The notes under the pieces were generated by a model, which ran no database searches, was not told the origin of the DNA, and saw only the letters and a program-made list of their open reading frames with translations. Positions 1-64,000 of a stretch of DNA of 64,000 bases are shown in pieces. Both the position numbers and the translations under genes were made by a program. The DNA lies in the NCBI RefSeq assembly GCF_009688945.1, contig NZ_AP021874.1, positions 1,612,001-1,676,000 on the forward strand, written 5' to 3'. The DNA is from Desulfosarcina alkanivorans (GTDB taxonomy: Bacteria; Desulfobacterota; Desulfobacteria; Desulfobacterales; Desulfosarcinaceae). Positions within the stretch are counted from its first letter, which is position 1, and the number at the start of each line of letters is the position of its first letter.

Positions 1-720
1 ACGCCCCTCGATGCGATGCCCGTCTGCCAGGCGCACACCTGTCGCCCGGCCGCCCGATACGGACAAGTCGACCACTTTTTGCCGGAAATGGATTTCACCG
101 CCATGGGTTTCGATGGTGGTTCGCATGGCGGCGACAATCCCGGGAAGACGATTGGAACCGATGTGGGGATGGGCTTCGCTGAGAATGCGCGGATCGGCGC
201 CGTGCTGGTGGAACCGATGGAGCACACGGCGGTGATCCCCCCGTTTCCTGGATCGCGTGTAGAGCTTGCCGTCGGAAAAGGTACCCGCACCTCCCTCGCC
301 ATATGCATAATTGGATTCACCGTCGAGTATTCCCCGCCGATTCAGGGCCGCCACATCCCGACGCCGCTCCTTGACGGGCTTTCCCCGCTCGACGACCACC
401 GGCCGAAACCCCAATTCGACCAACCGTAAGGCGGCAAACAGGCCTGCCGGGCCGGCGCCCACGATGACCACCGGTGGCGCGGACCGAACATCGCGGTAGC
501 TAAATTCCGGCAGCCCCTTCGTCGGCAGTTCCCCGGCGGCATAAACCCGGATGCCTAAATTGACACGGATCGTTCGTTTGCGTGCATCGATGGAGCGGCG
601 GGCAATCACGAACCGGTCAGCATCAATGGGATGCCCCAGCTTTTGGGAAAGAGCGCGTTGGATCGCTTCCGGGTCGGCCGCCATCGGGGGCGGCAGGGTG
701 AGAGAAACGTTTTCAGGCAT
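1..720 (-). CDS. NAD(P)/FAD-dependent oxidoreductase, COG2509-like (3' end outside window)
   Basis: The frame is open on the minus strand from an ATG at 720 to the window edge, so about 240 N-terminal residues are visible and the C-terminus is missing. A Rossmann dinucleotide-binding motif, VVIVGAGPAGLFAALRL, lies near residue 87, followed by VVVERGKPVKERRRDV. Further on are the ESNYAYGEGGAGTFSDGKLY stretch and a repeated-glycine region typical of the large uncharacterised FAD-dependent dehydrogenase family (COG2509). The protein is probably a soluble flavoprotein; its substrate is unknown. Its start overlaps the end of the TerC gene by 8 bp, which suggests translational coupling. Family assignment is from motifs only. 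Confidence 0.85.
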   Translation of the reverse strand, partial: MPENVSLTLPPPMAADPEAIQRALSQKLGHPIDADRFVIARRSIDARKRTIRVNLGIRVYAAGELPTKGLPEFSYRDVRSAPPVVIVGAGPAGLFAALRLVELGFRPVVVERGKPVKERRRDVAALNRRGILDGESNYAYGEGGAGTFSDGKLYTRSRKRGDHRRVLHRFHQHGADPRILSEAHPHIGSNRLPGIVAAMRTTIETHGGEIHFRQKVVDLSVSGGRATGVRLADGHRIEGR

Positions 721-1426
721 CGGTGGTGAGCTCTTTTTTTCTCCGGCGGTTGTGCTCATAGCGCATCTGAAGCATCTCCACCATCAAGGCAAACCCCATG
801 GGCAGGTAAATGTAGGCCTTGGGAACATGTTTATGCATACCCTCCATAAAGATGGTGACCCCGATGGTAATCAGAAAGGAAAGCGCCAGGATCTTCAAGG
901 CGGGATGCCGTAGAATAAAATCACCGATGGGGCGGGCAAAAAAGAGGATGCCGACAAAGGAAAGCACCACTGCCGAAACGATGATCCACAGCTGCTGGGT
1001 CAGTCCCACGGCGGTAATCACCGAATCGATGGAAAAAACAATATCCAGCAGAATAATCTGGAGGATGATGGCGCCAAAGGCGCCGGCCCCCTTCTCGCCA
1101 TCCCCATTCTCCTGTTCTCTGAATTCGACGGTGTGATGAATCTCGTGGACGGCTTTGTAAAGCAAGAACATCCCGCCGGCCAGCAGGATCAGGTCCCTGA
1201 CCGAAAAGTCGGCGACGACGGGCCGGGTCAGGCTGGCCAGGGCCACCACCACGAACAACATGACGATCCGGGCCACCATGGCCAGGCTCAGCCCGATGAT
1301 ACGCGCTTTCTGGCGCTGGTTTTCGGGCAATCGGGCCACAAAGATGGCAATCACCAGGACATTGTCCACCCCCAGCACCAGTTCCAACCCGATCAGCAGG
1401 GCCAGCAGGCCCACTGCATCTGCCAT
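713..1426 (-). CDS. TerC family integral membrane protein
   Basis: The product has 237 residues and is almost entirely hydrophobic, with about seven membrane segments. Conserved TerC-family acidic motifs are visible: LELVLGVDNVLVIAIFV near the start and LLDIVFSIDSVITAVG in the middle. The family is linked to tellurite resistance and, in other bacteria, to manganese/metal export at the inner membrane; the substrate here is not known. I chose the ATG at 1426 because AAGGGAGGT sits just upstream, whereas a longer frame starting at 1516 would overlap the next gene. It is followed with an 8-bp overlap by the FAD oxidoreductase. Confidence 0.9.
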   Translation of the reverse strand: MADAVGLLALLIGLELVLGVDNVLVIAIFVARLPENQRQKARIIGLSLAMVARIVMLFVVVALASLTRPVVADFSVRDLILLAGGMFLLYKAVHEIHHTVEFREQENGDGEKGAGAFGAIILQIILLDIVFSIDSVITAVGLTQQLWIIVSAVVLSFVGILFFARPIGDFILRHPALKILALSFLITIGVTIFMEGMHKHVPKAYIYLPMGFALMVEMLQMRYEHNRRRKKELTTDA

Positions 1427-1479
1427 CGGCCACCTCCCTTGGTATCTTGCCGCGACGGGATCGCTAAAAGGCCCGTCGG

Positions 1480-3096
1480 CTATCGGCTTTCCAATATTTC
1501 GAGTACGTCGGCACATTTTTGCGCCGCACGCTTCACGATCGCTTCCGCTTCCCCGACAATCCGGGTTCGGAATTCGTCATCCGTGATGTCGGTCATATTG
1601 ATCATCACGTTTTTGTAGGCGCCCCATATACCGGTCTCCAGCGTCCTGGCACCGACTTCCACATCAGACCGTGATGCCGGGTTGCCATAGCGCGCCACGT
1701 CGCAAAGGGCATCCCAGGCACCGTCCCCCAGCTTCATTGTCGTCAGGGGAATGTCAATGGCTTTCTTTAGCCCGGCCTGCATCTGTTCTGCCCGTGCGGT
1801 CCGTTCGGCATCTGTCCCCCTGGGCAGGCGAAGGGCCGCCATGAAATCCTTGAACGCCGTTGTGTCCGCATCGATCATGGGGATCAATCGGGCCGCGGCA
1901 TCGTGCAACGGCGGAATGCATTTTCTCATCTGTGCGTCCACCGACTCAAACTTTCTGACGCCGTAGGTGAGTTTGCCCACCATGGCCCCCAAACCGGCAC
2001 CCATGGCAACCAGCAAGGCCGATACCGATCCGCCGCCCGGAGCCGACGAACGCGATGCGACCTCTTGGACAAAGTCCCTCAAACGCATGGCTGCCAGGGG
2101 TTCGTCAGGTGTCTCCGCCACGCGGTATTCAATGATCTTCTCCTTGGGATCGAAAGGGGCCACACTGTTGAGGCCCAGGCGTTCCACAGCCAGCCGGACC
2201 TTCTGGTCTTCGTCGAGAATGAACAGATTCTCTTTTTCCATGTAGTAATCCGCGGCCATCAGGATGGACGCCAGGGGGACCAGACCGACGATTTCCGAAC
2301 CGGCGACCCCGACGTTCAGTGCAGCCGCTTCCTTTTTAACCTCCTCAAACAAGGTATGAATCGGAGTGACCTGGTAATCATTCAGGTTTACCGTTACCTG
2401 GGCCATGTTGTATTCGTCCACGAACCAGCCCATGCCTTTGACCGCCTTCAAGCGGCCGGGGACATCCGGCCCCCGGCCGGCTTCCCGAAGGTTCAGGGCA
2501 ATGCGGTGGGCCTGGTTGCTGGTGCCCAATATATTGACGTTGTAGGCAATCAGAAAGGACCGGGCGCCGGTGGCGGTGGCCCCCCACTGGGGGACAAACG
2601 CTGCCGGTCCGAAATCGGGCGCCCATTCCGGTTCCTCCAGACGGCCGGCCAGGCCTTCGTATTCCCCTTGCCGGACCTGGGGCAGTTTTCGACGATAATC
2701 ATGGACCGCTGACGCCTCGTAAAGAAAAAAGGGGACCCCCAGTGCTTCTGCGGCCAACCGGCCGAACGTTTTGGAGATCGCCACGCACTCGTCCATGCTG
2801 ACATTGGCGACCGGTATGAACGGACAGACATCCATGGCGCCCATTCGGGGATGCTCTCCTTTGTGGGTGCGCATGTCGATCCGCGCCCTGGCAACCCTTG
2901 CGCTGTTGAGTGCCCCTTGAACCACGGCATCCGGATCGCCGACAAAAGTGTACACGGTCCGGTTGGTCGACTTTCCCGGATCTACATCCAGCAGGGTACA
3001 GCCCGGCGTCTCTGTGATGGCCTGTGCAATGGCATCAATGGTTTCACGGTCGTTGCCTTCGGAAAAATTGGGAACACATTCAACGATTTTTCTCAT
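1480..3096 (-). CDS. ftcD: Bifunctional glutamate formiminotransferase / formiminotetrahydrofolate cyclodeaminase
   Basis: The 538-residue protein matches the length of the fused animal-type FTCD (about 540). Residues 1 to about 325 form the formiminotransferase domain, with the start MRKIVECVPNFSEGN and the catalytic histidine at residue 82 in EHPRMGAMDVCPF. Residues about 338-538 form the cyclodeaminase domain, with SSAPGGGSVSALLVAMGAG. It moves the formimino group from formiminoglutamate to tetrahydrofolate and then releases ammonia to give methenyl-THF, the last steps of histidine breakdown. No hut genes are visible nearby. The ATG at 3096 has GAGGT upstream and matches the conserved family N-terminus. 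It ends 53 bp before the TerC start and may share its transcript. Confidence 0.95.
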   Translation of the reverse strand: MRKIVECVPNFSEGNDRETIDAIAQAITETPGCTLLDVDPGKSTNRTVYTFVGDPDAVVQGALNSARVARARIDMRTHKGEHPRMGAMDVCPFIPVANVSMDECVAISKTFGRLAAEALGVPFFLYEASAVHDYRRKLPQVRQGEYEGLAGRLEEPEWAPDFGPAAFVPQWGATATGARSFLIAYNVNILGTSNQAHRIALNLREAGRGPDVPGRLKAVKGMGWFVDEYNMAQVTVNLNDYQVTPIHTLFEEVKKEAAALNVGVAGSEIVGLVPLASILMAADYYMEKENLFILDEDQKVRLAVERLGLNSVAPFDPKEKIIEYRVAETPDEPLAAMRLRDFVQEVASRSSAPGGGSVSALLVAMGAGLGAMVGKLTYGVRKFESVDAQMRKCIPPLHDAAARLIPMIDADTTAFKDFMAALRLPRGTDAERTARAEQMQAGLKKAIDIPLTTMKLGDGAWDALCDVARYGNPASRSDVEVGARTLETGIWGAYKNVMINMTDITDDEFRTRIVGEAEAIVKRAAQKCADVLEILESR

Positions 3097-3471
3097 GGGT
3101 ACCTCGTTTGGTTTGATGGGAATGGGGCATATTTCAGCCTTCCTCCGGCCAGCCCAACTGGTGGAAAGGATGCCGCGGCGGCCGGCAGGCATGCCGTCAA
3201 TTGCACCCGGGCCGCCGACAATAAACCCTGGAAATGCATTTTTTAGGGTTAAGGTGTCAATATGTTTTTTGGCATTTTATCCGTCAGGAAACCATCGCCT
3301 TACAGGTGTGGCTGTATCACCTGCGGCGGTGCGACAGGAAGGGGGCACGGTGGCCGATGCGCTGAAAAAACGCAGACGTCAGTGCCAGTTGTTATGCATC
3401 ATTCCGGAAAAACAATAGATAGTGGAAAAACCCGGGGATGAAAAATTGGGGCCCGTTTGCTGTTTTCCTGT
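3097..3471. other. Intergenic gap upstream of ftcD
   Basis: This 375-bp stretch lies between the ftcD start and the PilZ stop. It should hold the ftcD promoter. I see no convincing gene, RNA or repeat, and short open frames here have no recognisable protein features. Confidence 0.5.
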
Positions 3472-3816
3472 TCAGTAGGACAATAGATACGCGGCCCCCA
3501 TCTCGTGGATGGGCCGTCCTTGCCGATGGTTTTCCTTACACCATTTAATTGTTACAAACCCCATGGTTCGTAAATAGCATCCATTATCCGCCGACACGCT
3601 CGGACAAATTTCCCCTGATGCACGCACGATGATGGTGGTTCCCGGCTTCAGCGGGTGATGGCTGACAAAGCAGAGCCCCTGATCACTAAAGTTGAGCAAC
3701 CGCCCTTCTGTTCGCCGCGATCGGTACCCGGTAGAAAATAAAATGACCTGGCCGTCACAGTGATGGCGGGGTGAATTCCGTTTTTCAGTCAACTGAATCA
3801 TGTTCCAAACCTTCAT
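3472..3816 (-). CDS. PilZ domain protein (probable c-di-GMP receptor)
   Basis: The 114-residue protein carries both halves of the PilZ c-di-GMP binding signature: an arginine motif EKRNSPRHHC near residue 12 and NFSDQG (the D/NxSxxG motif) about 30 residues later, within GRLLNFSDQGLCFVS. It consists of little more than this single domain, so it probably works as an adaptor that senses cyclic di-GMP. I place the start at the ATG at 3816, just before IQLTEKRNSPRH. An upstream ATG at 3873 would add 19 hydrophobic residues with no clear ribosome site. It stands alone, with no motility or polysaccharide gene next to it. Confidence 0.8.
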   Translation of the reverse strand: MKVWNMIQLTEKRNSPRHHCDGQVILFSTGYRSRRTEGRLLNFSDQGLCFVSHHPLKPGTTIIVRASGEICPSVSADNGCYLRTMGFVTIKWCKENHRQGRPIHEMGAAYLLSY

Positions 3817-4254
3817 GATCTCTTGGATACCGCCGGTCGGACAAACCATTATCACCATGATTACCGACATCATTAGGTTAGGCGAAAGAGAGGAAACGTC
3901 GTCGAAGCAGAATACGAGCAGAGGCAGGAAGAGGCTGGTGGCAGATGATTGCGGCGACTGACTGTTGGTTCCCTGTGTTCAATCTACACCGCTGCCTGAT
4001 CATGGGTCAAGTCCTTTTGAAGGGGTTCAGAGAATTGACACTTGTAAAACGGAGCCCTTTTTAGTATACGTGTATCTTATACGAATATTTGCATTATATG
4101 GGAGTCTGGTCTTTTCAGGTTCAGGCACCATCAATCGCAGCCGGACCTTTTTATTCCTCTGTTTTGCAATTGTTTCAAGCCATACCAATTAGATCAGGCA
4201 CTAACGAAGAAACCATGTGCCGACCGTGAAACGGGATTGCACCCCGCTTGAATC
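3817..4254. other. Intergenic gap between the PilZ gene and a small open frame
   Basis: No gene is supported in this gap. It contains a perfect TTGACA at about 4034-4039 but no good -10 box at 16-18 bp, and an imperfect inverted repeat (GTATAC...TATAC) near 4075-4085. It may hold the PilZ promoter region. Nothing else is recognised. Confidence 0.35.
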
Positions 4255-4452
4255 ATGAATAAAACCATATCAATCGACGAGGCTCGGCAACGTAAACAGT
4301 TACCGGACAAACCATCCCGGCCCGCCGAAAAGCCGCCCCCCCTCTCCTCCCCATTTTCCTACATTATCCTGCTGGACGAAAACGATCCGCCGGCTGAACC
4401 GCAGCCACCCCCGGGGGACTGCAAAGCCACCCATCGCCATCCTCGCGGGTGA
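4255..4452 (+). CDS. Small hypothetical protein (doubtful)
   Basis: This 65-codon frame starts MNKTISIDEARQRKQ, followed by a proline-rich stretch. The N-terminus looks like a real bacterial protein and it sits in a gap, convergent with the M24 peptidase. However, there is no clear ribosome-binding site before the ATG and I recognise no family. It could be a small real gene or chance. Confidence 0.3.
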   Translation: MNKTISIDEARQRKQLPDKPSRPAEKPPPLSSPFSYIILLDENDPPAEPQPPPGDCKATHRHPRG

Positions 4453-4478
4453 CACGATCATCCTACAGAGAAGCGGCG

Positions 4479-5870
4479 TTACCGGTTGCAACAGGCTTCA
4501 ACGGCAGGGACCGTCTTTGGTATGGGCGGCCCCAATACCGCTGCACCGTCGGAGGTGACCCGCACATCATCTTCGATTCGCACCCCCCCAAAGTCGAGAA
4601 AAGGCTCCAGGCGACGGTAGTCGATATGATCGCCAAACCGGTTTTCGGCACGCCACTGCCGAATCAATGGCGGAATGAAGTAGACGCCGGGTTCAACGGT
4701 TACCACAAAACCCGGCTCCAGGGGTTTGGCCAGCCGAAGACGATTGAGGCCAAACCGGGTGTCGCGCCGGATATTTTCCGTGTAGCCCACATGGTTTTCC
4801 CCGAGGCTTTCCATATCGTGAACATCCAGGCCCATCATGTGACCCAGGCCATGGGGGAAGAAGAGTGCATACGCCCCGGATTCAACCATCTCCGACACGT
4901 CACCGTGCATCAGCCCGAGCTTCTTAAAATCCGAAGACAGCCGTCGGGCGGCCAACAGGTGGATATCCCGGAAGGGAACACCGGGTTTCATGGCGGCCAG
5001 AGCATCCATCTGCATCCCCAGAACAACCTCGTATATATCCTTTTGCCGGCCGGTAAACCGGCCACCGACCGGAATGGTGCGGGTAGTGTCGCTGGCATAC
5101 CCCATGGATGATTCTGCGCCACAGTCGCAGATTGCCAGATCGCCGGCCTTCATCTGGTTGTCGTGACAGTGGTTGTGAAGGACCTGTCCATGAATAGAAA
5201 AAATAGTGCGGAACGGCAATTTTCTCCCGGACAGACCGTAGGCAAGGCCTTCGATGGCCCCCACCACCTCACGCTCATGGCGCCCCGGCGTGGCCATCCG
5301 CATGGCAGTGGTCTGCATGGCCCCATTGATGGTAATCGCCGATTCAATCTGGGCCAGTTCCGCATCGCTTTTCACCGAACGCTGCCGGACCACTGACCGG
5401 ATTAGTGATTTGGACGCTTTTTGGGCAACAACCTGTCGATTCATGCAGAAAAGATCCGACAATTGCATCATCTGGTCCATTCGGTAAGGCGGGAGAAAAT
5501 GAACCGGTCGATTCTTTTTCAGGGCCGCCCCAACAATCTCATGCAATTTCGAAAAGGTGGCGGATTGATGGATCCCCAACTCCTTGCATCGTTCCGACAG
5601 GGATGGTTGCGGACCGGTCCAGATCATATCGTCCATCGACGGATCATCACCGAATACGGTTTCCGTTTCGGCGTCCACGTCGATGACGGCAGCAAGATTC
5701 GGGAGGTCGATTCCCCAGAAATACAAAAAAGAGCTGTCCTGACGGAAAAAGTAGCAGTTATCGGCGGCATTGATGGCACTTTCTCCATTTCCGAGGAACA
5801 GGATCAGCCCGGATTCAATATCCGTTTTGAGGCACTGGCGCCTGGTGGTGTAACACTCAGCAGAAAACAT
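4479..5870 (-). CDS. M24B family metallopeptidase (Xaa-Pro aminopeptidase type)
   Basis: The 463-residue protein has an N-terminal creatinase/aminopeptidase P-like domain (about 1-150) and a C-terminal pita-bread peptidase domain. The five metal ligands are visible in order: D in AICDCGAE, D in YASDTTRT, H in HGLGHMMGLDVHD, E in VTVEPGVYF and E in GVRIEDD. It probably removes N-terminal residues that precede proline, in the cytoplasm. This fits a peptide-using cell, because the dipeptide importer operon is transcribed divergently from the same gap. The ATG at 5870 has AGAGAGGA upstream; a longer frame to 5960 adds 30 residues with no support. Confidence 0.92.
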   Translation of the reverse strand: MFSAECYTTRRQCLKTDIESGLILFLGNGESAINAADNCYFFRQDSSFLYFWGIDLPNLAAVIDVDAETETVFGDDPSMDDMIWTGPQPSLSERCKELGIHQSATFSKLHEIVGAALKKNRPVHFLPPYRMDQMMQLSDLFCMNRQVVAQKASKSLIRSVVRQRSVKSDAELAQIESAITINGAMQTTAMRMATPGRHEREVVGAIEGLAYGLSGRKLPFRTIFSIHGQVLHNHCHDNQMKAGDLAICDCGAESSMGYASDTTRTIPVGGRFTGRQKDIYEVVLGMQMDALAAMKPGVPFRDIHLLAARRLSSDFKKLGLMHGDVSEMVESGAYALFFPHGLGHMMGLDVHDMESLGENHVGYTENIRRDTRFGLNRLRLAKPLEPGFVVTVEPGVYFIPPLIRQWRAENRFGDHIDYRRLEPFLDFGGVRIEDDVRVTSDGAAVLGPPIPKTVPAVEACCNR

Positions 5871-6243
5871 GAACGCGTCCTCTCTTATGAAGGTATAGGC
5901 ATTGCCGGTACCAAGGATAAAACCGTCACGGCCACATGATGGTTGCGGCCATTTCTTCACTTGAACGGAATCGGCAACTATGTCAATATATATCTCAGGT
6001 CTTCAGACCTTATGACCTTTTCCTCAAGTCCCCCACTATCTCATGTGGTGGTGGTTTCTCCCGTAACGGCTGTCGGCATGATCGTTTTGACATAATACTT
6101 GATTCCAAGATAGAGTCTGATACGGGTTCAAATGGGATTTACCCTCAAGTTGGATTTTTCAAAACTTAGCGATTACCCAATATTGTCTTTACCCTTACGA
6201 GTCGCGTGCAACCTAACCATCTGCATTACAGGAGGAGGTAACA
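5871..6243. other. Divergent promoter region, M24 peptidase / dppA
   Basis: This 373-bp gap separates divergent genes and must contain both promoters. I see no gene in it. It is AT-richer than the flanking coding sequence. Confidence 0.5.
6087..6114 (+). promoter_or_regulatory. Possible sigma-70 promoter for dppA
   Basis: A perfect -35 hexamer TTGACA (6087-6092) is followed after 16 bp by GATAGA (6109-6114), a poor -10 box. It lies about 130 bp before dppA. The match is partial, so this is only a candidate. Confidence 0.25.
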
Positions 6244-7839
6244 ATGAGGTATCGTAGAGGATTGACAGCGGTAGGTGTCGCGTTGGCACTGATTTTAGCA
6301 GGTGCCAGTGCTTATGCAAAAACCTGTGTCTACTGCTCTGAAGGCAGCCCAGAAGGATTTACCCCGGCACTGTACACGGCCGGCACCACCTTCGACGCTT
6401 CTTCCCGAGCCATCTTCGACCGGCTGGTTCTGTTTGAACGGGGCACCACCACAATCATTCCCGGTCTGGCGGAAAAATGGGATGTTTCCGAAGATGGAAA
6501 GACCTACACTTTCTATCTGCGGAAAGGGGTTAAGTTCCACACCAAGAAAAATTTCACCCCGTCCCGAGACTTCAACGCCGACGACGTATTGTGGTCGTTT
6601 TACCGTCAGTGGGACCCCAAGCATCCGTATCACAAGGTTTCCGGCGGCAGCTACGAGTATTTCACCGGCATGGGCATGGACAAGCTCATCGACCGAATTG
6701 AAAAGAAAAACGACTACACGGTCGTCTTTCACCTGACCCGTCCGGAAGCACCCTTTATCGCCAACATGGGGATGGACTTTGCATCCATTCACAGTGCCGA
6801 ATATGCCGACAAGATGATGGCCGCCGGCACCCCGGACCTTAACGACCAGGATCCGGTGGGTACCGGTCCCTTCGTTCTGGTTCAGTATCAAAAAGACTCC
6901 ATCATCCGCTATATTGCTCATCCGGACTACTGGGGCGGCAGGGCCGCTATCGACAAACTGGTGTTCTCCATCACCCCGGATGCATCGGTACGCTATGCAA
7001 AACTAAAAGCCGGTGAATGCCACGTCATGCCCTACCCCAATCCGGCCGATCTGGCCCAGATGGCCAGGGACAAGGACATCAACCTGCTGGAAAAAGAAGG
7101 CCTCAACGTTGGCTACCTTGGCTTTAACACGGAAAAGAAGCCCTTTGACAACGTCGATGTCAGAAGGGCGCTGAGCCTGGCAATCAACAAGCAGGCCATT
7201 ATCGATGCCGTTTTCCAGGGTGCCGGCAAGATCGCCAAAAACCCCATTCCCCCCACCATCTGGTCTTACAATGATGCGGTCAAAGACTACCCCTACGATC
7301 CGGTCAAAGCCAAGAAAATGCTGGCCGATGCAGGGTTTCCCAATGGCTTCGAAACCGACATCTGGGCCATGCCGGTACAGCGGCCTTACAACCCCAACGC
7401 CCGCCGCATGGCGGAAATCATTCAGGCCGACTGGGCCAAGGTGGGCGTGAAAGCCAAAATCGTGACCTACGAGTGGGGCGAATACCTCAAGCGCTCCAAA
7501 GAGGGTGAACACCAGACCGTACTGCTGGGCTGGACGGGCGACAACGGAGACCCGGACAATTTTCTGTCGGTTCTCCTGGGCTGTGACTCGGTGGGTTCCG
7601 CCAACCGGGCGCGCTGGTGCTACCAGCCGTTTGAGGATCTGATCCAGAAAGCCAAGATAACCGCCGATGTGGCCGAACGAACACGGCTGTATGAAGAAGC
7701 ACAGGTCATTTTCAAGGACCAGGCGCCATGGGCCACCATCGCCCATTCCGTGGTCTTTGTACCGGTAAGAAAAGAGGTCAAGGACTTCAGGATCGATCCC
7801 TTTGGTGGTTTTGTATTTTACGGGGTGGACATCCAGTAA
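6244..7839 (+). CDS. dppA: Dipeptide ABC transporter substrate-binding protein DppA
   Basis: The 531-residue periplasmic binding protein starts with a clear signal peptide, cleaved after about residue 25 (ASAYA/KT). The mature sequence begins KTCVYCSEGSPEGF and contains VSEDGKTYTFYLRKGVKFH, VSGGSYEYF, VFSITPDASVRYAKL and GWTGDNGDPDNF. As I remember it, these follow E. coli DppA almost word for word. It captures di- and tripeptides (in enterobacteria also haem and delta-aminolevulinate) for DppBCDF. A strong AGGAGG precedes the ATG. It is the first gene of a complete dppABCDF operon and is separated from dppB by a hairpin. Confidence 0.95.
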   Translation: MRYRRGLTAVGVALALILAGASAYAKTCVYCSEGSPEGFTPALYTAGTTFDASSRAIFDRLVLFERGTTTIIPGLAEKWDVSEDGKTYTFYLRKGVKFHTKKNFTPSRDFNADDVLWSFYRQWDPKHPYHKVSGGSYEYFTGMGMDKLIDRIEKKNDYTVVFHLTRPEAPFIANMGMDFASIHSAEYADKMMAAGTPDLNDQDPVGTGPFVLVQYQKDSIIRYIAHPDYWGGRAAIDKLVFSITPDASVRYAKLKAGECHVMPYPNPADLAQMARDKDINLLEKEGLNVGYLGFNTEKKPFDNVDVRRALSLAINKQAIIDAVFQGAGKIAKNPIPPTIWSYNDAVKDYPYDPVKAKKMLADAGFPNGFETDIWAMPVQRPYNPNARRMAEIIQADWAKVGVKAKIVTYEWGEYLKRSKEGEHQTVLLGWTGDNGDPDNFLSVLLGCDSVGSANRARWCYQPFEDLIQKAKITADVAERTRLYEEAQVIFKDQAPWATIAHSVVFVPVRKEVKDFRIDPFGGFVFYGVDIQ

Positions 7840-7854
7840 CCCGCCTGACCCACT

Positions 7855-7887
7855 GTGCACGGGGGAAGTCTCCTTCCCCCCGTGCAC
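7855..7887 (+). terminator. Intercistronic hairpin between dppA and dppB
   Basis: GTGCACGGGGGAAG (7855-7868) pairs with CTTCCCCCCGTGCAC (7873-7887) around a TCTC loop: 14 base pairs with one bulged C. There is no U-run, so it is more likely an mRNA-stabilising or partially attenuating hairpin than a full terminator. Such structures after the binding-protein gene often keep its expression above that of the permease genes. Confidence 0.7.
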
Positions 7888-7917
7888 GTTCACCTTTTCG
7901 GGCAAACGATTCTTCCC

Positions 7918-8928
7918 ATGATCCGTTTTCTAACCAGACGGTTGGCAATGGTGGTTCCCGCATTTATCGGCGTGACACTGCTCACTTTTGCCCTGATCCA
8001 CCTGATCCCCGGTGACCCGGTGATGCTCATGGCCGGCGAAAGGGGCATTGATCCCGAGCGCCATGCCATCCTAAAAGCGCAGCTGGGGCTGGACCAGCCC
8101 CTTCCGGTCCAGTATCTCAAATACATCAGAGGTATTTTCCACGGCAATCTGGGTAAATCCATCGTCACTAAAAAACCGGTGGTCGATGAATTCATGACCT
8201 TGTTTCCCGCCACCGTCGAGCTATCCCTGTTCGCCATGTTTTTTGCCATCCTGGTCGGGTTGCCTGCCGGGGTCATCGCCGGTGTCAAACGGGGGTCGGT
8301 GTTCGACCACACGGTTATGGGTGTATCACTCACCGGGTATTCCATGCCCATTTTCTGGTGGGGGCTGCTGCTGATCCTGTTCTTTTCCGTAAACCTGGGA
8401 TGGACACCGGTATCCGGACGGATCTCGGCTCTCTTCTGGATTGACGCGGATACCGGGTTCATGCTCATCGACTCCCTGAGGTCCGACGAAAAAGGAGCCT
8501 TCATTTCGGCCCTTAGCCACCTGATCCTGCCGTCGATTGTCCTGGGTACCATTCCGCTTGCCGTCATCGCGCGCATGACCCGATCCTCGATGCTGGAAGT
8601 ACTCCAGGAAGATTATGTCCGAACCGCCAGGGCCAAAGGGCTTGCGCCGTGGCGCGTAACCCTGGTCCACGCCCTGCGAAACGCCTTGATTCCGGTGATC
8701 ACCGTCATCGGCCTCCAGACCGGGGTATTGCTGGCCGGCGCCATACTGACCGAAACCATCTTTGCCTGGCCCGGTGTTGGAAAATGGATCATAGAGTCCA
8801 TCCGCAGGCGTGACTATCCGGCGGTCCAGGGAGGAATCCTGATGATTTCATCACTGATCATTCTGGTCAACATGCTCGTCGATATGTTGTACGGCGTCAT
8901 TAATCCGCGCATCCGCCATAACCGATAG
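7918..8928 (+). CDS. dppB: Dipeptide ABC transporter permease DppB
   Basis: The 336-residue inner-membrane permease begins MIRFLTRRLAMVVPAFIGV and has six predicted membrane segments. The cytoplasmic coupling loop (EAA motif) is in YVRTARAKGLAPWRVTLVHALRNA, read in two parts. It forms the transmembrane channel with DppC. The ATG at 7918 fits the DppB family start exactly; its ribosome-binding site is weak. An in-frame upstream start would run through the intercistronic hairpin and is unlikely. Confidence 0.94.
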   Translation: MIRFLTRRLAMVVPAFIGVTLLTFALIHLIPGDPVMLMAGERGIDPERHAILKAQLGLDQPLPVQYLKYIRGIFHGNLGKSIVTKKPVVDEFMTLFPATVELSLFAMFFAILVGLPAGVIAGVKRGSVFDHTVMGVSLTGYSMPIFWWGLLLILFFSVNLGWTPVSGRISALFWIDADTGFMLIDSLRSDEKGAFISALSHLILPSIVLGTIPLAVIARMTRSSMLEVLQEDYVRTARAKGLAPWRVTLVHALRNALIPVITVIGLQTGVLLAGAILTETIFAWPGVGKWIIESIRRRDYPAVQGGILMISSLIILVNMLVDMLYGVINPRIRHNR

Positions 8929-8935
8929 GAATTCC

Positions 8936-9835
8936 ATGTCCGCTTCCGCCATAGCTGCCCATTCCGCCCAGGCACCGCCCCACCCGCTGAAAGAATTCTG
9001 GCAATACTTCAATGAAAACAAGGGTGCTGTGGTGGGCCTCTATTTCATCCTCTTCATCACGGTCGTCGCCCTGTGTGCCCAGTTCATCGCCCCACACAGC
9101 CCCTTCGAGCAGTATCGCGACGCCATCCTGACCCCTCCGGCATGGCAGGAGGGCGGGTCCTGGACCTACCCGCTGGGAACCGATGACGTGGGGCGTGATA
9201 TCTTGTCCCGGTTAATATACGGCGCCCGTTTGAGCCTCTTCGTCGGCCTGCTGGTGGTCACGATCTCTCTGGCGGCGGGAATTCTCCTCGGTATTTGCTC
9301 AGGTTACATCGGCGGATATGCGGACACCATGGTCATGCGGCTCATGGACATCATGCTGGCCCTGCCCAGTTTACTGCTGGCCATGGCCATCGTGACGATC
9401 CTGGGTCCGAGCCTTCGAAACGCCATCCTGGCCATCGCCATCGTCGTACTGCCCCACTATGTTCGACTGACGCGGGCGTCGATGCTTTCCGAAAAGGCCA
9501 AAGACTATGTGACGGCTTCCCGCGTTTGTGGGGCCGGCCCCCTTCGGTTGATGTTTCTGGTGATCCTGCCAAACTGCATGGCCCCGCTGATTGTCCAGGC
9601 CACGTTGGGTTTTTCATCGGCCATCCTCGATGCGGCGGCATTGGGATTTTTAGGAATGGGAGCCCAACCGCCCATACCGGAATGGGGGGCCATGCTGGCC
9701 AATGCACTTCAATTTATCCAGCGGGCATGGTGGGTGGTCACCTTTCCCGGACTGGCTATCCTGTTGACCGTGTTGGCCTTCAACCTTGCCGGAGACGGGC
9801 TGCGCGATGCCCTTGATCCAAAATTGAAACGATGA
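8936..9835 (+). CDS. dppC: Dipeptide ABC transporter permease DppC
   Basis: The 299-residue permease has the N-terminal OppC-type segment ([17 protein letters not shown]), the periplasmic loop ending [19 protein letters not shown], and five further membrane segments. The coupling EAA motif is around [18 protein letters not shown]. It pairs with DppB. AGGAATTCC precedes the ATG, 7 bp after the dppB stop. Its stop overlaps the dppD start. Confidence 0.94.
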
Positions 9836-10800
9836 TGGAACTGCTTGAAATAGAAAGACTATCTGTTGATTTCGCCGGATTCAAGGCGGTTGCGGACTTC
9901 GACCTCACAATCACCGGAGGCGAGGTGGTGGGCATCGTAGGCGAATCCGGATCCGGCAAAAGCGTCAGCCAGCTGGCCATGATGGGACTGATCCCCTATC
10001 CGGGCATCATCACTGCCAGCCACATGCGCTTTGACGGCAATGACCTGTTGAACATCCATCCAAAAAAACGCCGCCAACTGGTAGGCAAGGATATCGCCAT
10101 GATTTTCCAGGAGCCCATGACCAGTTTGAACCCGTGCTTCACGGTGGGCTTCCAGATCATGGAGGCACTTAAAACCCACGAGGGAGGGACCCGTGCATCC
10201 CGGCGGGACCGTACCATCGATTTACTCGACCAGGTGGGTATTCCGGCGCCGGAGGATCGCCTGGGAAACTTTCCCCATCAAATGTCCGGAGGCATGAACC
10301 AGCGGATCATGATCGCCATGGCCATCGCCTGTAACCCCCGCTTGCTGGTGGCTGATGAACCCACCACGGCATTGGATGTAACCATTCAGGCCCAGATCCT
10401 GGACCTTTTGCTGGACCTGCAGCGCAGCAAGAACATGGCGATGATCATCATCACCCACGACATGGCCGTCGTGGCCGAAACCGTTGAACGGGTGGTCGTC
10501 ATGTATGCCGGCCAGGTGGTTGAAAAAAACGCCGTGGACCCATTATTCGACCATCCAAGGCATCCGTATACCGCCGCACTGCTGGATGCGCTTCCGGAAA
10601 GGAGTGTCGGACTGCACCGTCTGCCCACCATTCCCGGTGTGGTGCCCGGGCGGTTTGACCATATCAAGGGATGCATCTTTCATCCACGCTGCCGTTTCGC
10701 ACAGAATCGATGCAGAACCGAATCGCCTGACCTGGTGTCCCATGGCAGTCGTGCCGTTCGCTGCCATTTCCCATTAGATCACGGAGCCCCCTCGACATGA
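9832..10800 (+). CDS. dppD: Dipeptide ABC transporter ATP-binding protein DppD
   Basis: The 322-residue ATPase has Walker [11 protein letters not shown], the signature MSGGMNQRI and Walker [13 protein letters not shown], followed by the OppD/DppD C-terminal extension. Its cysteine motif (GCIFHPRC...NRC) in related proteins can hold an iron-sulphur cluster. It powers peptide import together with DppF. The start overlaps the dppC stop by 4 bp and its own stop overlaps the dppF start, so the genes are translationally coupled. Confidence 0.94.
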
Positions 10801-11786
10801 GCAACAGTGAAGTGATTCGAACCATTGGGCTGGCACGTTACTACCAGGTTAAAACCGGTGGGCTGTTCAGCCCATCGCACGCCCTCAAAGCTCTGGATGG
10901 TGTATCTTTTTCGATCAACCGGGGAAAAACATTGGCGGTTGTGGGCGAGTCCGGGTGCGGCAAATCGACGCTTGCCCGTGTGGTTACCATGATCGAACCA
11001 CCAACTGACGGACAGTTAGAAATAGGCGGGATGGATGGAACCATAAAGGACAAATCACTGCGCCGCAAGCTGAGGACACAGGTGCAGATCATCTTTCAGG
11101 ATCCCTACGGATCGTTGAATCCCCGCAAGAAAGTGGGTGCTATCCTGGAAGAACCGCTCAAGATCAACACCGATCTTTCTGCTTCCCAGCGACAGGAGCA
11201 GGCATTGGCCATGATGGCAAAGGTAGGCCTGAGTCAGGAGCAGTACAGCCGGTATCCGCATATGTTCTCAGGTGGTCAGCGACAACGGATTGCCGTGGCA
11301 AGGGCGCTGATGCTCAAACCGGCCCTGGTGGTTGCCGATGAACCGGTATCAGCACTGGATGTATCGGTCCAGGCCCAGGCTCTCAATCTGCTCATGGATC
11401 TTCAGGAGGAAATGGATTTGGCCTATCTGTTCATTTCCCACGACCTTAGTGTGGTTCGCCTTATCTCCGACGACCTGATGGTCATGTACCTGGGAAGACC
11501 GGTTGAACAGGGTGAGAAGGAAACCATCTTCAACAAGCCGCTGCATCCTTATACCCGGGCGCTGATGGCCGCAACCCCCAAGGTGGAGAAAGCCGCCCGC
11601 GGAATCCGAACGCCGCTGAAAGGAGAGCTACCGTCCCCCTTGGATCCGCCAACGGGCTGTACTTTTCACAAACGCTGCCCCCACATGACCGACGTCTGCA
11701 CCCAGGAACGGCCCGCCCTGCGCCTGCTTGAAAACCGGCAGGTCGCCTGCCACCATGCGGAGTCAATTGCCCGGGCAGGCAATTGA
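10797..11786 (+). CDS. dppF: Dipeptide ABC transporter ATP-binding protein DppF
   Basis: The 329-residue second ATPase of the importer has Walker [13 protein letters not shown], the signature [15 protein letters not shown], Walker [15 protein letters not shown] and a C-terminal cysteine motif [14 protein letters not shown]. The start overlaps dppD by 4 bp (ATGA). It is the last gene of the operon and ends inside a 10-bp hairpin. Confidence 0.94.
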
Positions 11787-11787
11787 C
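11762..11787 (+). terminator. Hairpin at the end of dppF
   Basis: GTCAATTGCC (11762-11771) and GGCAATTGAC (11778-11787) form a perfect 10-bp stem around a CGGGCA loop, with the dppF stop codon inside it. No U-run follows. It may end or protect the dpp mRNA and faces a convergent gene. Confidence 0.5.
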
Positions 11788-11833
11788 ACCGGATGCCGGA
11801 GTTCTCTCTTTTTCTATTGTCGGACGGTTATTC

Positions 11834-12718
11834 TTATCGTGCAGCTGCCGCCGCATATACGGGCATGAGGTTTTCAAACAGGGTCGCAATATCGCCGGCT
11901 ATACTTTGTTTCTTTTCTATGGCATCGCCTTTGGCCAACCGCTTCTCAATGCGCAGGTCCACGGCTGCCGACTTTCCTGCGGCCACTAAAAAGGCACTCA
12001 GGGAAACAACAGCGGTCTCTTTTTCATCCTGACCGCGCTGCACCCACTGCCCGTCTTTGGCTTCCAGTGTGCCATTGAAGCCCTGCTTGCTCAGGTCACA
12101 CAAATAAAGACCATGGGAACTGCACTGCTTATTCAGCCAGGAATCATTTTCGGGCTTATCCAGCCATGCCATCAACGCATGCCAGTCTCCCGCTTCGGTG
12201 CCCGATGGGTCGGGGGCGGGCGTTAGAACCCCATAAAAGAAGTCTGCCTCTTCAACACGGGCATAAAATTTGGATTGCAGTTTTATATCGGGCTGTTTCT
12301 GACGTGTAACATCCAGCCAACTGACTTCCGGTTTGCGCAACACGGCCCAGGAGTTGAACTTGAACTGTTTGCTTTTTAACCGCAGGGCAACCGCGCCGCC
12401 GAGTTGGCCCCGACCGCGCCAGGTGGTTTTGGACACGCTGTTGCTGAAGTCGTTTTCTTCTAAACCCTCAAAATGTTTTCCACCTTTGGAAGCCGACGCC
12501 TTCGCTTTTTTGGCTTTCTGGATTTTCTGAGCGGCCTCCAGTTCCTTTTCGAAACGCATTCGTTCGATGATGCGCTGCTGCAGGTCAATGGGAGTGGATA
12601 TTTCCTCGCCGTCCTCCCACCGGATATCCATGGAATCCCTGCGGATGGCAACCACCTCAAAGATCCCTTTCATATTTTCATATTTTTCACCGACTTCAAA
12701 TTTGATCTCTTCTGTCAT
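11834..12718 (-). CDS. Conserved hypothetical protein, 294 aa
   Basis: I do not recognise a named family. The first 50 residues look like a small beta-barrel (KOW/Tudor-like) module, with GEKYENMKGIFEVVAI followed by IRWEDGEEISTPIDLQ. A lysine/alanine-rich helix follows (residues about 58-80). The middle has TTWRGRGQLGGAVALRL and a stretch resembling a metal- or nucleic-acid-handling domain without clear ligands. The C-terminus ends in an alanine-rich helix. There is no signal peptide or membrane segment, so it is probably cytoplasmic. AAGGAG precedes the ATG. It is convergent with dppF and leads into a run of small unknown genes. Confidence 0.75.
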   Translation of the reverse strand: MTEEIKFEVGEKYENMKGIFEVVAIRRDSMDIRWEDGEEISTPIDLQQRIIERMRFEKELEAAQKIQKAKKAKASASKGGKHFEGLEENDFSNSVSKTTWRGRGQLGGAVALRLKSKQFKFNSWAVLRKPEVSWLDVTRQKQPDIKLQSKFYARVEEADFFYGVLTPAPDPSGTEAGDWHALMAWLDKPENDSWLNKQCSSHGLYLCDLSKQGFNGTLEAKDGQWVQRGQDEKETAVVSLSAFLVAAGKSAAVDLRIEKRLAKGDAIEKKQSIAGDIATLFENLMPVYAAAAAR

Positions 12719-12774
12719 GCAGTTCTCCTTGTGGTCAAATAAATGGAGACCACCTTCGTGCCTAAGCCAACGAC

Positions 12775-13131
12775 TTATTGGTCGTCGGACATTTCAGCAA
12801 CAAGCAGTTCTCTATCGTCAAAAAAAAGCTCAATGCAACGGTCTTCATTCCCTCTGGACAGGTCAATCACCGACTCGGCGATTTTGGTGGCGTAAGGTTC
12901 TATAAAGTACATGTTGGGTGTTCGTAATGCTTCGATCACTTCATTGCAGCCCCCATCGGCGGCACGGGCAATGATCTTGGCATCGTAGTCATGTTCGCAT
13001 ATCAGGTCGAAGTGGTCATCACGAAGCATTGCCGAGTCCACATTTTTGGTGTCTTTTTCCACTACGGCAAACTCTTTGATGTTCAGTGCGTCTTTCTTCC
13101 GCAACTGGCAAATGCGGTATTTCTGTCTCAT
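12775..13131 (-). CDS. Hypothetical protein, 118 aa
   Basis: The frame begins MRQKYRICQLRKKD and is rich in acidic residues, with one AADGGCNEVIEAL segment. It has no signal peptide or membrane helix, and I recognise no domain. The ATG at 13131 has GGAGAG upstream; the frame is open to 13230 but the extra residues are not supported. It lies 56 bp upstream of the 294-residue gene on the same strand, so the two may be co-transcribed. Confidence 0.65.
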   Translation of the reverse strand: MRQKYRICQLRKKDALNIKEFAVVEKDTKNVDSAMLRDDHFDLICEHDYDAKIIARAADGGCNEVIEALRTPNMYFIEPYATKIAESVIDLSRGNEDRCIELFFDDRELLVAEMSDDQ

Positions 13132-13415
13132 GGTTTCTCTCCAATGGCGTCGCATTGCAAGCATGTTGGTCGTTGCCATCTTCGCGGGGGTCCGGAAAAT
13201 GCGGCCCTTCAAACAAAAAAATCGGTACAACCGATATGCGGGGCCCTAAAAGGGATCAACAAGGCAAATGGCTGTTTAAAGCCTATATGGAACCTGAGCG
13301 TTTGTCAAACGTCCTCTGCCCGGCCTGGCACCGCGGACCGGGTTCAATCCGTTGACCGGACGCGCATATCCATGCATCTCCCGGCAGCGATGGCTGTTCT
13401 TTACGGCTCCGGTTT

Positions 13416-13724
13416 CTATTTGACGACCTTCAGTATGTTTCCGGCCAACAGCCGTTTTTGAAGTTCCTTCAAAAGAATGTAGGAGGCCTGCCCGGGTGTG
13501 ATGGTTTTGAGGTCTGCAGCGGCCAGGCATGACTTCATCAACAGATCATTGCCCGGAAGACGGAATTCGTTTCTCAGAAAAATGCCATAGGACTGGTGAA
13601 ACCTGATCAATGCAGCTTCATCCATATTGGCCAGGCGGGTTTTGTCTGCAAATGTCATATCCACCGCGAGACGATCCACGGCTTTCTCCACGGTGGACGG
13701 AAATTTATCCAGGAACGTGTTCAT
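13416..13724 (-). CDS. Small protein resembling DUF6794
   Basis: The 102-residue protein begins MNTFLDKFPSTVEKAVDRL, and has DKTRLANMDEAALIRFHQSYGIFLRNEF in two halves, followed by a helical tail. The FP.TVE.AVD.L opening and the FH...G..LRN.F core resemble the DUF6794 family as I remember it. The function is unknown and it is probably cytosolic. AGGA lies upstream of the ATG. It sits among other small unknown genes on the minus strand. Confidence 0.65.
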   Translation of the reverse strand: MNTFLDKFPSTVEKAVDRLAVDMTFADKTRLANMDEAALIRFHQSYGIFLRNEFRLPGNDLLMKSCLAAADLKTITPGQASYILLKELQKRLLAGNILKVVK

Positions 13725-13747
13725 GGGCAGAATCCTGCCATCAACCT

Positions 13748-14017
13748 TCAGCCGTCACAAGTAAAGGGATAAAAGTGAAAATAGCAATATCCGCCGGGGT
13801 CACCATACATCACTTCGGTTTCCATCATGCAGGATCCGATCATATTTCTGGATACTTCGGCATATTCGGCCCGTTTTTCTTCCTTTCGTTTGCATGCCAG
13901 GCAAATGGGCTGGTGGTCAAATACGGAAAGGATTCGTTGGTCAGAGGCGGACAGCTTGGCGTTGCATCGATAGCAGGCAACGGCACAGGACAATTCTTGC
14001 TCCCACGGGTCTTTCAT
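13748..14017 (-). CDS. Small cysteine-rich (zinc-ribbon-like) hypothetical protein
   Basis: The 89-residue product begins MKDPWEQELSCAVACYRCNA. It has a CYRC pair and, about 26 residues later, a CLACKRKEEKR pair, which together could bind zinc. The C-terminal part is aromatic and has further cysteines (YCYFHFYPFTC). No family is recognised. The ATG at 14017 has a purine-rich AAGGGGGG upstream; an ATG at 14041 would add eight residues. Confidence 0.55.
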   Translation of the reverse strand: MKDPWEQELSCAVACYRCNAKLSASDQRILSVFDHQPICLACKRKEEKRAEYAEVSRNMIGSCMMETEVMYGDPGGYCYFHFYPFTCDG

Positions 14018-14279
14018 GTTCCCCCCTTGTGATGTCGACAATTTTCAATGAATCGGCTTCATATTATGATAACGCCGGGACGGGTCTTTTTCAAGCCGCC
14101 TTCCGTTGATATGCGCCAACGGCAAAAGCCCAATGCAAGCATCAAGGGGCCTGTCGGACCGGAATTGAGGGCATAATCCGCTCCCGTCCGTCCTAATCGT
14201 TGGGCCTCTTTCTACTGCCGACCAAACACCGGGATCTACGTAAGAAACCGTCTTAATTTTGAAATTCGCACCCTTACCT

Positions 14280-14696
14280 TTACTGGCAAGGCCCCGTGCG
14301 CCGGCCTTTCATTTCGGTCACCATCACCCTTCCAGCCATATCCATGCTTATCCGTCCCTCGAACCGGTCGCCCTGGTAGGTGATCTTTCCTTTGCCCTTC
14401 ATCTCGCCGGCCTGTCCGTTGCACGTTATGGTCCAGGAGACGGTATTGCCGACCGTCTTGATGTCGGACACCTTGCAGTTGTCCTGCCCGGAGGCGTTGC
14501 CCTGAGGGACGGCATCCGCTTTGGTGATGCACTGGGAGAAAGTCATTGGCGGCATTGTCATGCCCTGCATCTTCACCTGAGAGGTGACCTCCCACATGCC
14601 GTCATCCAAATTCAATGCGGAAGCTGCGAATGCGACGTTGCAGGTGACCAAGAGTCCCGTAAGAATAGTAACCAAAAGCCTTTTTGCCATTTTCAT
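14280..14696 (-). CDS. DUF3617 domain secreted protein
   Basis: The 138-residue protein starts with a signal peptide (MKMAKRLLVTILTGLLVTCN, cleaved near AFA/AS). The mature part has LDDGMWEVTSQVKMQGM, a PPMTFSQCI segment, a CKV and ITCNG cysteine pattern, and ends GRRTGPCQ. This matches the DUF3617 family of periplasmic proteins of unknown function. AAGGAGATC precedes the chosen ATG. It has no close operon partner; the next gene downstream on this strand starts 260 bp away. Confidence 0.8.
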   Translation of the reverse strand: MKMAKRLLVTILTGLLVTCNVAFAASALNLDDGMWEVTSQVKMQGMTMPPMTFSQCITKADAVPQGNASGQDNCKVSDIKTVGNTVSWTITCNGQAGEMKGKGKITYQGDRFEGRISMDMAGRVMVTEMKGRRTGPCQ

Positions 14697-14809
14697 GATC
14701 TCCTTTTCAGCAGGTAACAGAGGATGATGAGTCCACCAACGCGATTGGAAATTATAAGGCCGGCCCAAGTTCCGACGCGCCTGAACAGGAACCGGCGCCC
14801 ATGCACCTT

Positions 14810-15820
14810 TCAACCATGCAAAATAGACCGATCCACAGCATCGGCACTGGCGGTGCCGGTGAGAACCATGGCAGCCTTCAATTCGCCGGCGATACGCGCG
14901 ATATACTGCGTCACACCTTCCTGAAGACCGCCAACGGCGGCAACGGAAAAGGGCCGGCCGATCAGGACGGCATCGGCGCCAAGGGCCAGCATTTTGAGAA
15001 GATCCCCACCCGTCCGAACCCCCCCGTCAGCCAGGATGGTGATCTGGCCCTTCACGGCGTCGGCGATCTCCGGAAGCACGTCGGCAGCTCCGGGGGTATG
15101 ATCCAGCACCCGCCCCCCATGATTGGACACGACGATGGCGCGTGCACCCGCCGCCACGGCCATCTGGGCATCCGCCACCGTCATCACACCCTTTAAAATG
15201 AACGGCACCTTGACCTGCTCGATGATTTCGCCAAGCCGCTGGGGTGATTTCGGAGAGACCGGACGGCCCATCTGCTTCAGGGTAATCAGCCCGGCGGCGT
15301 CGATATCCATTCCGATAATGGTGGCTCCGGCGGCCAGGGCCTTGTCCACTTTATCGAAAAACTCGGCATCCTCCCAGGGTTTGATGAACGGAATCCCTTT
15401 TCCCCCCAGTGCCTGAATGGCCCCGTAACCGGCCTGGTGTATGAAGTCCGGCACCCCGTCTCCGACACAGCCGAGTATACCGGCCGCAGTACAGCCGCCC
15501 AGGACGGCTGATATATAGGCGTCTTCCGTAATTTGCCCCCCCATGTTAAAGGAGACGCCGCCTATGGGCGCCGCCATAAGGGGTAACGCCAGGGATTGCC
15601 CCAAAAAATCGATGCCGGTATCCGGTTCCGAGACGTCATGCACCAGGCGCATATCAAACCGCACCGCCGCCAACGATTCCAGATTGGCCGCAAAAGCACT
15701 TCCGGTTCCCAACCCGCCCATGCCCGGTACTTCACCGGCACACGCCCGGCCATCACAGACCGGGCACACCCGGCAATATCCTTTCATTCGTTCCCTGGCC
15801 GCTTTCCTGATCTCTTTCAC
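14810..15820 (-). CDS. FMN-dependent alpha-hydroxy-acid oxidising protein with N-terminal four-cysteine motif
   Basis: The 336-residue TIM-barrel flavoprotein belongs to the lactate/glycolate oxidase family. FMN and substrate residues appear in LMAAPIGGVSF, PFILKGVMT, VVSNHGGRVLDHTPG (catalytic histidine and binding arginine) and ILADGGVRTGGDLLKMLALG. Unlike classical LldD (about 380 residues) it is shorter. It starts with cysteines at 16, 19, 22 and 27 (CRVCPVCDGRAC), which could bind a metal or Fe-S cluster. The start is GTG with AGGAATGCAAC upstream. The substrate cannot be told from sequence. It stands alone on its strand, with no electron-transfer gene beside it. Confidence 0.85.
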   Translation of the reverse strand: MKEIRKAARERMKGYCRVCPVCDGRACAGEVPGMGGLGTGSAFAANLESLAAVRFDMRLVHDVSEPDTGIDFLGQSLALPLMAAPIGGVSFNMGGQITEDAYISAVLGGCTAAGILGCVGDGVPDFIHQAGYGAIQALGGKGIPFIKPWEDAEFFDKVDKALAAGATIIGMDIDAAGLITLKQMGRPVSPKSPQRLGEIIEQVKVPFILKGVMTVADAQMAVAAGARAIVVSNHGGRVLDHTPGAADVLPEIADAVKGQITILADGGVRTGGDLLKMLALGADAVLIGRPFSVAAVGGLQEGVTQYIARIAGELKAAMVLTGTASADAVDRSILHG

Positions 15821-16030
15821 GTTGCATTCCTTTCTTCAGCAGTACGGCCTGCCCAACGCTTTTGGCTGTTAAATTGGCCGCTTCGCTTCGTTGACAAGAC
15901 GGCGATCACCATAGCCCTCATTGTTTTGAACCACAACGAAAAAATAATGATCACCTGTGACCGGATCTGTCACAACCGGGTGCTATTATCAGAACCATCG
16001 TAACGATCAACGCCTAACAGGAGGGATGCC

Positions 16031-16219
16031 ATGAGAAAACATGAACTGACCACCAATTATCACGACTACTTCGAGTATTACGGCAATACCGAAATCGAAC
16101 GAATCAGACAGCGGTCGGGCCGGACCCTGCGACGGGACTGGATCATCTTCGACAGCGTGGAAGAAGCCATGGACTTTTTCAACAGCAAGTGTGGTGAATT
16201 CGAGGGGTACTACGCCTGA
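16031..16219 (+). CDS. Small hypothetical protein, 62 aa
   Basis: A strong AGGAGGG precedes the ATG, supporting a real gene. The sequence begins MRKHELTTNYHDYFEYYG and continues with a basic helix and FDSVEEAMDFFN. It has no signal peptide or membrane segment, and no family is recognised. It is followed by a strong hairpin shared with the convergent dehydrogenase gene. Confidence 0.65.
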   Translation: MRKHELTTNYHDYFEYYGNTEIERIRQRSGRTLRRDWIIFDSVEEAMDFFNSKCGEFEGYYA

Positions 16220-16271
16220 CCGGCAACCGACCGGGCGTTCCGGGGGCGGCAGGCAGCCTCCAAACGGATAA

Positions 16272-16302
16272 GGCCCCCACTCGACGAAGTCGAGCGGGGG
16301 CC
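16272..16302. terminator. Strong hairpin between convergent genes
   Basis: GGCCCCCACTCGAC (16272-16285) pairs with GTCGAGCGGGGGCC (16289-16302) around a GAA loop, with one A-C mismatch. It lies between the small + strand gene and the minus-strand UDP-sugar dehydrogenase. Neither side has a long U-run, so termination may be only partly intrinsic. Confidence 0.6.
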
Positions 16303-16377
16303 GGTCATACCGGTCGTTAAGGGCGCTGCGGCGGTATAGGTTCCCAGGCACGCCCATGGCCTGGGTAAAGGACGAAA

Positions 16378-17688
16378 TTACAACCGCCAGTAGCAGATGC
16401 CCTGTTTTTCGGCTTCGACCGGATCGAAGGCACTTTTTACGTCCACGATCACGGCCTGGCCTTCGCCGCACAACCCGGCAAGCTGCGCCAGCCCCATATC
16501 CCGGTAGGGTTGATGGGAAACCGCCACCACCAGCGCATCCACCCCTTTGAGATCATCCAGGGTTTTCAGGTCAACATCGTAATAGGCCCTGGCCTCTGCG
16601 GGGTCTGCCAACGGATCGTGGACCAGGACCTCGATACCGTAATCCGCAAGCTCATGGATGATGTCAACCACACGGGTGTTGCGCAGGTCCGGCACGTCTT
16701 CCTTGAAGGTGATGCCGAGTACGCCGACACGGGTATGGTTGATCTGTTTGCCCTCCTGGATCATCAGTTTCACGAGCCGCTCGGCCACGTATTTTCCCAT
16801 ACCGTCGTTGATGCGCCGTCCGGCAAGGATCATTTCGGGGTGATAGCCGATGGACTCGGCCTTGAACGTCAGGTAGTAGGGGTCGACGCCAATGCAGTGT
16901 CCGCCCACCAGACCGGGCCTGAACGGCAGAAAATTCCATTTGGTGCCTGCCGCGTCCAGCACCGCAGCGGTATCGATGCCCATGATATCGAAAATCATGG
17001 AAAGCTCGTTCATCAGGGCGATGTTCAGGTCCCGCTGCGTATTCTCGATGACCTTGGCCGCCTCGGCCACCTTGAGGGTGGGTGCCACGTGGATACCTGC
17101 TTTTACCACCCTGCCGTAAACCTTTTCCAAAAGCCGGGCCGTGGCTGCGTCGGACCCGGAAACGATTTTCATGATCTTGTCAACGGTGTGCACCTTGTCA
17201 CCGGGGTTGATCCGTTCCGGAGAATACCCCACGGTAAAATCCCGGCCGAAGACCAGGCCCGATTCCCTTTCGAGGATCGGCACGCACACCTCTTCGGTGG
17301 CGCCGGGGTAAACCGTCGACTCGAAGACCACACAGCTGCCTTTGGCCAGGTGCCGGCCCGTGGATTCGGAGGCGCTGCGAAGGGGCGTCAGGTCAGGGAT
17401 GCGATACGCGTCGATGGGGGTGGGAACGGCAACGATAATCAGCCGGCAGTCATTCAGGGCAGCGGGGTCATCCGTGTAGGCCACGGTAGCGGCAGCCATC
17501 TCCTCGTCGGAGACCTCCAGGGTGCGGTCCTTTCCGGAGACCAGCTCGGCAATCCGGCTGGCTTTAAAATCGTAGCCCACCACATCGAAATGGCGGCACA
17601 AATGAACGGCCAGTGGCAGCCCGACATAGCCCAGACCGACCACGCCAATCTTCTCATCCCTCTGCATCAGCGATTCAAAGGTCAACAT
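16378..17688 (-). CDS. UDP-N-acetylglucosamine/mannosamine 6-dehydrogenase (TviB/WbpA/WecC type)
   Basis: The 436-residue nucleotide-sugar dehydrogenase oxidises the C6 of a UDP-HexNAc to a uronic acid using NAD. It has the Rossmann motif GVVGLGYVGLPLA, the VVFESTVYPG loop, the central AEAAKVIENTQRDLNIALMN helix and the catalytic cysteine in GLVGGHCIGVDPYYL. The product would feed surface polysaccharide synthesis. No glycosyltransferases are adjacent, so it is an orphan here. An in-frame GTG one codon earlier (17691) is better spaced from GAGGGGG and may be the true start. Confidence 0.92.
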   Translation of the reverse strand: MLTFESLMQRDEKIGVVGLGYVGLPLAVHLCRHFDVVGYDFKASRIAELVSGKDRTLEVSDEEMAAATVAYTDDPAALNDCRLIIVAVPTPIDAYRIPDLTPLRSASESTGRHLAKGSCVVFESTVYPGATEEVCVPILERESGLVFGRDFTVGYSPERINPGDKVHTVDKIMKIVSGSDAATARLLEKVYGRVVKAGIHVAPTLKVAEAAKVIENTQRDLNIALMNELSMIFDIMGIDTAAVLDAAGTKWNFLPFRPGLVGGHCIGVDPYYLTFKAESIGYHPEMILAGRRINDGMGKYVAERLVKLMIQEGKQINHTRVGVLGITFKEDVPDLRNTRVVDIIHELADYGIEVLVHDPLADPAEARAYYDVDLKTLDDLKGVDALVVAVSHQPYRDMGLAQLAGLCGEGQAVIVDVKSAFDPVEAEKQGICYWRL

Positions 17689-17825
17689 CACCCGTTTACC
17701 CCCTCTTTAAATAGTCCTCAAAAATACCGGCAACCATCTGCATTTACATGAAAACGAGCTGAACCGGGCCAACATACACCATATCCGCCCAAGATAAAAG
17801 CACCGATGAACTCTCGTCGTCCCCT

Positions 17826-18701
17826 TTACTGGTCACCGATGAAAAAGGGCCTGAAATCCGTCTCCGGCCGTCTCAGGGCGCGGTCAATCTGCGCCAGCAG
17901 ACGGTTGCGGCACCCGGGCAGAGTCCCTTCGAGATTGATGTAATTGGTGTAGTGGTCGCTGGTCAGCCGGGACGGGCCGTCCAGCAGCCGGACGATCGTG
18001 GCCGCCTCGCCGAGCACCCCGTGGGGCCCCAGCATGGTAAAGGCACCGCTTTGCACCATCCTGAGCATCGGTGTGTTGATTTTGGGCACGAAGGTCCGCA
18101 GGCGGATGAAATCCGGGGCGATGCGGTTGAGCACATCGGCCGTCCGGGTGGCATGCGCCAGACTCCTGGCCTCACCGCCGATACCCAGGATCACGTAGAG
18201 GCTCAGCTGGATGCCGGCGTCCATGGTCCAGCGCCCGGCCTCGATCTGCTGGCCGGCGGTGGTGCCTTTCTTGATCAGCCTCAGGATCACGTCGTCGCCG
18301 GATTCCAAGCCCACGTGAACACGGTTCAGGCCTGCATCGGCCAGCCGCTTCAAGTCATCGGGTCCTTTTTTATGAAGGTACTGGCTGGAGCCGTATACGG
18401 TAATGCGCTCCAGATGCGGGAATAAATGGTGGGCATGGGCACAGATGCGGCACAGGGCATCGGTTTCCATGGCAATGGTGTTGCCCGCAGGAAAAAAAAG
18501 CCTGCGCACACCACCGCCGTGACGTCTCCTGGCATGGTCCAGGTCGGCAATGATATCGGCCACCGGGCGCTCCCGGTAGGGGGGACCGCTTTTGTATACC
18601 ATACAGAAGGTGCAACGGTTGTGCGGGCATCCGATGGTGGCCTGAACCAGCAGGGAGTTCGCTTCGCTGGGGGGGCGGTAGATGGGGCCTTCGTATTGCA
18701 T
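17826..18701 (-). CDS. Radical SAM protein with CX4CX2C cluster motif
   Basis: The 291-residue protein binds an Fe-S cluster through GCPHNRCTFCMVYK: cysteines 25, 30 and 33, a CX4CX2C spacing rather than the usual CX3CX2C. A radical SAM barrel follows (PAGNTIAMETDAL, VHVGLESGDDVILRLIKKG, LYVILGIGG). Other bacteria have similar stand-alone proteins of unknown reaction. The ATG at 18701 is 9 bp after the RluB-type stop, so it is probably translated as the last gene of an argJ-rsuA-rSAM run. A TTG two codons upstream is possible. Confidence 0.88.
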   Translation of the reverse strand: MQYEGPIYRPPSEANSLLVQATIGCPHNRCTFCMVYKSGPPYRERPVADIIADLDHARRRHGGGVRRLFFPAGNTIAMETDALCRICAHAHHLFPHLERITVYGSSQYLHKKGPDDLKRLADAGLNRVHVGLESGDDVILRLIKKGTTAGQQIEAGRWTMDAGIQLSLYVILGIGGEARSLAHATRTADVLNRIAPDFIRLRTFVPKINTPMLRMVQSGAFTMLGPHGVLGEAATIVRLLDGPSRLTSDHYTNYINLEGTLPGCRNRLLAQIDRALRRPETDFRPFFIGDQ

Positions 18702-18710
18702 GGGCAACGC

Positions 18711-19415
18711 CTACAGGAGTTTAAGCCGTTTTAGCAGCAGCCTGGCTTCATCAGGGTTCAAGTGCCGCCAGGAGCCTTTGGGCAGTCGTCCCAGCGTCAG
18801 GCCGGCCACTCGGATTCGGTGCAGTTGAACCACCCGGTTGCCCATTTTTTGGACCATCCTGCGGATCTGTCGATTCCTGCCTTCCATCAGGACGATCCGG
18901 AAACGACGGCCTGAAATACGTTTCACAGCAGCAGGCCGGGTCATGACGCCGGAAAGCGGCAAGCCCCGTTCCATGTCAGCCAGGGCCTGATCGGCAATGG
19001 GCCATTGCACCGTTACGTCGTATTCTTTTTCGTGATCGAAGGACGGGTGCGAGAGGCGATGGTGAATGCGGCCGTCGTTGGTCAGCAACAACAGGCCGGT
19101 GGAGTCCTTGTCCAGCCGTCCCACCGGGAAAAGCCGCTGGGGCAGGTCCACCAGGTCCGTCACCACGGGTTCGCCGCGATGCCTGCAACTGGACACCACC
19201 CCTTCAGGCTTGTTGAGCATGATATAGACGAGCTGCTCCGGGATGTCCACGGGCACCCCCCTGAGATGCACCCTGTCGGTTTCGGGGTCCACCTTGGCGC
19301 CGAGCGTGGTCACCACCCTCCCGTTGACGGTCACCTCACCGGCAAGGATGTGGGCCTCCCCTTTGCGCCGGGAGCATGCCCCGGCTGCGGAAAGAAATTT
19401 TTGCAGGCGAATCAT
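18711..19415 (-). CDS. 16S/23S rRNA pseudouridine synthase, RsuA/RluB family
   Basis: The 234-residue enzyme has an S4 RNA-binding domain at the start (MIRLQKFLSAAGACSRRKGE) and the pseudouridine synthase domain with the catalytic aspartate in FPVGRLDKDSTGLLLLTNDG, followed by EGRNRQIRRM. It converts a uridine in rRNA to pseudouridine; length and motifs fit RluB/RluE/RsuA, and which site it modifies cannot be told. The ATG at 19415 matches the family start; a longer frame to 19493 would overlap argJ. It begins 28 bp after the argJ stop. Confidence 0.92.
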   Translation of the reverse strand: MIRLQKFLSAAGACSRRKGEAHILAGEVTVNGRVVTTLGAKVDPETDRVHLRGVPVDIPEQLVYIMLNKPEGVVSSCRHRGEPVVTDLVDLPQRLFPVGRLDKDSTGLLLLTNDGRIHHRLSHPSFDHEKEYDVTVQWPIADQALADMERGLPLSGVMTRPAAVKRISGRRFRIVLMEGRNRQIRRMVQKMGNRVVQLHRIRVAGLTLGRLPKGSWRHLNPDEARLLLKRLKLL

Positions 19416-19443
19416 TGGCACGGCTCTGTGTCGCGGAGGTATC

Positions 19444-20628
19444 TCATGACCGATAATCGGCATTGATGTTGACATAATCCAGGCTGAAGTCACAGGTGAG
19501 CATCGTGGCCGTCCCCGCCCCCAGGTTCAGATCCAGGGTGACTGAAAATTCCGGTTTTTTCAGCGCACGGGTGGCTTTTTCTTCAGCACCGGGGCCACAA
19601 CCCGTCCCGTTTTCAACCATCTGTATATCGTCGAAGAAAAGGTCCAGCCTGTCCGGATCCAGCATGACGCCGGCACGTCCGGCCGCCGCGATGATGCGCC
19701 CCCAGTTGGCGTCCTCTCCGAAAAAGGCCGTCTTCACCAGGGGTGAGTGGGCGATGGTGTCGGCAACGGCCCGGGCATCGCGGTCCGAATGGGCCCCGCG
19801 AACCGTCAGATCGACCACCTTGGTCACCCCCTCGCCGTCCTTGACCATCTGCCGGGCCAGGTCCATGCACAGATCGTCCAGGAGGCGCTGAAAGGCCGCT
19901 CGATCGGCGTCTGATTCAATTTTCGCTCCGGAGCCGCCGTTGGCCATCAGAATCACCGTGTCGTTGGTGCTCGTATCGCCGTCGATGGTAATCCGGTTGA
20001 AGGACCCGTTGACGGATTGTCCCAGTGAGGCCTGAAGATCAGAGACGGCGATTTCGGCATCGGTGCAGGCAAAGCAAAGCATGGTGGCCATATCCGGGCG
20101 GATCATCCCGGCACCTTTGGCCACGGCGACGATGCGATAGGATCTGCCGCCGGCCGAGCCCTCACGGGAGGCTGTTTTCGGCCGGGTGTCGGTAGTCATG
20201 ATGGCGCGGGCCAGATCGGGCACGCCATTTTCATCCAACCGGCCGGCCAGGGCGGGCACCGCCGCGTCCACCAGATCGATGGGAAAAGGGACACCAATGA
20301 CGCCGGTGGAAGCCACCAGTACCTGCGCTTCGGGCAGATGCAACGCCCGCGCGACCGCAGCGGCCATGGCCCGGGCAGCGTCCTGACCCTGCGGGCCATT
20401 GGCGCAGTTGGCATTGCCCGCATTGGCGATCAATGCCCGGGCGACCCCGGATTTAACCCTCTCACGGTCCAGCGTCACCGGTGCCGCCTGGACGCGGTTT
20501 TTCGTGAACACCGCCGCCACCCGCGCCGGTCGGTCGGAGACCAGCAGGCCCAGATCGAGGTCACCGTTTTTTTTGATTCCGGCGGCCAGGCCGCAGGCAG
20601 AAAACCCCTTACAGGTCAATGGAGCCAT
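19444..20628 (-). CDS. argJ: Bifunctional glutamate N-acetyltransferase / amino-acid acetyltransferase ArgJ
   Basis: The 394-residue enzyme of arginine synthesis transfers acetyl from N-acetylornithine to glutamate. The autocleavage site with the nucleophilic threonine is in ARAIMTTDTRPK. The oxyanion-side motif is in ASTGVIGVPFPID, and the C-terminal chain has FFGEDANWGRIIAAAGRAG. The ATG at 20628 has GAAAGGA at good distance; an ATG two codons earlier is less likely. It heads the argJ-rsuA-rSAM run, divergent from the selenoprotein gene. Confidence 0.94.
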   Translation of the reverse strand: MAPLTCKGFSACGLAAGIKKNGDLDLGLLVSDRPARVAAVFTKNRVQAAPVTLDRERVKSGVARALIANAGNANCANGPQGQDAARAMAAAVARALHLPEAQVLVASTGVIGVPFPIDLVDAAVPALAGRLDENGVPDLARAIMTTDTRPKTASREGSAGGRSYRIVAVAKGAGMIRPDMATMLCFACTDAEIAVSDLQASLGQSVNGSFNRITIDGDTSTNDTVILMANGGSGAKIESDADRAAFQRLLDDLCMDLARQMVKDGEGVTKVVDLTVRGAHSDRDARAVADTIAHSPLVKTAFFGEDANWGRIIAAAGRAGVMLDPDRLDLFFDDIQMVENGTGCGPGAEEKATRALKKPEFSVTLDLNLGAGTATMLTCDFSLDYVNINADYRS

Positions 20629-20782
20629 TCCCATTCCTTTCGTTGAACCGGTCCCGCCGGTAGCCAATCATCCCCCCTTGCAAACCGCTGCCATATGACA
20701 TAAAAAGCGCCTGTTTGCAAATTCATCCCGGTCCCGCAGCGCCTGTGGCCGCTGGACCCGTTCCGCCAACAAGGAGTAGCTA

Positions 20783-20965
20783 ATGGAAGAGCCCAAACTG
20801 CGTTGTGATGGTTGCAGCACCCCCCTGACATTGAAGCGGACATGACGATCGGTAGTCTTCCGCTGCACGGGATGCGGCGCCGAGTATCCCCTTTCCAGAT
20901 TCGTCCATCTCATGGACGACGCCATGGAGCAGCAGTTGGCCGACTGGCGCTGTGACAGGATATAG
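20783..20965 (+). CDS. Predicted dual-CXXC small selenoprotein (in-frame UGA = Sec21)
   Basis: AAGGAG precedes an ATG at 20783. The frame reads MEEPKLRCDGCSTPLTLKRT, then TGA (20843-20845), then RSVVFRCTGCGAEYPLSRF and ends LADWRCDRI with TAG at 20963-20965. With UGA read as selenocysteine it is a 60-residue protein: CXXC at 8-11, Sec at 21, CXXC at 28-31, helical tail. The frame is kept exactly on both sides of the UGA. A SECIS-like hairpin follows at the expected distance. From memory, NCBI names a 'dual CXXC motif small (seleno)protein' family in Desulfobacterota with the same layout and a Cys in place of Sec in some members. It is probably a small metal-binding or redox protein. It ends 6 bp before the AEC transporter gene. 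A nonsense-mutated Cys gene is the alternative. Confidence 0.75.
20861..20879 (+). promoter_or_regulatory. SECIS-like hairpin downstream of UGA
   Basis: CGCTGCA (20861-20867) pairs with TGCGGCG (20873-20879): seven pairs including one U-G, around a CGGGA loop. The stem starts 15 nt after the UGA, and the loop guanines lie about 23-26 nt from it. Bacterial SECIS elements sit within the coding region at this distance with guanines in a small apical loop. The fold was done by eye. Confidence 0.6.
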
Positions 20966-20971
20966 CCTGCG

Positions 20972-21889
20972 ATGATAATTCTCAACAACCTATTTCCGGT
21001 TTTTGCGCTGATCGGTCTGGGCACCCTTCTGAAATACAGTCACTTTATCGGGGAAAGTTTTCTCAAGGCATCGGACCGGCTGGTCTATTTCATTTTTTTC
21101 CCGGTCCTGCTCTTCTGGAAAATCGGCTCAGCACCTCCGGTGGACAGCAGTGCCACCGACCTGATCGTCGCCGCCATCTGCGCCGTCTGCACGGTCTACC
21201 TGATCAGTGCCATCTGCCTGAAATTGTTCAAGGTGCCGAGGTTTGCGGCCGGATCCTTTTCGCAGAGCTGCTACCGGTTCAACACCTACGCCGGAATGGC
21301 CGTGTCCATGAATGCCCTGGGTGAAGCGGGGGCGTCGAGATTCGGCATCCTCATCGGGTTCATCATTCCGATCATCAACGTGCTGGCCGTATCGACCCTG
21401 ATCTGGTACTCCGGCCAGACCATCAATATGCGTGAAAGGCTGCGAATCACCCTCCGTGCCCTGGTTTCCAACCCGCTGATCATCGGCTGCCTGACAGGCA
21501 TGGCCTATTCCCAAACGGTCGGCGAGTTCCCGGTTTTCCTGGACAACACCTTTCGCCTGGCAGCCGTGGTGGCCCTGCCACTGGCCCTGCTCTCCGTTGG
21601 CGGAACCTTGACCCTGAAAAATCTCAAGGCCCACCTGGGGCATGCATTTTTAGGATCTGCAATTAAAATACTGGTGCTGCCGATCTCGGGATGGTTGTTT
21701 CTCAATGCCGTCGGCGCCTCGACCCTGTCTTTTCAAGTGGGGATGCTCTTTTTCGCCCTGCCCGCCTCCCCGGCCATCATCGTGCTCTCTTCACAGCTCA
21801 ACAGTGACACCGAATTCGCATCCGCCGCCATCGTCCTGTCCACCCTGCTCTCTTTCTTCTCATTAAGTGCCGTGCTGATGACGTTCTGA
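20972..21889 (+). CDS. AEC family transporter (auxin efflux carrier-like permease)
   Basis: The 305-residue inner-membrane protein has about ten hydrophobic segments and the paired five-helix layout of the AEC family, from MIILNNLFPVFALIGLGTLL to the C-terminal VLSTLLSFFSLSAVLMTF. Bacterial members export or exchange small organic acids; the substrate is not known. Its ATG is 6 bp after the selenoprotein stop, with AGGA inside that gene's last codons, so the two are probably co-translated. Confidence 0.88.
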   Translation: MIILNNLFPVFALIGLGTLLKYSHFIGESFLKASDRLVYFIFFPVLLFWKIGSAPPVDSSATDLIVAAICAVCTVYLISAICLKLFKVPRFAAGSFSQSCYRFNTYAGMAVSMNALGEAGASRFGILIGFIIPIINVLAVSTLIWYSGQTINMRERLRITLRALVSNPLIIGCLTGMAYSQTVGEFPVFLDNTFRLAAVVALPLALLSVGGTLTLKNLKAHLGHAFLGSAIKILVLPISGWLFLNAVGASTLSFQVGMLFFALPASPAIIVLSSQLNSDTEFASAAIVLSTLLSFFSLSAVLMTF

Positions 21890-21908
21890 CACACAGGAGG
21901 AGTTTATC

Positions 21909-22661
21909 ATGGACGACGCCACAGCGGAAACATTCAAACTGACCCTCGAATACGACGGTTCAGGGTTTCATGGCTGGCAGCGGCAGAAAAAAGACCGCAC
22001 GGTGCAGGAAACCATCGAAAAGGCCCTGGCGGTCATGACCCGGGAAACGACCCCGCTCATCGGTTCCGGCCGCACCGATGCCGGCGTCCACGCCCTGGCC
22101 CAGACCGCCAGCTTCAGGACCAGCGCGGGCCTGAATGCCGATGTGTTTTTCAATGGCCTCAACAGCCTGCTGCCCGGGGATGTGGTGGTCCTTTCATGTG
22201 AAAAGATGCCCGATCGGTTCCACGCCCGCTTTGACGTCCGATCCAAACGCTATCGCTACCATATCCTCAACCGGCCCACGGCACCGGCCATCGGCCGGCA
22301 GTTCGTCTGGCACATCCGCAAGCCGCTGGACGCGACGGCGATGAAACAAGCGGCCGGCATCCTGCTCGGCACCCACGATTTCAAGGCCTTCGAAGGTGCA
22401 GGCAGCCCCAGGGCCCACACTGTTCGCAGCGTCACCGATTCAACCCTAAAAATTACCGGCGGCGGCAACCTGGCCTATGATATCGCGGCCAACGGGTTCC
22501 TGCGTTTCATGGTGAGAAATATCGTGGGTACGCTGGTTGAAGTGGGATTGGGCAAATTTACGATTCAGGATGTCGCCGACATCCTGAAGTCGAAAGACCG
22601 GTCACGTGCCGGGGCCACGGCACCGCCCCAGGGTCTGTTTTTAACCGAAGTGGTGTATTGA
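21909..22661 (+). CDS. truA: tRNA pseudouridine(38-40) synthase TruA
   Basis: The 250-residue enzyme makes pseudouridine at tRNA positions 38-40 in the anticodon arm. The catalytic aspartate lies in GSGRTDAGVHALAQTASF. KLTLEYDGSGFHGWQRQ and a C-terminal FLRFMVRNIVGTLVEVG are typical of TruA. AGGAGGAG precedes the ATG, 19 bp after the AEC transporter stop, so it is probably the third gene of that operon. Confidence 0.95.
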   Translation: MDDATAETFKLTLEYDGSGFHGWQRQKKDRTVQETIEKALAVMTRETTPLIGSGRTDAGVHALAQTASFRTSAGLNADVFFNGLNSLLPGDVVVLSCEKMPDRFHARFDVRSKRYRYHILNRPTAPAIGRQFVWHIRKPLDATAMKQAAGILLGTHDFKAFEGAGSPRAHTVRSVTDSTLKITGGGNLAYDIAANGFLRFMVRNIVGTLVEVGLGKFTIQDVADILKSKDRSRAGATAPPQGLFLTEVVY

Positions 22662-22779
22662 GCGCGTAATGGGTCAGTTGCGGACCGCACGCCTGACCCC
22701 GACAGGGAGAAAAGGCTTTGGGGGAAGTCCCGGCCCGCCAATGCGGCGATGCTGATGCTTGCCTGATTGCCTATCGGGT

Positions 22780-24384
22780 TCAGGATGTCAGGCCGGCATC
22801 CTGAAGATAGCGGTGATCCACGTGTTTGCATACATGATCGGCAAAACCGACGCCGGCTTCCTCGTATACCACGTATGCCGCGTCGATCCCTGCCTGTTTC
22901 AATTCGGCCACCTCATCCTCATAACGCACGGACGCCGTGATCTGGCCCGCATAGCCGCGATCTTTCATCTGGCCGATGGCAAATACGCTGGCCTTTGGAT
23001 CCGGCAGGGTCAGCATGACCAGGTCGATACGGGTTGTGGCAGGATCGGTCCGGGCCCAGAAATCGCTGTCCGACGCATCGCCGAGCACCACCCGGCGGCC
23101 GTGCTCGAGATGGGCGGCCACGGACTCCTCGCAGAAATCGACCCCCACCACCACGTTCCCATATCTCCGGCGCATCTCGTCGTAGGCCGCCGATCCAATC
23201 CCTCCCAACCCGATAACGGCAATTTTGGCGTCCCCCGGATCCAGGGGGACTTCATCGGGCAGCCGTTCAGCGATCTGGAAGCGTTTCAGCGGATCGGCCC
23301 ACCGGGCGTAGATGGCATGGGCAAATGAGTTGGCCGGGGCCGCCATGATAAACGTGCAGGAGAGGGCAATGGCCAGGATAACCAGCCAGTCGCTGCCGAT
23401 CCATCCGTTGGCCACTCCGATGGCCCCCACGATGAGGCCGAATTCACTGTAATTGGCCAGGCTGAGGGAGGAGAGCAGGGAGGTGCGCGCCCGCAGTTTG
23501 AATCGGGTGAGCAGGCCGAAAAACAGGGCGGCCTTGAGGGGCATGACCAGTGCGAGCAGCAGCGCAATACCCACTGCTGCCAGCGATGGTGCACCGGAAA
23601 TGCCGATGTTCAGGAAAAAGCCCACCAGAAAAAGGTCCTTGAAACTCAACAGGGCTTGCGCCAGTTCGGAGGTTTTGGGATGGCCTGCCACCAGCATGCC
23701 GAAAACCAGGGCCCCCAGGTCGCCTTTCAAGCCCACCAGTTCGAAACTTCCGTACCCGGCGGCAGGCAGAAGGATCCCGAAAAGCATCAACAATTCGCCG
23801 TGACCGCAGCGCGACATGAAACGCAGCAGCAGCGGGCGAAGCAAAAAGAGGGCCCCGATCCAGAAAGGCGCCCATATGCTCGGCGTTTTCCCGGAGGAAA
23901 CGGCCAGGAAAACCACGGCGATGAGGTCCTGCATGATCAGAATGCCAATTGCCGTGACGGCATGACGCGAGGCCATCTCGCGCTTCTCCTCGAAAACCTT
24001 GACGGCAAAAACCGTGCTGGAAAAACTCAACGCAAAGGCGATGAGCAGGCACAGTTTCCAGTCCAGACCGCCCATCGCGGGCAAGCCGGCCATGCCGAGC
24101 AGTCCGATACCGAGGCCGAAAGCAGCCACGGTAATCAGCATGTGAAGGGTGGCGCCGGCCCACACCTCCGGGCTGGCCAGATTTTTGAGTTTCAGCTTCA
24201 ATCCCACCGAAAAAAGGAGCAGGGTCACCCCGGCATCGGCGATGGTCTCCAGCTGGTCTCCGGCAGCGACGCCCAGGCTGTTGAGCACAAATCCGGCCAC
24301 CAGGTATCCGACGAGCGGGGGCAGTCCGACACGGCTTGAAAGGGCTCCCAAAATGAAAGCGGCGACGATGAGGACAGGGTCCAT
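22780..24384 (-). CDS. CPA2-family cation:proton antiporter with TrkA-N domain
   Basis: The 534-residue protein has an N-terminal Na+/H+ exchanger domain of about 12 membrane segments (residues 1-375). A cytoplasmic Rossmann domain follows, with IAVIGLGGIGSAAYDEM and VVGVDFCEESV. This arrangement is that of KefB/KefC/YbaL antiporters, which exchange K+ or Na+ for protons at the inner membrane and sense nucleotide or redox state through the C-terminal domain. No KefG/KefF partner is next to it. It is convergent with truA. Confidence 0.9.
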   Translation of the reverse strand: MDPVLIVAAFILGALSSRVGLPPLVGYLVAGFVLNSLGVAAGDQLETIADAGVTLLLFSVGLKLKLKNLASPEVWAGATLHMLITVAAFGLGIGLLGMAGLPAMGGLDWKLCLLIAFALSFSSTVFAVKVFEEKREMASRHAVTAIGILIMQDLIAVVFLAVSSGKTPSIWAPFWIGALFLLRPLLLRFMSRCGHGELLMLFGILLPAAGYGSFELVGLKGDLGALVFGMLVAGHPKTSELAQALLSFKDLFLVGFFLNIGISGAPSLAAVGIALLLALVMPLKAALFFGLLTRFKLRARTSLLSSLSLANYSEFGLIVGAIGVANGWIGSDWLVILAIALSCTFIMAAPANSFAHAIYARWADPLKRFQIAERLPDEVPLDPGDAKIAVIGLGGIGSAAYDEMRRRYGNVVVGVDFCEESVAAHLEHGRRVVLGDASDSDFWARTDPATTRIDLVMLTLPDPKASVFAIGQMKDRGYAGQITASVRYEDEVAELKQAGIDAAYVVYEEAGVGFADHVCKHVDHRYLQDAGLTS

Positions 24385-24552
24385 AAAGTATACTCCCGGT
24401 TGAAAGCAGCGGTTAAATTAACATGTGCCAGCCCATTTGAACCACCCTGACCGAAGCCCGTTAGGCTTTTTGAATCCGTTCCCGGCTGCACCGGCCCCAA
24501 AACGGACCAGGGTATTCTCCAGTGGCGACCGGGGGCAACGCCGGATCGGTAT

Positions 24553-25866
24553 TCATTCAGCAGTGGCCGGATCTGCCGGGACACGCTGCCTTGGCTTCCG
24601 CCAGGCCGAAAGATCCATTTCCTGCTCCGTTTTGGCCACGACGCAGGTCACGGCCAGGTCACCGGTCACGTTGCATGCGGTGCGCCCCATATCCAACAGG
24701 GCGTCGATGCCGAAAATCATGCCGTAGGCCATGGCCACCGGTGATCCCGGCGCCACCTTCAAACCGACCGATTCAAGCACCATCATCAGCATGATGGCGC
24801 CGGCCCCGGGAACGCCTGCGGTGCCGATGGAGGCCAGCAGTGAGGTGGCAATGATGGTCAACTGCTGGGAGAAGGTCAGCGGGGCGCCGATGGCAAACCC
24901 CACGAAAATGGCGCAGACCCCCTGGTAGATGGCGGTCCCGTCCATGTTAATGGTGGCGCCCAGGGGCAGCGAGAAGGAATAGACCCCCTGGGAGATGCCC
25001 ATTTTGCTGCCGGCAATGTCCATGCTCACCGGCAGGGTTCCCCCGCTGCTGCGGGTCACAAAGGCCGTTACGATGGCCTCTCTGGCTTTGCTGAAAAAGA
25101 CCGGTGGAGACAACTTGAATAGCAGCAGAATGCCGCCGTAAACCAAAACCATGTGACCGACAAAACCGGTGTATACCGCCAGGGTGGTCCACCCCAGGGG
25201 GCCGAAAGCCTCGGCGCCCTGTTTGCCGAAAACGTCGGCGATCAGGGCGAACACCCCGATGGGCGCGTATTGCAGGATCCAGTGCACCACCAGGTACATG
25301 ATTTCGGCGCCGCCGTTGAAAAAACGGAAAACGGTTTCCCCTGATTTCCGGACCGTTTCGTCCTCGCTGTTGCGGGTGTATGCCAGGCCGATGCCGAAGA
25401 GCAGGCAGAAAAAGATCACCGGCAGTACGCTGCCCTCGGCAATGGCGCCGTATGGGTTGACCGGCACCACGTTGATCAGGGTGTCCACCAGCGAGGGGGC
25501 CGATACGTCCGCTTTGATCCCTTCGGCGGCGCCGGCGGCGATCTGCATCCCCTGGCCGGGTTGAAAAAGGTTGCCGCAGATCAGACCGAAAACAACGGCA
25601 AAGCCGGTGGTGACCGTATAGATCACCAGCGCCTTGAGCCCCACCCGGCCCAGTTGGGATGGATGGACGCTGGCGGCACCCACCGTCAGGCTAAAGAGGA
25701 TTACCGGCATGACGATCATCTTGAGCAGCCGGATGAAAATCTCGCCGAAGGGGCTGACCCAGACCATGGCCGGCCCGAAAGCCAGCCCGCAGACAGCCCC
25801 CAGGATCAGACCCGCGAGGATGCGCACCAGGAGATTGCACTTGAAGTACCAGGCGAACAGTTTCAT
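24553..25866 (-). CDS. Dicarboxylate/amino acid:cation symporter (DAACS, GltP/DctA type)
   Basis: The 437-residue inner-membrane carrier has the family hallmarks TRSSGGTLPVSM (hairpin 1 serine-rich motif) and LGATINMDGTAIYQGV (NMDGT cation site), plus AGVPGAGAIMLMMVLES. It imports glutamate, aspartate or C4-dicarboxylates with Na+ or H+. The ATG at 25866 has GGAGGT upstream and gives the usual N-terminus. It lies 54 bp downstream of an orphan family-3 binding protein gene on the same strand. Confidence 0.92.
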   Translation of the reverse strand: MKLFAWYFKCNLLVRILAGLILGAVCGLAFGPAMVWVSPFGEIFIRLLKMIVMPVILFSLTVGAASVHPSQLGRVGLKALVIYTVTTGFAVVFGLICGNLFQPGQGMQIAAGAAEGIKADVSAPSLVDTLINVVPVNPYGAIAEGSVLPVIFFCLLFGIGLAYTRNSEDETVRKSGETVFRFFNGGAEIMYLVVHWILQYAPIGVFALIADVFGKQGAEAFGPLGWTTLAVYTGFVGHMVLVYGGILLLFKLSPPVFFSKAREAIVTAFVTRSSGGTLPVSMDIAGSKMGISQGVYSFSLPLGATINMDGTAIYQGVCAIFVGFAIGAPLTFSQQLTIIATSLLASIGTAGVPGAGAIMLMMVLESVGLKVAPGSPVAMAYGMIFGIDALLDMGRTACNVTGDLAVTCVVAKTEQEMDLSAWRKPRQRVPADPATAE

Positions 25867-25920
25867 CGGGACCTCCTTGTCGGGGATAGCCGCCACGTGA
25901 TCTGCAGACAGCGACGCCTT

Positions 25921-26844
25921 TTATTCATAGCTGTCTCCCTTCCCCTGAAACGATTGGCGTCGCTCTTCGATCATGGCTTGTTTGTCGGCAATGAACCGGT
26001 TCCTCAGGAATTGGGCCCGGGTCAACTTTTCCGGGGTGGCCGGTTCTTTCCCAGCCCAGTCCATCTGTTCAAAATATTCATACCTGAGCAGGTCCAGCGT
26101 ACCGTCCGTCCGGATCTGATCCACAAACAGGTTGAGCCAGTTCAGGAAATCCGGATCACCCTGGCGGATGGCAAACGCGTAGAACTCCCGGGTCACCGGT
26201 GCAAGCAGGGCGGCCACCTGCCGGTAATGCGCGACATGGGTGTTGCGCCAGACCCGGACAAACGGAGAATCCGCCACCATGGCATCCACTTCGCCACCGA
26301 CGACGGCGGCGGCTGCAGCGGCCGCCGTTGGATACCCCTTGATCATGCCGGGGGGGAACAGCTGCATGGCAAACGCTTCGTGGGTGGTGCCGGTTTTGAC
26401 CCCCAGCCTGAGGTTGTCGACATCCAGCAGGTCAAAATAGGCATTCGCGCCGGGAGGAATCCTGCTGCGCCTTACCAGGGCGGCCTGACTGACCTCGAAA
26501 TAAGGCCTTGAGAAACTGACCAGAAGCCCTCTTTCCACCGTTCGGGTCATGGCGGCCATGATGATGTCCGATTCACCGGCCAGCAGTTTGGGAATCTGCT
26601 GGTCATAGGTCCCGGGGCGGATGAAAGTCACCTCCACCCCGAGAAACTCGGCCAGCAGATAGGCCAGGTCGACATCGAGGCCGACGATCCGGCCATCTTT
26701 TACCATGGAAAAGGGCGGATACTCCCGATTGAGGGAAACGTTTATCACCCCTCGTTCCCGGATGCGCTGGAGTTCTCCTGCCTGGCTGAAAACCGGTACC
26801 GTCAACACGGAGATCAAAAGAATCGTCCAGTATCGTTTCATCAT
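25921..26844 (-). CDS. Family 3 extracellular solute-binding protein, orphan
   Basis: The 307-residue secreted protein has a signal peptide (MMKRYWTILLISVLTVPVFS, cleaved near QAG) and a PBPb amino-acid-binding domain starting LQRIRERGVINVSLNREYPP, with VGLDVDLAYLLAEFLGV and DIIMAAMTRTVERG. The C-terminus adds a charged helix unlike most ABC binding proteins. No permease or ATPase is nearby, and the next gene is a secondary symporter, so it may work with that carrier or with an unlinked ABC system. GGAGGT precedes the double ATG. Confidence 0.85.
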   Translation of the reverse strand: MMKRYWTILLISVLTVPVFSQAGELQRIRERGVINVSLNREYPPFSMVKDGRIVGLDVDLAYLLAEFLGVEVTFIRPGTYDQQIPKLLAGESDIIMAAMTRTVERGLLVSFSRPYFEVSQAALVRRSRIPPGANAYFDLLDVDNLRLGVKTGTTHEAFAMQLFPPGMIKGYPTAAAAAAAVVGGEVDAMVADSPFVRVWRNTHVAHYRQVAALLAPVTREFYAFAIRQGDPDFLNWLNLFVDQIRTDGTLDLLRYEYFEQMDWAGKEPATPEKLTRAQFLRNRFIADKQAMIEERRQSFQGKGDSYE

Positions 26845-27061
26845 ATCCGCCACCTCCAGTCTATGGCGCCTGCCATCGCTAAGAAAGTTCCCGCCCATGA
26901 ATATCCGGCAACGCACGGTTATCTCAACGGAGCCCGCAACGGCGGTCGGTCGTTTTGCGCATCAACGATCGCCACGGGTTGGATCGCGTCCCTCGCCCTG
27001 CAACCGATCCATCGTTGAGCCGCCGGTCAGCCGCCTGAACTGGCACGTGGCCAAAAAAAGC

Positions 27062-28033
27062 CTAGGACCCGCTGTTCCAAGTTCGGTTAATGTCGAAGAC
27101 GATCAGTTCATGGTCCGGGCGGTCCAGAAAATTGAACAGTCCCGTAATTACCGCCGGGGTCGAGACGGTGGCATCGACGACCGACTGGAAGGCCAGCACC
27201 GGGGGGAACCGGCTCAGGTCTCCGGATTGATGGGCTGCCTCCAGGCGTTCACGGACCGCGTCGGCAAGCCGGTAGACCTGGTGGCCGGCGTTGATGGCAA
27301 AAGAGTTGTACTTGTAGGCATTGTACTCCGGCTGAATGCTGTTCCAGGCCAGCTTTTCCAGCCCCAGCCAGCGACTCATCCGGGCTTGCCACACGGAAAG
27401 GGCGGCCAGACGGGATACGCCCAGGGCCGGTGAGATGAGAACCATTTTCTCTACCTCAGGAAGGCTTTCGTCGTCGAGACATGCCAGTGCGTAGGCCACT
27501 GCAAGCGCGCCTCCGGTGGAGTATCCGACCAGGAAAACGGGCCGGCCGGGGAGGCGCTCCCGCAGGTGTCGCATGGCCAGGCGAACGGATGCCGCCATAT
27601 CCTCCCATGTCACGTGGAGCAAGCCGCTGGGTACAGTGCCGTGTCCGGGAAGCCGCAGACCGAGCACCCATGCCCCCTGTGCATTCAATCGTCGGCCCAA
27701 GGCCCGTAAACTGTATGGTCCGTCGGACATTCCGTGCAGCAGCAGCACACCGGCGGCAGGTTGGGCGGCAGTCAGCTCGAAGGTCCGGTTCCAGTCGGTG
27801 CCCCAGCGGACCGGGTCGGTCAGGCTGCCGCGATTATACCGGTTGAGAGGCCCCCGCGCTTCGGGTGATATGCGGGCCATTACCCGCTGTTCCATCTGCT
27901 GGAACAATCTTGTTTCCACCGCCAGATATTCCTTCAGGTCCGCTACCGGTGAATCGGCGGAATACTCGCCTTCCAGATCGATGGTGTGCCACAGGTTGAC
28001 ATCCGGTCGGTTTTCCAGGCTCACCACCACCAC
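27062..28033 (-). CDS. Alpha/beta hydrolase, possibly truncated at both ends
   Basis: The alpha/beta hydrolase fold is clear: LLLHGMSDGPYSLR (oxyanion region), LRLPGHGTVPSG, the nucleophile elbow FLVGYSTGGALAVAYAL and an acidic residue in FQSVVDATVSTPAV. The frame then stops soon after ELIVFDINR, where the histidine of the triad should still follow; no histidine is in the usual place. The first usable start is a GTG inside a hydrophobic segment (ILVVVVSLENRP) with no ribosome site, so the membrane anchor may be partial. The gene follows the SYLF gene closely. It may be a decaying gene or a sequencing frameshift. Confidence 0.65.
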   Translation of the reverse strand: MVVVSLENRPDVNLWHTIDLEGEYSADSPVADLKEYLAVETRLFQQMEQRVMARISPEARGPLNRYNRGSLTDPVRWGTDWNRTFELTAAQPAAGVLLLHGMSDGPYSLRALGRRLNAQGAWVLGLRLPGHGTVPSGLLHVTWEDMAASVRLAMRHLRERLPGRPVFLVGYSTGGALAVAYALACLDDESLPEVEKMVLISPALGVSRLAALSVWQARMSRWLGLEKLAWNSIQPEYNAYKYNSFAINAGHQVYRLADAVRERLEAAHQSGDLSRFPPVLAFQSVVDATVSTPAVITGLFNFLDRPDHELIVFDINRTWNSGS

Positions 28034-28044
28034 CAGGATGAGTG

Positions 28045-28623
28045 TTATTTGGGCTGGAAGCTGAATTTCTGCCCCCCCACGCTGGCTTCGTACATCAGCC
28101 CCCCCTTGGCGTGAACGAACACGACCATGCCTTTGTGGTAGCTCGTCGCAGCCTGGGCCCCGGTGGCCGGACCGGCGCTGGCCCCGGCCGTGGCGCCTTC
28201 AGTACCGGCCTTGGCCTGCACACCGGCAGTAATGGCAACTGCCGATACACCGGCATCGAATTCGAAATTACCGCCGGTGAAGTCGTCATAGGCCCGTTTG
28301 TCCTCAAAGAAAACCATCTGGCTGAATGCCTGCCCGCCCAGTTGAAAACCGATGGTCGCTTTGATCAGTTTGGCGGTGCCGGTGACCACCCCCCCCGCGT
28401 ACACCTGTCCGGTGCCGTAGGCGCCCCCGATGACGAACCCCCCTTTGCCCACGGTGGGGAAGACTGCATAGCCGTAACAATTTTTGAAGAAGGGTTGAAC
28501 AGCCGACGATTTTTTAAAGACATCGATGGTGTTCGTGAATTTGTCGGCATGGGCGGGGGTAAAAACGGAAACCCCCAGAATCAGGGCCACCGGGATAACA
28601 AACCATCTTATCGCTTTCATCAT
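28045..28623 (-). CDS. SYLF/YSC84 domain lipid-binding-type secreted protein
   Basis: The 192-residue protein has a signal peptide (MMKAIRWFVIPVALILGVSV, cleaved near AHA) and the YSC84/SYLF domain: KSSAVQPFFKNCYGYAVFPTV (in two parts), GGFVIGGAYGTGQVY, IGFQLGGQAFSQMVFFED and a C-terminal GGLMYEASVGGQKFSF. Eukaryotic relatives bind phosphoinositides; bacterial members are periplasmic or outer-membrane proteins of unknown role. AGGAGGAT precedes the ATG. Confidence 0.88.
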   Translation of the reverse strand: MMKAIRWFVIPVALILGVSVFTPAHADKFTNTIDVFKKSSAVQPFFKNCYGYAVFPTVGKGGFVIGGAYGTGQVYAGGVVTGTAKLIKATIGFQLGGQAFSQMVFFEDKRAYDDFTGGNFEFDAGVSAVAITAGVQAKAGTEGATAGASAGPATGAQAATSYHKGMVVFVHAKGGLMYEASVGGQKFSFQPK

Positions 28624-28832
28624 ACATCCTCCTAAACTGAATTGAACTTATGGTGTTTTCGGTGAAACGCGCGCTTTGGTCATGCGGTTGCGACGCGGGG
28701 CCGCGACAATGAGAATTTTCGCCTCGGTATTGTCTCCGTCGCTCTGCAGACCCGGCAGTGCGGCCCACGGGAACCCCGTAACGAATCCAAAAAGAATCCT
28801 GCCGCCTGACGAACCTCCGTCTTTTTTACCGG

Positions 28833-29867
28833 TCAGAAACGAAACAGCACCCCGGCCAGGGCGGTGATCACCTCGGTGTCGTAGAAGTCAATATCGGCAT
28901 CTTCCAGCAGGTAGGAACCGGAGGCAAATACGCTGAAATCCTCATGGCCCAACGGTTTCCAGCCAAAGGGGTTTTTGTAGTAATATTGAACCCCGGCAGC
29001 ATAGCGGTCATCTTCCCGGGCCTTATCGTAGATGGGGTTGTCTTCATCGAAGTCCGCCCAACCGACCAGTCCGTTGACAACCAGGGTCACCGGGTCGTTG
29101 AAGAAAAAATAGGTCAGCTGAAAATCCATGCCCGAGTTGCTCATGGCGTCGCCGTCCCGGTCCTCGTTGAAATAGGTGATGCCGGACACCAGCCGGTGAC
29201 GATCGCCGAAATCGAAACGGTAGTTCAAGTCCAGGTAATGGTTGTCCCCGTCCCTGCGCAGCAGGCCCCTTTCCGCCGGCGACAATCCAAGGGAAGGCGA
29301 TAAACCGCTCTCTTCATTGTCGATTTCGATGCTGCGGTACGAGTATCTGAACTCGAAGCTGGATCCCAGGATGCGGTCGTAAACCAGGCGGGCGCCGGTG
29401 GAATCTCGGTCGGTCTCCTGCCGTGCGCTGTCCGTTAGATAGGGGTCTTCCCACACCTCGGTGGGGATGCCAGAAAAAAGAAAACCAATGGAAAGGATGC
29501 TCTTGTCCGGCAGTTCCTGTTTGACCGCCAGTTGCTGCCCCAGTTCCAGACGGGCGATGTCCTCGATCTGGGACCCCAGGGTGAGTTGGGTGCGCGTACT
29601 CGCAAAGGTGTAGGCCAGTTCAAAATTGAACATGCCCATGCCCGTGGTTTCCGAATCGGGTTCGTCGGTCAGGGAGTTGATGGTCTCGTCACCGACGTCC
29701 ATCAGGTTATTGCCGGCCACCATGTTGCTCTCGTACTTGAGCACACCGGCACCGGCACGGATAAATCCGCTGAAGCCGGATTCGTTCGGGACCGGGTCCA
29801 GTGCGTATGCGGTGCACGCCAACATGGCCACCAATGTGATCAACAAAAATGCTCCTGCACATTTCAT
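28833..29867 (-). CDS. DUF2860-like outer-membrane beta-barrel protein
   Basis: The 344-residue protein has a signal peptide (cleaved near AYA/LD) and then alternating hydrophobic strands such as FEFRYSYRSIEI, HYLDLNYRFDF and FQLTYFFFND. It ends in phenylalanine (LAGVLFRF), the usual outer-membrane insertion signal. The SGFSGFIRAGAG opening and overall length fit the DUF2860 family. It probably forms a pore or structural barrel in the outer membrane; cargo is unknown. AAGGCGG precedes the ATG. Confidence 0.8.
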   Translation of the reverse strand: MKCAGAFLLITLVAMLACTAYALDPVPNESGFSGFIRAGAGVLKYESNMVAGNNLMDVGDETINSLTDEPDSETTGMGMFNFELAYTFASTRTQLTLGSQIEDIARLELGQQLAVKQELPDKSILSIGFLFSGIPTEVWEDPYLTDSARQETDRDSTGARLVYDRILGSSFEFRYSYRSIEIDNEESGLSPSLGLSPAERGLLRRDGDNHYLDLNYRFDFGDRHRLVSGITYFNEDRDGDAMSNSGMDFQLTYFFFNDPVTLVVNGLVGWADFDEDNPIYDKAREDDRYAAGVQYYYKNPFGWKPLGHEDFSVFASGSYLLEDADIDFYDTEVITALAGVLFRF

Positions 29868-29914
29868 TCGTACCGCCTTTTAGTTTCAGTGGTAAGCAGT
29901 TGGGGAACCCGGCT

Positions 29915-30376
29915 CTATTGACGGACCCGTAGGGTGCCGTCCGGGCTCTGGATCAGCCGGATGCGGTCACCGACGGCAAACGCGTCGTCTTTCTCCTGGA
30001 CCACCACCATGATGCGGCCGTCATCCATCTCCACCTCGATCTCCAGTGCCGCCTTGGTCGCCATGGTTCCTTCCGCAGCGCTACCGGCTGCCGAACCGGC
30101 CAGGGCGCCGCCGGTCGTTGCCAGCCGTCTGCCCCGGCCGCTGCCGATGGTGGAGCCGATAATGCCGCCGACGACCGCCCCGCCCACCGCCCCGGCACCG
30201 GTCTGCTGGCCTTGAATCATTACGTCGGAAACCTTCAGGACGGTTCCGTAATAAACCGAAAGGGCGGTTTGGGCCTGTCCGGGCGTATAGGTTCTGCTCC
30301 CCTGATGGGGCTGGCATCCCCCTGCCAAAAGACCGAAAAACGTGCAAAGAACAATAAGCATCATTCCTTTTTTCAT
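29915..30376 (-). CDS. Glycine-zipper outer-membrane lipoprotein (SlyB/Pcp-like)
   Basis: The 153-residue lipoprotein has a lipobox LAGGC with the acylated cysteine at residue 21. A glycine-zipper segment follows (GAVGGAVVGGIIGSTIG and GGALAGSAAGSAAEG). The C-terminal part is a small beta domain (ALEIEVEMDDGRIMVVVQ). The family sits in the outer membrane and affects envelope integrity under stress. GGAGGAT precedes the ATG. It lies 47 bp upstream of the DUF2860 barrel gene on the same strand. Confidence 0.85.
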   Translation of the reverse strand: MKKGMMLIVLCTFFGLLAGGCQPHQGSRTYTPGQAQTALSVYYGTVLKVSDVMIQGQQTGAGAVGGAVVGGIIGSTIGSGRGRRLATTGGALAGSAAGSAAEGTMATKAALEIEVEMDDGRIMVVVQEKDDAFAVGDRIRLIQSPDGTLRVRQ

Positions 30377-30484
30377 CGCCGATCCTCCTCATCATTGTTT
30401 TGGTAAAACGGGATTGCCGTCGAAACCGGAACCGTTGGAAGAAAACGGCCGATGGCCTGCCGCTGGAGGCCATAAACAACCGAT

Positions 30485-31903
30485 TCAGCGTTCATCGAGC
30501 GATCGTCCCATTATCGTGGAGATGAAACAGTTGAAATGGATCGTGCCGGAATTGCCGTCATCGTCATCGTCATCACCATCGTCATCGTCTGTCTCCGTAT
30601 CGGCAATCGAAACGAATATGTTCCATTGGTCGTTGGCATCATTGTCAGTCAGGTTGGACGCCAAAGAAGTGAAAACGATGAAATCACCGTTTTCATTCAA
30701 ACAGGCTGCCCGGCTGCCTGCGTTGCCTTCAACGCCTGAATTGTCCACGCTTATCCGTTCGATGATGCCATTGGTGCGGTCGGCCACGAATATATCGGGT
30801 GCGCCGTTGGTGTCATCAACAACCAGGTTGGCCGCTTCGGAGGTAAAGGCAATATAACGGCCGTCGGCGCTGATGGCCGGTTCACGGCTCTCCTGGTCGC
30901 CCTGGAGCCCACCCCTGCCGACGTTCACCCGAACGACGGATTCATCGCTGCGGTCATAGAGGAATATATCCCCAAAACCGTTGGTGTCGCCGGCGACCAG
31001 GTTGGACGCATCCGATGCAAAGGCGACATAACGGCCGTCGGCGCTGATGGCCGGCGAGTGGCTGCCGCCATTTCCCTGGCCACCGCTGCCGTCAACGCTC
31101 ACGCGCGCAACGGTTTCACTGACGCGGTCATGGAGGAATATATCCCCAAAACCGTTGGTGTCGCCGGCGACCAGGTCGGACGCATCCGATGCAAAGGTGA
31201 CATAACGGCCGTCGGCGCTGATGGCCGGCGAGTGGCTGCCGCCATTTCCCTGGCCACCGCTGCCGTCAACGCTCACGCGCGCAATGGTTTCACTGACGCG
31301 GTCATGGAGGAATATATCACTGAATCCATTGGTGTCGCCGACGACCAGATTCGTGGCTTCCGAGGCAAAGGCCACGTAGCGTCCCCCGGCACTGATGACG
31401 GGGTCACGGCTGTCGCCGTCGCCTTCCGTGCCGCGGTTGTCAACGCTTGCCCGGTCAATGGTCTCACTGACGCGGTCAAAGATAAAGATATCTTCATTCC
31501 CATTGGTGTCGCCGGCGACCAGGTTCGTGGCTTTTGAGGCAAAGGCCACGTGGCGTCCCCCGGCGCTGATGACGGGGTCACTGCTGTCGCCGTCACCTTC
31601 CGTGCCGCGATTGTCCACACTGACCCGCAAAATGGCGATGTGTTCCCAGTCATAGACGAAAATATCGTTTTTCCCATTGAAGTCGCTACCGGTCAGATTG
31701 CTTGCTCCGGATGAAAAGGCCACATCCGTGCCGGTCGCGTTGACAGCCGACAAACCGCTGCTGCCGCTGCCCTCTGAGCCAGCGGCTGTCAAATCCAGCC
31801 GTTCGATCGTCCGTGCGCCGGCCGGCAGAATATCCACAACCAGCAGGGCGGTACAGAGCATGGCGCCGATGTTTACCGCTGCAATCCAACGGGTCAGATT
31901 CAT
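30485..31903 (-). CDS. Secreted beta-propeller protein of 58-residue TolB-like repeats
   Basis: The 472-residue protein has a signal peptide (cleaved near AGA/RT) and then about seven repeats of 58 residues with the core PAISADGRYVAFASDASNLV, then GDTNGFGDIFLHDR and VSVDGSGGQGNGGSH. Seven repeats suggest a closed seven-bladed propeller. It ends in an acidic tail (DTETDDDDGDDDDDDG), which may bind calcium, then a short hydrophobic segment. The role is unknown, perhaps a surface or periplasmic binding protein. Two repeat units are nearly identical at DNA level. AGGAAA lies far upstream of the ATG, so the start is a little uncertain. Confidence 0.82.
   Translation of the reverse strand: MNLTRWIAAVNIGAMLCTALLVVDILPAGARTIERLDLTAAGSEGSGSSGLSAVNATGTDVAFSSGASNLTGSDFNGKNDIFVYDWEHIAILRVSVDNRGTEGDGDSSDPVISAGGRHVAFASKATNLVAGDTNGNEDIFIFDRVSETIDRASVDNRGTEGDGDSRDPVISAGGRYVAFASEATNLVVGDTNGFSDIFLHDRVSETIARVSVDGSGGQGNGGSHSPAISADGRYVTFASDASDLVAGDTNGFGDIFLHDRVSETVARVSVDGSGGQGNGGSHSPAISADGRYVAFASDASNLVAGDTNGFGDIFLYDRSDESVVRVNVGRGGLQGDQESREPAISADGRYIAFTSEAANLVVDDTNGAPDIFVADRTNGIIERISVDNSGVEGNAGSRAACLNENGDFIVFTSLASNLTDNDANDQWNIFVSIADTETDDDDGDDDDDDGNSGTIHFNCFISTIMGRSLDER
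30966..31313 (-). repeat. 174-bp tandem DNA repeat inside the propeller gene
   Basis: The units starting near 30966, 31140 and 31314 repeat with a 174-bp period. For example, the block at 31049-31133 recurs at 31223-31307 with only about one change, and the stretch from 30966 recurs at 31140 with a few changes. Outer units of the same gene are more diverged, which points to recent duplication or gene conversion. Confidence 0.8.
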
Positions 31904-32425
31904 CAGGGAATGAATTTCCTTTCATCCATAAATGATTCCAGTGCCGTCACCCGGTCCAGATCTCAGGATGATCAGGGAGAGATCGTCCCCCGAATTCCGG
32001 CGCACGGTTCTATGGCCCCTGAGTGGAGGAACCGGTGTCGTAGAATCAATTCACAAGGATGCCGCGGACAAGAATCAGCCGGACGATAACGCGATCGTCC
32101 GTTTCGGCCGGATCAATTCGTATCGGATGCTTTGGTATCTCGGGGAACGGTGAAAAGGCCTGCTTCAAGCCGTGAATGCGCTTTTCAGTGTTGTTTATAC
32201 CATTAAAATGTCTGTTTCACCACCCCTGCACCCGACTAACCGACAAAATCCGACTTCTCCAAAATGAGCAAAAGCCTGCCGGGTTCCGTTCAGGCTTACC
32301 GGTATCTCTGTGAGAAGAACACTCATTATCCACGCATCGGTGCTTGAACGAGCCGGTCCGCTCCGGAAAAACGGAAAGGAAACTGTTGCACGGGCACGCG
32401 GTCACTTGATCCGAACCATGAGCGG
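31904..32425. other. 522-bp gap upstream of the propeller gene
   Basis: I find no intact gene here. The sequence next to the propeller start contains a short minus-strand fragment that may be a phosphatase remnant (listed separately). Open frames on the + strand have no recognisable domain or ribosome site. Confidence 0.4.
31922..32050 (-). pseudogene. Possible C-terminal remnant of a PP2C/SpoIIE-type phosphatase
   Basis: An open minus-strand stretch of 42 codons, closed upstream by a stop at 32051-32053, contains RRNSGDDLSLIILRSG. The DD-LS-LIILR pattern is like the last strand of SpoIIE/PP2C phosphatases (DDITLLVLR). There is no start codon in it and no recognisable sequence upstream, so if real it is only a relic. 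The match is short and may be chance. Confidence 0.2.
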
Positions 32426-32731
32426 TCACTTTTTAAAATGCGATGACGCTTTTTCGAATGCCTCCGCCAGTGCTTTCCAGGCCTCTTCAGCCCCGTCTTT
32501 CATATCCCCCCAGGCGCTTTCACCGGCCAGGTCAAGCGCCTTGATTTTAGCCTTCATGTCGCCTCGCAGATTCCGGAACCGCTCGCGCTTTTCTTCAAAT
32601 TTCTTGATAACCTCGGCACTTTCATGCTGGGCACCGGCCTCCAGTTTGTTGCGTTCGATATTCCACAGATAATTCAGGTGGTCATACTTTTTTTTCAATT
32701 GTTCGACAAACGCCTCTTTTTTGTCAACCAT
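32426..32731 (-). CDS. Small coiled-coil protein (sll1863 stress-response-like)
   Basis: The 101-residue protein is almost entirely charged helix: MVDKKEAFVEQLKKKYDHLN at the start, EVIKKFEEKRERFRNLRGDM in the middle and AWKALAEAFEKASSHFKK at the end. It has no signal peptide. Its layout resembles small apolipoprotein-like coiled-coil proteins annotated as 'sll1863 family stress response protein'; the function is unknown. A strong AAAAGGAGG precedes the ATG. Confidence 0.75.
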   Translation of the reverse strand: MVDKKEAFVEQLKKKYDHLNYLWNIERNKLEAGAQHESAEVIKKFEEKRERFRNLRGDMKAKIKALDLAGESAWGDMKDGAEEAWKALAEAFEKASSHFKK

Positions 32732-33114
32732 CGTTTCCTCCTTTTTTAGAATAGTGCACAGGGAATAAAAAAACCGTTTCTCACTCGAAACGATAAATCA
32801 GGAGGAACCGACAGGCAAATGATCTTTTCGCCGTTCACCAGAATTGAAATCGAATTGGCCGAAGTTGTCAAAAGCTGAATCCATTCAAACACGATGTGCA
32901 AAACCAAAATCCGGCTCAGACGGGTCTGTCCGCCATCATGGTGTGGATAGGTTCGCTTCCGATTTTTTTTAAGGCACCTATGGGTTCGAAGCGGTTGCAG
33001 TGAGCGAATAGGATTAGGACCTGAACCCGATGTCCGCGTTGTCACGGGAATTATAAAAACCGCTGGAAAAGGCTGCGAAGTTGCCGGGGGGATCAAAAAC
33101 AGGGCGCACCCTTT
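32732..33114. other. Gap between the CLC gene and the coiled-coil gene
   Basis: This 383-bp stretch holds the promoter side of the coiled-coil gene and the 3' side of the CLC gene. An open minus-strand frame spans most of it but has no domain, odd composition and no ribosome site, so I do not call it. Confidence 0.4.
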
Positions 33115-34974
33115 TTATTGATGGGGCCGACGGTCGTTTCCCTGGTTTTGCGCCTGACGCCGTGACTTCATCTCGTCCACTTTGTGGTTGTAGAAGGAGA
33201 TCACCTCACGACGGTTGAGCATGCCCAGCAGAATCCCATGGTCGTCGGTCCGCACCACCGGGAGGCTGTCGATATTGCGGGTGGTGAATTTTTTGAGCAC
33301 GGAGTTGAGGTCCTCGTCCGGGGTGGTGACGATAATGTCGGATGTTCCCACATCCTTCATGACCACCAGCTGCTCTATTTCAGGTGAGAAAAGCACGCCC
33401 CGGATATCGTTGACGGAAAATATCCCCACCAGCCGCTGCTCCTCATCCACCACGGGGAAATAGTGCTGCTTGGTCGTGGAAAAGGTGCGCTTGAACTCCA
33501 GAAAAGGCATGTCCTGGGGGATCAGGGTCACTTTCTTAACCCGGGGCATGAGATCGTTTACCGGAATCGACTGAAGGATATCCACAAAAAAGTCGCCGGC
33601 ATGGGCCGGTGAATTCACCTTGCTCTGCACCTGGCGGTCAAAGATGGTCCAGCGCCGGGAAGCCATGTAAGCAACGGAACAGACCAGCAGGCTGGGCAGC
33701 AGCAGATGATAGGAATTGGTCATCTCGCTGACGAAAATAATCGTCGAGATGGGGGTGTTGGAAACGGCGGTAAAAAAGCCGGCCATCCCCACCACCACGA
33801 AAGCACCGGGTTCGGTGACAACAGAAGGCATGATGTCGTGAAAGATTTTTCCCACGCATCCGCCCATGGCCCCACCGATAACGATGGAAGGACCAAAAAC
33901 ACCGCCGCTGCCCCCCGATCCGATGGAGAAAGAGGTGGTCAACACCTTGCCCAGGGCAAGCGAGAGCAAAAAAGGCACCGCCAGCTCATTGTTGATCGCC
34001 TTCTGTGCAAACCCATAGCCAAAGGCCAGGGTATGGGGCAGAAAAAAGCCGATGATGCCGGTCAACAGCCCGCCGATGGCGGGTTTGATGTGATTGGGTA
34101 TCTTTTTGATGCGTTCAAAAAGATGGATCGTCCCGTAAAAGGCCTTGATGTAAAATACACCGGTGGCCACCAGAACCAGGGCAAGAATCAGATATGGCCC
34201 GAGTTCAAGGGGGTTTCGGAAATGAAAGGGGGGTGAATCGAACAACGACCCCCACCCGAACACCAGACAGAAGACACAGTAGGCGACCACCGAGGAAATG
34301 CCCGCCGGTATGATCACTTCCGATTCGAAGTCCGGGTCTCGATAGAGCACTTCGGCGGCAAACAGGGCACCGGCCAGCGGAGCCCGGAAAATACTGCCCA
34401 CACCGGCGCCGATGCCGGCGGCCATCATGATCCGCCGCTCCCGGTCGGAGAGTTTCAAGGTGGTCGCCAGAAACGAACCGAATCCGGCGCCGATCTGGGC
34501 GATGGGCCCTTCCCTGCCCCCTGAGCCGCCGGTGGTCAGGGTTACGGCTGAAGCGATCGTCTTGATAATCGGCACCCGGCTGCGGATAAACCCGCCTTTG
34601 TGATGATAGGCCCGGATCGCCGCGTCGGTGCCGTGACCTTCCGCCTCCGGTGCAAATGTGTACACCAGCCATCCGCTGAAAAGCCCGCCGAGGGCAGGCA
34701 GAAACAAAAGCATCCATCGGTTGAAGGGCACCGATGTGGGCGGCAGCAGATGGTGTTCGCCCGCCGGTGCCGGAGGACGGTATCCGGCAGCCATATCCAG
34801 AAAGAAGTGAACGCCCAGCTGACACAGGTAGTGAAAAACGATGGAACCGAGCCCTGCAATGAGCCCGATGGCAATAAAATAGAACGACCAGCGGGTGGCC
34901 TGGGCCACATTCAGGCTTTTCAACCGTGCTTGGATTCGCCGGTAGGCGCTTGGTTTGGCTCCCGCTTGCGGCAT
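33115..34974 (-). CDS. CLC-family chloride channel/antiporter with two CBS domains
   Basis: The 619-residue protein has an N-terminal CLC transport domain (about 1-440). The gating glutamate is present in GGSGGREGPIAQIGAGFG and the second conserved loop is GSGGSGGVFGPSIVIGG. Keeping this glutamate favours Cl-/H+ exchange, though channels share it. Two CBS domains follow (about 475-600: VNDLMPRVKKVTLI, VVMKDVGTSDIIV, IDSLPVVRTDDHG), probably binding adenine nucleotides. Its ATG follows the aminotransferase stop by 3 bp, with GGAG inside that gene, so the two are coupled. Confidence 0.93.
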   Translation of the reverse strand: MPQAGAKPSAYRRIQARLKSLNVAQATRWSFYFIAIGLIAGLGSIVFHYLCQLGVHFFLDMAAGYRPPAPAGEHHLLPPTSVPFNRWMLLFLPALGGLFSGWLVYTFAPEAEGHGTDAAIRAYHHKGGFIRSRVPIIKTIASAVTLTTGGSGGREGPIAQIGAGFGSFLATTLKLSDRERRIMMAAGIGAGVGSIFRAPLAGALFAAEVLYRDPDFESEVIIPAGISSVVAYCVFCLVFGWGSLFDSPPFHFRNPLELGPYLILALVLVATGVFYIKAFYGTIHLFERIKKIPNHIKPAIGGLLTGIIGFFLPHTLAFGYGFAQKAINNELAVPFLLSLALGKVLTTSFSIGSGGSGGVFGPSIVIGGAMGGCVGKIFHDIMPSVVTEPGAFVVVGMAGFFTAVSNTPISTIIFVSEMTNSYHLLLPSLLVCSVAYMASRRWTIFDRQVQSKVNSPAHAGDFFVDILQSIPVNDLMPRVKKVTLIPQDMPFLEFKRTFSTTKQHYFPVVDEEQRLVGIFSVNDIRGVLFSPEIEQLVVMKDVGTSDIIVTTPDEDLNSVLKKFTTRNIDSLPVVRTDDHGILLGMLNRREVISFYNHKVDEMKSRRQAQNQGNDRRPHQ

Positions 34975-34977
34975 GGT

Positions 34978-36294
34978 TTACTTGCTTTGCTCCAGGTTTT
35001 TAACGCCCTGGAAAATAATATCGAAAAGTTTTTCCACATCGGAGGCTTCCATACATGAAAAAGCGATGCGCAGATTCGATTCGCCCAGTGCGATCAATCC
35101 CACGCCATATCGATCCAGAAGGTGAACCCGAAGGTCTTCCGCATTGACGGTTTTGAGCCGAAGGCACATGAAATAACCGGAGTTGAAGGGATAGACCTCC
35201 CAGGCCGCGGCATACTTGGGGTCCCTGGAAACCGTCTGAATGCGCCCGGCCCTCCCCTTGAGGATTTCGAATTTTTCCTTTTTTTCACCGGGATTGTTCG
35301 GATCCTGCATGGAGTTGAGTAAAATGGTCTGGCTCAAATGGGATGCGTTGGAGATGGTGCCCCGAATGCATCCGGCCGTTTTTCGTTCCAGTGCGTCGAA
35401 AAGCGGCTCCGTCTCACCGCTGAACGTGCCCCCGTAAGTGATGAACCCCACCCGCAGTCCCCACACATAATTCTCCTTGGTGGCCCCGTCGAGTTTTACG
35501 GCCAGGATGCCGGGATGCGCACCGCAGAGTCTGGCGAAGATGGATTCCTTAAGGGTCTCCGGTTCATAGAACAGGCCGAAATAGGCGTCGTCGGTAACCG
35601 CCAGCACATAAGTCCCCGCGGCGGCAACGTCTGCCAGAATGTCAACGATGCGATCCGCTTCTGCCTCGGTAACGGTGTAGCCGGACGGATTCTGGGGAAA
35701 ATTCAGCACCACCGTGATTTTTCGATTGTCGGCCGCTTCCTGGCGGACCGCCTGTTCGAAAGCGCCGAGATTGAACCCGCCATCGGCGGTAAACAATTCA
35801 TAGTGGCGGATACGGGCATCCTTGCGCACGGAAAAGATCATGCTGTAATTGCCCCACATCATTTCCGGCAGAATGATGACATCCCCCGGACTGGTCCACA
35901 CATCGGCAAACGTGGCGATGCCATGGGTAATCCCGCAGGTTACCACCGGCAGGCTGACCGATTTACCCGCCAGGGACGGATTTTTTTCAAACAATTCGGT
36001 CTGCCACCGTTTTCGCAGTGCGGGAATCCCGAAGGACGGGGCATAGGTCAGCGACTGGCTGGGTCGGATATTGTTGATCGCGGTCATCACGCTGTCAAAC
36101 CGCATGGTCTGACCGCCTTCCTTGGCAATACCGATCGTGGCATTGATATCATTGGCTTTTTCCTTGGCTTCGGCACTCTGGCTCAAGATGCCCTTGGGGA
36201 AAAAAAGCCTTTTTCCAACATCGGAAAGCATGTCATAGACATGCGGTGCGGCTGCTTTGATGGTCTGATTCAGCTGTTCAGCTAATGGATTCAT
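34978..36294 (-). CDS. PLP-dependent aminotransferase class I/II
   Basis: The 438-residue fold-type I enzyme has NFPQNPSGYTVTEAEAD (pyridoxal ring contact region), VLAVTDDAYFGLFYE and the Schiff-base lysine in AVKLDGATKENYVWGLRVGF. The C-terminal arginine for substrate carboxylate is in ESNLRIAFSCM. It transfers an amino group between an amino acid and a 2-oxo acid; which one is not evident. GAGGAT precedes the ATG. It is coupled to the CLC gene, a pairing whose logic is unclear. Confidence 0.9.
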   Translation of the reverse strand: MNPLAEQLNQTIKAAAPHVYDMLSDVGKRLFFPKGILSQSAEAKEKANDINATIGIAKEGGQTMRFDSVMTAINNIRPSQSLTYAPSFGIPALRKRWQTELFEKNPSLAGKSVSLPVVTCGITHGIATFADVWTSPGDVIILPEMMWGNYSMIFSVRKDARIRHYELFTADGGFNLGAFEQAVRQEAADNRKITVVLNFPQNPSGYTVTEAEADRIVDILADVAAAGTYVLAVTDDAYFGLFYEPETLKESIFARLCGAHPGILAVKLDGATKENYVWGLRVGFITYGGTFSGETEPLFDALERKTAGCIRGTISNASHLSQTILLNSMQDPNNPGEKKEKFEILKGRAGRIQTVSRDPKYAAAWEVYPFNSGYFMCLRLKTVNAEDLRVHLLDRYGVGLIALGESNLRIAFSCMEASDVEKLFDIIFQGVKNLEQSK

Positions 36295-36646
36295 GGGATT
36301 TCATCCTCAACGGGTGTCATTCGGCCGCGGTTCCGACAAAAATCAAGCTGGAACGTTACGGTTCCAACGGTTTTTTGTCTGGTGCGGCAGTTGAATAGTC
36401 CGGGGCCCGGCAACCGGTATCGAAAACGAGACGATGATACGTTGACCAACATGACAAGGGGAATATCTACTTCCTGGACACGAAAAAATCAAGCAAAAAG
36501 CTCTTTAGATATCAGGAGGATGCGGTCAAGGCGGGATTCCGCCCTTTATCGGCGCGACAATGCCCGCAAACCCGACGCAAAAACCCCGCCACAACAATCC
36601 GGAGGCGGGGTCTTCGACAAATCTTCGGGAATGTCGGCAAAAAGGG
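36295..36646. other. Gap between the PxxKW gene and the aminotransferase
   Basis: This 352-bp stretch holds the PxxKW terminator and, presumably, the aminotransferase promoter. No gene is supported in it. Confidence 0.5.
36578..36611 (-). terminator. Rho-independent terminator of the PxxKW gene
   Basis: Read on the minus strand, ACCCCGCC and GGCGGGGT form an 8-bp GC-rich stem around a 13-nt loop and are followed by a run of T residues (the A-run at 36579-36583 on the + strand). It lies about 35 bp after the PxxKW stop. Confidence 0.8.
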
Positions 36647-36925
36647 CTACTTGCGAGAACGCTTGGACGCCTTCAACGGGTTGATCTTCTGCGTGTTCTC
36701 GGCCATGCTCGAGCTGACATGGGTGGCCAGGTTGCAGTTGCCGTTCTTCCACTTGGTAGCGGGCTCGGGGCAGGCGGCACAATACCATCCCGAAGCGATC
36801 TCGAGGGTACGGCTGCATCCCTTGCACTGCTCCACGATTTCATAGCACACACCACCATTGTATCCACAGCCTTTGGCTGTCATGAAGGCACATTCCATGC
36901 CTTTGCGAACCGTTGTACATTTCAT
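36647..36925 (-). CDS. PxxKW family cysteine-rich protein
   Basis: The 92-residue protein begins MKCTTVRKGMECAFMTAKGC and has 11 cysteines in its first 65 residues, including GVCYEIVEQCKGC, GWYCAACPEPATKWKNGNC (the PxxKW motif) and a basic tail. The family is known mainly from sulphate-reducing Desulfobacterota; its role is unknown but the cysteines suggest metal or Fe-S binding. GGGAGG precedes the ATG. It has its own terminator, and a mscS terminator lies just upstream, so it is a single-gene unit. Confidence 0.88.
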   Translation of the reverse strand: MKCTTVRKGMECAFMTAKGCGYNGGVCYEIVEQCKGCSRTLEIASGWYCAACPEPATKWKNGNCNLATHVSSSMAENTQKINPLKASKRSRK

Positions 36926-36954
36926 TTAAGAATACCTCCCAGTTTGGTCTGAAC

Positions 36955-36994
36955 AATAAAAAGGCCAAAAGAGAAAAGTTCCTTCGGCCTTTTC
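36955..36994 (-). terminator. Terminator of the mscS gene
   Basis: AAAAGGCC (36959-36966) and GGCCTTTT (36986-36993) form an 8-bp stem around a 19-nt loop. On the minus strand it is followed by TTTTTATT. It lies 50 bp after the mscS stop and isolates the PxxKW gene. Confidence 0.7.
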
Positions 36995-37044
36995 AAAATC
37001 TCGCGATTTGTATTCATATCAAACTGGCTTGTCAAGCACTTTTT

Positions 37045-37863
37045 TCATGAATCGCCATCATGCTGATAAACGTGAACATCACGCTGGGGGAAGGGGATGG
37101 ACACACCGTTGGCGTCAAAGGCCTTCTTGATTTTTTCGGTCAGGTCGAAGTAGACCCCCCAGTAATCTTCAACCTTGACCCAGGGGCGAACCACGAAGTT
37201 CACACTGCTGTCGGCCAATTCGGAAACAGAGATTTGCGGTGCGGGGTCCTTCAGAATGCGGTCGTCCGCGGCAATGACATCGGTCATCAGCGACCGGGCC
37301 TTGTCGATATCGTCCTCATATCCGATACCCATGACCATATCCACACGGCGGGTGCCCTTGACTGTCCAGTTGACGATGTTGTCGTCGGTCAGCTTGGCAT
37401 TGGGAACGATGACGGTCTTGTTATCGGCCGTTTTCAGCTGGGTCGTAAAAATCTGAATGGCCTCCACCACGCCGAACACGCCGGCCCCTTCGATCAGATC
37501 GCCCACCTTAAACGGCCGGAAGATGATCAGCAGAAAGCCGGCGGCAAAGTTGGACAACGAGCCCTGGAGTGCCAGGCCAACGGCCAGGCCGGCGGCACCC
37601 AGAATGGCAATAAAGGAGGTGGTCTGAATGCCGAGCTGCCCCAGGGCGGCGATGACGATGAACGCCAGCAGGCCGATATAGGCCATGTTGGACGTGAAGG
37701 AAATCAAGGTGGGGTCGACCTTGCCCTTGGTCATGACGCGCTCCACCAGCTTGCGCACCCCCTTGGCCACCCACCGCCCGATGATGAAAATCGCCAGGGC
37801 GGCAAGGACTTTCAGCCCGTAGACCGTCAGCAATTGATAGACTTTTTCAAGTATCTCTTCCAT
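37045..37863 (-). CDS. mscS: Small-conductance mechanosensitive channel MscS
   Basis: The 272-residue channel has three N-terminal membrane segments, the last being the glycine/alanine-rich pore helix GAAGLAVGLALQGSLSNFAAG. The beta domain follows (FRPFKVGDLIEGAGVFGVVE, VIVPNAKLTDDNIVNWT). Length fits E. coli MscS (286). It opens under membrane tension to release solutes during osmotic downshock. AAAGGAAT precedes the ATG. Its neighbours upstream on this strand are envelope proteins (DUF2959, OmpA-like). Confidence 0.94.
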   Translation of the reverse strand: MEEILEKVYQLLTVYGLKVLAALAIFIIGRWVAKGVRKLVERVMTKGKVDPTLISFTSNMAYIGLLAFIVIAALGQLGIQTTSFIAILGAAGLAVGLALQGSLSNFAAGFLLIIFRPFKVGDLIEGAGVFGVVEAIQIFTTQLKTADNKTVIVPNAKLTDDNIVNWTVKGTRRVDMVMGIGYEDDIDKARSLMTDVIAADDRILKDPAPQISVSELADSSVNFVVRPWVKVEDYWGVYFDLTEKIKKAFDANGVSIPFPQRDVHVYQHDGDS

Positions 37864-37962
37864 TTTAATATTCCTTTCCTGATTCTTTCCGGTTCCTGTC
37901 AGGTGGCGGCACGGTTACGCCAGTCGGCCGGCGTTTCCCGATGGCGTACCGTGAAAATCATT

Positions 37963-38652
37963 TCACATGCTTTTCACGAATGCATCCGCCTCTTTGATGG
38001 AACGGTTCATATCAGCGATCAGTGAAGACACCTCCGTCTCGATATCGGCGACCTCTTTTCTCAAAGAGCTGACCGCTTGGGCGTTCAGGTTGTGCTTCAG
38101 GTAGAGCACATAATCCCGAAGGTTGTTAAGCACCGGGTCCATAGACGCTTCCGCGCGGGCCATTGAACGCTGCAGCCGTGCAAACCGATTTCGCGTGTCC
38201 TGCAGGGAGGCGCGGCTTTTGGATTGAAGCTTCACGTTCTCGATGGTATCGATTTCCGACGCCCATTCGCTGAAAAGGTCATCGGCAATGCGCTCGACTT
38301 TGTCGATCCGGTCGCGTACGGCGTCGGCGCGCTCTTCACAGCCCTGATAATCTCCACTGAGCTTGGCGTATACGTCTTCCAGTTCATCGCCGTCAAAACC
38401 ATACAAGGCCTTGATACGTTCCACGACGGACGCAAACTGTTCAGACGCCTCGGCCTGGTCTTCGCGCACCTGTTCGACATTGTCCCTCAACAGGTGGCGT
38501 TTCTCTTTGCCCATTTTCTCCCAAACTGCATAGTAAGTACTCTGACAACCGGACAAAATGAGAAGAAAAACAATGGCCGGAATCATAAACGGCGCCCATA
38601 GAGGCATAGATGAGAATACGCGATAATTGAAAACGTTCCCGCTGTCGGTCAT
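37963..38652 (-). CDS. DUF2959 family lipoprotein
   Basis: The 229-residue protein has a hydrophobic segment ending in a lipobox LILSGC (cysteine at residue 36), then long charged helices: YYAVWEKMGKEKRHLLRDN, SGDYQGCEERADAVRDRI and NLRDYVLYLKHNLNAQAVSS. These match the DUF2959 family of periplasmic coiled-coil lipoproteins of unknown role. The ATG at 38652 has GGAG upstream; a later ATG at 38607 would give a more usual signal-peptide length but lacks a ribosome site. Confidence 0.85.
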   Translation of the reverse strand: MTDSGNVFNYRVFSSMPLWAPFMIPAIVFLLILSGCQSTYYAVWEKMGKEKRHLLRDNVEQVREDQAEASEQFASVVERIKALYGFDGDELEDVYAKLSGDYQGCEERADAVRDRIDKVERIADDLFSEWASEIDTIENVKLQSKSRASLQDTRNRFARLQRSMARAEASMDPVLNNLRDYVLYLKHNLNAQAVSSLRKEVADIETEVSSLIADMNRSIKEADAFVKSM

Positions 38653-38747
38653 GTGCGGCTCCAGGCAATTGGGTTGGACACGGCTCCCGAAGCCCGGCCA
38701 AACAGCGCCGGGCCGCAGGAACGATAGAGAAGAATGACCACCGGGCC

Positions 38748-40091
38748 TCAGTCCACCCGGGTAAACTGAACGCGTCGATTCTTTGACCGGCCGAGCCGGG
38801 TATCATTGTCGGCGACGGGTCGATCCGGCCCGTACCCCTTGGCGGAAAGACGGTCCGGTGATATCCCTTTTCCGATCAGATAATCCGCTACGGCCTGCGC
38901 CCGGCGCTGGGACAGGTCCATATTGAATGCCCGTGCGCCGGTGCTGTCGGTATGGCCTTCGACAACCACTTTCATCCGGGGATTGGCTGCCAGCCCGGCG
39001 GCAATCTCATCGAGGATCCCGTACGAAGAGGGCTGGATAGCAGCCTTGGAGACTTCAAAGTTGATATTGTTGAAGGTCCATGAAGATGCGCCGGCATCCA
39101 GAATGGTCACCGGACAGCCGGAATCGTCAACTTTCACACCGGCAGGCGTTCCCGGGCATTTGTCAAGAAAATCCGGCACGCCGTCGCCATCACTGTCCAG
39201 CGGACAGCCCGTGGAATCCACTTTTACCCCGGCTGGGGTTCCCGGGCATTTATCCAGATAATCCGGCACGCCGTCCTTGTCACTGTCCAGGGGACAGCCA
39301 ACCGCATCGACCTTCACACCGGCAGGCGTTCCCGGGCACCTGTCCAGGTCGTCGGCCACACCGTCGCCGTCGCTGTCCATCATGTCACCGATAAACACCT
39401 TGTTGACAAAGTCGGCCATCTGCTGCCCCCTGGCCAGATTATCCGCATTGGTGGCAAACCCGCAGCCGCCGATTCTGGCGATCTCATCCACCAGCCACTG
39501 TCCGCCGCCGTCATCTCCCACAAGCACGGGATAGATACAGAGCGAAGCCCCGATCTTCTCTTTGATGGCGGTTGCCGATGCGACCGGGCCCATCCCCATG
39601 TCTTTGCCGTCGGTAACGATGATCAGGGCGCTGTTCCCGTCAAGCCCGTCCAAATCGTCGGCGGCCGCGTCAATGGCCCGTTCAAGAGGACTGGTGCCAC
39701 CGGCTTTGGTAATGGTGGAAAGCGCTTTTTGGCTTCCAATCTTATCGAAGTCCCCCACGTCATCGATCAGCAGTGTACTTTTCGAAGAGAACTTGGGGTC
39801 ATGCCCGTAGGTGCGCAGCCCGCTTTTTATTCCCGCATCTGCTGGAATGGTTTCGGCCATATTGTGCACCACCGCCGTAGCGATATCGAATTTTTTCCAC
39901 TGCTGATAACCGTCATCCATGGAGGAGGAAGCATCGAGAATAACAACCACATTCTGTGTTTTCAGTGCGTGCCCGCGGGCATCGACATCAACAGGGGTAA
40001 ACGGGGGAACCGCCTGGTAGGGTGTGGCGCAGGCAGTCATCAAGAATGCAATTGTCACGACAAAAAAAAGCGTTGAAAAATTGGGTTTCAT
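38748..40091 (-). CDS. Lipoprotein with vWA domain, thrombospondin type 3 repeats and OmpA peptidoglycan-binding domain
   Basis: The 447-residue protein has a lipobox LMTAC (cysteine 21). A von Willebrand A domain follows (about 45-230) with MIDAS residues in VVVILDASSSMDDG and LIIVTDGKD. Next come three 30-residue calcium-binding TSP3 repeats (DSDGDGVADDLDRCPGTPAG and two copies), and finally an OmpA C-terminal domain (VVVEGHTDSTGARAFNMDLS, SQRRAQAVADYLIGKG). It would anchor the outer membrane to peptidoglycan while presenting a divalent-metal-dependent binding domain. GAAAGGA precedes the ATG. It lies 95 bp upstream of the DUF2959 gene. Confidence 0.93.
   Translation of the reverse strand: MKPNFSTLFFVVTIAFLMTACATPYQAVPPFTPVDVDARGHALKTQNVVVILDASSSMDDGYQQWKKFDIATAVVHNMAETIPADAGIKSGLRTYGHDPKFSSKSTLLIDDVGDFDKIGSQKALSTITKAGGTSPLERAIDAAADDLDGLDGNSALIIVTDGKDMGMGPVASATAIKEKIGASLCIYPVLVGDDGGGQWLVDEIARIGGCGFATNADNLARGQQMADFVNKVFIGDMMDSDGDGVADDLDRCPGTPAGVKVDAVGCPLDSDKDGVPDYLDKCPGTPAGVKVDSTGCPLDSDGDGVPDFLDKCPGTPAGVKVDDSGCPVTILDAGASSWTFNNINFEVSKAAIQPSSYGILDEIAAGLAANPRMKVVVEGHTDSTGARAFNMDLSQRRAQAVADYLIGKGISPDRLSAKGYGPDRPVADNDTRLGRSKNRRVQFTRVD
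39107..39376 (-). repeat. Three 90-bp TSP3 repeat units
   Basis: Three tandem 30-codon units encode DSDGDGVADDLDRCPGTPAG-type repeats, with the DNA core CCGGCAGGCGTTCCCGGGCA strongly conserved between copies. They lie within the vWA-OmpA gene. Confidence 0.8.
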
Positions 40092-40619
40092 GGCAATTCC
40101 TTTCCGTCTTCAGAGTATTCTTTGATAAGAACTTTTTCGGGAATGTGATCGAAAAAAGTGGAACAGAAAAATGAGTAAACTTTATTCAGGAACGATTGGA
40201 CCAACGCTGACAGAGCGCCAATTTTGAGGGATCGCTTTTGATACTAAAGGATCATCCGGATCTTTGCAACAGCTTTCTTCTCAGGTTTGGCAGCAGTTAA
40301 AATAATAGCCTTTGAAAAAAAATCCAGTAGTGCAGCAAAAAAAATTGGCCCGCCGTCGTTTTTCCCACAACAAGGCAGGTCCGGATCGGGACGACCGCCC
40401 ACCGGCAGCCATCTGTCCCTAAAGGGAACGATTCGCCATGAAGCCTTGCCAATCATGCCCTTTGCTCAGGTCATGCGTTTCATTGACTTTTCAAACAAAT
40501 GGGCTATTGTTGAACAACATATTAAATGCAGACTGGAGCAGGAAATGGATCCAAGGCGTCATGGCGACGATCGCACCCATCCGTTAACCAGCGAAACCAC
40601 TCAATAGAAAGCCCGAGTC
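40092..40619. other. Divergent gap between the OmpA-like gene and kdsD
   Basis: This 528-bp stretch is AT-rich near its middle and has several A-runs. It must hold promoters for both sides. Apart from the promoter listed for kdsD I see no supported gene; a minus-strand lysine-rich open frame (40244-40456) has no start signal. Confidence 0.45.
40483..40510 (+). promoter_or_regulatory. Probable sigma-70 promoter for kdsD
   Basis: TTGACT (40483-40488) and TATTGT (40505-40510) are separated by 16 bp and lie about 110 bp before the kdsD start. Both boxes are one or two bases from consensus. No other promoter-like pair in the gap is as good. Confidence 0.5.
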
Positions 40620-41612
40620 ATGATTTTAGACGAAGCACGACAAGTCCTGCAGATCGAAGCGGACGGCATCCTGAAACTGATCGACCACCTTGACCACCGG
40701 TTTGACCGGATGGTGCAGGCCATTTTAACCACCACCGGACGGGTTATCGTCAGCGGCATCGGCAAATCCGGAATTATCGGCCGGAAGATCAGCGCAACAT
40801 TGAACAGTACGGGAACACGCTCACTGTTTCTCCATCCAGTGGAAGCCATGCACGGCGACCTTGGCATGGTCTGCCCGGACGACGTCTTTCTGGCCATGTC
40901 CTACAGTGGAGAAACCGATGAGCTGAACATCCTGATGCCCAGCATTCGCAACATCGGATGCACCGCCATCGCCATGACGGGAAACCCGTCGTCAACCCTG
41001 GCCAAACACAGTGACATCGTCATTGATGTGGGCGTTGAAAAAGAGGCCTGCCCCCTGGGTCTGGCGCCGACGGCCAGCACGACCGCCCTGCTGGCCATGG
41101 GAGACGCGCTGGCCGTGGTGCTGATCAACAAGAAACATTTCAAAACCAGCGACTTCAAGCGTTTCCATCCCGGCGGTGCGTTAGGCCAGCGGCTGTCCCG
41201 CCAGGTGAAGGACATCATGTTCAGCGGCGATGCCGTACCCACCGTCACCACCGCCGCATCCATGCAGGAAGCCGTGGGGGAAATGGACCGGCAAGGCCTG
41301 GGCGCCCTGATCATTGTCGACGAAAACCAACGGCTGGCGGGTATTCTCACCGACGGCGACCTGAGACGGATGATCGCCCAGAACAAACCGGTATTCGACC
41401 AAACCCTGACAGCCGTAATGACGCCGTCGCCCCTGCATGCATTTTCACAATCCCCCGCCTTCGATGCCCTCAACCTCATGGAACAGCATGAAATCACCGT
41501 TCTGCCCATCATCGACAACACCCATCGGGTAATGGGGATCCTTCACCTGCACGACATCCTCGGAAAAGGCGAATTCAAATTCAACGGGCTCGATCCCGCC
41601 AAAACAAGGTAG
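40620..41612 (+). CDS. kdsD: Arabinose-5-phosphate isomerase KdsD/KpsF
   Basis: The 330-residue enzyme converts ribulose-5-phosphate to arabinose-5-phosphate, the first committed step to Kdo. It has an N-terminal SIS domain (VIVSGIGKSGIIGRKISATL, FLAMSYSGETDELN, KRFHPGGALGQRL) and two C-terminal CBS domains (about 205-325: DIMFSGDAVPTV, GILTDGDLRRMI). The ribosome site is weak (AGAAAG). It is followed 30 bp later by phosphofructokinase. The Kdo transferase waaA is close by on the other strand. Confidence 0.95.
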   Translation: MILDEARQVLQIEADGILKLIDHLDHRFDRMVQAILTTTGRVIVSGIGKSGIIGRKISATLNSTGTRSLFLHPVEAMHGDLGMVCPDDVFLAMSYSGETDELNILMPSIRNIGCTAIAMTGNPSSTLAKHSDIVIDVGVEKEACPLGLAPTASTTALLAMGDALAVVLINKKHFKTSDFKRFHPGGALGQRLSRQVKDIMFSGDAVPTVTTAASMQEAVGEMDRQGLGALIIVDENQRLAGILTDGDLRRMIAQNKPVFDQTLTAVMTPSPLHAFSQSPAFDALNLMEQHEITVLPIIDNTHRVMGILHLHDILGKGEFKFNGLDPAKTR

Positions 41613-41642
41613 CCCGGAGCAGCGTCCCGAGAAGGAGCGGTT

Positions 41643-42974
41643 ATGGATCAAGAAATCATCGAAACCGGCATTCAGGCATTGGGGGAGGCAAAAATTCCAT
41701 CCCCCATGTTAAAGGAGGAGCACGGCGGAATCCACCATCTCTTTGTCTCCGATGAAGACCGGGTGATGATCAATATCAAACAGGCGGCTATCCGGGCGAT
41801 GATGGCCAACGGCATCTCCCCTCCCGCCTTTGAACTGGCGGGTCCACGGCGAAAGGTGTATTTCGATGCGTCCAAACTTCGGTGCGCCATCGTCACCTGC
41901 GGCGGTTTGTGCCCGGGGCTGAACGACATCATCCGTGCCATTGTACTCGAACTGCACTACCGGTACGGCGTAAAAATCATCTACGGGGTCCGCCACGGCC
42001 TGGAGGGATTTATTCCCGAGTTCAACCACGACTTCCTTGATCTGACCCCCACCCGCGTGACCACCATCATGAACATGGGCGGCTCGATTCTTGGATCGTC
42101 GCGCGGGGCGCAGGACATTGAGCGGGTGGCGGACTGCCTGGAGGTGAACAATATCGGCATCCTGTTTATGGTGGGCGGTGACGGCACCCTCATGGCCGCT
42201 TCGAAGATTGCGGATGCCATTGCCCAGCGAGGACTTAAAATCAGTGTGGTTGGCATCCCCAAAACCATCGACAACGACATTCACCTGATCTCCCGCTCTT
42301 TTGGATTCGACACCGCCGTGGATGTCGCCCGGCTGGCCATCCAGAGCGCTCACAACGAGGCCATCGCCTACCCCAACGGCATCGGGCTGATCAAACTCAT
42401 GGGCAGGCACTCGGGCTTCATTGCCGCAACGGCAGCCCTCGCCCAGCAGGATGCCAACTTCGTACTGATTCCGGAAGTGGACTTTGACCTCGACGGACCG
42501 AAAGGTTTGATGGCCGCAATAGAAAACCGGGTGACCAGCCGGGGTCATGCGGTGGTCGTGGTGGCCGAAGGGGCCGGGCAGAAATTCTTCGAGCATGTGG
42601 ACGAACGTCGGGATCCGTCGGGCAACATCCGCCTCAATGACATCGGCCCCTTTCTAAAGGAGGCCATCAAGGCCCACTTCGCTGAAAAGGCCATCCCCTT
42701 GAACATCAAGTATATTGACCCCAGCTACATGATCCGCAGCCTGCCGGCCAATGCCAATGACAGCGTGTTCTGTGGATTTCTGGGCAGGGACGCGGTTCAT
42801 GCGGGAATGGCGGGAAAAACCAAACTGGTGATCGGCCACTGGAACAACCATTTCGTGCATTTGCCCATGGTGGCCACGGCCGGGAGAAGAAAACAAGTCA
42901 GGCCGAGTGGCAAACTCTGGACAACCGTGCTGGAATCAACGGGGCAGCCGTCGCTGAAAAATGATCCGGCTTAG
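41643..42974 (+). CDS. ATP-dependent 6-phosphofructokinase (large, TP0108/plant-PPi-PFK-like group)
   Basis: The 443-residue enzyme phosphorylates fructose-6-phosphate. It has the phosphate loop VTCGGLCPGLND, the nucleotide motif MVGGDGTLMAA and catalytic PKTIDNDIHLISRSFGFDTA. The glycine in GGDG, where PPi enzymes usually have aspartate, points to ATP as donor. The N-terminal extension places it in the long group found in spirochaetes and plants. GAGAAGGAG lies upstream. Its stop overlaps the convergent waaA stop by 4 bp. Confidence 0.92.
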   Translation: MDQEIIETGIQALGEAKIPSPMLKEEHGGIHHLFVSDEDRVMINIKQAAIRAMMANGISPPAFELAGPRRKVYFDASKLRCAIVTCGGLCPGLNDIIRAIVLELHYRYGVKIIYGVRHGLEGFIPEFNHDFLDLTPTRVTTIMNMGGSILGSSRGAQDIERVADCLEVNNIGILFMVGGDGTLMAASKIADAIAQRGLKISVVGIPKTIDNDIHLISRSFGFDTAVDVARLAIQSAHNEAIAYPNGIGLIKLMGRHSGFIAATAALAQQDANFVLIPEVDFDLDGPKGLMAAIENRVTSRGHAVVVVAEGAGQKFFEHVDERRDPSGNIRLNDIGPFLKEAIKAHFAEKAIPLNIKYIDPSYMIRSLPANANDSVFCGFLGRDAVHAGMAGKTKLVIGHWNNHFVHLPMVATAGRRKQVRPSGKLWTTVLESTGQPSLKNDPA

Positions 42975-44281
42975 CCGTGCGGTGCAGGCAGAAAGTCGAG
43001 GAGCACACGGGCGTGGCGGCGTGACGCCCCCCTGTTGGAAAACGCCGCCTGTCTGGCCAGACGGCCCAGCCGACGGGCCTCGGCCGGGTGTGTCAACAGG
43101 TAAAGGGCGCGTTCCGCCAAGTCTTGAGGGTCTTTCACGCAGATCCCGCCGCCGAAGGTCTCGAGCAGGTTTCTGGCCTCTTCGAAATCTTCCATGGAAG
43201 GCCCGAAGAGCACCGGTTTGGCCCACACGGCGGGTTCCAGGACATTCTGTCCGCCCAGGGGCACGAGGCTTGCCCCGCAAAACACCACCGAGGCCAGGGC
43301 GTAAAGGTCGCGCAATTCACCGATGGTGTCCAGGATCACCACCGGTGCCCGCCGTCCGTCCGGCCCATATCCCAGTTCGGTCCGCATTTGACAATCGATC
43401 TCCTTTTTGCGCGCCAGCGCTGCGATCCGGGCGGACCGTTCGATATGCCGCGGTGCAATAATAAACACCAGGTCGGGAACCCGCACTGCCAGACGGGTAT
43501 AAATATCGATGAGGATATCCGTTTCCGACCCGCGAACACTGCCGGCGATAAATACCGGTGTGTGGCCGTCAACGGCGTAAATCCGCTTCAAACCGTCGAT
43601 GGAAAGCGCATCCGGATCATAATCCCGGGCGTCCATTTTTACATTGCCGTTGATTTGAACGCGATGGGCCGGTGCGCCCAGGCGCATGATCCGCCGGGCG
43701 TCCGCTTCGGATATCATGCTGAAGGCATCCACCTTCTCAAGAACAGGCCGTATCAGGGGCCGGATGGTCGTATAGGAACGGATCGACCGCTCGGAGATGC
43801 GTCCATTGAGAAACACGATTTTAACGCCCTTTCGATGGGCTCTCAAAATCCAATTGGGCCATATCTCCGTCTCCATGCAGACCAGCAGATCCGGGCGATA
43901 CGCAGACAGAAACCGCCCGACGGCCCCCCACAGATCCACGGGTGCATAACGGACGACAGCCCGGTCGGCAAGAAGACTGCGGGCGTAACGCTGGCCGGTC
44001 CCGGTTGTGGTGGTCAACAGGATGAACAGTTCCGTGGGAGAGGCATCAAGGGCGTGAACAATGGTTTCGGCTGCCTTCACTTCGCCCACGGAAACAGCAT
44101 GAATCCATATTCTTGGAGGTGCGGGCGGGATGGAGCGGCAGCCCTGCAGATCGTACCCCAGCCGCTGGGCCAGAGACCGCCTTCGTTCCGGGTCTTTCCT
44201 CCCGAGGCACCAGACGGCTGGCAGGACGATCAGGCCAAGCCCGGCCCCCAGAAGAATATAAAGGAAATGGAAAAAATTCAT
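42971..44281 (-). CDS. waaA: 3-deoxy-D-manno-octulosonic acid transferase WaaA/KdtA
   Basis: The 436-residue inner-membrane enzyme adds Kdo from CMP-Kdo to lipid A. It has an N-terminal anchor (FLYILLGAGLGLIVLPAVW), the acceptor-side WIHAVSVGEVKAAETIV, FLSAYRPDLLVCMETEIWPN (the essential glutamate region), and the GT-B donor site IIAPRHIERSARI with SLVPLGGQNVLEPAVW. It starts 20 bp after the LpoA-like lipoprotein stop on the same strand and is probably co-transcribed with it. Confidence 0.95.
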   Translation of the reverse strand: MNFFHFLYILLGAGLGLIVLPAVWCLGRKDPERRRSLAQRLGYDLQGCRSIPPAPPRIWIHAVSVGEVKAAETIVHALDASPTELFILLTTTTGTGQRYARSLLADRAVVRYAPVDLWGAVGRFLSAYRPDLLVCMETEIWPNWILRAHRKGVKIVFLNGRISERSIRSYTTIRPLIRPVLEKVDAFSMISEADARRIMRLGAPAHRVQINGNVKMDARDYDPDALSIDGLKRIYAVDGHTPVFIAGSVRGSETDILIDIYTRLAVRVPDLVFIIAPRHIERSARIAALARKKEIDCQMRTELGYGPDGRRAPVVILDTIGELRDLYALASVVFCGASLVPLGGQNVLEPAVWAKPVLFGPSMEDFEEARNLLETFGGGICVKDPQDLAERALYLLTHPAEARRLGRLARQAAFSNRGASRRHARVLLDFLPAPHG

Positions 44282-44301
44282 GGTTACCGACCAGACACGG
44301 T

Positions 44302-46377
44302 CTACTGCATTTCCACGACCGGTTCGGCCTCCGGGGTTCGCTGGACCTGGACGAATCGCCCCCGCTTGATCCGGAGCATCTGCAGGGTCTTATCGGCCTC
44401 TCCGTTGGGTGCGAACCTGGTACGACCGGACACCCCTTCGTAATCCGAAAGACGAAGAAGGGCCTCTTTCAGCGCCCGCCTTGAGTCGGTGGCCGTCTGC
44501 CGCATGGTCTGAAACACCATCATGGCGCTATCGTAGGCCATCGCCTCGATGATTCCCGGCCCTCGGCCAAAGGCGCTCCGAAAGGCCGCTACAAAATTCT
44601 TGACCCGCGGGGCCTGGCTTTCGGCAAAAAAACCGTCGACGATCAGTGTGCCTTTCATGTAATCGCCGGACATATCCAAAAGCGTTCGGGAATTCCATAA
44701 GTTGGTACCAAGCAGAAAAACATCACGGATATCGTAATAGGCCAGCTGCGGAATGACCAGCCCGGCTTTCTTCGGCGCATCGGGAATGAAAACGGCGTCG
44801 AAATCCAGGATGGGATGCCATTGGTCATCCCTGTCCGGAGATCGCCGTCCAAGCCCGTCAATGACGTCACGCGCCAAAGGAATACCGCTGATCCGCTCGA
44901 CGGGGTCATCGATCAGCCCGGGGGCAAAGGGTTCCAGCCCGGCCATGAGGCTCAGCAGCGGCGGGCGAAGCCTTGGAACACCGTCCTCGGCCAGATCACC
45001 GGGTACGTCGTAGAAGATGCCAGCCAGTTTTTTTATGGGTTTGGCAAAATCGGTCCCGGCGGGATCATACGCCTCGACACCGTTCACCACGCCCCCGTGT
45101 TCGATCACCTGATCCCAAAACAGGTTCATGTATCGCCGGCCGTAGTTTTCCTCGGGGTAAAGGATGGCGAACCGCCTGGCCCCCAGTTCTTCCACGGCAA
45201 AGGACACCAGGGCGCGAACCTGCAGGTCCGGGGTGATAAAATGCCTCAGCACATATGTGCCGATATCCGGTATGCCCTCCCGCTGGGTAAAAACGAGGAT
45301 CGGAATCCCCCTGGCCTGCGCACTGGCGGCGGCTGTTTCGGATGCGGACATAGGCCCGAGGATAGCGCCGACCTTCTGCTCATCAAGCTGGTCCACCGCC
45401 TTGACGGATGCACCGGGATCGGACCGGGAATCCTCTATAACCAGTTTGAAAGGAATGCCGTTACCCGCTTCACCCGACTGGCTCAATGCCAGTTCGATGC
45501 CGTTCAGCGCCCGCTGCCCGTATATGGCGTAAGCGCCGGAAAGGGGCAGCACGCAACCGACCGTAAAAGGGGTAAAGCGCGCGCGTTCCGTCAGGGAATG
45601 GATCATGTCAGAAGCATCCTGATAGTCGGGGTGGTCGGGAAATCGCGCCACAAAGGCCGTCAGGACATCCATTGCATCATCGTAGTTTTCATCCAGGATG
45701 AACGCCATGCTGAGCCGGTATAGCAAAAACCCCATGGTGCGCCGATCCGTCACCCCGGCAATCATCAGTTGGATATCGTCGGCGCTGAGTTGTTCCGCCG
45801 TTTTTTTAAATCGGGTCCAAACCCTGTCCGCGTCCTCACCGGAAACAGCGTTCAACGCGTGGTAATATGAGCGGGCCGCATCGAGGTGAGCACCCAGCGC
45901 CGAATAGGCATCCGCAACAATGAAAAGAAGCGGTGTCCGCTGGAGGGGAGAATCGGTGGCTCCGACAAAAGCCGTCCCGGTCCTGACCACCGCCTGGAAA
46001 CGGCCACCGTCGTACAGGACTTGCAGAATTTCCAGCCGGGCATCGGAAACCAGAGCACTGTCGGGAAATTCTTGTCCCAGACGGGCGAAGACGGCCAGGG
46101 CGTCGTCGTCACGGCCGGTAAGCCTGAATATCTTTCCTATTTTCAACAAGGCCGCATCCACAAAAGGGCCGTCGTAGGCCTCGTTCAACAGCGTGTTGTA
46201 TCCTTCCAGCGCTTCGGCGTAGAGGCCGTTTTCGAAGGCGCGCTCGGCATTCTGGAAAGCCGTATAGCCGGGCATTTCAGGAGCCGGTCCGGGAATGGAC
46301 ACCGGCAATGGTTTGGGCGCGCACCCCGCGAAAACCACGATAAAAAGCAGAATCATCGTCCGAATGATCGAAGACAT
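44302..46377 (-). CDS. Large periplasmic lipoprotein: TPR region plus LpoA-like/Leu-Ile-Val-type binding domain
   Basis: The 691-residue protein starts with a lipobox VFAGC (cysteine 19). Helical TPR-like repeats follow (about 45-270: FENGLYAEALEGYNTLLNEA, ILQVLYDGGRFQAVV). A type I periplasmic-binding-protein domain covers about 285-690 (VGCVLPLSGAYAIYGQRALN, VGAILGPMSASETAAASAQA). This is the architecture of LpoA, the outer-membrane activator of penicillin-binding protein 1A; without a PBP nearby the partner is inferred. An upstream in-frame ATG at 46410 would lengthen the signal region. It lies just before waaA. Confidence 0.88.
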   Translation of the reverse strand: MSSIIRTMILLFIVVFAGCAPKPLPVSIPGPAPEMPGYTAFQNAERAFENGLYAEALEGYNTLLNEAYDGPFVDAALLKIGKIFRLTGRDDDALAVFARLGQEFPDSALVSDARLEILQVLYDGGRFQAVVRTGTAFVGATDSPLQRTPLLFIVADAYSALGAHLDAARSYYHALNAVSGEDADRVWTRFKKTAEQLSADDIQLMIAGVTDRRTMGFLLYRLSMAFILDENYDDAMDVLTAFVARFPDHPDYQDASDMIHSLTERARFTPFTVGCVLPLSGAYAIYGQRALNGIELALSQSGEAGNGIPFKLVIEDSRSDPGASVKAVDQLDEQKVGAILGPMSASETAAASAQARGIPILVFTQREGIPDIGTYVLRHFITPDLQVRALVSFAVEELGARRFAILYPEENYGRRYMNLFWDQVIEHGGVVNGVEAYDPAGTDFAKPIKKLAGIFYDVPGDLAEDGVPRLRPPLLSLMAGLEPFAPGLIDDPVERISGIPLARDVIDGLGRRSPDRDDQWHPILDFDAVFIPDAPKKAGLVIPQLAYYDIRDVFLLGTNLWNSRTLLDMSGDYMKGTLIVDGFFAESQAPRVKNFVAAFRSAFGRGPGIIEAMAYDSAMMVFQTMRQTATDSRRALKEALLRLSDYEGVSGRTRFAPNGEADKTLQMLRIKRGRFVQVQRTPEAEPVVEMQ

Positions 46378-46649
46378 TGGCCTATTCTTTCTGTAAGGTT
46401 CCCTGCTCATGGGATCCGTGATTATCCTGAACCGTGTAAACATGTGGCCGCAAAGCGACATCGCTCAATCTACACAAGCTGATTCCATTGTCAAACGATT
46501 GTTCGTTCCGCCAACGTGTTGCGCAGGATGGCGGATTGGCCGTGGTCGGTGCTTGACATCTCACGGGATAGGACATTATAGTTGGGCATTCAAAGGGTTA
46601 TCAATACAGACAGGCATTCCGATTTTATCCCATAAGAAGGGCCTTTTTC

Positions 46650-47183
46650 ATGAAAAAAGCTGAGCTGGCATTTTTTTTGATTATTTCCTGTGCGCTGGTT
46701 CTACCGGCGTGCGCCGAAATTTATAAGTATGTCGACGAAAACGGACAGAAACGCTGGACAGATGATCTGAGCCAGGTCCCGAAAGAACAACGGCCTTCCG
46801 CCCAGCGTTTCGAAAGCGTGGAAGAAACACCCCCGGAACCGGACACCGCACCGGCCGAAGAGACCCGACCGGAAGCGTCGCTTGCCATCGGGGCCGTGAC
46901 GGCGGATACCCCCGCACCAGCGGATGCCTTAAGCCGGGAAGCCCTGGAAAAGGAGAAGGCGGATTTAGACGCCCGTTACCAGCAGTTGATGGAAGAAAGA
47001 AAAGAACTTGAACAGATAAAAACAGAGGCCGACAGTTTTGAAGCGCGGGCGCTCCTGAACGAAAAGATATCCGCATACAACGACAAAACGAAACAATACG
47101 AAACGCAATTGAACCGTTTCAATGAAAAAATAAAAGCGTACAACCAAGAGATTATATCAAAAACGCCACCTCAAACCGATTGA
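46650..47183 (+). CDS. DUF4124 domain protein with coiled-coil C-terminus
   Basis: The 177-residue protein has a signal peptide (MKKAELAFFLIISCALVLPA, cleaved near CAE), then a DUF4124 segment AEIYKYVDENGQKRWTDDLS. A proline/glutamate-rich linker follows, and a long coiled coil (about 95-165: KEKADLDARYQQLMEERKEL, LNRFNEKIKAYNQEI). It is probably periplasmic; the function is unknown. AGAAGGG precedes the ATG. It is divergent from the LpoA-like gene. Confidence 0.82.
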   Translation: MKKAELAFFLIISCALVLPACAEIYKYVDENGQKRWTDDLSQVPKEQRPSAQRFESVEETPPEPDTAPAEETRPEASLAIGAVTADTPAPADALSREALEKEKADLDARYQQLMEERKELEQIKTEADSFEARALLNEKISAYNDKTKQYETQLNRFNEKIKAYNQEIISKTPPQTD

Positions 47184-47358
47184 TTACAACAATCTGCCAT
47201 CGGCTTGCCGCTGCGTTGCCGACTGGGAAGCGATCCCCGGTGCTGGACATCGTTCTCTTTTTCAGTTGATCATCCGAATGCGGATCGTATTCTCACGTCA
47301 AACATTTCCATCCATCACAATCATCTTACCATGAGAAAATCATTCAAGGAGGGAATCC

Positions 47359-48642
47359 ATGGCAACATCATCCACTGACTTATCCAAAGCGATTTCAGTC
47401 GGCCGTCCGCCCAATATCCAGACATTGTTTCCCCATTCAAAAGCGCTTCTGGTCAGCGGCAAAATCATTGACCTGGCCATGATCAAGAAAAAGAAGGCCA
47501 TCTGCATCGCCGCCAACGGCAGAAATGCATTTGTCATTCGCGGTGCACTGAAAGCCGCCCAGCGGGCAAATTCGGCGCTGATCGTTGAGATTGCCCGTTC
47601 CGAGGGGGGCGCCAGCGCCTATTGTGCGGTGAATTACTGGAATATTGCGCGTATTGTGGATGCGGCATGCAATGAACTGGGCATTACCATTCCCGTGGCG
47701 CTGCATGCGGATCACTATGGCATTAAAAGCAGAGACGATATCCCGGCGGCCAAAACGGAAATTCCCACCATGTTTGAAGCGGGCATCACCTCCATTGCCA
47801 TCGACGCATCCCATCTTCCGGATGACCAGAACCTGTTGACCAACCTTGAATTGAAGCCCTTTATCCCCGAATGGTCGGGCCTGGAAACTGAAATTGGTGA
47901 AATCAAGGGTAAATTGGGATTGTCCACCAAGGATGAGGCCCTTTTCCTGATCCAGGGACTCAATGCGCATGACATTTTCCCCAACTGGATTGCCCTGAAC
48001 AACGGTACCGTTCACGGCCTCGAAGCCAGCGGCCAGGGCATCCAGGTGGACCTGACCCAAAAGATCCACCAGGCTCTGGCACCGTACCATGTGTCGGGTG
48101 CACAGCATGGCACCTCCGGCAACAGTTCGCAGCGCCTTCGGGAAATCGCCAACCGCACCAATACCACCAAGGCCAACGTCGCCACCGCCCTGCAAATGAT
48201 CTCGTGGGGACTCGAAGTCAATGATGACGGCAATGCCGCTTTGGACGACCAGGGCAATTTCATCAAAGCCGGCGACCAGGGCGTCACGGACGCCATGTGG
48301 GCAGAAATGGTTGCCTATGCGGACGAGAAAGGGTGGAAGGGCGGCAACTACAAAAAACTGAACCTGCCCTTCGAAAACAAGCTCCTGGGACTTCCGCGGG
48401 AAATCCGGGAAAGAATGGAACGTCGGGTGGAATCCTTCGTTTACAACATGCTGGTCAATGTATTCAATGCCCAGGATACCGCCGACCTGGCCATCGAGAC
48501 CATTCTGGAAACCAGTAGCTTTGATCCGGGGCCCAAAGCCCGGCGGATTGAAGACCCGTCGGCATGGACATCGGAACAGATCGTCCAGCGGGCTAAATCC
48601 ATTGAAGGAAACGATGGGCCTGAGGGGGATTTTGACGACTGA
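47359..48642 (+). CDS. Class II fructose-bisphosphate aldolase
   Basis: The 427-residue zinc-dependent aldolase splits or forms fructose-1,6-bisphosphate. The zinc ligand region is VALHADHYGIKS (residues about 113-124), with a downstream GLEASGQGIQVDLT loop and HGTSGNSSQRLREIANRTN for the second metal/phosphate site. It is longer than E. coli FbaA (359), as in one subgroup of class II enzymes. AAGGAGGG precedes the ATG. With the phosphofructokinase at 41.6 kb it supports a glycolytic/gluconeogenic route. Confidence 0.93.
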   Translation: MATSSTDLSKAISVGRPPNIQTLFPHSKALLVSGKIIDLAMIKKKKAICIAANGRNAFVIRGALKAAQRANSALIVEIARSEGGASAYCAVNYWNIARIVDAACNELGITIPVALHADHYGIKSRDDIPAAKTEIPTMFEAGITSIAIDASHLPDDQNLLTNLELKPFIPEWSGLETEIGEIKGKLGLSTKDEALFLIQGLNAHDIFPNWIALNNGTVHGLEASGQGIQVDLTQKIHQALAPYHVSGAQHGTSGNSSQRLREIANRTNTTKANVATALQMISWGLEVNDDGNAALDDQGNFIKAGDQGVTDAMWAEMVAYADEKGWKGGNYKKLNLPFENKLLGLPREIRERMERRVESFVYNMLVNVFNAQDTADLAIETILETSSFDPGPKARRIEDPSAWTSEQIVQRAKSIEGNDGPEGDFDD

Positions 48643-48763
48643 TCCGACGTTACGCCATCCGACGAGCGGTTTGCCCGGCCCCCATCGGCAGGCGGCCCAT
48701 TAGGACATGGGCCGGATGGCAGCGATGGTTCGCCTGCAGAGAACGCCCAGGAAAAAGTAAGCA

Positions 48764-49297
48764 ATGGTTTCCATGGAAAAACGAACCCGGCAATATTGCC
48801 ATTTCTGCGCCTCCCCCCTTGAAAACAGGCACGTCCAGGGGAGGAGGCGCCTGTATTGTCCCGGTTGCCGAACGCCCATCTATGAAAATCCGGTGCCGGC
48901 TGCCTGCGTGGTGCTCATCGATGGCCACGATCAAATCCTGCTCGTGAAACGCCGCGTCCCGCCGAAACAGGGAATGTGGTGCCTGCCCGGCGGGTTTGTG
49001 GAGTGCGGTGAGACGCCGGAGCAGGCAGCCCTTCGTGAACTCCGGGAGGAAACCGGCCTGACCGGTCGGGTAAACACCCTTATCGGTGCCACAACCAGTC
49101 CCGGCACCCTCTATGATTCCATTTTGCTGATCGGATACCTGGTCTCCCGCTACCGGGGCACGGCCAGGGCCGGCGACGATGCCGCCGAGGTTGATTTTTT
49201 TGACACTGGCGACTTACCGCCTATCGCCTTTGAAAGCCACCTGTCATTCATTCGCCTTTATTTTTCGACACTGGCAACAGAATCCACCCCCATCTGA
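48764..49297 (+). CDS. NUDIX hydrolase with N-terminal zinc ribbon
   Basis: The 177-residue protein has a four-cysteine ribbon (YCHFCASPL and YCPGCRTPIY). A complete Nudix box follows: GGFVECGETPEQAALRELRE then ETGL. Its layout is that of NudC-like NADH pyrophosphatases, but it lacks the long N-terminal domain of NudC. It hydrolyses a nucleoside diphosphate linked to another group; the substrate is not known. AGGAAAAAG precedes the ATG at 48764; a second ATG lies three codons later. Confidence 0.9.
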   Translation: MVSMEKRTRQYCHFCASPLENRHVQGRRRLYCPGCRTPIYENPVPAACVVLIDGHDQILLVKRRVPPKQGMWCLPGGFVECGETPEQAALRELREETGLTGRVNTLIGATTSPGTLYDSILLIGYLVSRYRGTARAGDDAAEVDFFDTGDLPPIAFESHLSFIRLYFSTLATESTPI

Positions 49298-49406
49298 CCC
49301 CCTCCCCACGCTCCATCACAGCCAACGGACAATTAGGGTTAAAAAAATCATCTTTTTTTCTAAAGAATGGTTGCGGCATGCCGATATGGTTATCGGAGGG
49401 ACCCAA

Positions 49407-49829
49407 ATGCAGATTCAAAGCTATCAGATTCATAACGTCTTGAAGGTCTATCGAAGGCAATTAAGCCAGGGCAAATCAAATCACCCCCAGCAGATGAATC
49501 CCCAAACCACCGATTCGGACGCGGTCACCCTTTCAGCGGAAGGTAAAAGCCAGTCCATAATTGAAAAAGTAGCCGATTCGGTGATCAAAAAAATCACCAC
49601 GGTCGATCCCGGTTTCGCCTTTGGCAGCGAAGCGGCCGGGCAGACGCAAGACACAGAAAAAGAGGTGCACAGGGCGCGCAGGGAAAATTCATTTTTTTTC
49701 AACACGATCGATGGGGATAATCAAAAGGAGACCCGATCCATCCCGGTTGACGACTCGCAGGTGCTAATGAATCGACTCGATGAACTGGCCAAAATTGCCG
49801 TAAACCGAAAAGCTGAAAAAACAGTTTAA
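49407..49829 (+). CDS. DVU0524 family FlgM-associated protein
   Basis: The 140-residue protein begins MQIQSYQIHNVLKVYRRQLS and has DAVTLSAEGKSQSIIEKVAD in the middle, which matches a Desulfovibrio/Desulfobacterota family usually encoded next to the anti-sigma factor flgM. The SAEGK..II.K segment resembles the helical binding portion of FlgM. It may help control flagellar sigma-28. No flgM or other flagellar gene is in this window. CGGAGGG precedes the ATG at 49407; the frame is open farther upstream, through the NUDIX gene end, but that is not supported. Confidence 0.8.
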   Translation: MQIQSYQIHNVLKVYRRQLSQGKSNHPQQMNPQTTDSDAVTLSAEGKSQSIIEKVADSVIKKITTVDPGFAFGSEAAGQTQDTEKEVHRARRENSFFFNTIDGDNQKETRSIPVDDSQVLMNRLDELAKIAVNRKAEKTV

Positions 49830-49913
49830 AGGAAAGGCTGCAAACCGGTGTCGATGAGAGGACGACATCCGGCAACGGCAAACACGTTTGTAGAAAACAA
49901 AGGGGGTATTGCC

Positions 49914-50198
49914 ATGTTAGAAACAATTGGCGAATCAGCCGTCAGAATGACGACGCGAACAGACAGCAACCTGGCCGTGGAGCACAAGGACCTCGCCCTT
50001 GAAAAGGTCGAAAAGGCCGTCAAGGAGCGCCCCGTTGAAAGTTCTCAGGAAAGTTCAAAGCCAGAAGCCGATGAGAGGGAAAAAACCGATGGCTACAACA
50101 TGGAGGACGGGAATATTTTCTTTGAGAAATACGATAAAAACGGAAATGTGATCGTCCGTTTGCCGCCGGAAAAAAAGCCCATCGATGAACTCGCTTAA
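49914..50198 (+). CDS. Small hypothetical protein paired with the FlgM-associated gene
   Basis: The 94-residue protein begins MLETIGESAVRMTTRTD. It is strongly charged in the middle (LEKVEKAVKERPVESS) and ends FFEKYDKNGNVIVRLPPEKK then PIDELA. The last part recalls the short beta hairpin of FlaG-like flagellar proteins, but the match is weak. AAGGGGG precedes the ATG. It follows the DVU0524-type gene by 84 bp and is followed by a terminator, so the two form one unit. Confidence 0.65.
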   Translation: MLETIGESAVRMTTRTDSNLAVEHKDLALEKVEKAVKERPVESSQESSKPEADEREKTDGYNMEDGNIFFEKYDKNGNVIVRLPPEKKPIDELA

Positions 50199-50218
50199 TG
50201 TGCGGCGTCCCATAAAAT

Positions 50219-50245
50219 CAAAGCCGGCGACGCAGCCGGCTTTTA
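50219..50245 (+). terminator. Rho-independent terminator
   Basis: AAAGCCGGC (50220-50228) pairs with GCCGGCTTT (50235-50243) around GACGCA, giving a 9-bp stem followed by TTAAT. It lies 20 bp after the FlgM-associated pair and also between convergent genes (mazG). Confidence 0.85.
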
Positions 50246-50295
50246 ATGTTGCAGGTTTCGTTGTTTTTGACGGAACGTGAAAACCAGTGACGCGG

Positions 50296-51111
50296 TCAGC
50301 CGAGGCGCCCCTTGGCCTCATCCCATAGACGGTGCATTTCCTGCAGGTTAAGACTGCCGATGTCCCGCCCCGATTCCACCGCTTTTTCTTCCATATAGGT
50401 GAACCGTTTTTCAAATTTTTGAATGGATCGGGTCAGCGCGGTTTCCGGATGGATGCGGGCAAAGCGCGCAACATTTACCATCGTAAACAGAACGTCACCG
50501 AATTCCATGGCCGTTTTATCGCTGCCATCCCCGGCGACCGTGTTATTGACCTCTGTTGAGAACTCCGCCCACTCTTCCATCGTTTTATCCATCACCCCGT
50601 GGATATCATCCCAGTCAAACCCGGTTTTAGCCGCCCGTTCCGACACCATCGACGCCCTGAGCAGGGCAGGCAGGCTCTGCGGGATGGAACTCAAAACCGA
50701 AGGACTTCCGGCATCGCCCTTTTCCTTCCGCTTGATTTTCTCCCAGTTTTCACTGACCTTTTCCGGGGTACGGGCAGAGACATCGCCAAAGACATGGGGG
50801 TGCCGGCGGACCATTTTTTCAATATTTTTTTCAACCACTTCAGGGAGGCCGAATTGACCGGCCTCCGCGAACAGGTGAATGACAAAAAGAAGCTGGAACA
50901 ACACATCGCCGGCCTCTTCGCAAACGGCGGCCGCATTTTTTGAAACAATAGCATCCACCAGTTCGTAAACCTCTTCGATAAGATAACGGGCCATGGTATC
51001 CGGTGTCTGTTTTTTATCCCACGGGCAGCCGTTTTCACCTCTAAGGGTTTGAATCAATTCAAAAAGACGATCGACTGGGGTCGATGGGGGTGGGGTTATC
51101 GGGTCTGCCAA
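50296..51111 (-). CDS. mazG: Nucleoside triphosphate pyrophosphohydrolase MazG
   Basis: The 271-residue protein has both MazG repeats. The first has GENGCPWDKKQTPDTMARYL and IEEVYELVDAI with EEAGDVLFQLLF (the EExxE/ExxD metal site). The second has EWAEFSTEV and MEFGDVLFTMVNVARF. It removes pyrophosphate from (d)NTPs, affecting the stringent response or cleansing the nucleotide pool. No ATG is available: the frame begins with TTG at 51111, inside the end of cvpA (16-bp overlap), so translation probably depends on cvpA. Confidence 0.93.
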   Translation of the reverse strand: MADPITPPPSTPVDRLFELIQTLRGENGCPWDKKQTPDTMARYLIEEVYELVDAIVSKNAAAVCEEAGDVLFQLLFVIHLFAEAGQFGLPEVVEKNIEKMVRRHPHVFGDVSARTPEKVSENWEKIKRKEKGDAGSPSVLSSIPQSLPALLRASMVSERAAKTGFDWDDIHGVMDKTMEEWAEFSTEVNNTVAGDGSDKTAMEFGDVLFTMVNVARFARIHPETALTRSIQKFEKRFTYMEEKAVESGRDIGSLNLQEMHRLWDEAKGRLG

Positions 51112-51620
51112 GATTTTTGAAAATCCTTTATTTTAATTATAAAATTATCTTTCATATCTTTTGAGAGGACCTTTGCCATGACCTCGGATACCGTTGACAC
51201 ATACGGGGCGAGGGTTGCGTTTTTAATCAGCGGCGCGCCCTTGGGTAAAAAGGCAGTCAGCACAATAAACAGGACACAACTGACCAGCCCGCCCTTAAGC
51301 ACTCCAAAAAGGGCACCGCACACGCGATCCACCCAGCCCAAATAGGCGATATTGAGAAGATACTTGATGACCACGGCAAGAATCCCGACAATTATCACCA
51401 CGGCCGAAAAAATCGCCATGTAGCTTACAATATTCAAATAAACCGGGTTCGAAATCCAGGGAGAAATCAATCTGGCCACATGGGGATAATAGGAATAAGC
51501 GGCATAGAACCCCCCCAACACACCGACAATTGAGGAGATTTCCCTGACCAACCCTCTGAAAATGCCACGAATCAATCCATAGGTGAGGATCGTGACAATC
51601 AGGATATCAAAAGGATTCAT
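51096..51620 (-). CDS. CvpA family membrane protein
   Basis: The 174-residue protein has four hydrophobic segments in the CvpA pattern: FDILIVTILTYGLIRGIFRG at the start, IVGVLGGFYAAYSYY, YMAIFSAVVIIVGILAVVIK and GLVSCVLFIVLTAFLP. In E. coli CvpA is needed for colicin V secretion and purF-linked envelope homeostasis. AAGGACGATT precedes the ATG. It overlaps mazG by 16 bp. Confidence 0.88.
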   Translation of the reverse strand: MNPFDILIVTILTYGLIRGIFRGLVREISSIVGVLGGFYAAYSYYPHVARLISPWISNPVYLNIVSYMAIFSAVVIIVGILAVVIKYLLNIAYLGWVDRVCGALFGVLKGGLVSCVLFIVLTAFLPKGAPLIKNATLAPYVSTVSEVMAKVLSKDMKDNFIIKIKDFQKSWQTR

Positions 51621-51972
51621 AATCGTCCTTAGGGTGAAACGACGCCATTGCCGGGAAAAGTCAGTTACCGGTATCGTGGAAGGGCTCGACGCCCTTCACA
51701 AGCATCCCCCGACATTAAAAACATTAATAAAAACAGGTTGTTCATTAAATTTTAAGTGAGCAAGGGTACCAGAGCGGTATTTCCCAGTCAAGCATTTTCA
51801 CCGGCACAGGAAAGGGGGATTTGGCGTTTGCATTCCCCCGAAAAGTCGGATATTCCAAGGCCAGCTACCCTGGATGCTGAAACGGCATGGCTGGTGGTTT
51901 GACAAATGACCGGGGTCGATTCATACTGATTGGCAATCTGAATGGCATACACGAGGGAAAACCGTACGATTC
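51621..51972. other. Divergent gap between cvpA and phoH
   Basis: This 352-bp AT-rich gap carries the promoters of the cvpA-mazG and phoH units. No gene or RNA is recognised. Confidence 0.5.
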
Positions 51973-52956
51973 ATGGACGCATGCAAGGAAAATAAGCAAA
52001 CCCGCCTGACTTTTTCCGATAATGAACTGGCCCGACAGCTGTTTGGTGAGCAGGACGGCAACCTCAAGCGTCTTGCGGACCTGCTGGGGATCGTCGTTCA
52101 TGCCCGGGGGAACACGGTACATCTCAAGGGGGAAGACGTGGTTGTGGATCTTTCCCGCAGAGTGCTGGAACAGCTTTACGGCCTGCTCAAGGAAAAATAT
52201 CCCGTTTATCCCAATGATATTGATTATGCCCTGCGCATTCTGCGCGAGAACCACACGGCAGATCTGAAAAAGATCTTTCTGGATACGGTTTTCATAACAG
52301 CCAAAAAACGCGCCATCACCCCGAGAAACCAGAGCCAGAAAGCCTATATTGAAGCCATCCGGAATTACGACATCGTCTTTGGCATCGGTCCTGCCGGGAC
52401 GGGGAAGACCTACCTTGCAATGGCCATGGCGGTATCCGCTCTCACCAAAGGGACGGTCAACCGAATCATCCTGACCCGACCCGCCGTGGAAGCCGGCGAA
52501 TCACTGGGTTTTTTGCCGGGGGACCTGACGGATAAAGTCGATCCCTATCTCAGGCCGCTTTATGATGCCCTGCATGACATGATGCGATTTGAAAAAGTCG
52601 GCGCACTGATGCAAAATGGGGTCATTGAAGTTGCGCCATTGGCTTTTATGCGGGGAAGAACCCTCAACGACGCCTTTATCATCCTGGATGAAGCCCAAAA
52701 CACAACGACTGAACAGATGAAGATGTTTCTGACCCGGATCGGATTTAATTCCAAGGCTGTCGTTACCGGAGATATCACCCAGATCGACCTGCCGACGGGC
52801 AAATCATCGGGGCTTGTCGAGGCCAAAGATATCTTAACGCCGATCACAGCCATCCAGTTCATCCACTTTACCCGGCAGGATGTGGTTCGCCATCGATTGG
52901 TCCAGGACATTATCAATGCCTACGAAATGCTCGAAGCCAGTCGCGGCAACGCTTAA
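51973..52956 (+). CDS. PhoH family ATPase/RNA-associated protein
   Basis: The 327-residue PhoH-like protein (YbeZ type) has a small N-terminal domain resembling a KH/RNA-binding module, then Walker A GIGPAGTGKTYLAMAMAV, Walker B FIILDEAQNTTTEQMKMFLT and the sensor region VVTGDITQIDLPTGK. Together with YbeY downstream, it is linked to rRNA maturation and ribosome quality control. No strong ribosome site is visible, only GAGGG far upstream. It heads the phoH-pgpH-ybeY series, as in many bacteria. Confidence 0.93.
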   Translation: MDACKENKQTRLTFSDNELARQLFGEQDGNLKRLADLLGIVVHARGNTVHLKGEDVVVDLSRRVLEQLYGLLKEKYPVYPNDIDYALRILRENHTADLKKIFLDTVFITAKKRAITPRNQSQKAYIEAIRNYDIVFGIGPAGTGKTYLAMAMAVSALTKGTVNRIILTRPAVEAGESLGFLPGDLTDKVDPYLRPLYDALHDMMRFEKVGALMQNGVIEVAPLAFMRGRTLNDAFIILDEAQNTTTEQMKMFLTRIGFNSKAVVTGDITQIDLPTGKSSGLVEAKDILTPITAIQFIHFTRQDVVRHRLVQDIINAYEMLEASRGNA

Positions 52957-53037
52957 TCGCGCCCGGAAACGATCCTGCCGAAGCAGTGACAGGCGGGGCG
53001 GCCGAAGGGTCTGCCGGCACCGCCAAGTGGTCAGCCT

Positions 53038-55479
53038 ATGATTCGTGATCGCAAAAAGAAATCCATCGATCGGTTTTTCAGCCTGAGTCCCCACATCCGT
53101 TGGGCATTGCTGGCACTCATCGTTGCCATATTCGCCACCGGTCTTTACCCGGGTCTGGTCATCAAGAAACACCGCTATGCGATCGGCGACGTCGCCAAGA
53201 CCGATATCAAGGCGGAAGAAGATTTCTTCATCGAAGACAAAGCAGCCACCGAAGCCAATCGCCGGAAGGCAGTGGACGGCGTGGCCACCGTCCATGACCT
53301 CAATCCCAAGATCCTCAAAGGAACGGTCGACCGGCTTACCGAGGCCTTCGACCGGCTGCGGGCCATTTATGAGAAGGAAGCCAGCCAGTTGGAAACCAAT
53401 TGGCGGACGTCGCCGGTTCCTCTGCCCACACCGGACGATGCGCCAGTGGATCCGGACGATGTCCCCGATCTGCCGCGGGTGCCGCTTAAAGAACGGATGC
53501 TGGCCCACAAGGGGCTGTTCGAAGACCTGTTCGGTGCTCCGATCAGCAACGGGGCGTTTTCCATCCTAACCGAACATGGTTTTTCTCAGGATATCGCACG
53601 GTTGTTGACCACCATCATCACCCAGGTCCTTTCCACCGGCGTGGTGGCCAACAAAGAGATTTTGTTGAGGGAGTCGGAAAAGGGCATTACCCTGCGCAAC
53701 CTGGAAACCCTGACGGAAACCCACGTACTGAACCTGAAGCAGTTTTATGGACCGGACCAGGCCAAAACCATGGTCCGGGTTGTCGGCGACCCCATTTTAA
53801 AAGGGAAAAACTATGCCCTGCTCAATCTGATTGTGGATTTTTCCCAGCGGATGATCCAGCCCAACATCACCGCGAACAGCCACGAAACGGAAGCACGCAA
53901 AAAAGCGGCGGCAGAAAAGATCAAGCCGGTGCTCTACATGATTAAAAAAGGTGAAATGCTGCTGCGGGAGGGCGAACGGGTGACGGCGCTGCAGATTCGA
54001 AAACTCAATGCCGTCGAAGACCAGGCCGACGCCCACCGGGTGCCGCTTGCCGGATCAGGCGCCGTGGCCCTGCTGACCGCCATCTTGATCATTCAATACC
54101 AGGTCCGGCTCAAAGGCCGGATGGAATCCGCCAATTACGCGAATAAGGACCTCCTGTTTCTTTCTTGCATCATGGTGGCATTTATCATCGTGGTTAAAAT
54201 TTCAACCACGCTGCCTGACGCCTGGTTTCTGGGCATGGCCCTGTCCCACCCGGTCTCACCGGTGGGATTCGGCATCCCCCTTGCGGCCGGTGCCATGATC
54301 GTCTGCCTGTTCATGGGCCGGGAAACCGCATTGATTTTTGCCCTGGCCCTGGCCCTGTGCGCATCCATGCTGCTCCAGGGGAGCCTGGAAACATTCATCT
54401 TCTTCATATTGAGCTGCACCATGGCGTCCTGGTGGCTTCAGGATTGTCGGGAAAGAAAAATCATCATCAAGACCGGCGCCAAGCTGGGGGTGCTCAATGC
54501 CTTTCTGGCTGTGGTCATCGATGTTTACCTGGGGACCGCTTCATGGGCCACGCTGCCATTCGATGTGACCATTGCCTTTTTGGGCGGGATCGGAGCAGGC
54601 ATCATAACGGCCGGCATGGCACCGGTGGTGGAGATGGTCTTTCGCTATACCACCGACATCACCCTGCTGGAGCTGGCCAACCTGGACCAGCCCATCCTGC
54701 GCAGGCTGATGCTGGAAGCACCGGGGACCTATCACCACAGCGTTGTGGTCGGGTCGCTGGTTGAGGCGGCAGCCACCGAAATCGGTGCCAACCCCATCCT
54801 GGCCAAAGTGTGCGGCTATTATCATGACATCGGCAAATTGAAGCAGCCCCTCTATTTCATCGAAAACCAGGCCAATGGCAGGAACAAGCACGATAAGCTG
54901 GCGCCCTCCATGTCGGCGCTGATCCTGATTGCCCACGTGAAAAACGGTGTCGAAATCGCCCGTGATCACAAACTTGGCCAGTCGATTATCGATACGATCC
55001 AGCAGCACCACGGCAGCAGCCTGATCAGCTATTTTTTTGAAAAAGCGAAAACCGTCAAGGGCGCGGACGCGGTCAATATCGATGATTTCAGGTATCCGGG
55101 TCCACGCCCCCAGACCCGCGAAGCCGGTCTGGTCATGCTGGCGGACATTGTCGAAGCGGCCTCACGGACCCTGGAAAACCCGACCCCGTCGCGAATCCAG
55201 GGACTGGTTCAGAACCTGATCAACAAGGTCTTTTCCGATGGCCAGCTGGACCATTGTGAACTGACGCTCAAAGACCTTCACCTGATTGCACGGAGCTTCA
55301 ACAAGATATTGAACGGCATCCATCACCATCGGATCGAATACCAGGACTCCGCCAGCATCACCTCCGGAAAGGCTAAAAATGGAAGTGTTGATCGAAAACC
55401 GGCAAAGCCGCCACAGGCTGTCCGCACAAAAAATCCAGACGACCGCCAGGCGCATTTTAAGCGCCTTGGGTTATCCTGA
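53038..55479 (+). CDS. 7TM receptor-type HD phosphohydrolase (PgpH-like)
   Basis: The 813-residue protein has one N-terminal membrane segment, a large extracytoplasmic 7TMR-HDED domain (about 55-335), seven membrane segments (about 345-520), and a cytoplasmic HD domain with H596-D597 in CGYYHDIGKLKQPLYFIEN. The HD half also has PGTYHHSVVVGSLVEAAA and DTIQQHHGSSLISYFFEKA. Such enzymes in Gram-positive bacteria degrade cyclic di-AMP; the substrate here is inferred. The ribosome site is weak. Its last 101 bp overlap the ybeY start in another frame. Confidence 0.9.
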   Translation: MIRDRKKKSIDRFFSLSPHIRWALLALIVAIFATGLYPGLVIKKHRYAIGDVAKTDIKAEEDFFIEDKAATEANRRKAVDGVATVHDLNPKILKGTVDRLTEAFDRLRAIYEKEASQLETNWRTSPVPLPTPDDAPVDPDDVPDLPRVPLKERMLAHKGLFEDLFGAPISNGAFSILTEHGFSQDIARLLTTIITQVLSTGVVANKEILLRESEKGITLRNLETLTETHVLNLKQFYGPDQAKTMVRVVGDPILKGKNYALLNLIVDFSQRMIQPNITANSHETEARKKAAAEKIKPVLYMIKKGEMLLREGERVTALQIRKLNAVEDQADAHRVPLAGSGAVALLTAILIIQYQVRLKGRMESANYANKDLLFLSCIMVAFIIVVKISTTLPDAWFLGMALSHPVSPVGFGIPLAAGAMIVCLFMGRETALIFALALALCASMLLQGSLETFIFFILSCTMASWWLQDCRERKIIIKTGAKLGVLNAFLAVVIDVYLGTASWATLPFDVTIAFLGGIGAGIITAGMAPVVEMVFRYTTDITLLELANLDQPILRRLMLEAPGTYHHSVVVGSLVEAAATEIGANPILAKVCGYYHDIGKLKQPLYFIENQANGRNKHDKLAPSMSALILIAHVKNGVEIARDHKLGQSIIDTIQQHHGSSLISYFFEKAKTVKGADAVNIDDFRYPGPRPQTREAGLVMLADIVEAASRTLENPTPSRIQGLVQNLINKVFSDGQLDHCELTLKDLHLIARSFNKILNGIHHHRIEYQDSASITSGKAKNGSVDRKPAKPPQAVRTKNPDDRQAHFKRLGLS

Positions 55480-55825
55480 TGAGGCCCAACTGTCCATCCT
55501 GATCGTGGATGACGACCAGATTGCAGAACTGAATCTGACCTATTTGAACCACGCCGGCCCGACCAACGTCATTTCATTTCCCATGCAGGAAGGCCAGTTT
55601 GCCGGCATCACACCGGACCTTCTGGGTGACGTGGTGATTTCCGCCGACACGGCGCATCGCGAAGCCGCTGACGCCGGCATGGCCATGGCGATACGGTTCG
55701 ACCAGTTGTTGATTCATGGGATCCTTCATCTGGCCGGCTACGATCATGTCAACTCGGAAGAAGAGGCGGCGGTCATGGAACGGAAAAGCGACGAATTGAT
55801 GGAACTGATTGGCAAGGAGGATTAA
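55379..55825 (+). CDS. ybeY: Endoribonuclease YbeY
   Basis: The 148-residue zinc-dependent RNase is needed for 16S rRNA 3'-end maturation and ribosome quality control. The metal motif HGILHLAGYDH is complete, with PTNVISFPMQEG and LLGDVVISADTAHREA before it. The ATG at 55379 has GGAAAGG and gives the normal N-terminal length before LSILIVDDDQI, so a long overlap with the upstream gene is real. pdxJ starts 2 bp after the stop. Confidence 0.94.
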   Translation: MEVLIENRQSRHRLSAQKIQTTARRILSALGYPDEAQLSILIVDDDQIAELNLTYLNHAGPTNVISFPMQEGQFAGITPDLLGDVVISADTAHREAADAGMAMAIRFDQLLIHGILHLAGYDHVNSEEEAAVMERKSDELMELIGKED

Positions 55826-55827
55826 GC

Positions 55828-56547
55828 ATGGCAGGTCTGGCAGTGAACATCGATCATATCGCCACATTGAGAGAAGCCCGGAAAGTGAATTATCCGGATC
55901 CGGTTGCAGCCGCCCTGCTGGCCGAACTGGCCGGTGCGGACGGGATCGTCTGCCATTTGCGAGAAGACCGCAGGCACGTCAATGACCGCGATGTGCGACT
56001 GCTCCGCAAGGTGATCCAAACCAAGCTTATCCTGGAGATGGCGGCCACATCCGAAATGGTGGGGATTGCCCTGGATGTGCGGCCTGAACTGGTCACCCTG
56101 GTTCCCGAAAACCGGGAAGAGGTCACCACCGAAGGCGGACTGGACCTGATCGTCCACAACAAGTCAATCGGCGAGACCATCGGCGCCCTGCAGAACAATG
56201 GCATTCCCGTGAGTATTTTCATCGATGCCGAGCCGGAGCAGATCAAACTGGCTCACCAGGCGGGTGCCAACATGATCGAAATCCATACCGGGGCCTATTG
56301 CGAAGCAATGGGCAACGCCAGGCGCAGACAGGCGTTTTCAAAGATCGTGGATGCGGCCAAACTGGCCAAAAAACTTAAACTGGGTGTCAATGCCGGCCAT
56401 GGTCTGTGCTACAACACCATCAAGGCCTTCAGAGGCCTGACTGAAATCGATGAGTACAGCATCGGCCACAGCATCGTTTCCAGGGCTGCGCTGGTGGGAT
56501 TGGACCGGGCGGTCAGGGAAATGCGCGAGTTGATTAACGGGTTGTAA
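55828..56547 (+). CDS. pdxJ: Pyridoxine 5'-phosphate synthase PdxJ
   Basis: The 239-residue TIM-barrel enzyme joins 1-deoxyxylulose-5-phosphate with 3-amino-1-hydroxyacetone phosphate to make the vitamin B6 ring. Hallmarks are LAVNIDHIATLREARKVNYP, GIVCHLREDRRHVNDRDV, the phosphate-binding VNAGHGLCYNTIKAF and the C-terminal IGHSIVSRAALVGL. AAGGAGG precedes the ATG, within the ybeY end, so it is coupled to ybeY. Confidence 0.96.
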   Translation: MAGLAVNIDHIATLREARKVNYPDPVAAALLAELAGADGIVCHLREDRRHVNDRDVRLLRKVIQTKLILEMAATSEMVGIALDVRPELVTLVPENREEVTTEGGLDLIVHNKSIGETIGALQNNGIPVSIFIDAEPEQIKLAHQAGANMIEIHTGAYCEAMGNARRRQAFSKIVDAAKLAKKLKLGVNAGHGLCYNTIKAFRGLTEIDEYSIGHSIVSRAALVGLDRAVREMRELINGL

Positions 56548-56756
56548 GATCCGGGCAGTCCTGCGTTCTTCGTCATGCCGGAACTGATTCGGTGCCCAGA
56601 AATTCCAATAGCCCTTGAATCACACAAGACAGAATCAACATTCCAGACCGTTTGCTCTTGAAGCAAGGACATTCCGGTTCGCTGAATCCGCAGGGGTTTT
56701 CGTTTAACCATTGTAAAAAAGGTGATGCCTGCAAGAAATCCTGAAGGGGAAAGAAT

Positions 56757-58367
56757 ATGTACCTGGTCACGGCAGATGAAATGCAGCGGATGGATCGGGC
56801 CACCATCGAATCATTTGGCATTCCGGGACGCGTGCTCATGGAAAATGCCGGCCGCGGAGCAACTGCTTTTTTTCTGGATTCGGTCCACCGGCACCGCCCG
56901 GGCGCCGTCGGCGTTGCCGCCGGGCCGGGCAACAACGGCGGGGACGGCTTCGTCATGGCCCGGTATCTTCACCAGAAAGGCATTCCCGTAACGGTCTTCC
57001 TGCTGGCCAGAAGAGCGGGCGTCAAGGGTGACGCCGCCGCCAACCTGAAGCTGGTCGAGGCCATGGGCGTACCGGTGGTGGAAATGACCGACGCGTCGGC
57101 GTTCAACGCCCACGCACCGCTCATGCGCGATCAGCACATCTGGATCGATGCGATCCTGGGCACGGGCCTGCGATCGGATGTGCGCGGATATTTTCGGACG
57201 GCCATCGATTTCATCAACCGGCAGGAGCGCCCGGTGTTTTCCGTGGACATTGCCTCGGGCCTGAATGCCGATACCGGGCAGCGCTGTGGGGTCAGCATTC
57301 GGGCCACCGCCACGGCCACCTTCGGTTTTGCCAAGGTCGGCCACCTGGCCTACCCGGGACGCACACTTACCGGCCGTCTGAAGGTCATCGAAATCGGCAT
57401 CCCCCCCACCGTGGCCGCCGAGGTGGGCTGCCGACAGCGCCTGATCACCCCGGGCGCCTTGAAAAAGCGGTTTCCCGTCCGACCGGCAGCGGCCCACAAA
57501 GGCCACACCGGCCATCTGCTCCTCCTGGCCGGTTCACCCGGGAAAACCGGCGCCGCCGCCATGGCCGCAACTTCAGCCATGCGCGCCGGGTCAGGTCTGG
57601 TTACGCTGGGAATCCCCCGATCATTGAACCCGGTTCTGGAAACCATGGTCACGGAATCCATGACCGTGGGATTGCCGGAAACGGCGGAAATGGCCCTGGA
57701 TGAGTCCGCCTGGGAAACCGTGATGTCCCTGATCGTGGACAAACGATGCCTGGCCGTGGGACCGGGACTCGGAACCGGCAGGTCGACAGGCCGGCTGCTG
57801 AACCGATTGATCGAAGCCAGTCCGGTTCCCCTGGTCATGGACGCGGACGCCCTCAACCTGATCGCAGCGAACCCGTCGGTGTTATCCAAATGCCCGTCTC
57901 CCATGGTGCTCACCCCCCATCCAGGCGAGATGTCCCGGTTGAGCGGCCATTCAACCGCTGAGATTCAAGCTGACCGCGTCGGTCATGCACGATCTTTTGC
58001 CCGGCAACACCGGGTCCACCTGGTGCTCAAGGGAGCGGCAACGGTGGTCGCGGACCCGGACGGCACCGTTTTCGTCAACCCCACGGGCAACCCCGGCATG
58101 GCTGCCGGCGGCATGGGGGACGTGCTCACCGGCCTCATAGCCGGCCTGCTCACCCAGGGCATGGAAGCCGGCGCCGCGGCAAGAGCCGGCGTATACCTGC
58201 ATGGGGCGGCGGCAGACCGGCTGGCCCGCCGGACGGCACCGACGGGTTATCTGGCCACGGAAGTCATGAACGCCCTTCCCCGGACGATGCAAGCGCTTCT
58301 CACTACAGACGCCCCCCTCTCCTGGCCCGCGCTCGACCCGCTGTTTTACGACACGGAAGCGATCTGA
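56757..58367 (+). CDS. nnrDE: Bifunctional NAD(P)H-hydrate epimerase / ADP-dependent dehydratase
   Basis: The 536-residue fusion repairs hydrated NAD(P)H. The N-terminal epimerase (about 1-215) begins MYLVTADEMQRMDRATIESF and has GPGNNGGDGFVMARYL. The C-terminal kinase-fold dehydratase (about 230-510) has GHTGHLLLLAGSPGKTGAAA, PHPGEMSRLSG and NPGMAAGGMGDVLTGLIAGL. AGGGGAAAG precedes the ATG. tsaE begins 2 bp after the stop. Confidence 0.94.
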   Translation: MYLVTADEMQRMDRATIESFGIPGRVLMENAGRGATAFFLDSVHRHRPGAVGVAAGPGNNGGDGFVMARYLHQKGIPVTVFLLARRAGVKGDAAANLKLVEAMGVPVVEMTDASAFNAHAPLMRDQHIWIDAILGTGLRSDVRGYFRTAIDFINRQERPVFSVDIASGLNADTGQRCGVSIRATATATFGFAKVGHLAYPGRTLTGRLKVIEIGIPPTVAAEVGCRQRLITPGALKKRFPVRPAAAHKGHTGHLLLLAGSPGKTGAAAMAATSAMRAGSGLVTLGIPRSLNPVLETMVTESMTVGLPETAEMALDESAWETVMSLIVDKRCLAVGPGLGTGRSTGRLLNRLIEASPVPLVMDADALNLIAANPSVLSKCPSPMVLTPHPGEMSRLSGHSTAEIQADRVGHARSFARQHRVHLVLKGAATVVADPDGTVFVNPTGNPGMAAGGMGDVLTGLIAGLLTQGMEAGAAARAGVYLHGAAADRLARRTAPTGYLATEVMNALPRTMQALLTTDAPLSWPALDPLFYDTEAI

Positions 58368-58369
58368 AA

Positions 58370-58870
58370 ATGAACGCCACGCCACACCATCAAGACGCCC
58401 GGGGCAACCGTATATTCAATACCCATGCGCACCACCAGACCGTGGCCCTGGGTGAGGCCATCGGCCGTCGGCTGAAACACGGTCTTGTCCTTTTGCTGTT
58501 CGGGGACCTGGGCAGCGGTAAAACCGCCTTTGCCCAGGGTCTTGCCCGCGGGGCGGGCGTTCCGGAATCCTGCACCGTGACCAGCCCGACCTATACCCTC
58601 GTTAACGAGTACCCCGGCAGGCTGCCGTTTATTCATGTGGATCTTTACCGATTGCCGGAACCGGTGGATCCGGACGAGATCGGGCTGAGAGATATTTTCG
58701 AGGAAAACGGCATCGTCGCTGTGGAATGGGCCGGTCGGCTGCATCCCGCCGACCGGCCCCCCTGCCGTCTGGACCTGTTCTTCAGCGTTACCGGCGACGC
58801 CGCCCGATCGATTCGCATAATTGCATATGGACTTGACCCATCGGATCTGTTAAATGACATCGACATTTGA
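58370..58870 (+). CDS. tsaE: tRNA threonylcarbamoyladenosine biosynthesis ATPase TsaE
   Basis: The 166-residue protein has Walker A LFGDLGSGKTAFAQGLARG, the switch VTSPTYTLVNEY, HVDLYRLPEPVDPDEIGL and VAVEWAGRL. With TsaB and TsaD it makes the universal t6A modification on ANN-decoding tRNAs. TsaE is often linked to nnrDE, as here. The 2-bp spacing implies translational coupling. It is slightly longer at both ends than E. coli TsaE (153). Confidence 0.95.
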   Translation: MNATPHHQDARGNRIFNTHAHHQTVALGEAIGRRLKHGLVLLLFGDLGSGKTAFAQGLARGAGVPESCTVTSPTYTLVNEYPGRLPFIHVDLYRLPEPVDPDEIGLRDIFEENGIVAVEWAGRLHPADRPPCRLDLFFSVTGDAARSIRIIAYGLDPSDLLNDIDI

Positions 58871-58930
58871 TCATCCCTCCATAGCGGTCTGATTTTGATA
58901 CCGATACGCAGGCATTGAAGGTAGGAAAGT

Positions 58931-60151
58931 ATGGCATTGATTGTTCAAAAATTCGGCGGCACATCGGTTGCGGACACCCAGCGGATTCGAAACGTCGCCA
59001 ACCGTGCGTTGAAAACCCACGCCGAGGGAAACGATGTGGTGATCATCCTGTCCGCCATGGCCGGCGTCACCGACCACCTCATCGGCCTGGCCAACGAGGC
59101 CGCCGAGATTCCAAACCGTCGTGAACTGGATGTACTGCTGGCCACGGGCGAGCAGACCACCGCGGCCCTGCTGGCCATGATGCTCAAAGACATGGGAGCC
59201 GACGCCCAGTCATTGCTGGGTCACCAGGCCGAAGTGGTCACCGACTGCGAATACGGCAACGCCCGCATCCTTGAGATCGGGACCGACCGCATCAAGCGCC
59301 TGCTGGCGAAACGAAACATCGTTGTGGTGGCGGGTTTTCAGGGCGTTGATATCAAGGGCAACATCACCACCCTGGGCCGGGGCGGATCGGACACGTCGGC
59401 AGTGGCCATCGCAGCCGCATTGAATGCCGACATTTGCGAAATCTATACGGATGTGGATGGCATCTATACAGCCGATCCGAACATTTGCCCCCGCGCGAGA
59501 AAAATCAAGGAGATCTCTTACGACGAAATGCTGAACATGGCCAGCCTAGGTGCCAAGGTTCTGCAGATCCGCTCGGTCGGTGTCGCCAAGAAATACAATA
59601 TCCCCGTCCACGTCCGATCATCATTTTCCCAGGAGGAAGGCACCATGGTTGTCCAGGAAGATTCCGTCACGGAACAATTGGTTGTTTCCGGCGTAACCCA
59701 TGATCTCGATCAGGCCCGCATTACCCTGAAAAAAGTACCCGACCAGCCCGGTATCGCGGCCAAAATATTCTCCCCGATTGCAGAGTCCGGCATCCTGGTG
59801 GACATGATCATCCAGAATACGCGGGCCACCGGGCAGACGGACCTCACCTTCACCGTACCCAAGGCGGATTACAAGCGGGCCATGCGGACCCAGGAACAGA
59901 TTGCTGAACAAATCGGAGCGGAAGAAGTGTTCGGCGATCCTGACATCGCCAAGGTGTCGGTCATCGGCGTAGGAATGAAAAACCATTCCGGCGTCGCTTC
60001 GCTGATGTTCAATGCCCTGGCCAGGGAAAACATCAACATCATCATGATCAGCACGTCCGAGATCCGGATTTCCTGTATCATCGAGGAAAAATACACCGAA
60101 CTGGCCGTCCGGGTCCTGCACACGGCCTTCGGGTTGGACAAAGAAGATTAG
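58931..60151 (+). CDS. lysC: Aspartate kinase
   Basis: The 406-residue enzyme phosphorylates aspartate at the start of lysine, threonine and methionine synthesis. It has the kinase core MALIVQKFGGTSVADTQRI and VDIKGNITTLGRGGSDTSAV, and two C-terminal ACT domains (about 265-400: LKKVPDQPGIAAKIFSPIA, VSVIGVGMKNHSGVASLMF) that give feedback inhibition. GAAGGTAGGAAAG precedes the ATG. It closes the 52-60 kb same-strand series. Confidence 0.96.
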   Translation: MALIVQKFGGTSVADTQRIRNVANRALKTHAEGNDVVIILSAMAGVTDHLIGLANEAAEIPNRRELDVLLATGEQTTAALLAMMLKDMGADAQSLLGHQAEVVTDCEYGNARILEIGTDRIKRLLAKRNIVVVAGFQGVDIKGNITTLGRGGSDTSAVAIAAALNADICEIYTDVDGIYTADPNICPRARKIKEISYDEMLNMASLGAKVLQIRSVGVAKKYNIPVHVRSSFSQEEGTMVVQEDSVTEQLVVSGVTHDLDQARITLKKVPDQPGIAAKIFSPIAESGILVDMIIQNTRATGQTDLTFTVPKADYKRAMRTQEQIAEQIGAEEVFGDPDIAKVSVIGVGMKNHSGVASLMFNALARENINIIMISTSEIRISCIIEEKYTELAVRVLHTAFGLDKED

Positions 60152-60165
60152 CAACCATCACGACC

Positions 60166-60300
60166 ATGGCGTCGGCCCAGTTTATTCCCCGGTACCGTAG
60201 CGGCCCGATGAAGCGTTTCTCCCCGGAACAAATCCGTTTCGTGCTTCTGGTATGCGCTGCGGTGCTGGCCCTGTCATGGTGGCGGTATATCGCCGGGTAG
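60166..60300 (+). CDS. Possible small membrane protein, 44 aa (or 30 aa)
   Basis: A short frame 15 bp after lysC encodes MASAQFIPRYRSG followed by MKRFSPEQIRFVLLVCAAVL and ALSWWRYIAG, a single hydrophobic helix. Either ATG (60166 or 60208) could be the start; neither has a clear ribosome site. It looks like a bona fide small membrane peptide, but nothing else supports it. Confidence 0.3.
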   Translation: MASAQFIPRYRSGPMKRFSPEQIRFVLLVCAAVLALSWWRYIAG

Positions 60301-60364
60301 GCCGGCGGTTGAAAGCGGACAACCTGGCGCGCCCCTTTTCCTTAACCCTGCAAAACAAGGCCGG

Positions 60365-61117
60365 TCAGCATTTCGAACCACCGCTTTTCCTCTGCTCGTC
60401 CCAGGCCCTCTGAATCTCTGCAGCGATAGCCCTTGCAGCGGCCCGGGGGTCGGCGGCGTCCCGTATGGGCCGTCCGACCACCAGGTAATCGGCGCCCCGC
60501 CGGATGGCCATGGCCGGGGTGACAACCCGGGACTGGTCGTCGGCCGCCACACCGCCGGCTGCCGGGCGGATGCCTGGCGTCACGGCCATGAAGCCTCCCC
60601 CGAAAGCGGCCTTGATGCCCTCAACTTCCATGCCGGAACAGACCACGCCGTCACATCCGGCATCCCTGGCCATACCCGCCTTTTTCATCACCAACCGCTG
60701 CAGGTCGGTCGAATAGCGTTGCCGGTATCCCGCCCGGGCCACGTCAGCGGGAGAGATGCTGGTCAGCACGGTCACACCGAGCACGTTCACCCGGCCCCCG
60801 GCCCCTTCCACGGCCGCCTCCAGCATGGCCTGGCTGTCACCACAGTGAACCGTTGCAAAATAAACGCCCAGTTCGGCCACCTGGGCCATGGCCCGCCTGA
60901 CGGTGGTCGGGATATCGTGAAGCTTCAGGTCCAGAAACACCCGGGCGCCGCCCGCCTGATCGATCCGGCGAACCAGTTCCGGTCCCGACCGGATGAACAG
61001 TTCAAGGCCGATCTTGAACATGCCGACATCGTCGGCCAACAGGCTGACCAGTGATCGGGCCGCCTCGGGAGCAGGCACATCAAGGGGAAACACGATAACA
61101 TCTTTGGCTGCCTTCAT
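60365..61117 (-). CDS. pyrF: Orotidine-5'-phosphate decarboxylase PyrF
   Basis: The 250-residue enzyme makes UMP by decarboxylating OMP. It opens VIVFPLDVPAPEAARSLVSL and has the catalytic FLDLKLHDIPTTVRRAMAQV segment (the DxKxxD motif), VTPGIRPAAGG and VVGRPIRDAADP (phosphate-binding arginine). Its length is that of the bacterial group I enzyme. GAGGAT precedes the ATG. It is convergent with the lysC side and has no pyrimidine neighbours. Confidence 0.95.
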   Translation of the reverse strand: MKAAKDVIVFPLDVPAPEAARSLVSLLADDVGMFKIGLELFIRSGPELVRRIDQAGGARVFLDLKLHDIPTTVRRAMAQVAELGVYFATVHCGDSQAMLEAAVEGAGGRVNVLGVTVLTSISPADVARAGYRQRYSTDLQRLVMKKAGMARDAGCDGVVCSGMEVEGIKAAFGGGFMAVTPGIRPAAGGVAADDQSRVVTPAMAIRRGADYLVVGRPIRDAADPRAAARAIAAEIQRAWDEQRKSGGSKC

Positions 61118-61434
61118 GGGGTATCCTCAAAGTGAAAGGGTCGACGCTGTCCGGTCGAAAAACAGATCCCTGAATACGCCGCTATCCGGACAACGGTTGT
61201 TCCATACCGTATAAATGACAATGATTAAAGATATTGTTCACCCAGGCCGCAAAAGCGGCCCCCGGGCAAAAAGACAAGATAAAAAAACGGGGCTTCAGCT
61301 TCCCGGGGGGCACGTTCCTGAAGTTCATCCGCGGCATGGGTCGTTGACAGGCAGCGAGGAACTGTGCCATTTTTCCCGCTCGTCTGGAAACGCGCCTTAA
61401 TTTAGAAACGTCTTCATCCCCGGGAGGCCTTCAG
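61118..61434. other. Divergent gap between pyrF and a small membrane-protein gene
   Basis: This 317-bp gap must hold the pyrF promoter. No gene or structured RNA is recognised in it. Confidence 0.45.
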
Positions 61435-61665
61435 GTGATCCGTGTGATTCAAAAAATTCCCTACGTGGTTTTGGGCCCACTGACGGTTCTCATGCTGCTG
61501 GCGCCGTTTAAACCCATGCCCCACGTGCTGGAAAAACTGATCATGCTCAAGGACGGGACCCTGTCGCGGCCCGTTGACATGTTCGACCTGCTCTATCACC
61601 TGGCACCGCTGATGCTCCTGATCGCCAAGGTGTGGATACAATTACGCAGTGGTGGAGAACGCTAG
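61435..61665 (+). CDS. Small membrane protein, 76 aa
   Basis: The frame starts with GTG at 61435, preceded by GGGAGG at good spacing. It encodes MIRVIQKIPYVVLGPLTVLM then LLAPFKPMPHVLEKLIMLKD and a second hydrophobic helix LYHLAPLMLLIAKVWIQL. With two membrane segments it is an inner-membrane protein of unknown role. It lies 46 bp before the methyltransferase gene and may be co-transcribed. Confidence 0.7.
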   Translation: MIRVIQKIPYVVLGPLTVLMLLAPFKPMPHVLEKLIMLKDGTLSRPVDMFDLLYHLAPLMLLIAKVWIQLRSGGER

Positions 61666-61710
61666 CCGTGTACGACTTCTTCAGGACCGCTGTGGATACC
61701 GGAAAATAAA

Positions 61711-62451
61711 ATGGATAACGTCAGCATTGTTCTCGTGGAGCCCCAGGGCCCCCTCAATGTGGGTTCGGTTTGCCGCGTCATGATGAATTTCGGGTTTCAC
61801 GACCTGCGCCTGGTAGCCCCCTGCCCTGGATACCGGTCACTGGACGCACGGCGGATGGCCCTCAAGGCCGAATCGATCCTGGCCCGTGCAGGGGTTTATC
61901 CCAGCCTGCAACTGGCGCTGGCCGATTGTCACCTGGCGTTCGGCACCACCCGCCGTTTTGGGAAATACCGCGAGGACTGCATCACCCCGGAACAGTCTGC
62001 CGCCCTTGCCCTTTCCCGGTCGTCCGGCAGCCGGGTGGCGCTGGTGTTCGGCCGCGAGGACAGGGGCCTTCACACCAGCGAACTTGACCTGTGCCAGTTC
62101 TTTGTCACCATTCCTACCGACAGCGCCTATCCCTCCATGAACCTGTCCCATGCGGTCGCCCTGATGCTCTACGGGCTTCACCGGGCGGCCATGGACGCCG
62201 AACAGGTTTCCGACGGCGGCCAGGTGCCCGCACCGGCCAAAGATGTGGAGAATATGTTCCAGCACATGCGCCGGACCCTGTTGGCCGCCGACTACCTGGA
62301 CCCCCAGAACCCGGATCACATTTTACGGGCTTTCAGGCGCCTGTTCGGCCGCACCGGTCTCAATGACCGGGAGGTACGCATTCTTCAGGGGTTATGGAGC
62401 CGGATTGACTGGATCGAGGGGGAACGCAGAAAACTGTCCGAAAAAAAATGA
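61711..62451 (+). CDS. tRNA/rRNA 2'-O-methyltransferase, TrmJ type (SPOUT)
   Basis: The 246-residue SPOUT methyltransferase has NVSIVLVEPQGPLNVGSVCR (motif 1), LVFGREDRGLHTSELDLCQF (motif 2) and the knotted SAM site IPTDSAYPSMNLSHAVALML. A helical C-terminal part follows. This is the layout of TrmJ, which methylates the ribose at tRNA position 32; a different RNA target is possible. The ribosome site is weak. Confidence 0.92.
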   Translation: MDNVSIVLVEPQGPLNVGSVCRVMMNFGFHDLRLVAPCPGYRSLDARRMALKAESILARAGVYPSLQLALADCHLAFGTTRRFGKYREDCITPEQSAALALSRSSGSRVALVFGREDRGLHTSELDLCQFFVTIPTDSAYPSMNLSHAVALMLYGLHRAAMDAEQVSDGGQVPAPAKDVENMFQHMRRTLLAADYLDPQNPDHILRAFRRLFGRTGLNDREVRILQGLWSRIDWIEGERRKLSEKK

Positions 62452-62475
62452 AGACCGGGGCAATAAACGGATCGA

Positions 62476-62667
62476 TCACGCCAGTTTGAAAGCCACGACC
62501 ACCAGCCCCACCACAATGCTGATGATAAAGAAAAAACTCTCATTGTTGCGCATGGCGTCCGCCAGGGTTCCCCCGGTGCGTTTGACTTCGGAGTAGGCCG
62601 ATAAAAAGGCCAGGCCCATGACCAGCCAGAAAACCATGACGGTCAGTATCAGCGTCTGTGTGTTCAT
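62476..62667 (-). CDS. Small two-helix membrane protein, 63 aa
   Basis: The protein begins MNTQTLILTVMVFWLVMGLA (first membrane helix), has a short polar loop (YSEVKRTGGTLADAMRNNES) and a second helix (FFFIISIVVGLVVVAFKLA). GGAGAG precedes the ATG at 62667. Its function is unknown. It is convergent with the TrmJ-type gene. Confidence 0.7.
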   Translation of the reverse strand: MNTQTLILTVMVFWLVMGLAFLSAYSEVKRTGGTLADAMRNNESFFFIISIVVGLVVVAFKLA

Positions 62668-62939
62668 CTTATTGCTCTCCGGAAATACCTTTTGGGTGGC
62701 GGCGTGCGAGTCCGTGTGCATTCGAAAACGACATTCCCGGACCGGCAGCGGGCGCTTCTGCCCTGCCCCTCACCCTGCCACGATGTCCCCAGCATAACGA
62801 TCAGGAACACAGGCTGTCATTTTTTACAGTCCGTTATTTAAGGCCAAAGGCGGCCAATTGTCAAAATGAAAAATGAAATCGAGGGGAAGGCGCCGCCCAC
62901 GACACGGCTGGCGGGGCCACGGCCCGGGAGGATATTGCC
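62668..62939. other. Gap with a strong hairpin near its end
   Basis: The stretch is otherwise featureless. Its right end contains the hairpin at 62924-62951 listed separately. No gene is supported between 62722 and 62923. Confidence 0.4.
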
Positions 62940-62951
62940 TTATCCTCCCGG
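62924..62951. terminator. Perfect 11-bp inverted repeat
   Basis: CCGGGAGGATA (62924-62934) pairs with TATCCTCCCGG (62941-62951) around TTGCCT. On the minus strand it encloses the stop codon of the small open frame at 62940-63170. No U-run follows on either side. Confidence 0.6.
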
Positions 62952-63170
62952 ATTCGCTAAAACCTGTTCATGGAAAACGCCCCCAGGCCCTTCAAGGGTA
63001 AAACCCGTCGACAGAACCTGAACGGAACCGCCGAAAAAACGGATCGTCTGGAAAAAGCCGACCCGGGCCGTAAAAAAGGGTGAGCCCCCGAGTACATTGG
63101 GGATCGTTGGGGGCTCAAGGAGTGAAAGGAGGTAAGAATGGAAGCTGAGCATGTTTTCATCTTCCGACAT
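62940..63170 (-). CDS. Possible small protein, 76 aa
   Basis: The frame begins MSEDENMLSFHSYLLSLLEP, continues GGSPFFTARVGFFQTIRFFG and ends FHEQVLANPGG just inside an 11-bp hairpin. Codon usage looks coding-like, but there is no good ribosome site and no family match. Short open frames on the + strand cross the same DNA, so only one strand, if either, is likely coding. Confidence 0.35.
   Translation of the reverse strand: MSEDENMLSFHSYLLSLLEPPTIPNVLGGSPFFTARVGFFQTIRFFGGSVQVLSTGFTLEGPGGVFHEQVLANPGG
63081..63117 (+). other. Hairpin upstream of a strong ribosome-binding site
   Basis: TGAGCCCCC (63081-63089) pairs with GGGGGCTCA (63109-63117) around a 19-nt loop, which itself contains a GGGG that could compete for the C-run. 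AAAGGAGGT and an ATG follow at 63126-63140, opening a 17-codon frame (stop 63189-63191). It could be a structured leader or chance on the non-coding strand. Confidence 0.35.
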
Positions 63171-63257
63171 TATAGAGCCCCGACGTGCTGAAAAGTTACA
63201 GCACGGTGCCGGGTTAATGTATTTTTTAAACCGAAACCTTCCAGAAAAGGCACGCAA

Positions 63258-63572
63258 ATGGCCAAACTCACACCCGCCAACATGAATCTGTTCAAACGCA
63301 TCGCCGAAGACCTGCGCCTGCTGTTAATGCTGATTCGCGACTACGCGGGCGGGCGCTACCGCCGCGTCTCGCCGATTTCAGGCGTCATCTTCGTCCTGAC
63401 GGTTGCCTACCTGCTGGTGCCCACGGATCTGATCAGCGATTTTATCCCCGGCCTGGGGCAACTGGATGATGCCGCATTTCTGCTGGCCTGCCTCTATTTT
63501 CTTGAAAAGGATCTTTACCGCTATCGGGACTGGAAAGACGGGAGCCCACCAGAGGAAGGGCCCACGGATTGA
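63258..63572 (+). CDS. YkvA family (DUF1232) protein
   Basis: The 104-residue protein has a charged N-terminal helix and the DUF1232 core: ISGVIFVLTVAYLLVPTDLI then SDFIPGLGQLDDAAFLLACL. This short hydrophobic domain with the PxDxIPDxxPxxGxxDD-type pattern defines the YkvA family, of unknown function and probably membrane-associated. AGAAAAGGC lies upstream of the ATG. Confidence 0.85.
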   Translation: MAKLTPANMNLFKRIAEDLRLLLMLIRDYAGGRYRRVSPISGVIFVLTVAYLLVPTDLISDFIPGLGQLDDAAFLLACLYFLEKDLYRYRDWKDGSPPEEGPTD

Positions 63573-63750
63573 CCGCCACCGGGTGCCGGGCGACCCGACA
63601 CCCCATGAGATTGACGCGCAACTCGGAATCAGGGCATTCACATCCCTGAAAAATGGGGTCTCGCCCGTGCAGGCCGCAGGAGCACGGACATGGCCGTTTT
63701 CACCGGGAAAGCGTATTCCCCATGCGGGTATCCGGTGGGCACGATTTCAT

Positions 63751-64000
63751 TTATTTCAGTTTTTCCAGGGCCTCTTGTGCCGCCGACTGAACTTCGTCAT
63801 CGTAATCGCCGGTGACCACGGCGGTTAAAAAGGGCAGCGCCGCCCGGTTTCCCGACTCACCGATGACGTGCAGCAGGTCGCCCTTGACCATGTCGTCCAC
63901 CTCGGCAAAAACCGCCACCAGCGGATCGAGAATGCCGCCGGCCAGCACCGCATCCTCCTCGGCCAGGGTTTCGAATGCCACCATGGCGCCCAATCGCACG
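63751..64000 (-). CDS. HEAT-repeat protein (5' end outside window)
   Basis: Only the C-terminal part (over 80 residues) is visible; the frame stays open past the right edge. It carries HEAT/PBS-lyase-like helical repeats: ILDPLVAVFAEVDDMVKGDL then LHVIGESGNRAALPFLTAVV and a terminal DEVQSAAQEALEKLK. Such scaffolds mediate protein contacts. Nothing more can be said without the N-terminus. Confidence 0.75.
   Translation of the reverse strand, partial: VRLGAMVAFETLAEEDAVLAGGILDPLVAVFAEVDDMVKGDLLHVIGESGNRAALPFLTAVVTGDYDDEVQSAAQEALEKLK

Follow-up and report, generated by a model that had tools for sequence, protein, structure and literature searches.

A 60-residue protein encoded in a 64,000-nt stretch of the Desulfosarcina alkanivorans genome (hereafter the window; positions 1612001-1676000 of a 7.32-Mb genome in one contig) very probably belongs to the dual-CxxC family NF041197 (OS_HP3), with an in-frame UGA at codon 21 that is decoded as selenocysteine (Sec). 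A preliminary description of this DNA had proposed a probable selenoprotein gene, and that reading is backed by a full Sec machinery in the genome and by the pattern of TGA and Cys at codon 21 among relatives. The gene cannot be called new, since the family is already in print and a curated annotation model, NF041197, exists for it. The analysis makes modest additions to the description of the family: a predicted zinc ribbon, a strongly conserved C-terminal tail and a frequent neighbourhood of argJ, rluB, an AEC-type transporter and truA.

The readthrough frame is as first described, running from an AAGGAG and an ATG through a single in-frame TGA, its sole internal stop, to a TAG (Table 1), and the two half-frames are as short as had been said (20 and 39 codons). 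The translation reads MEEPKLRCDGCSTPLTLKRT-U-RSVVFRCTGCGAEYPLSRFVHLMDDAMEQQLADWRCDRI, with CxxC motifs at residues 8-11 and 28-31. The NCBIfam model NF041197.2 (CxxC_Se_CxxC) matched the window protein at 77.2 bits (E 8e-22; curated cut-off 40), with its 53 positions covered in full, and a profile scan of the gene as a TGA-interrupted frame gave 67.5 bits (cut-off 40). The window protein has the trait of that model, a pair of CxxC motifs flanking Sec or Cys, and the label initially chosen for it, a dual-CXXC small (seleno)protein, turned out to be NCBIfam's own name for the family, 'dual CXXC motif small (seleno)protein'. Searches of Pfam profiles with the window protein returned sub-cut-off matches alone, mostly to zinc fingers, with no family reaching its cut-off; a PDB sequence search gave a single match, to another protein (E 0.33), and a tblastn search of plasmids gave none.

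Table 1 Features of the selenoprotein gene and its neighbours in the window
Feature	Positions	Strand	Remarks
rluB-like gene, S4 and pseudouridine synthase domains	18711..19493	-	PF00849, PF01479
argJ, divergent neighbour	19444..20667	-	PF01960, 481 bits
Shine-Dalgarno-like AAGGAG	20771..20776	+	6 nt ahead of the ATG at 20783; read from sequence
CxxC_Se_CxxC selenoprotein gene (NF041197 / OS_HP3)	20783..20965	+	60 residues, then TAG (20963-20965)
First CxxC knuckle (C8, C11)	20804..20815	+	kept in 126/126 full-length rows
In-frame TGA, codon 21, Sec reading	20843..20845	+	TGA in 146/150 order rows, window copy counted
Bacterial SECIS hairpin	20861..20879	+	7-bp stem, loop CGGGA, UGA-to-loop 22 nt
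Second CxxC knuckle (C28, C31), overlapping the SECIS	20864..20875	+	kept in 126/126 full-length rows
Conserved C-terminal tail C-D-R-I	20951..20962	+	R59 126/126, D/N58 126/126, C57 108/126
AEC-type membrane transporter gene	20972..21889	+	PF03547; 6 nt past the selenoprotein stop
truA, tRNA pseudouridine synthase	21909..22661	+	PF01416

Of 291 order genomes sampled, 187 contain the family (173 above the NF041197 cut-off), as do 112 of 395 sampled from the phylum (88 above it); 14 control genomes gave no match. For the order we compared 150 rows (151 loci minus two duplicates, L008 and L009, plus a second copy in L085), comprising the window copy, a homologue from a Desulfosarcina metagenome-assembled genome (L007) and the listed matches that had loci or were fetched, with a second match in genome G135 and weaker unlisted ones left out. 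Codon 21 is TGA in 146 of these rows, a Cys codon in three (L013, L016 and L019) and TGG in one (L032). Among 60 phylum loci, a non-random set of the 20 best matches, 20 second matches most of which score below the cut-off, and 20 hand-picked ones, TGA occupies the position in 33 and Cys in 27, with no other codon. Both sets contain Cys-bearing relatives of the kind named in the preliminary description. An ordinary sense codon other than Cys had been named as counter-evidence; all 60 phylum loci, and all order rows but L032 (149 of 150), have TGA or Cys.

Terminal stops are themselves TGA in 61 of the 150 order rows (three rows end before any stop), showing that a short gene of this family can use UGA both as Sec codon and as stop. 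In the metagenome-derived homologue (L007:3001-3033), the ATG with which its close relative L008 begins corresponds to ATA; the start may be non-standard or changed, or the sequence may be in error. The window's genome also encodes two small CxxC/CxxC proteins scoring below the cut-off (L056 and L057; G000:C1:925618-925707 and 5483406-5483492), with neither TGA nor Cys at the Sec position.

Downstream of the UGA, the hairpin picked out in the preliminary description (7 bp, loop CGGGA, 15-nt spacer after the UGA) appears in the predicted fold, its arms lying at 20861-20867 and 20873-20879 with one G-T wobble and its loop at 20868-20872. According to the available part of a 2026 review (PMC13188914), bacterial SECIS elements have a loop of 3-9 nt, a stem of 4-16 bp, a G in the first two loop positions, a UGA-to-loop distance of 16-37 nt and an energy of <= -7.5 kcal/mol. 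Checked by hand, the window hairpin falls within these constraints (5-nt loop with its first G in second place, 7 bp, 22 nt), with a folding energy of -9.9 kcal/mol over 27 nt and -12.9 kcal/mol over 43 nt. Against dinucleotide shuffles the hairpin's own stability does not exceed chance (z 0.39), a fold as good is reached by 28% of 200 synonymous shuffles of the window copy, and Rfam gave no match for the element. We take the hairpin to be real because of a family-wide signal, not because of the window copy's own energy.

This signal emerged when the rows were compared with synonymous shuffles: the 146 Sec rows of the order had a mean z of -1.80, and 67 of them reached <= 0.05. The three Cys rows of the order gave z values of -0.81, -0.60 and -1.96, one of them (L019) being individually significant (0.04), and the TGG row gave 0.24. 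Codon choice within the stem is likewise skewed, Cys-28 being encoded by TGC in 145 of 146 Sec rows (204 of 292 for the Cys codons of the first CxxC) and Arg-29 by AGG in 96 of 109, against a background of ~11% AGG in flanking frames (2637/23717 Arg codons) that is rough and includes some antisense frames. Order rows and phylum loci were also compared together, leaving out the TGG row and 17 TGA rows of the GxU type and keeping one sub-cut-off Cys row (L211). Among 162 Sec rows the 5-bp upper stem was complete in 130 (incomplete in 32) and the loop G present in 160; among 30 Cys rows the figures were 6 and 15. The Cys rows do not count as independent events, because they come from few lineages and differ in the amino acid at position 29. 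At the RNA level, it is the Sec forms that conserve the hairpin, whereas the Cys forms mostly do not.

The genome was also searched for the Sec machinery, as had been advised from the outset, and all of selA (612.5 bits; cut-off 267.9), selB (372.1 bits; cut-off 242.25), selD (372.3 bits; cut-off 125) and tRNA-Sec (75.4 bits; gathering score 47) were found. The selD match (G000:C1:4927117-4928043; L181) has an internal TGA and, judging from its sequence, looks like a selenoprotein gene itself. Across the order, selA was detected in 272 of 291 genomes and in 180 of the 187 that carry the family; with so high a base rate, which the family-positive genomes barely exceed, this co-occurrence is uninformative by itself. 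The seven family-positive genomes of the order that lack a selA match at E 1e-40 are all split into about 300 or more contigs each; selB exceeds its cut-off in four of them, is partial at a contig end in G259, is represented by a weaker match only in G278 and is without a match in G159. We infer Sec decoding from the conservation described above and from the presence of the machinery genes in the genome.

At the protein level, conservation was counted on the 126 full-length rows among the 150. All 126 keep C8, C11, C28, C31 and R59, with D or N at position 58 and L, I or V at position 60; some rows outside the full-length set terminate in F. C57 is missing from 18 of the 126 rows, on which account its role as an obligatory Sec partner was rejected. 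Ten of these 18 rows have a Cys at position 27 and four at position 54, and C27 also occurs in 11 of the 108 rows that have C57. A structure model of moderate quality, built from four sequences (pLDDT 75.8, pTM 0.54), comprises strands at residues 14-20 and 24-28, followed by two helices. Knuckles joined by a beta hairpin are a zinc-ribbon trait, and the model places two strands between the CxxC motifs, though its fold matches are weak. The strands flank residue 21, which would therefore place Sec-21 at the hairpin turn. The top PDB matches in Foldseek were the zinc-finger protein ZifS (8yoz) and chain I of eukaryotic RNA polymerases (best E 0.078, none reaching E 0.001). We take these chains to be Rpb9-type zinc-ribbon subunits. 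On this model, the protein may be a zinc ribbon whose hairpin turn carries Sec.

In the window, the gene lies between a rluB-like gene and argJ on the reverse strand and an AEC-type transporter gene and truA on the forward strand; rluB and AEC-type are names that we presume for the products concerned. The same genes recur elsewhere. The family gene has truA nearby in 70 of the 150 order rows (in 69 cases same-strand and downstream), a divergent argJ upstream in 62, rluB in 44 (43 upstream) and the AEC-type transporter in 36 (35 downstream), with at least one of the four in 101 rows; these are minimum counts, since many of the flanks are short. Every member of the argJ, rluB, transporter and truA clusters matches the corresponding protein encoded in the window at E <= 1e-5. 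Of the 133 rows whose downstream flank reaches 1500 nt or more, 66 have truA, and of the 131 with an upstream flank of 1400 nt or more, 58 have argJ, so that about half of the sufficiently long flanks are without truA, and likewise without argJ. A common ancestry of the region, and not a common function, may explain the linkage.

Toward a working model, SelB and Sec-tRNA would decode UGA-21 as Sec, steered by the SECIS inside the second CxxC. In the 60-residue product, a predicted zinc ribbon, C8, C11, C28 and C31 would bind a metal ion, and Sec-21 would sit at the beta-hairpin turn, away from the metal end. There its reactive selenol could act on a partner by redox or metal-ligand chemistry, and the partner would be held partly through the conserved C-terminal tail. 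That the protein functions as such a zinc ribbon with a selenol at its tip is a tentative proposal, based on the model, to which we give a little less than even weight. Somewhat less probable is that Sec, its decoding accepted, acts as a metal ligand and not as a redox centre, in a zinc ribbon where it tunes or recruits a soft metal. The invariance of all four knuckle cysteines and the want of an invariant fifth Cys to serve as resolving thiol would suit this arrangement, whereas the predicted secondary structure would put Sec at the turn opposite the knuckles, and a Cys at 27 or 54 in 14 of the 18 rows that lack C57 hints at a resolving thiol that moves. The hint is weakened because C27 also accompanies C57 in 11 of 108 rows and because the rows are related. 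A more specific version of the selenol zinc ribbon would have it docked by its tail on an RNA-metabolism partner, as a regulator or repair factor of an RNA-modifying or transcribing machine and no ordinary thiol oxidoreductase; we proposed such a partner because of the recurrent place of the gene near truA and rluB, and consider it improbable.

Readings that dispense with Sec fare worse still. UGA might be read through without Sec insertion, for instance by near-cognate Trp or Cys, and the L032 row could be cited to this effect, having TGG (Trp) at codon 21 and yet keeping the hairpin sequence TGC-AGG-TCA-TGC. However, the first CxxC of L032 is disrupted too, and this may be a decaying or mis-sequenced copy; wherever else a sense codon occupies the position it encodes Cys (three order rows and 27 phylum loci), and the hairpin fits the constraints on bacterial SECIS elements. 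Nor is UGA generally reassigned, as can be told from the 61 order rows that terminate in it. Readthrough of this kind is thus very unlikely. Equally remote is a true stop, under which an earlier Cys or Arg codon would have suffered a nonsense mutation, leaving a pseudogene or a 20-residue peptide: the window hairpin is by itself not significant, but 146 of 150 order rows share the TGA at this codon, the protein is conserved on both sides of it, conservation after it extends to the RNA level and the full Sec machinery is present.

With Sec decoding as the favoured reading, the case illustrates that a selenoprotein gene with both half-frames below 40 codons can be recovered by reading raw sequence. 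In the accessible part of a 2025 paper (PMC12013277), OS_HP3 of Desulfosarcina widdelii is given as the one known selenoprotein that the predictor deep-Sep missed in the genomes tested there; a family reportedly missed in one related genome was recovered here from sequence. The family is common, with 187 of the 291 order genomes sampled carrying it, and its conserved tail, predicted Sec position and recurrent neighbours provide testable starting points on function.

As for earlier accounts, the available part of PMC13188914 enters the family as 'Dual CXXC motif small protein (hypothetical protein OS_HP3)', NF041197, with the motif RxU, and OS_HP3 is also tabulated in the consulted portion of a 2022 review (PMC9312934), both crediting it to Zhang and Gladyshev 2007. 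In the available text of these two reviews and of PMC12013277, OS_HP3 (NF041197) is listed as a hypothetical protein without an assigned function. Beyond these three papers, a literature search on the family's names listed two more, both on plants by title. The accessible part of PMC2398784 has OS_HP1 and OS_HP2, though OS_HP3 was not met there, and no title on the NF041197 family stood among the 10 listed of 26 matches in a literature search on selenoproteins with truA or zinc ribbons.

Many phylum genomes carry a second small TGA gene, of the type CxxC-U-CxxC with a GxU motif (17 of the loci L204-L223, that is, without L211, L216 and L220; e.g. L206, L213 and L219), which scores near the NF041197 cut-off and whose C-terminus differs from that of the RxU rows. 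Four GxU representatives with Cys in place of Sec scored 41.9-45.1 bits against NF041197 (cut-off 40). Treating the set as an undescribed sister family was dropped in view of these scores and of the filing of 'hypothetical protein DW' under NF041197: DW comes from the deep-Sep paper (PMC12013277) and figures as a GxU member of NF041197 in PMC13188914, in the available parts of both. The GxU rows are possibly this published DW, matched by motif alone. The names OS_HP3 and DW may overlap, because the available part of PMC9312934 gives DW's example, SMF39960.1, for OS_HP3. A Cys branch with a conserved IYD tail replacing C-[DN]-R-[LI] accounts for 14 of the 60 phylum loci (L195-L201, L203, L224-L229).

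Compared with known systems, the model of the window protein has a weak Foldseek likeness to ZifS and RNA polymerase chain I over 31-34 columns of the best-fitting chains, without a sequence match to either in the PDB search. DW falls under the same NCBIfam model and differs from the window protein in its motif, GxU as opposed to RxU. With NF041197/OS_HP3, the window protein shares both CxxC motifs, the Sec position, the RxU motif and the host group; with no difference of substance seen, it is an ordinary member of that family.
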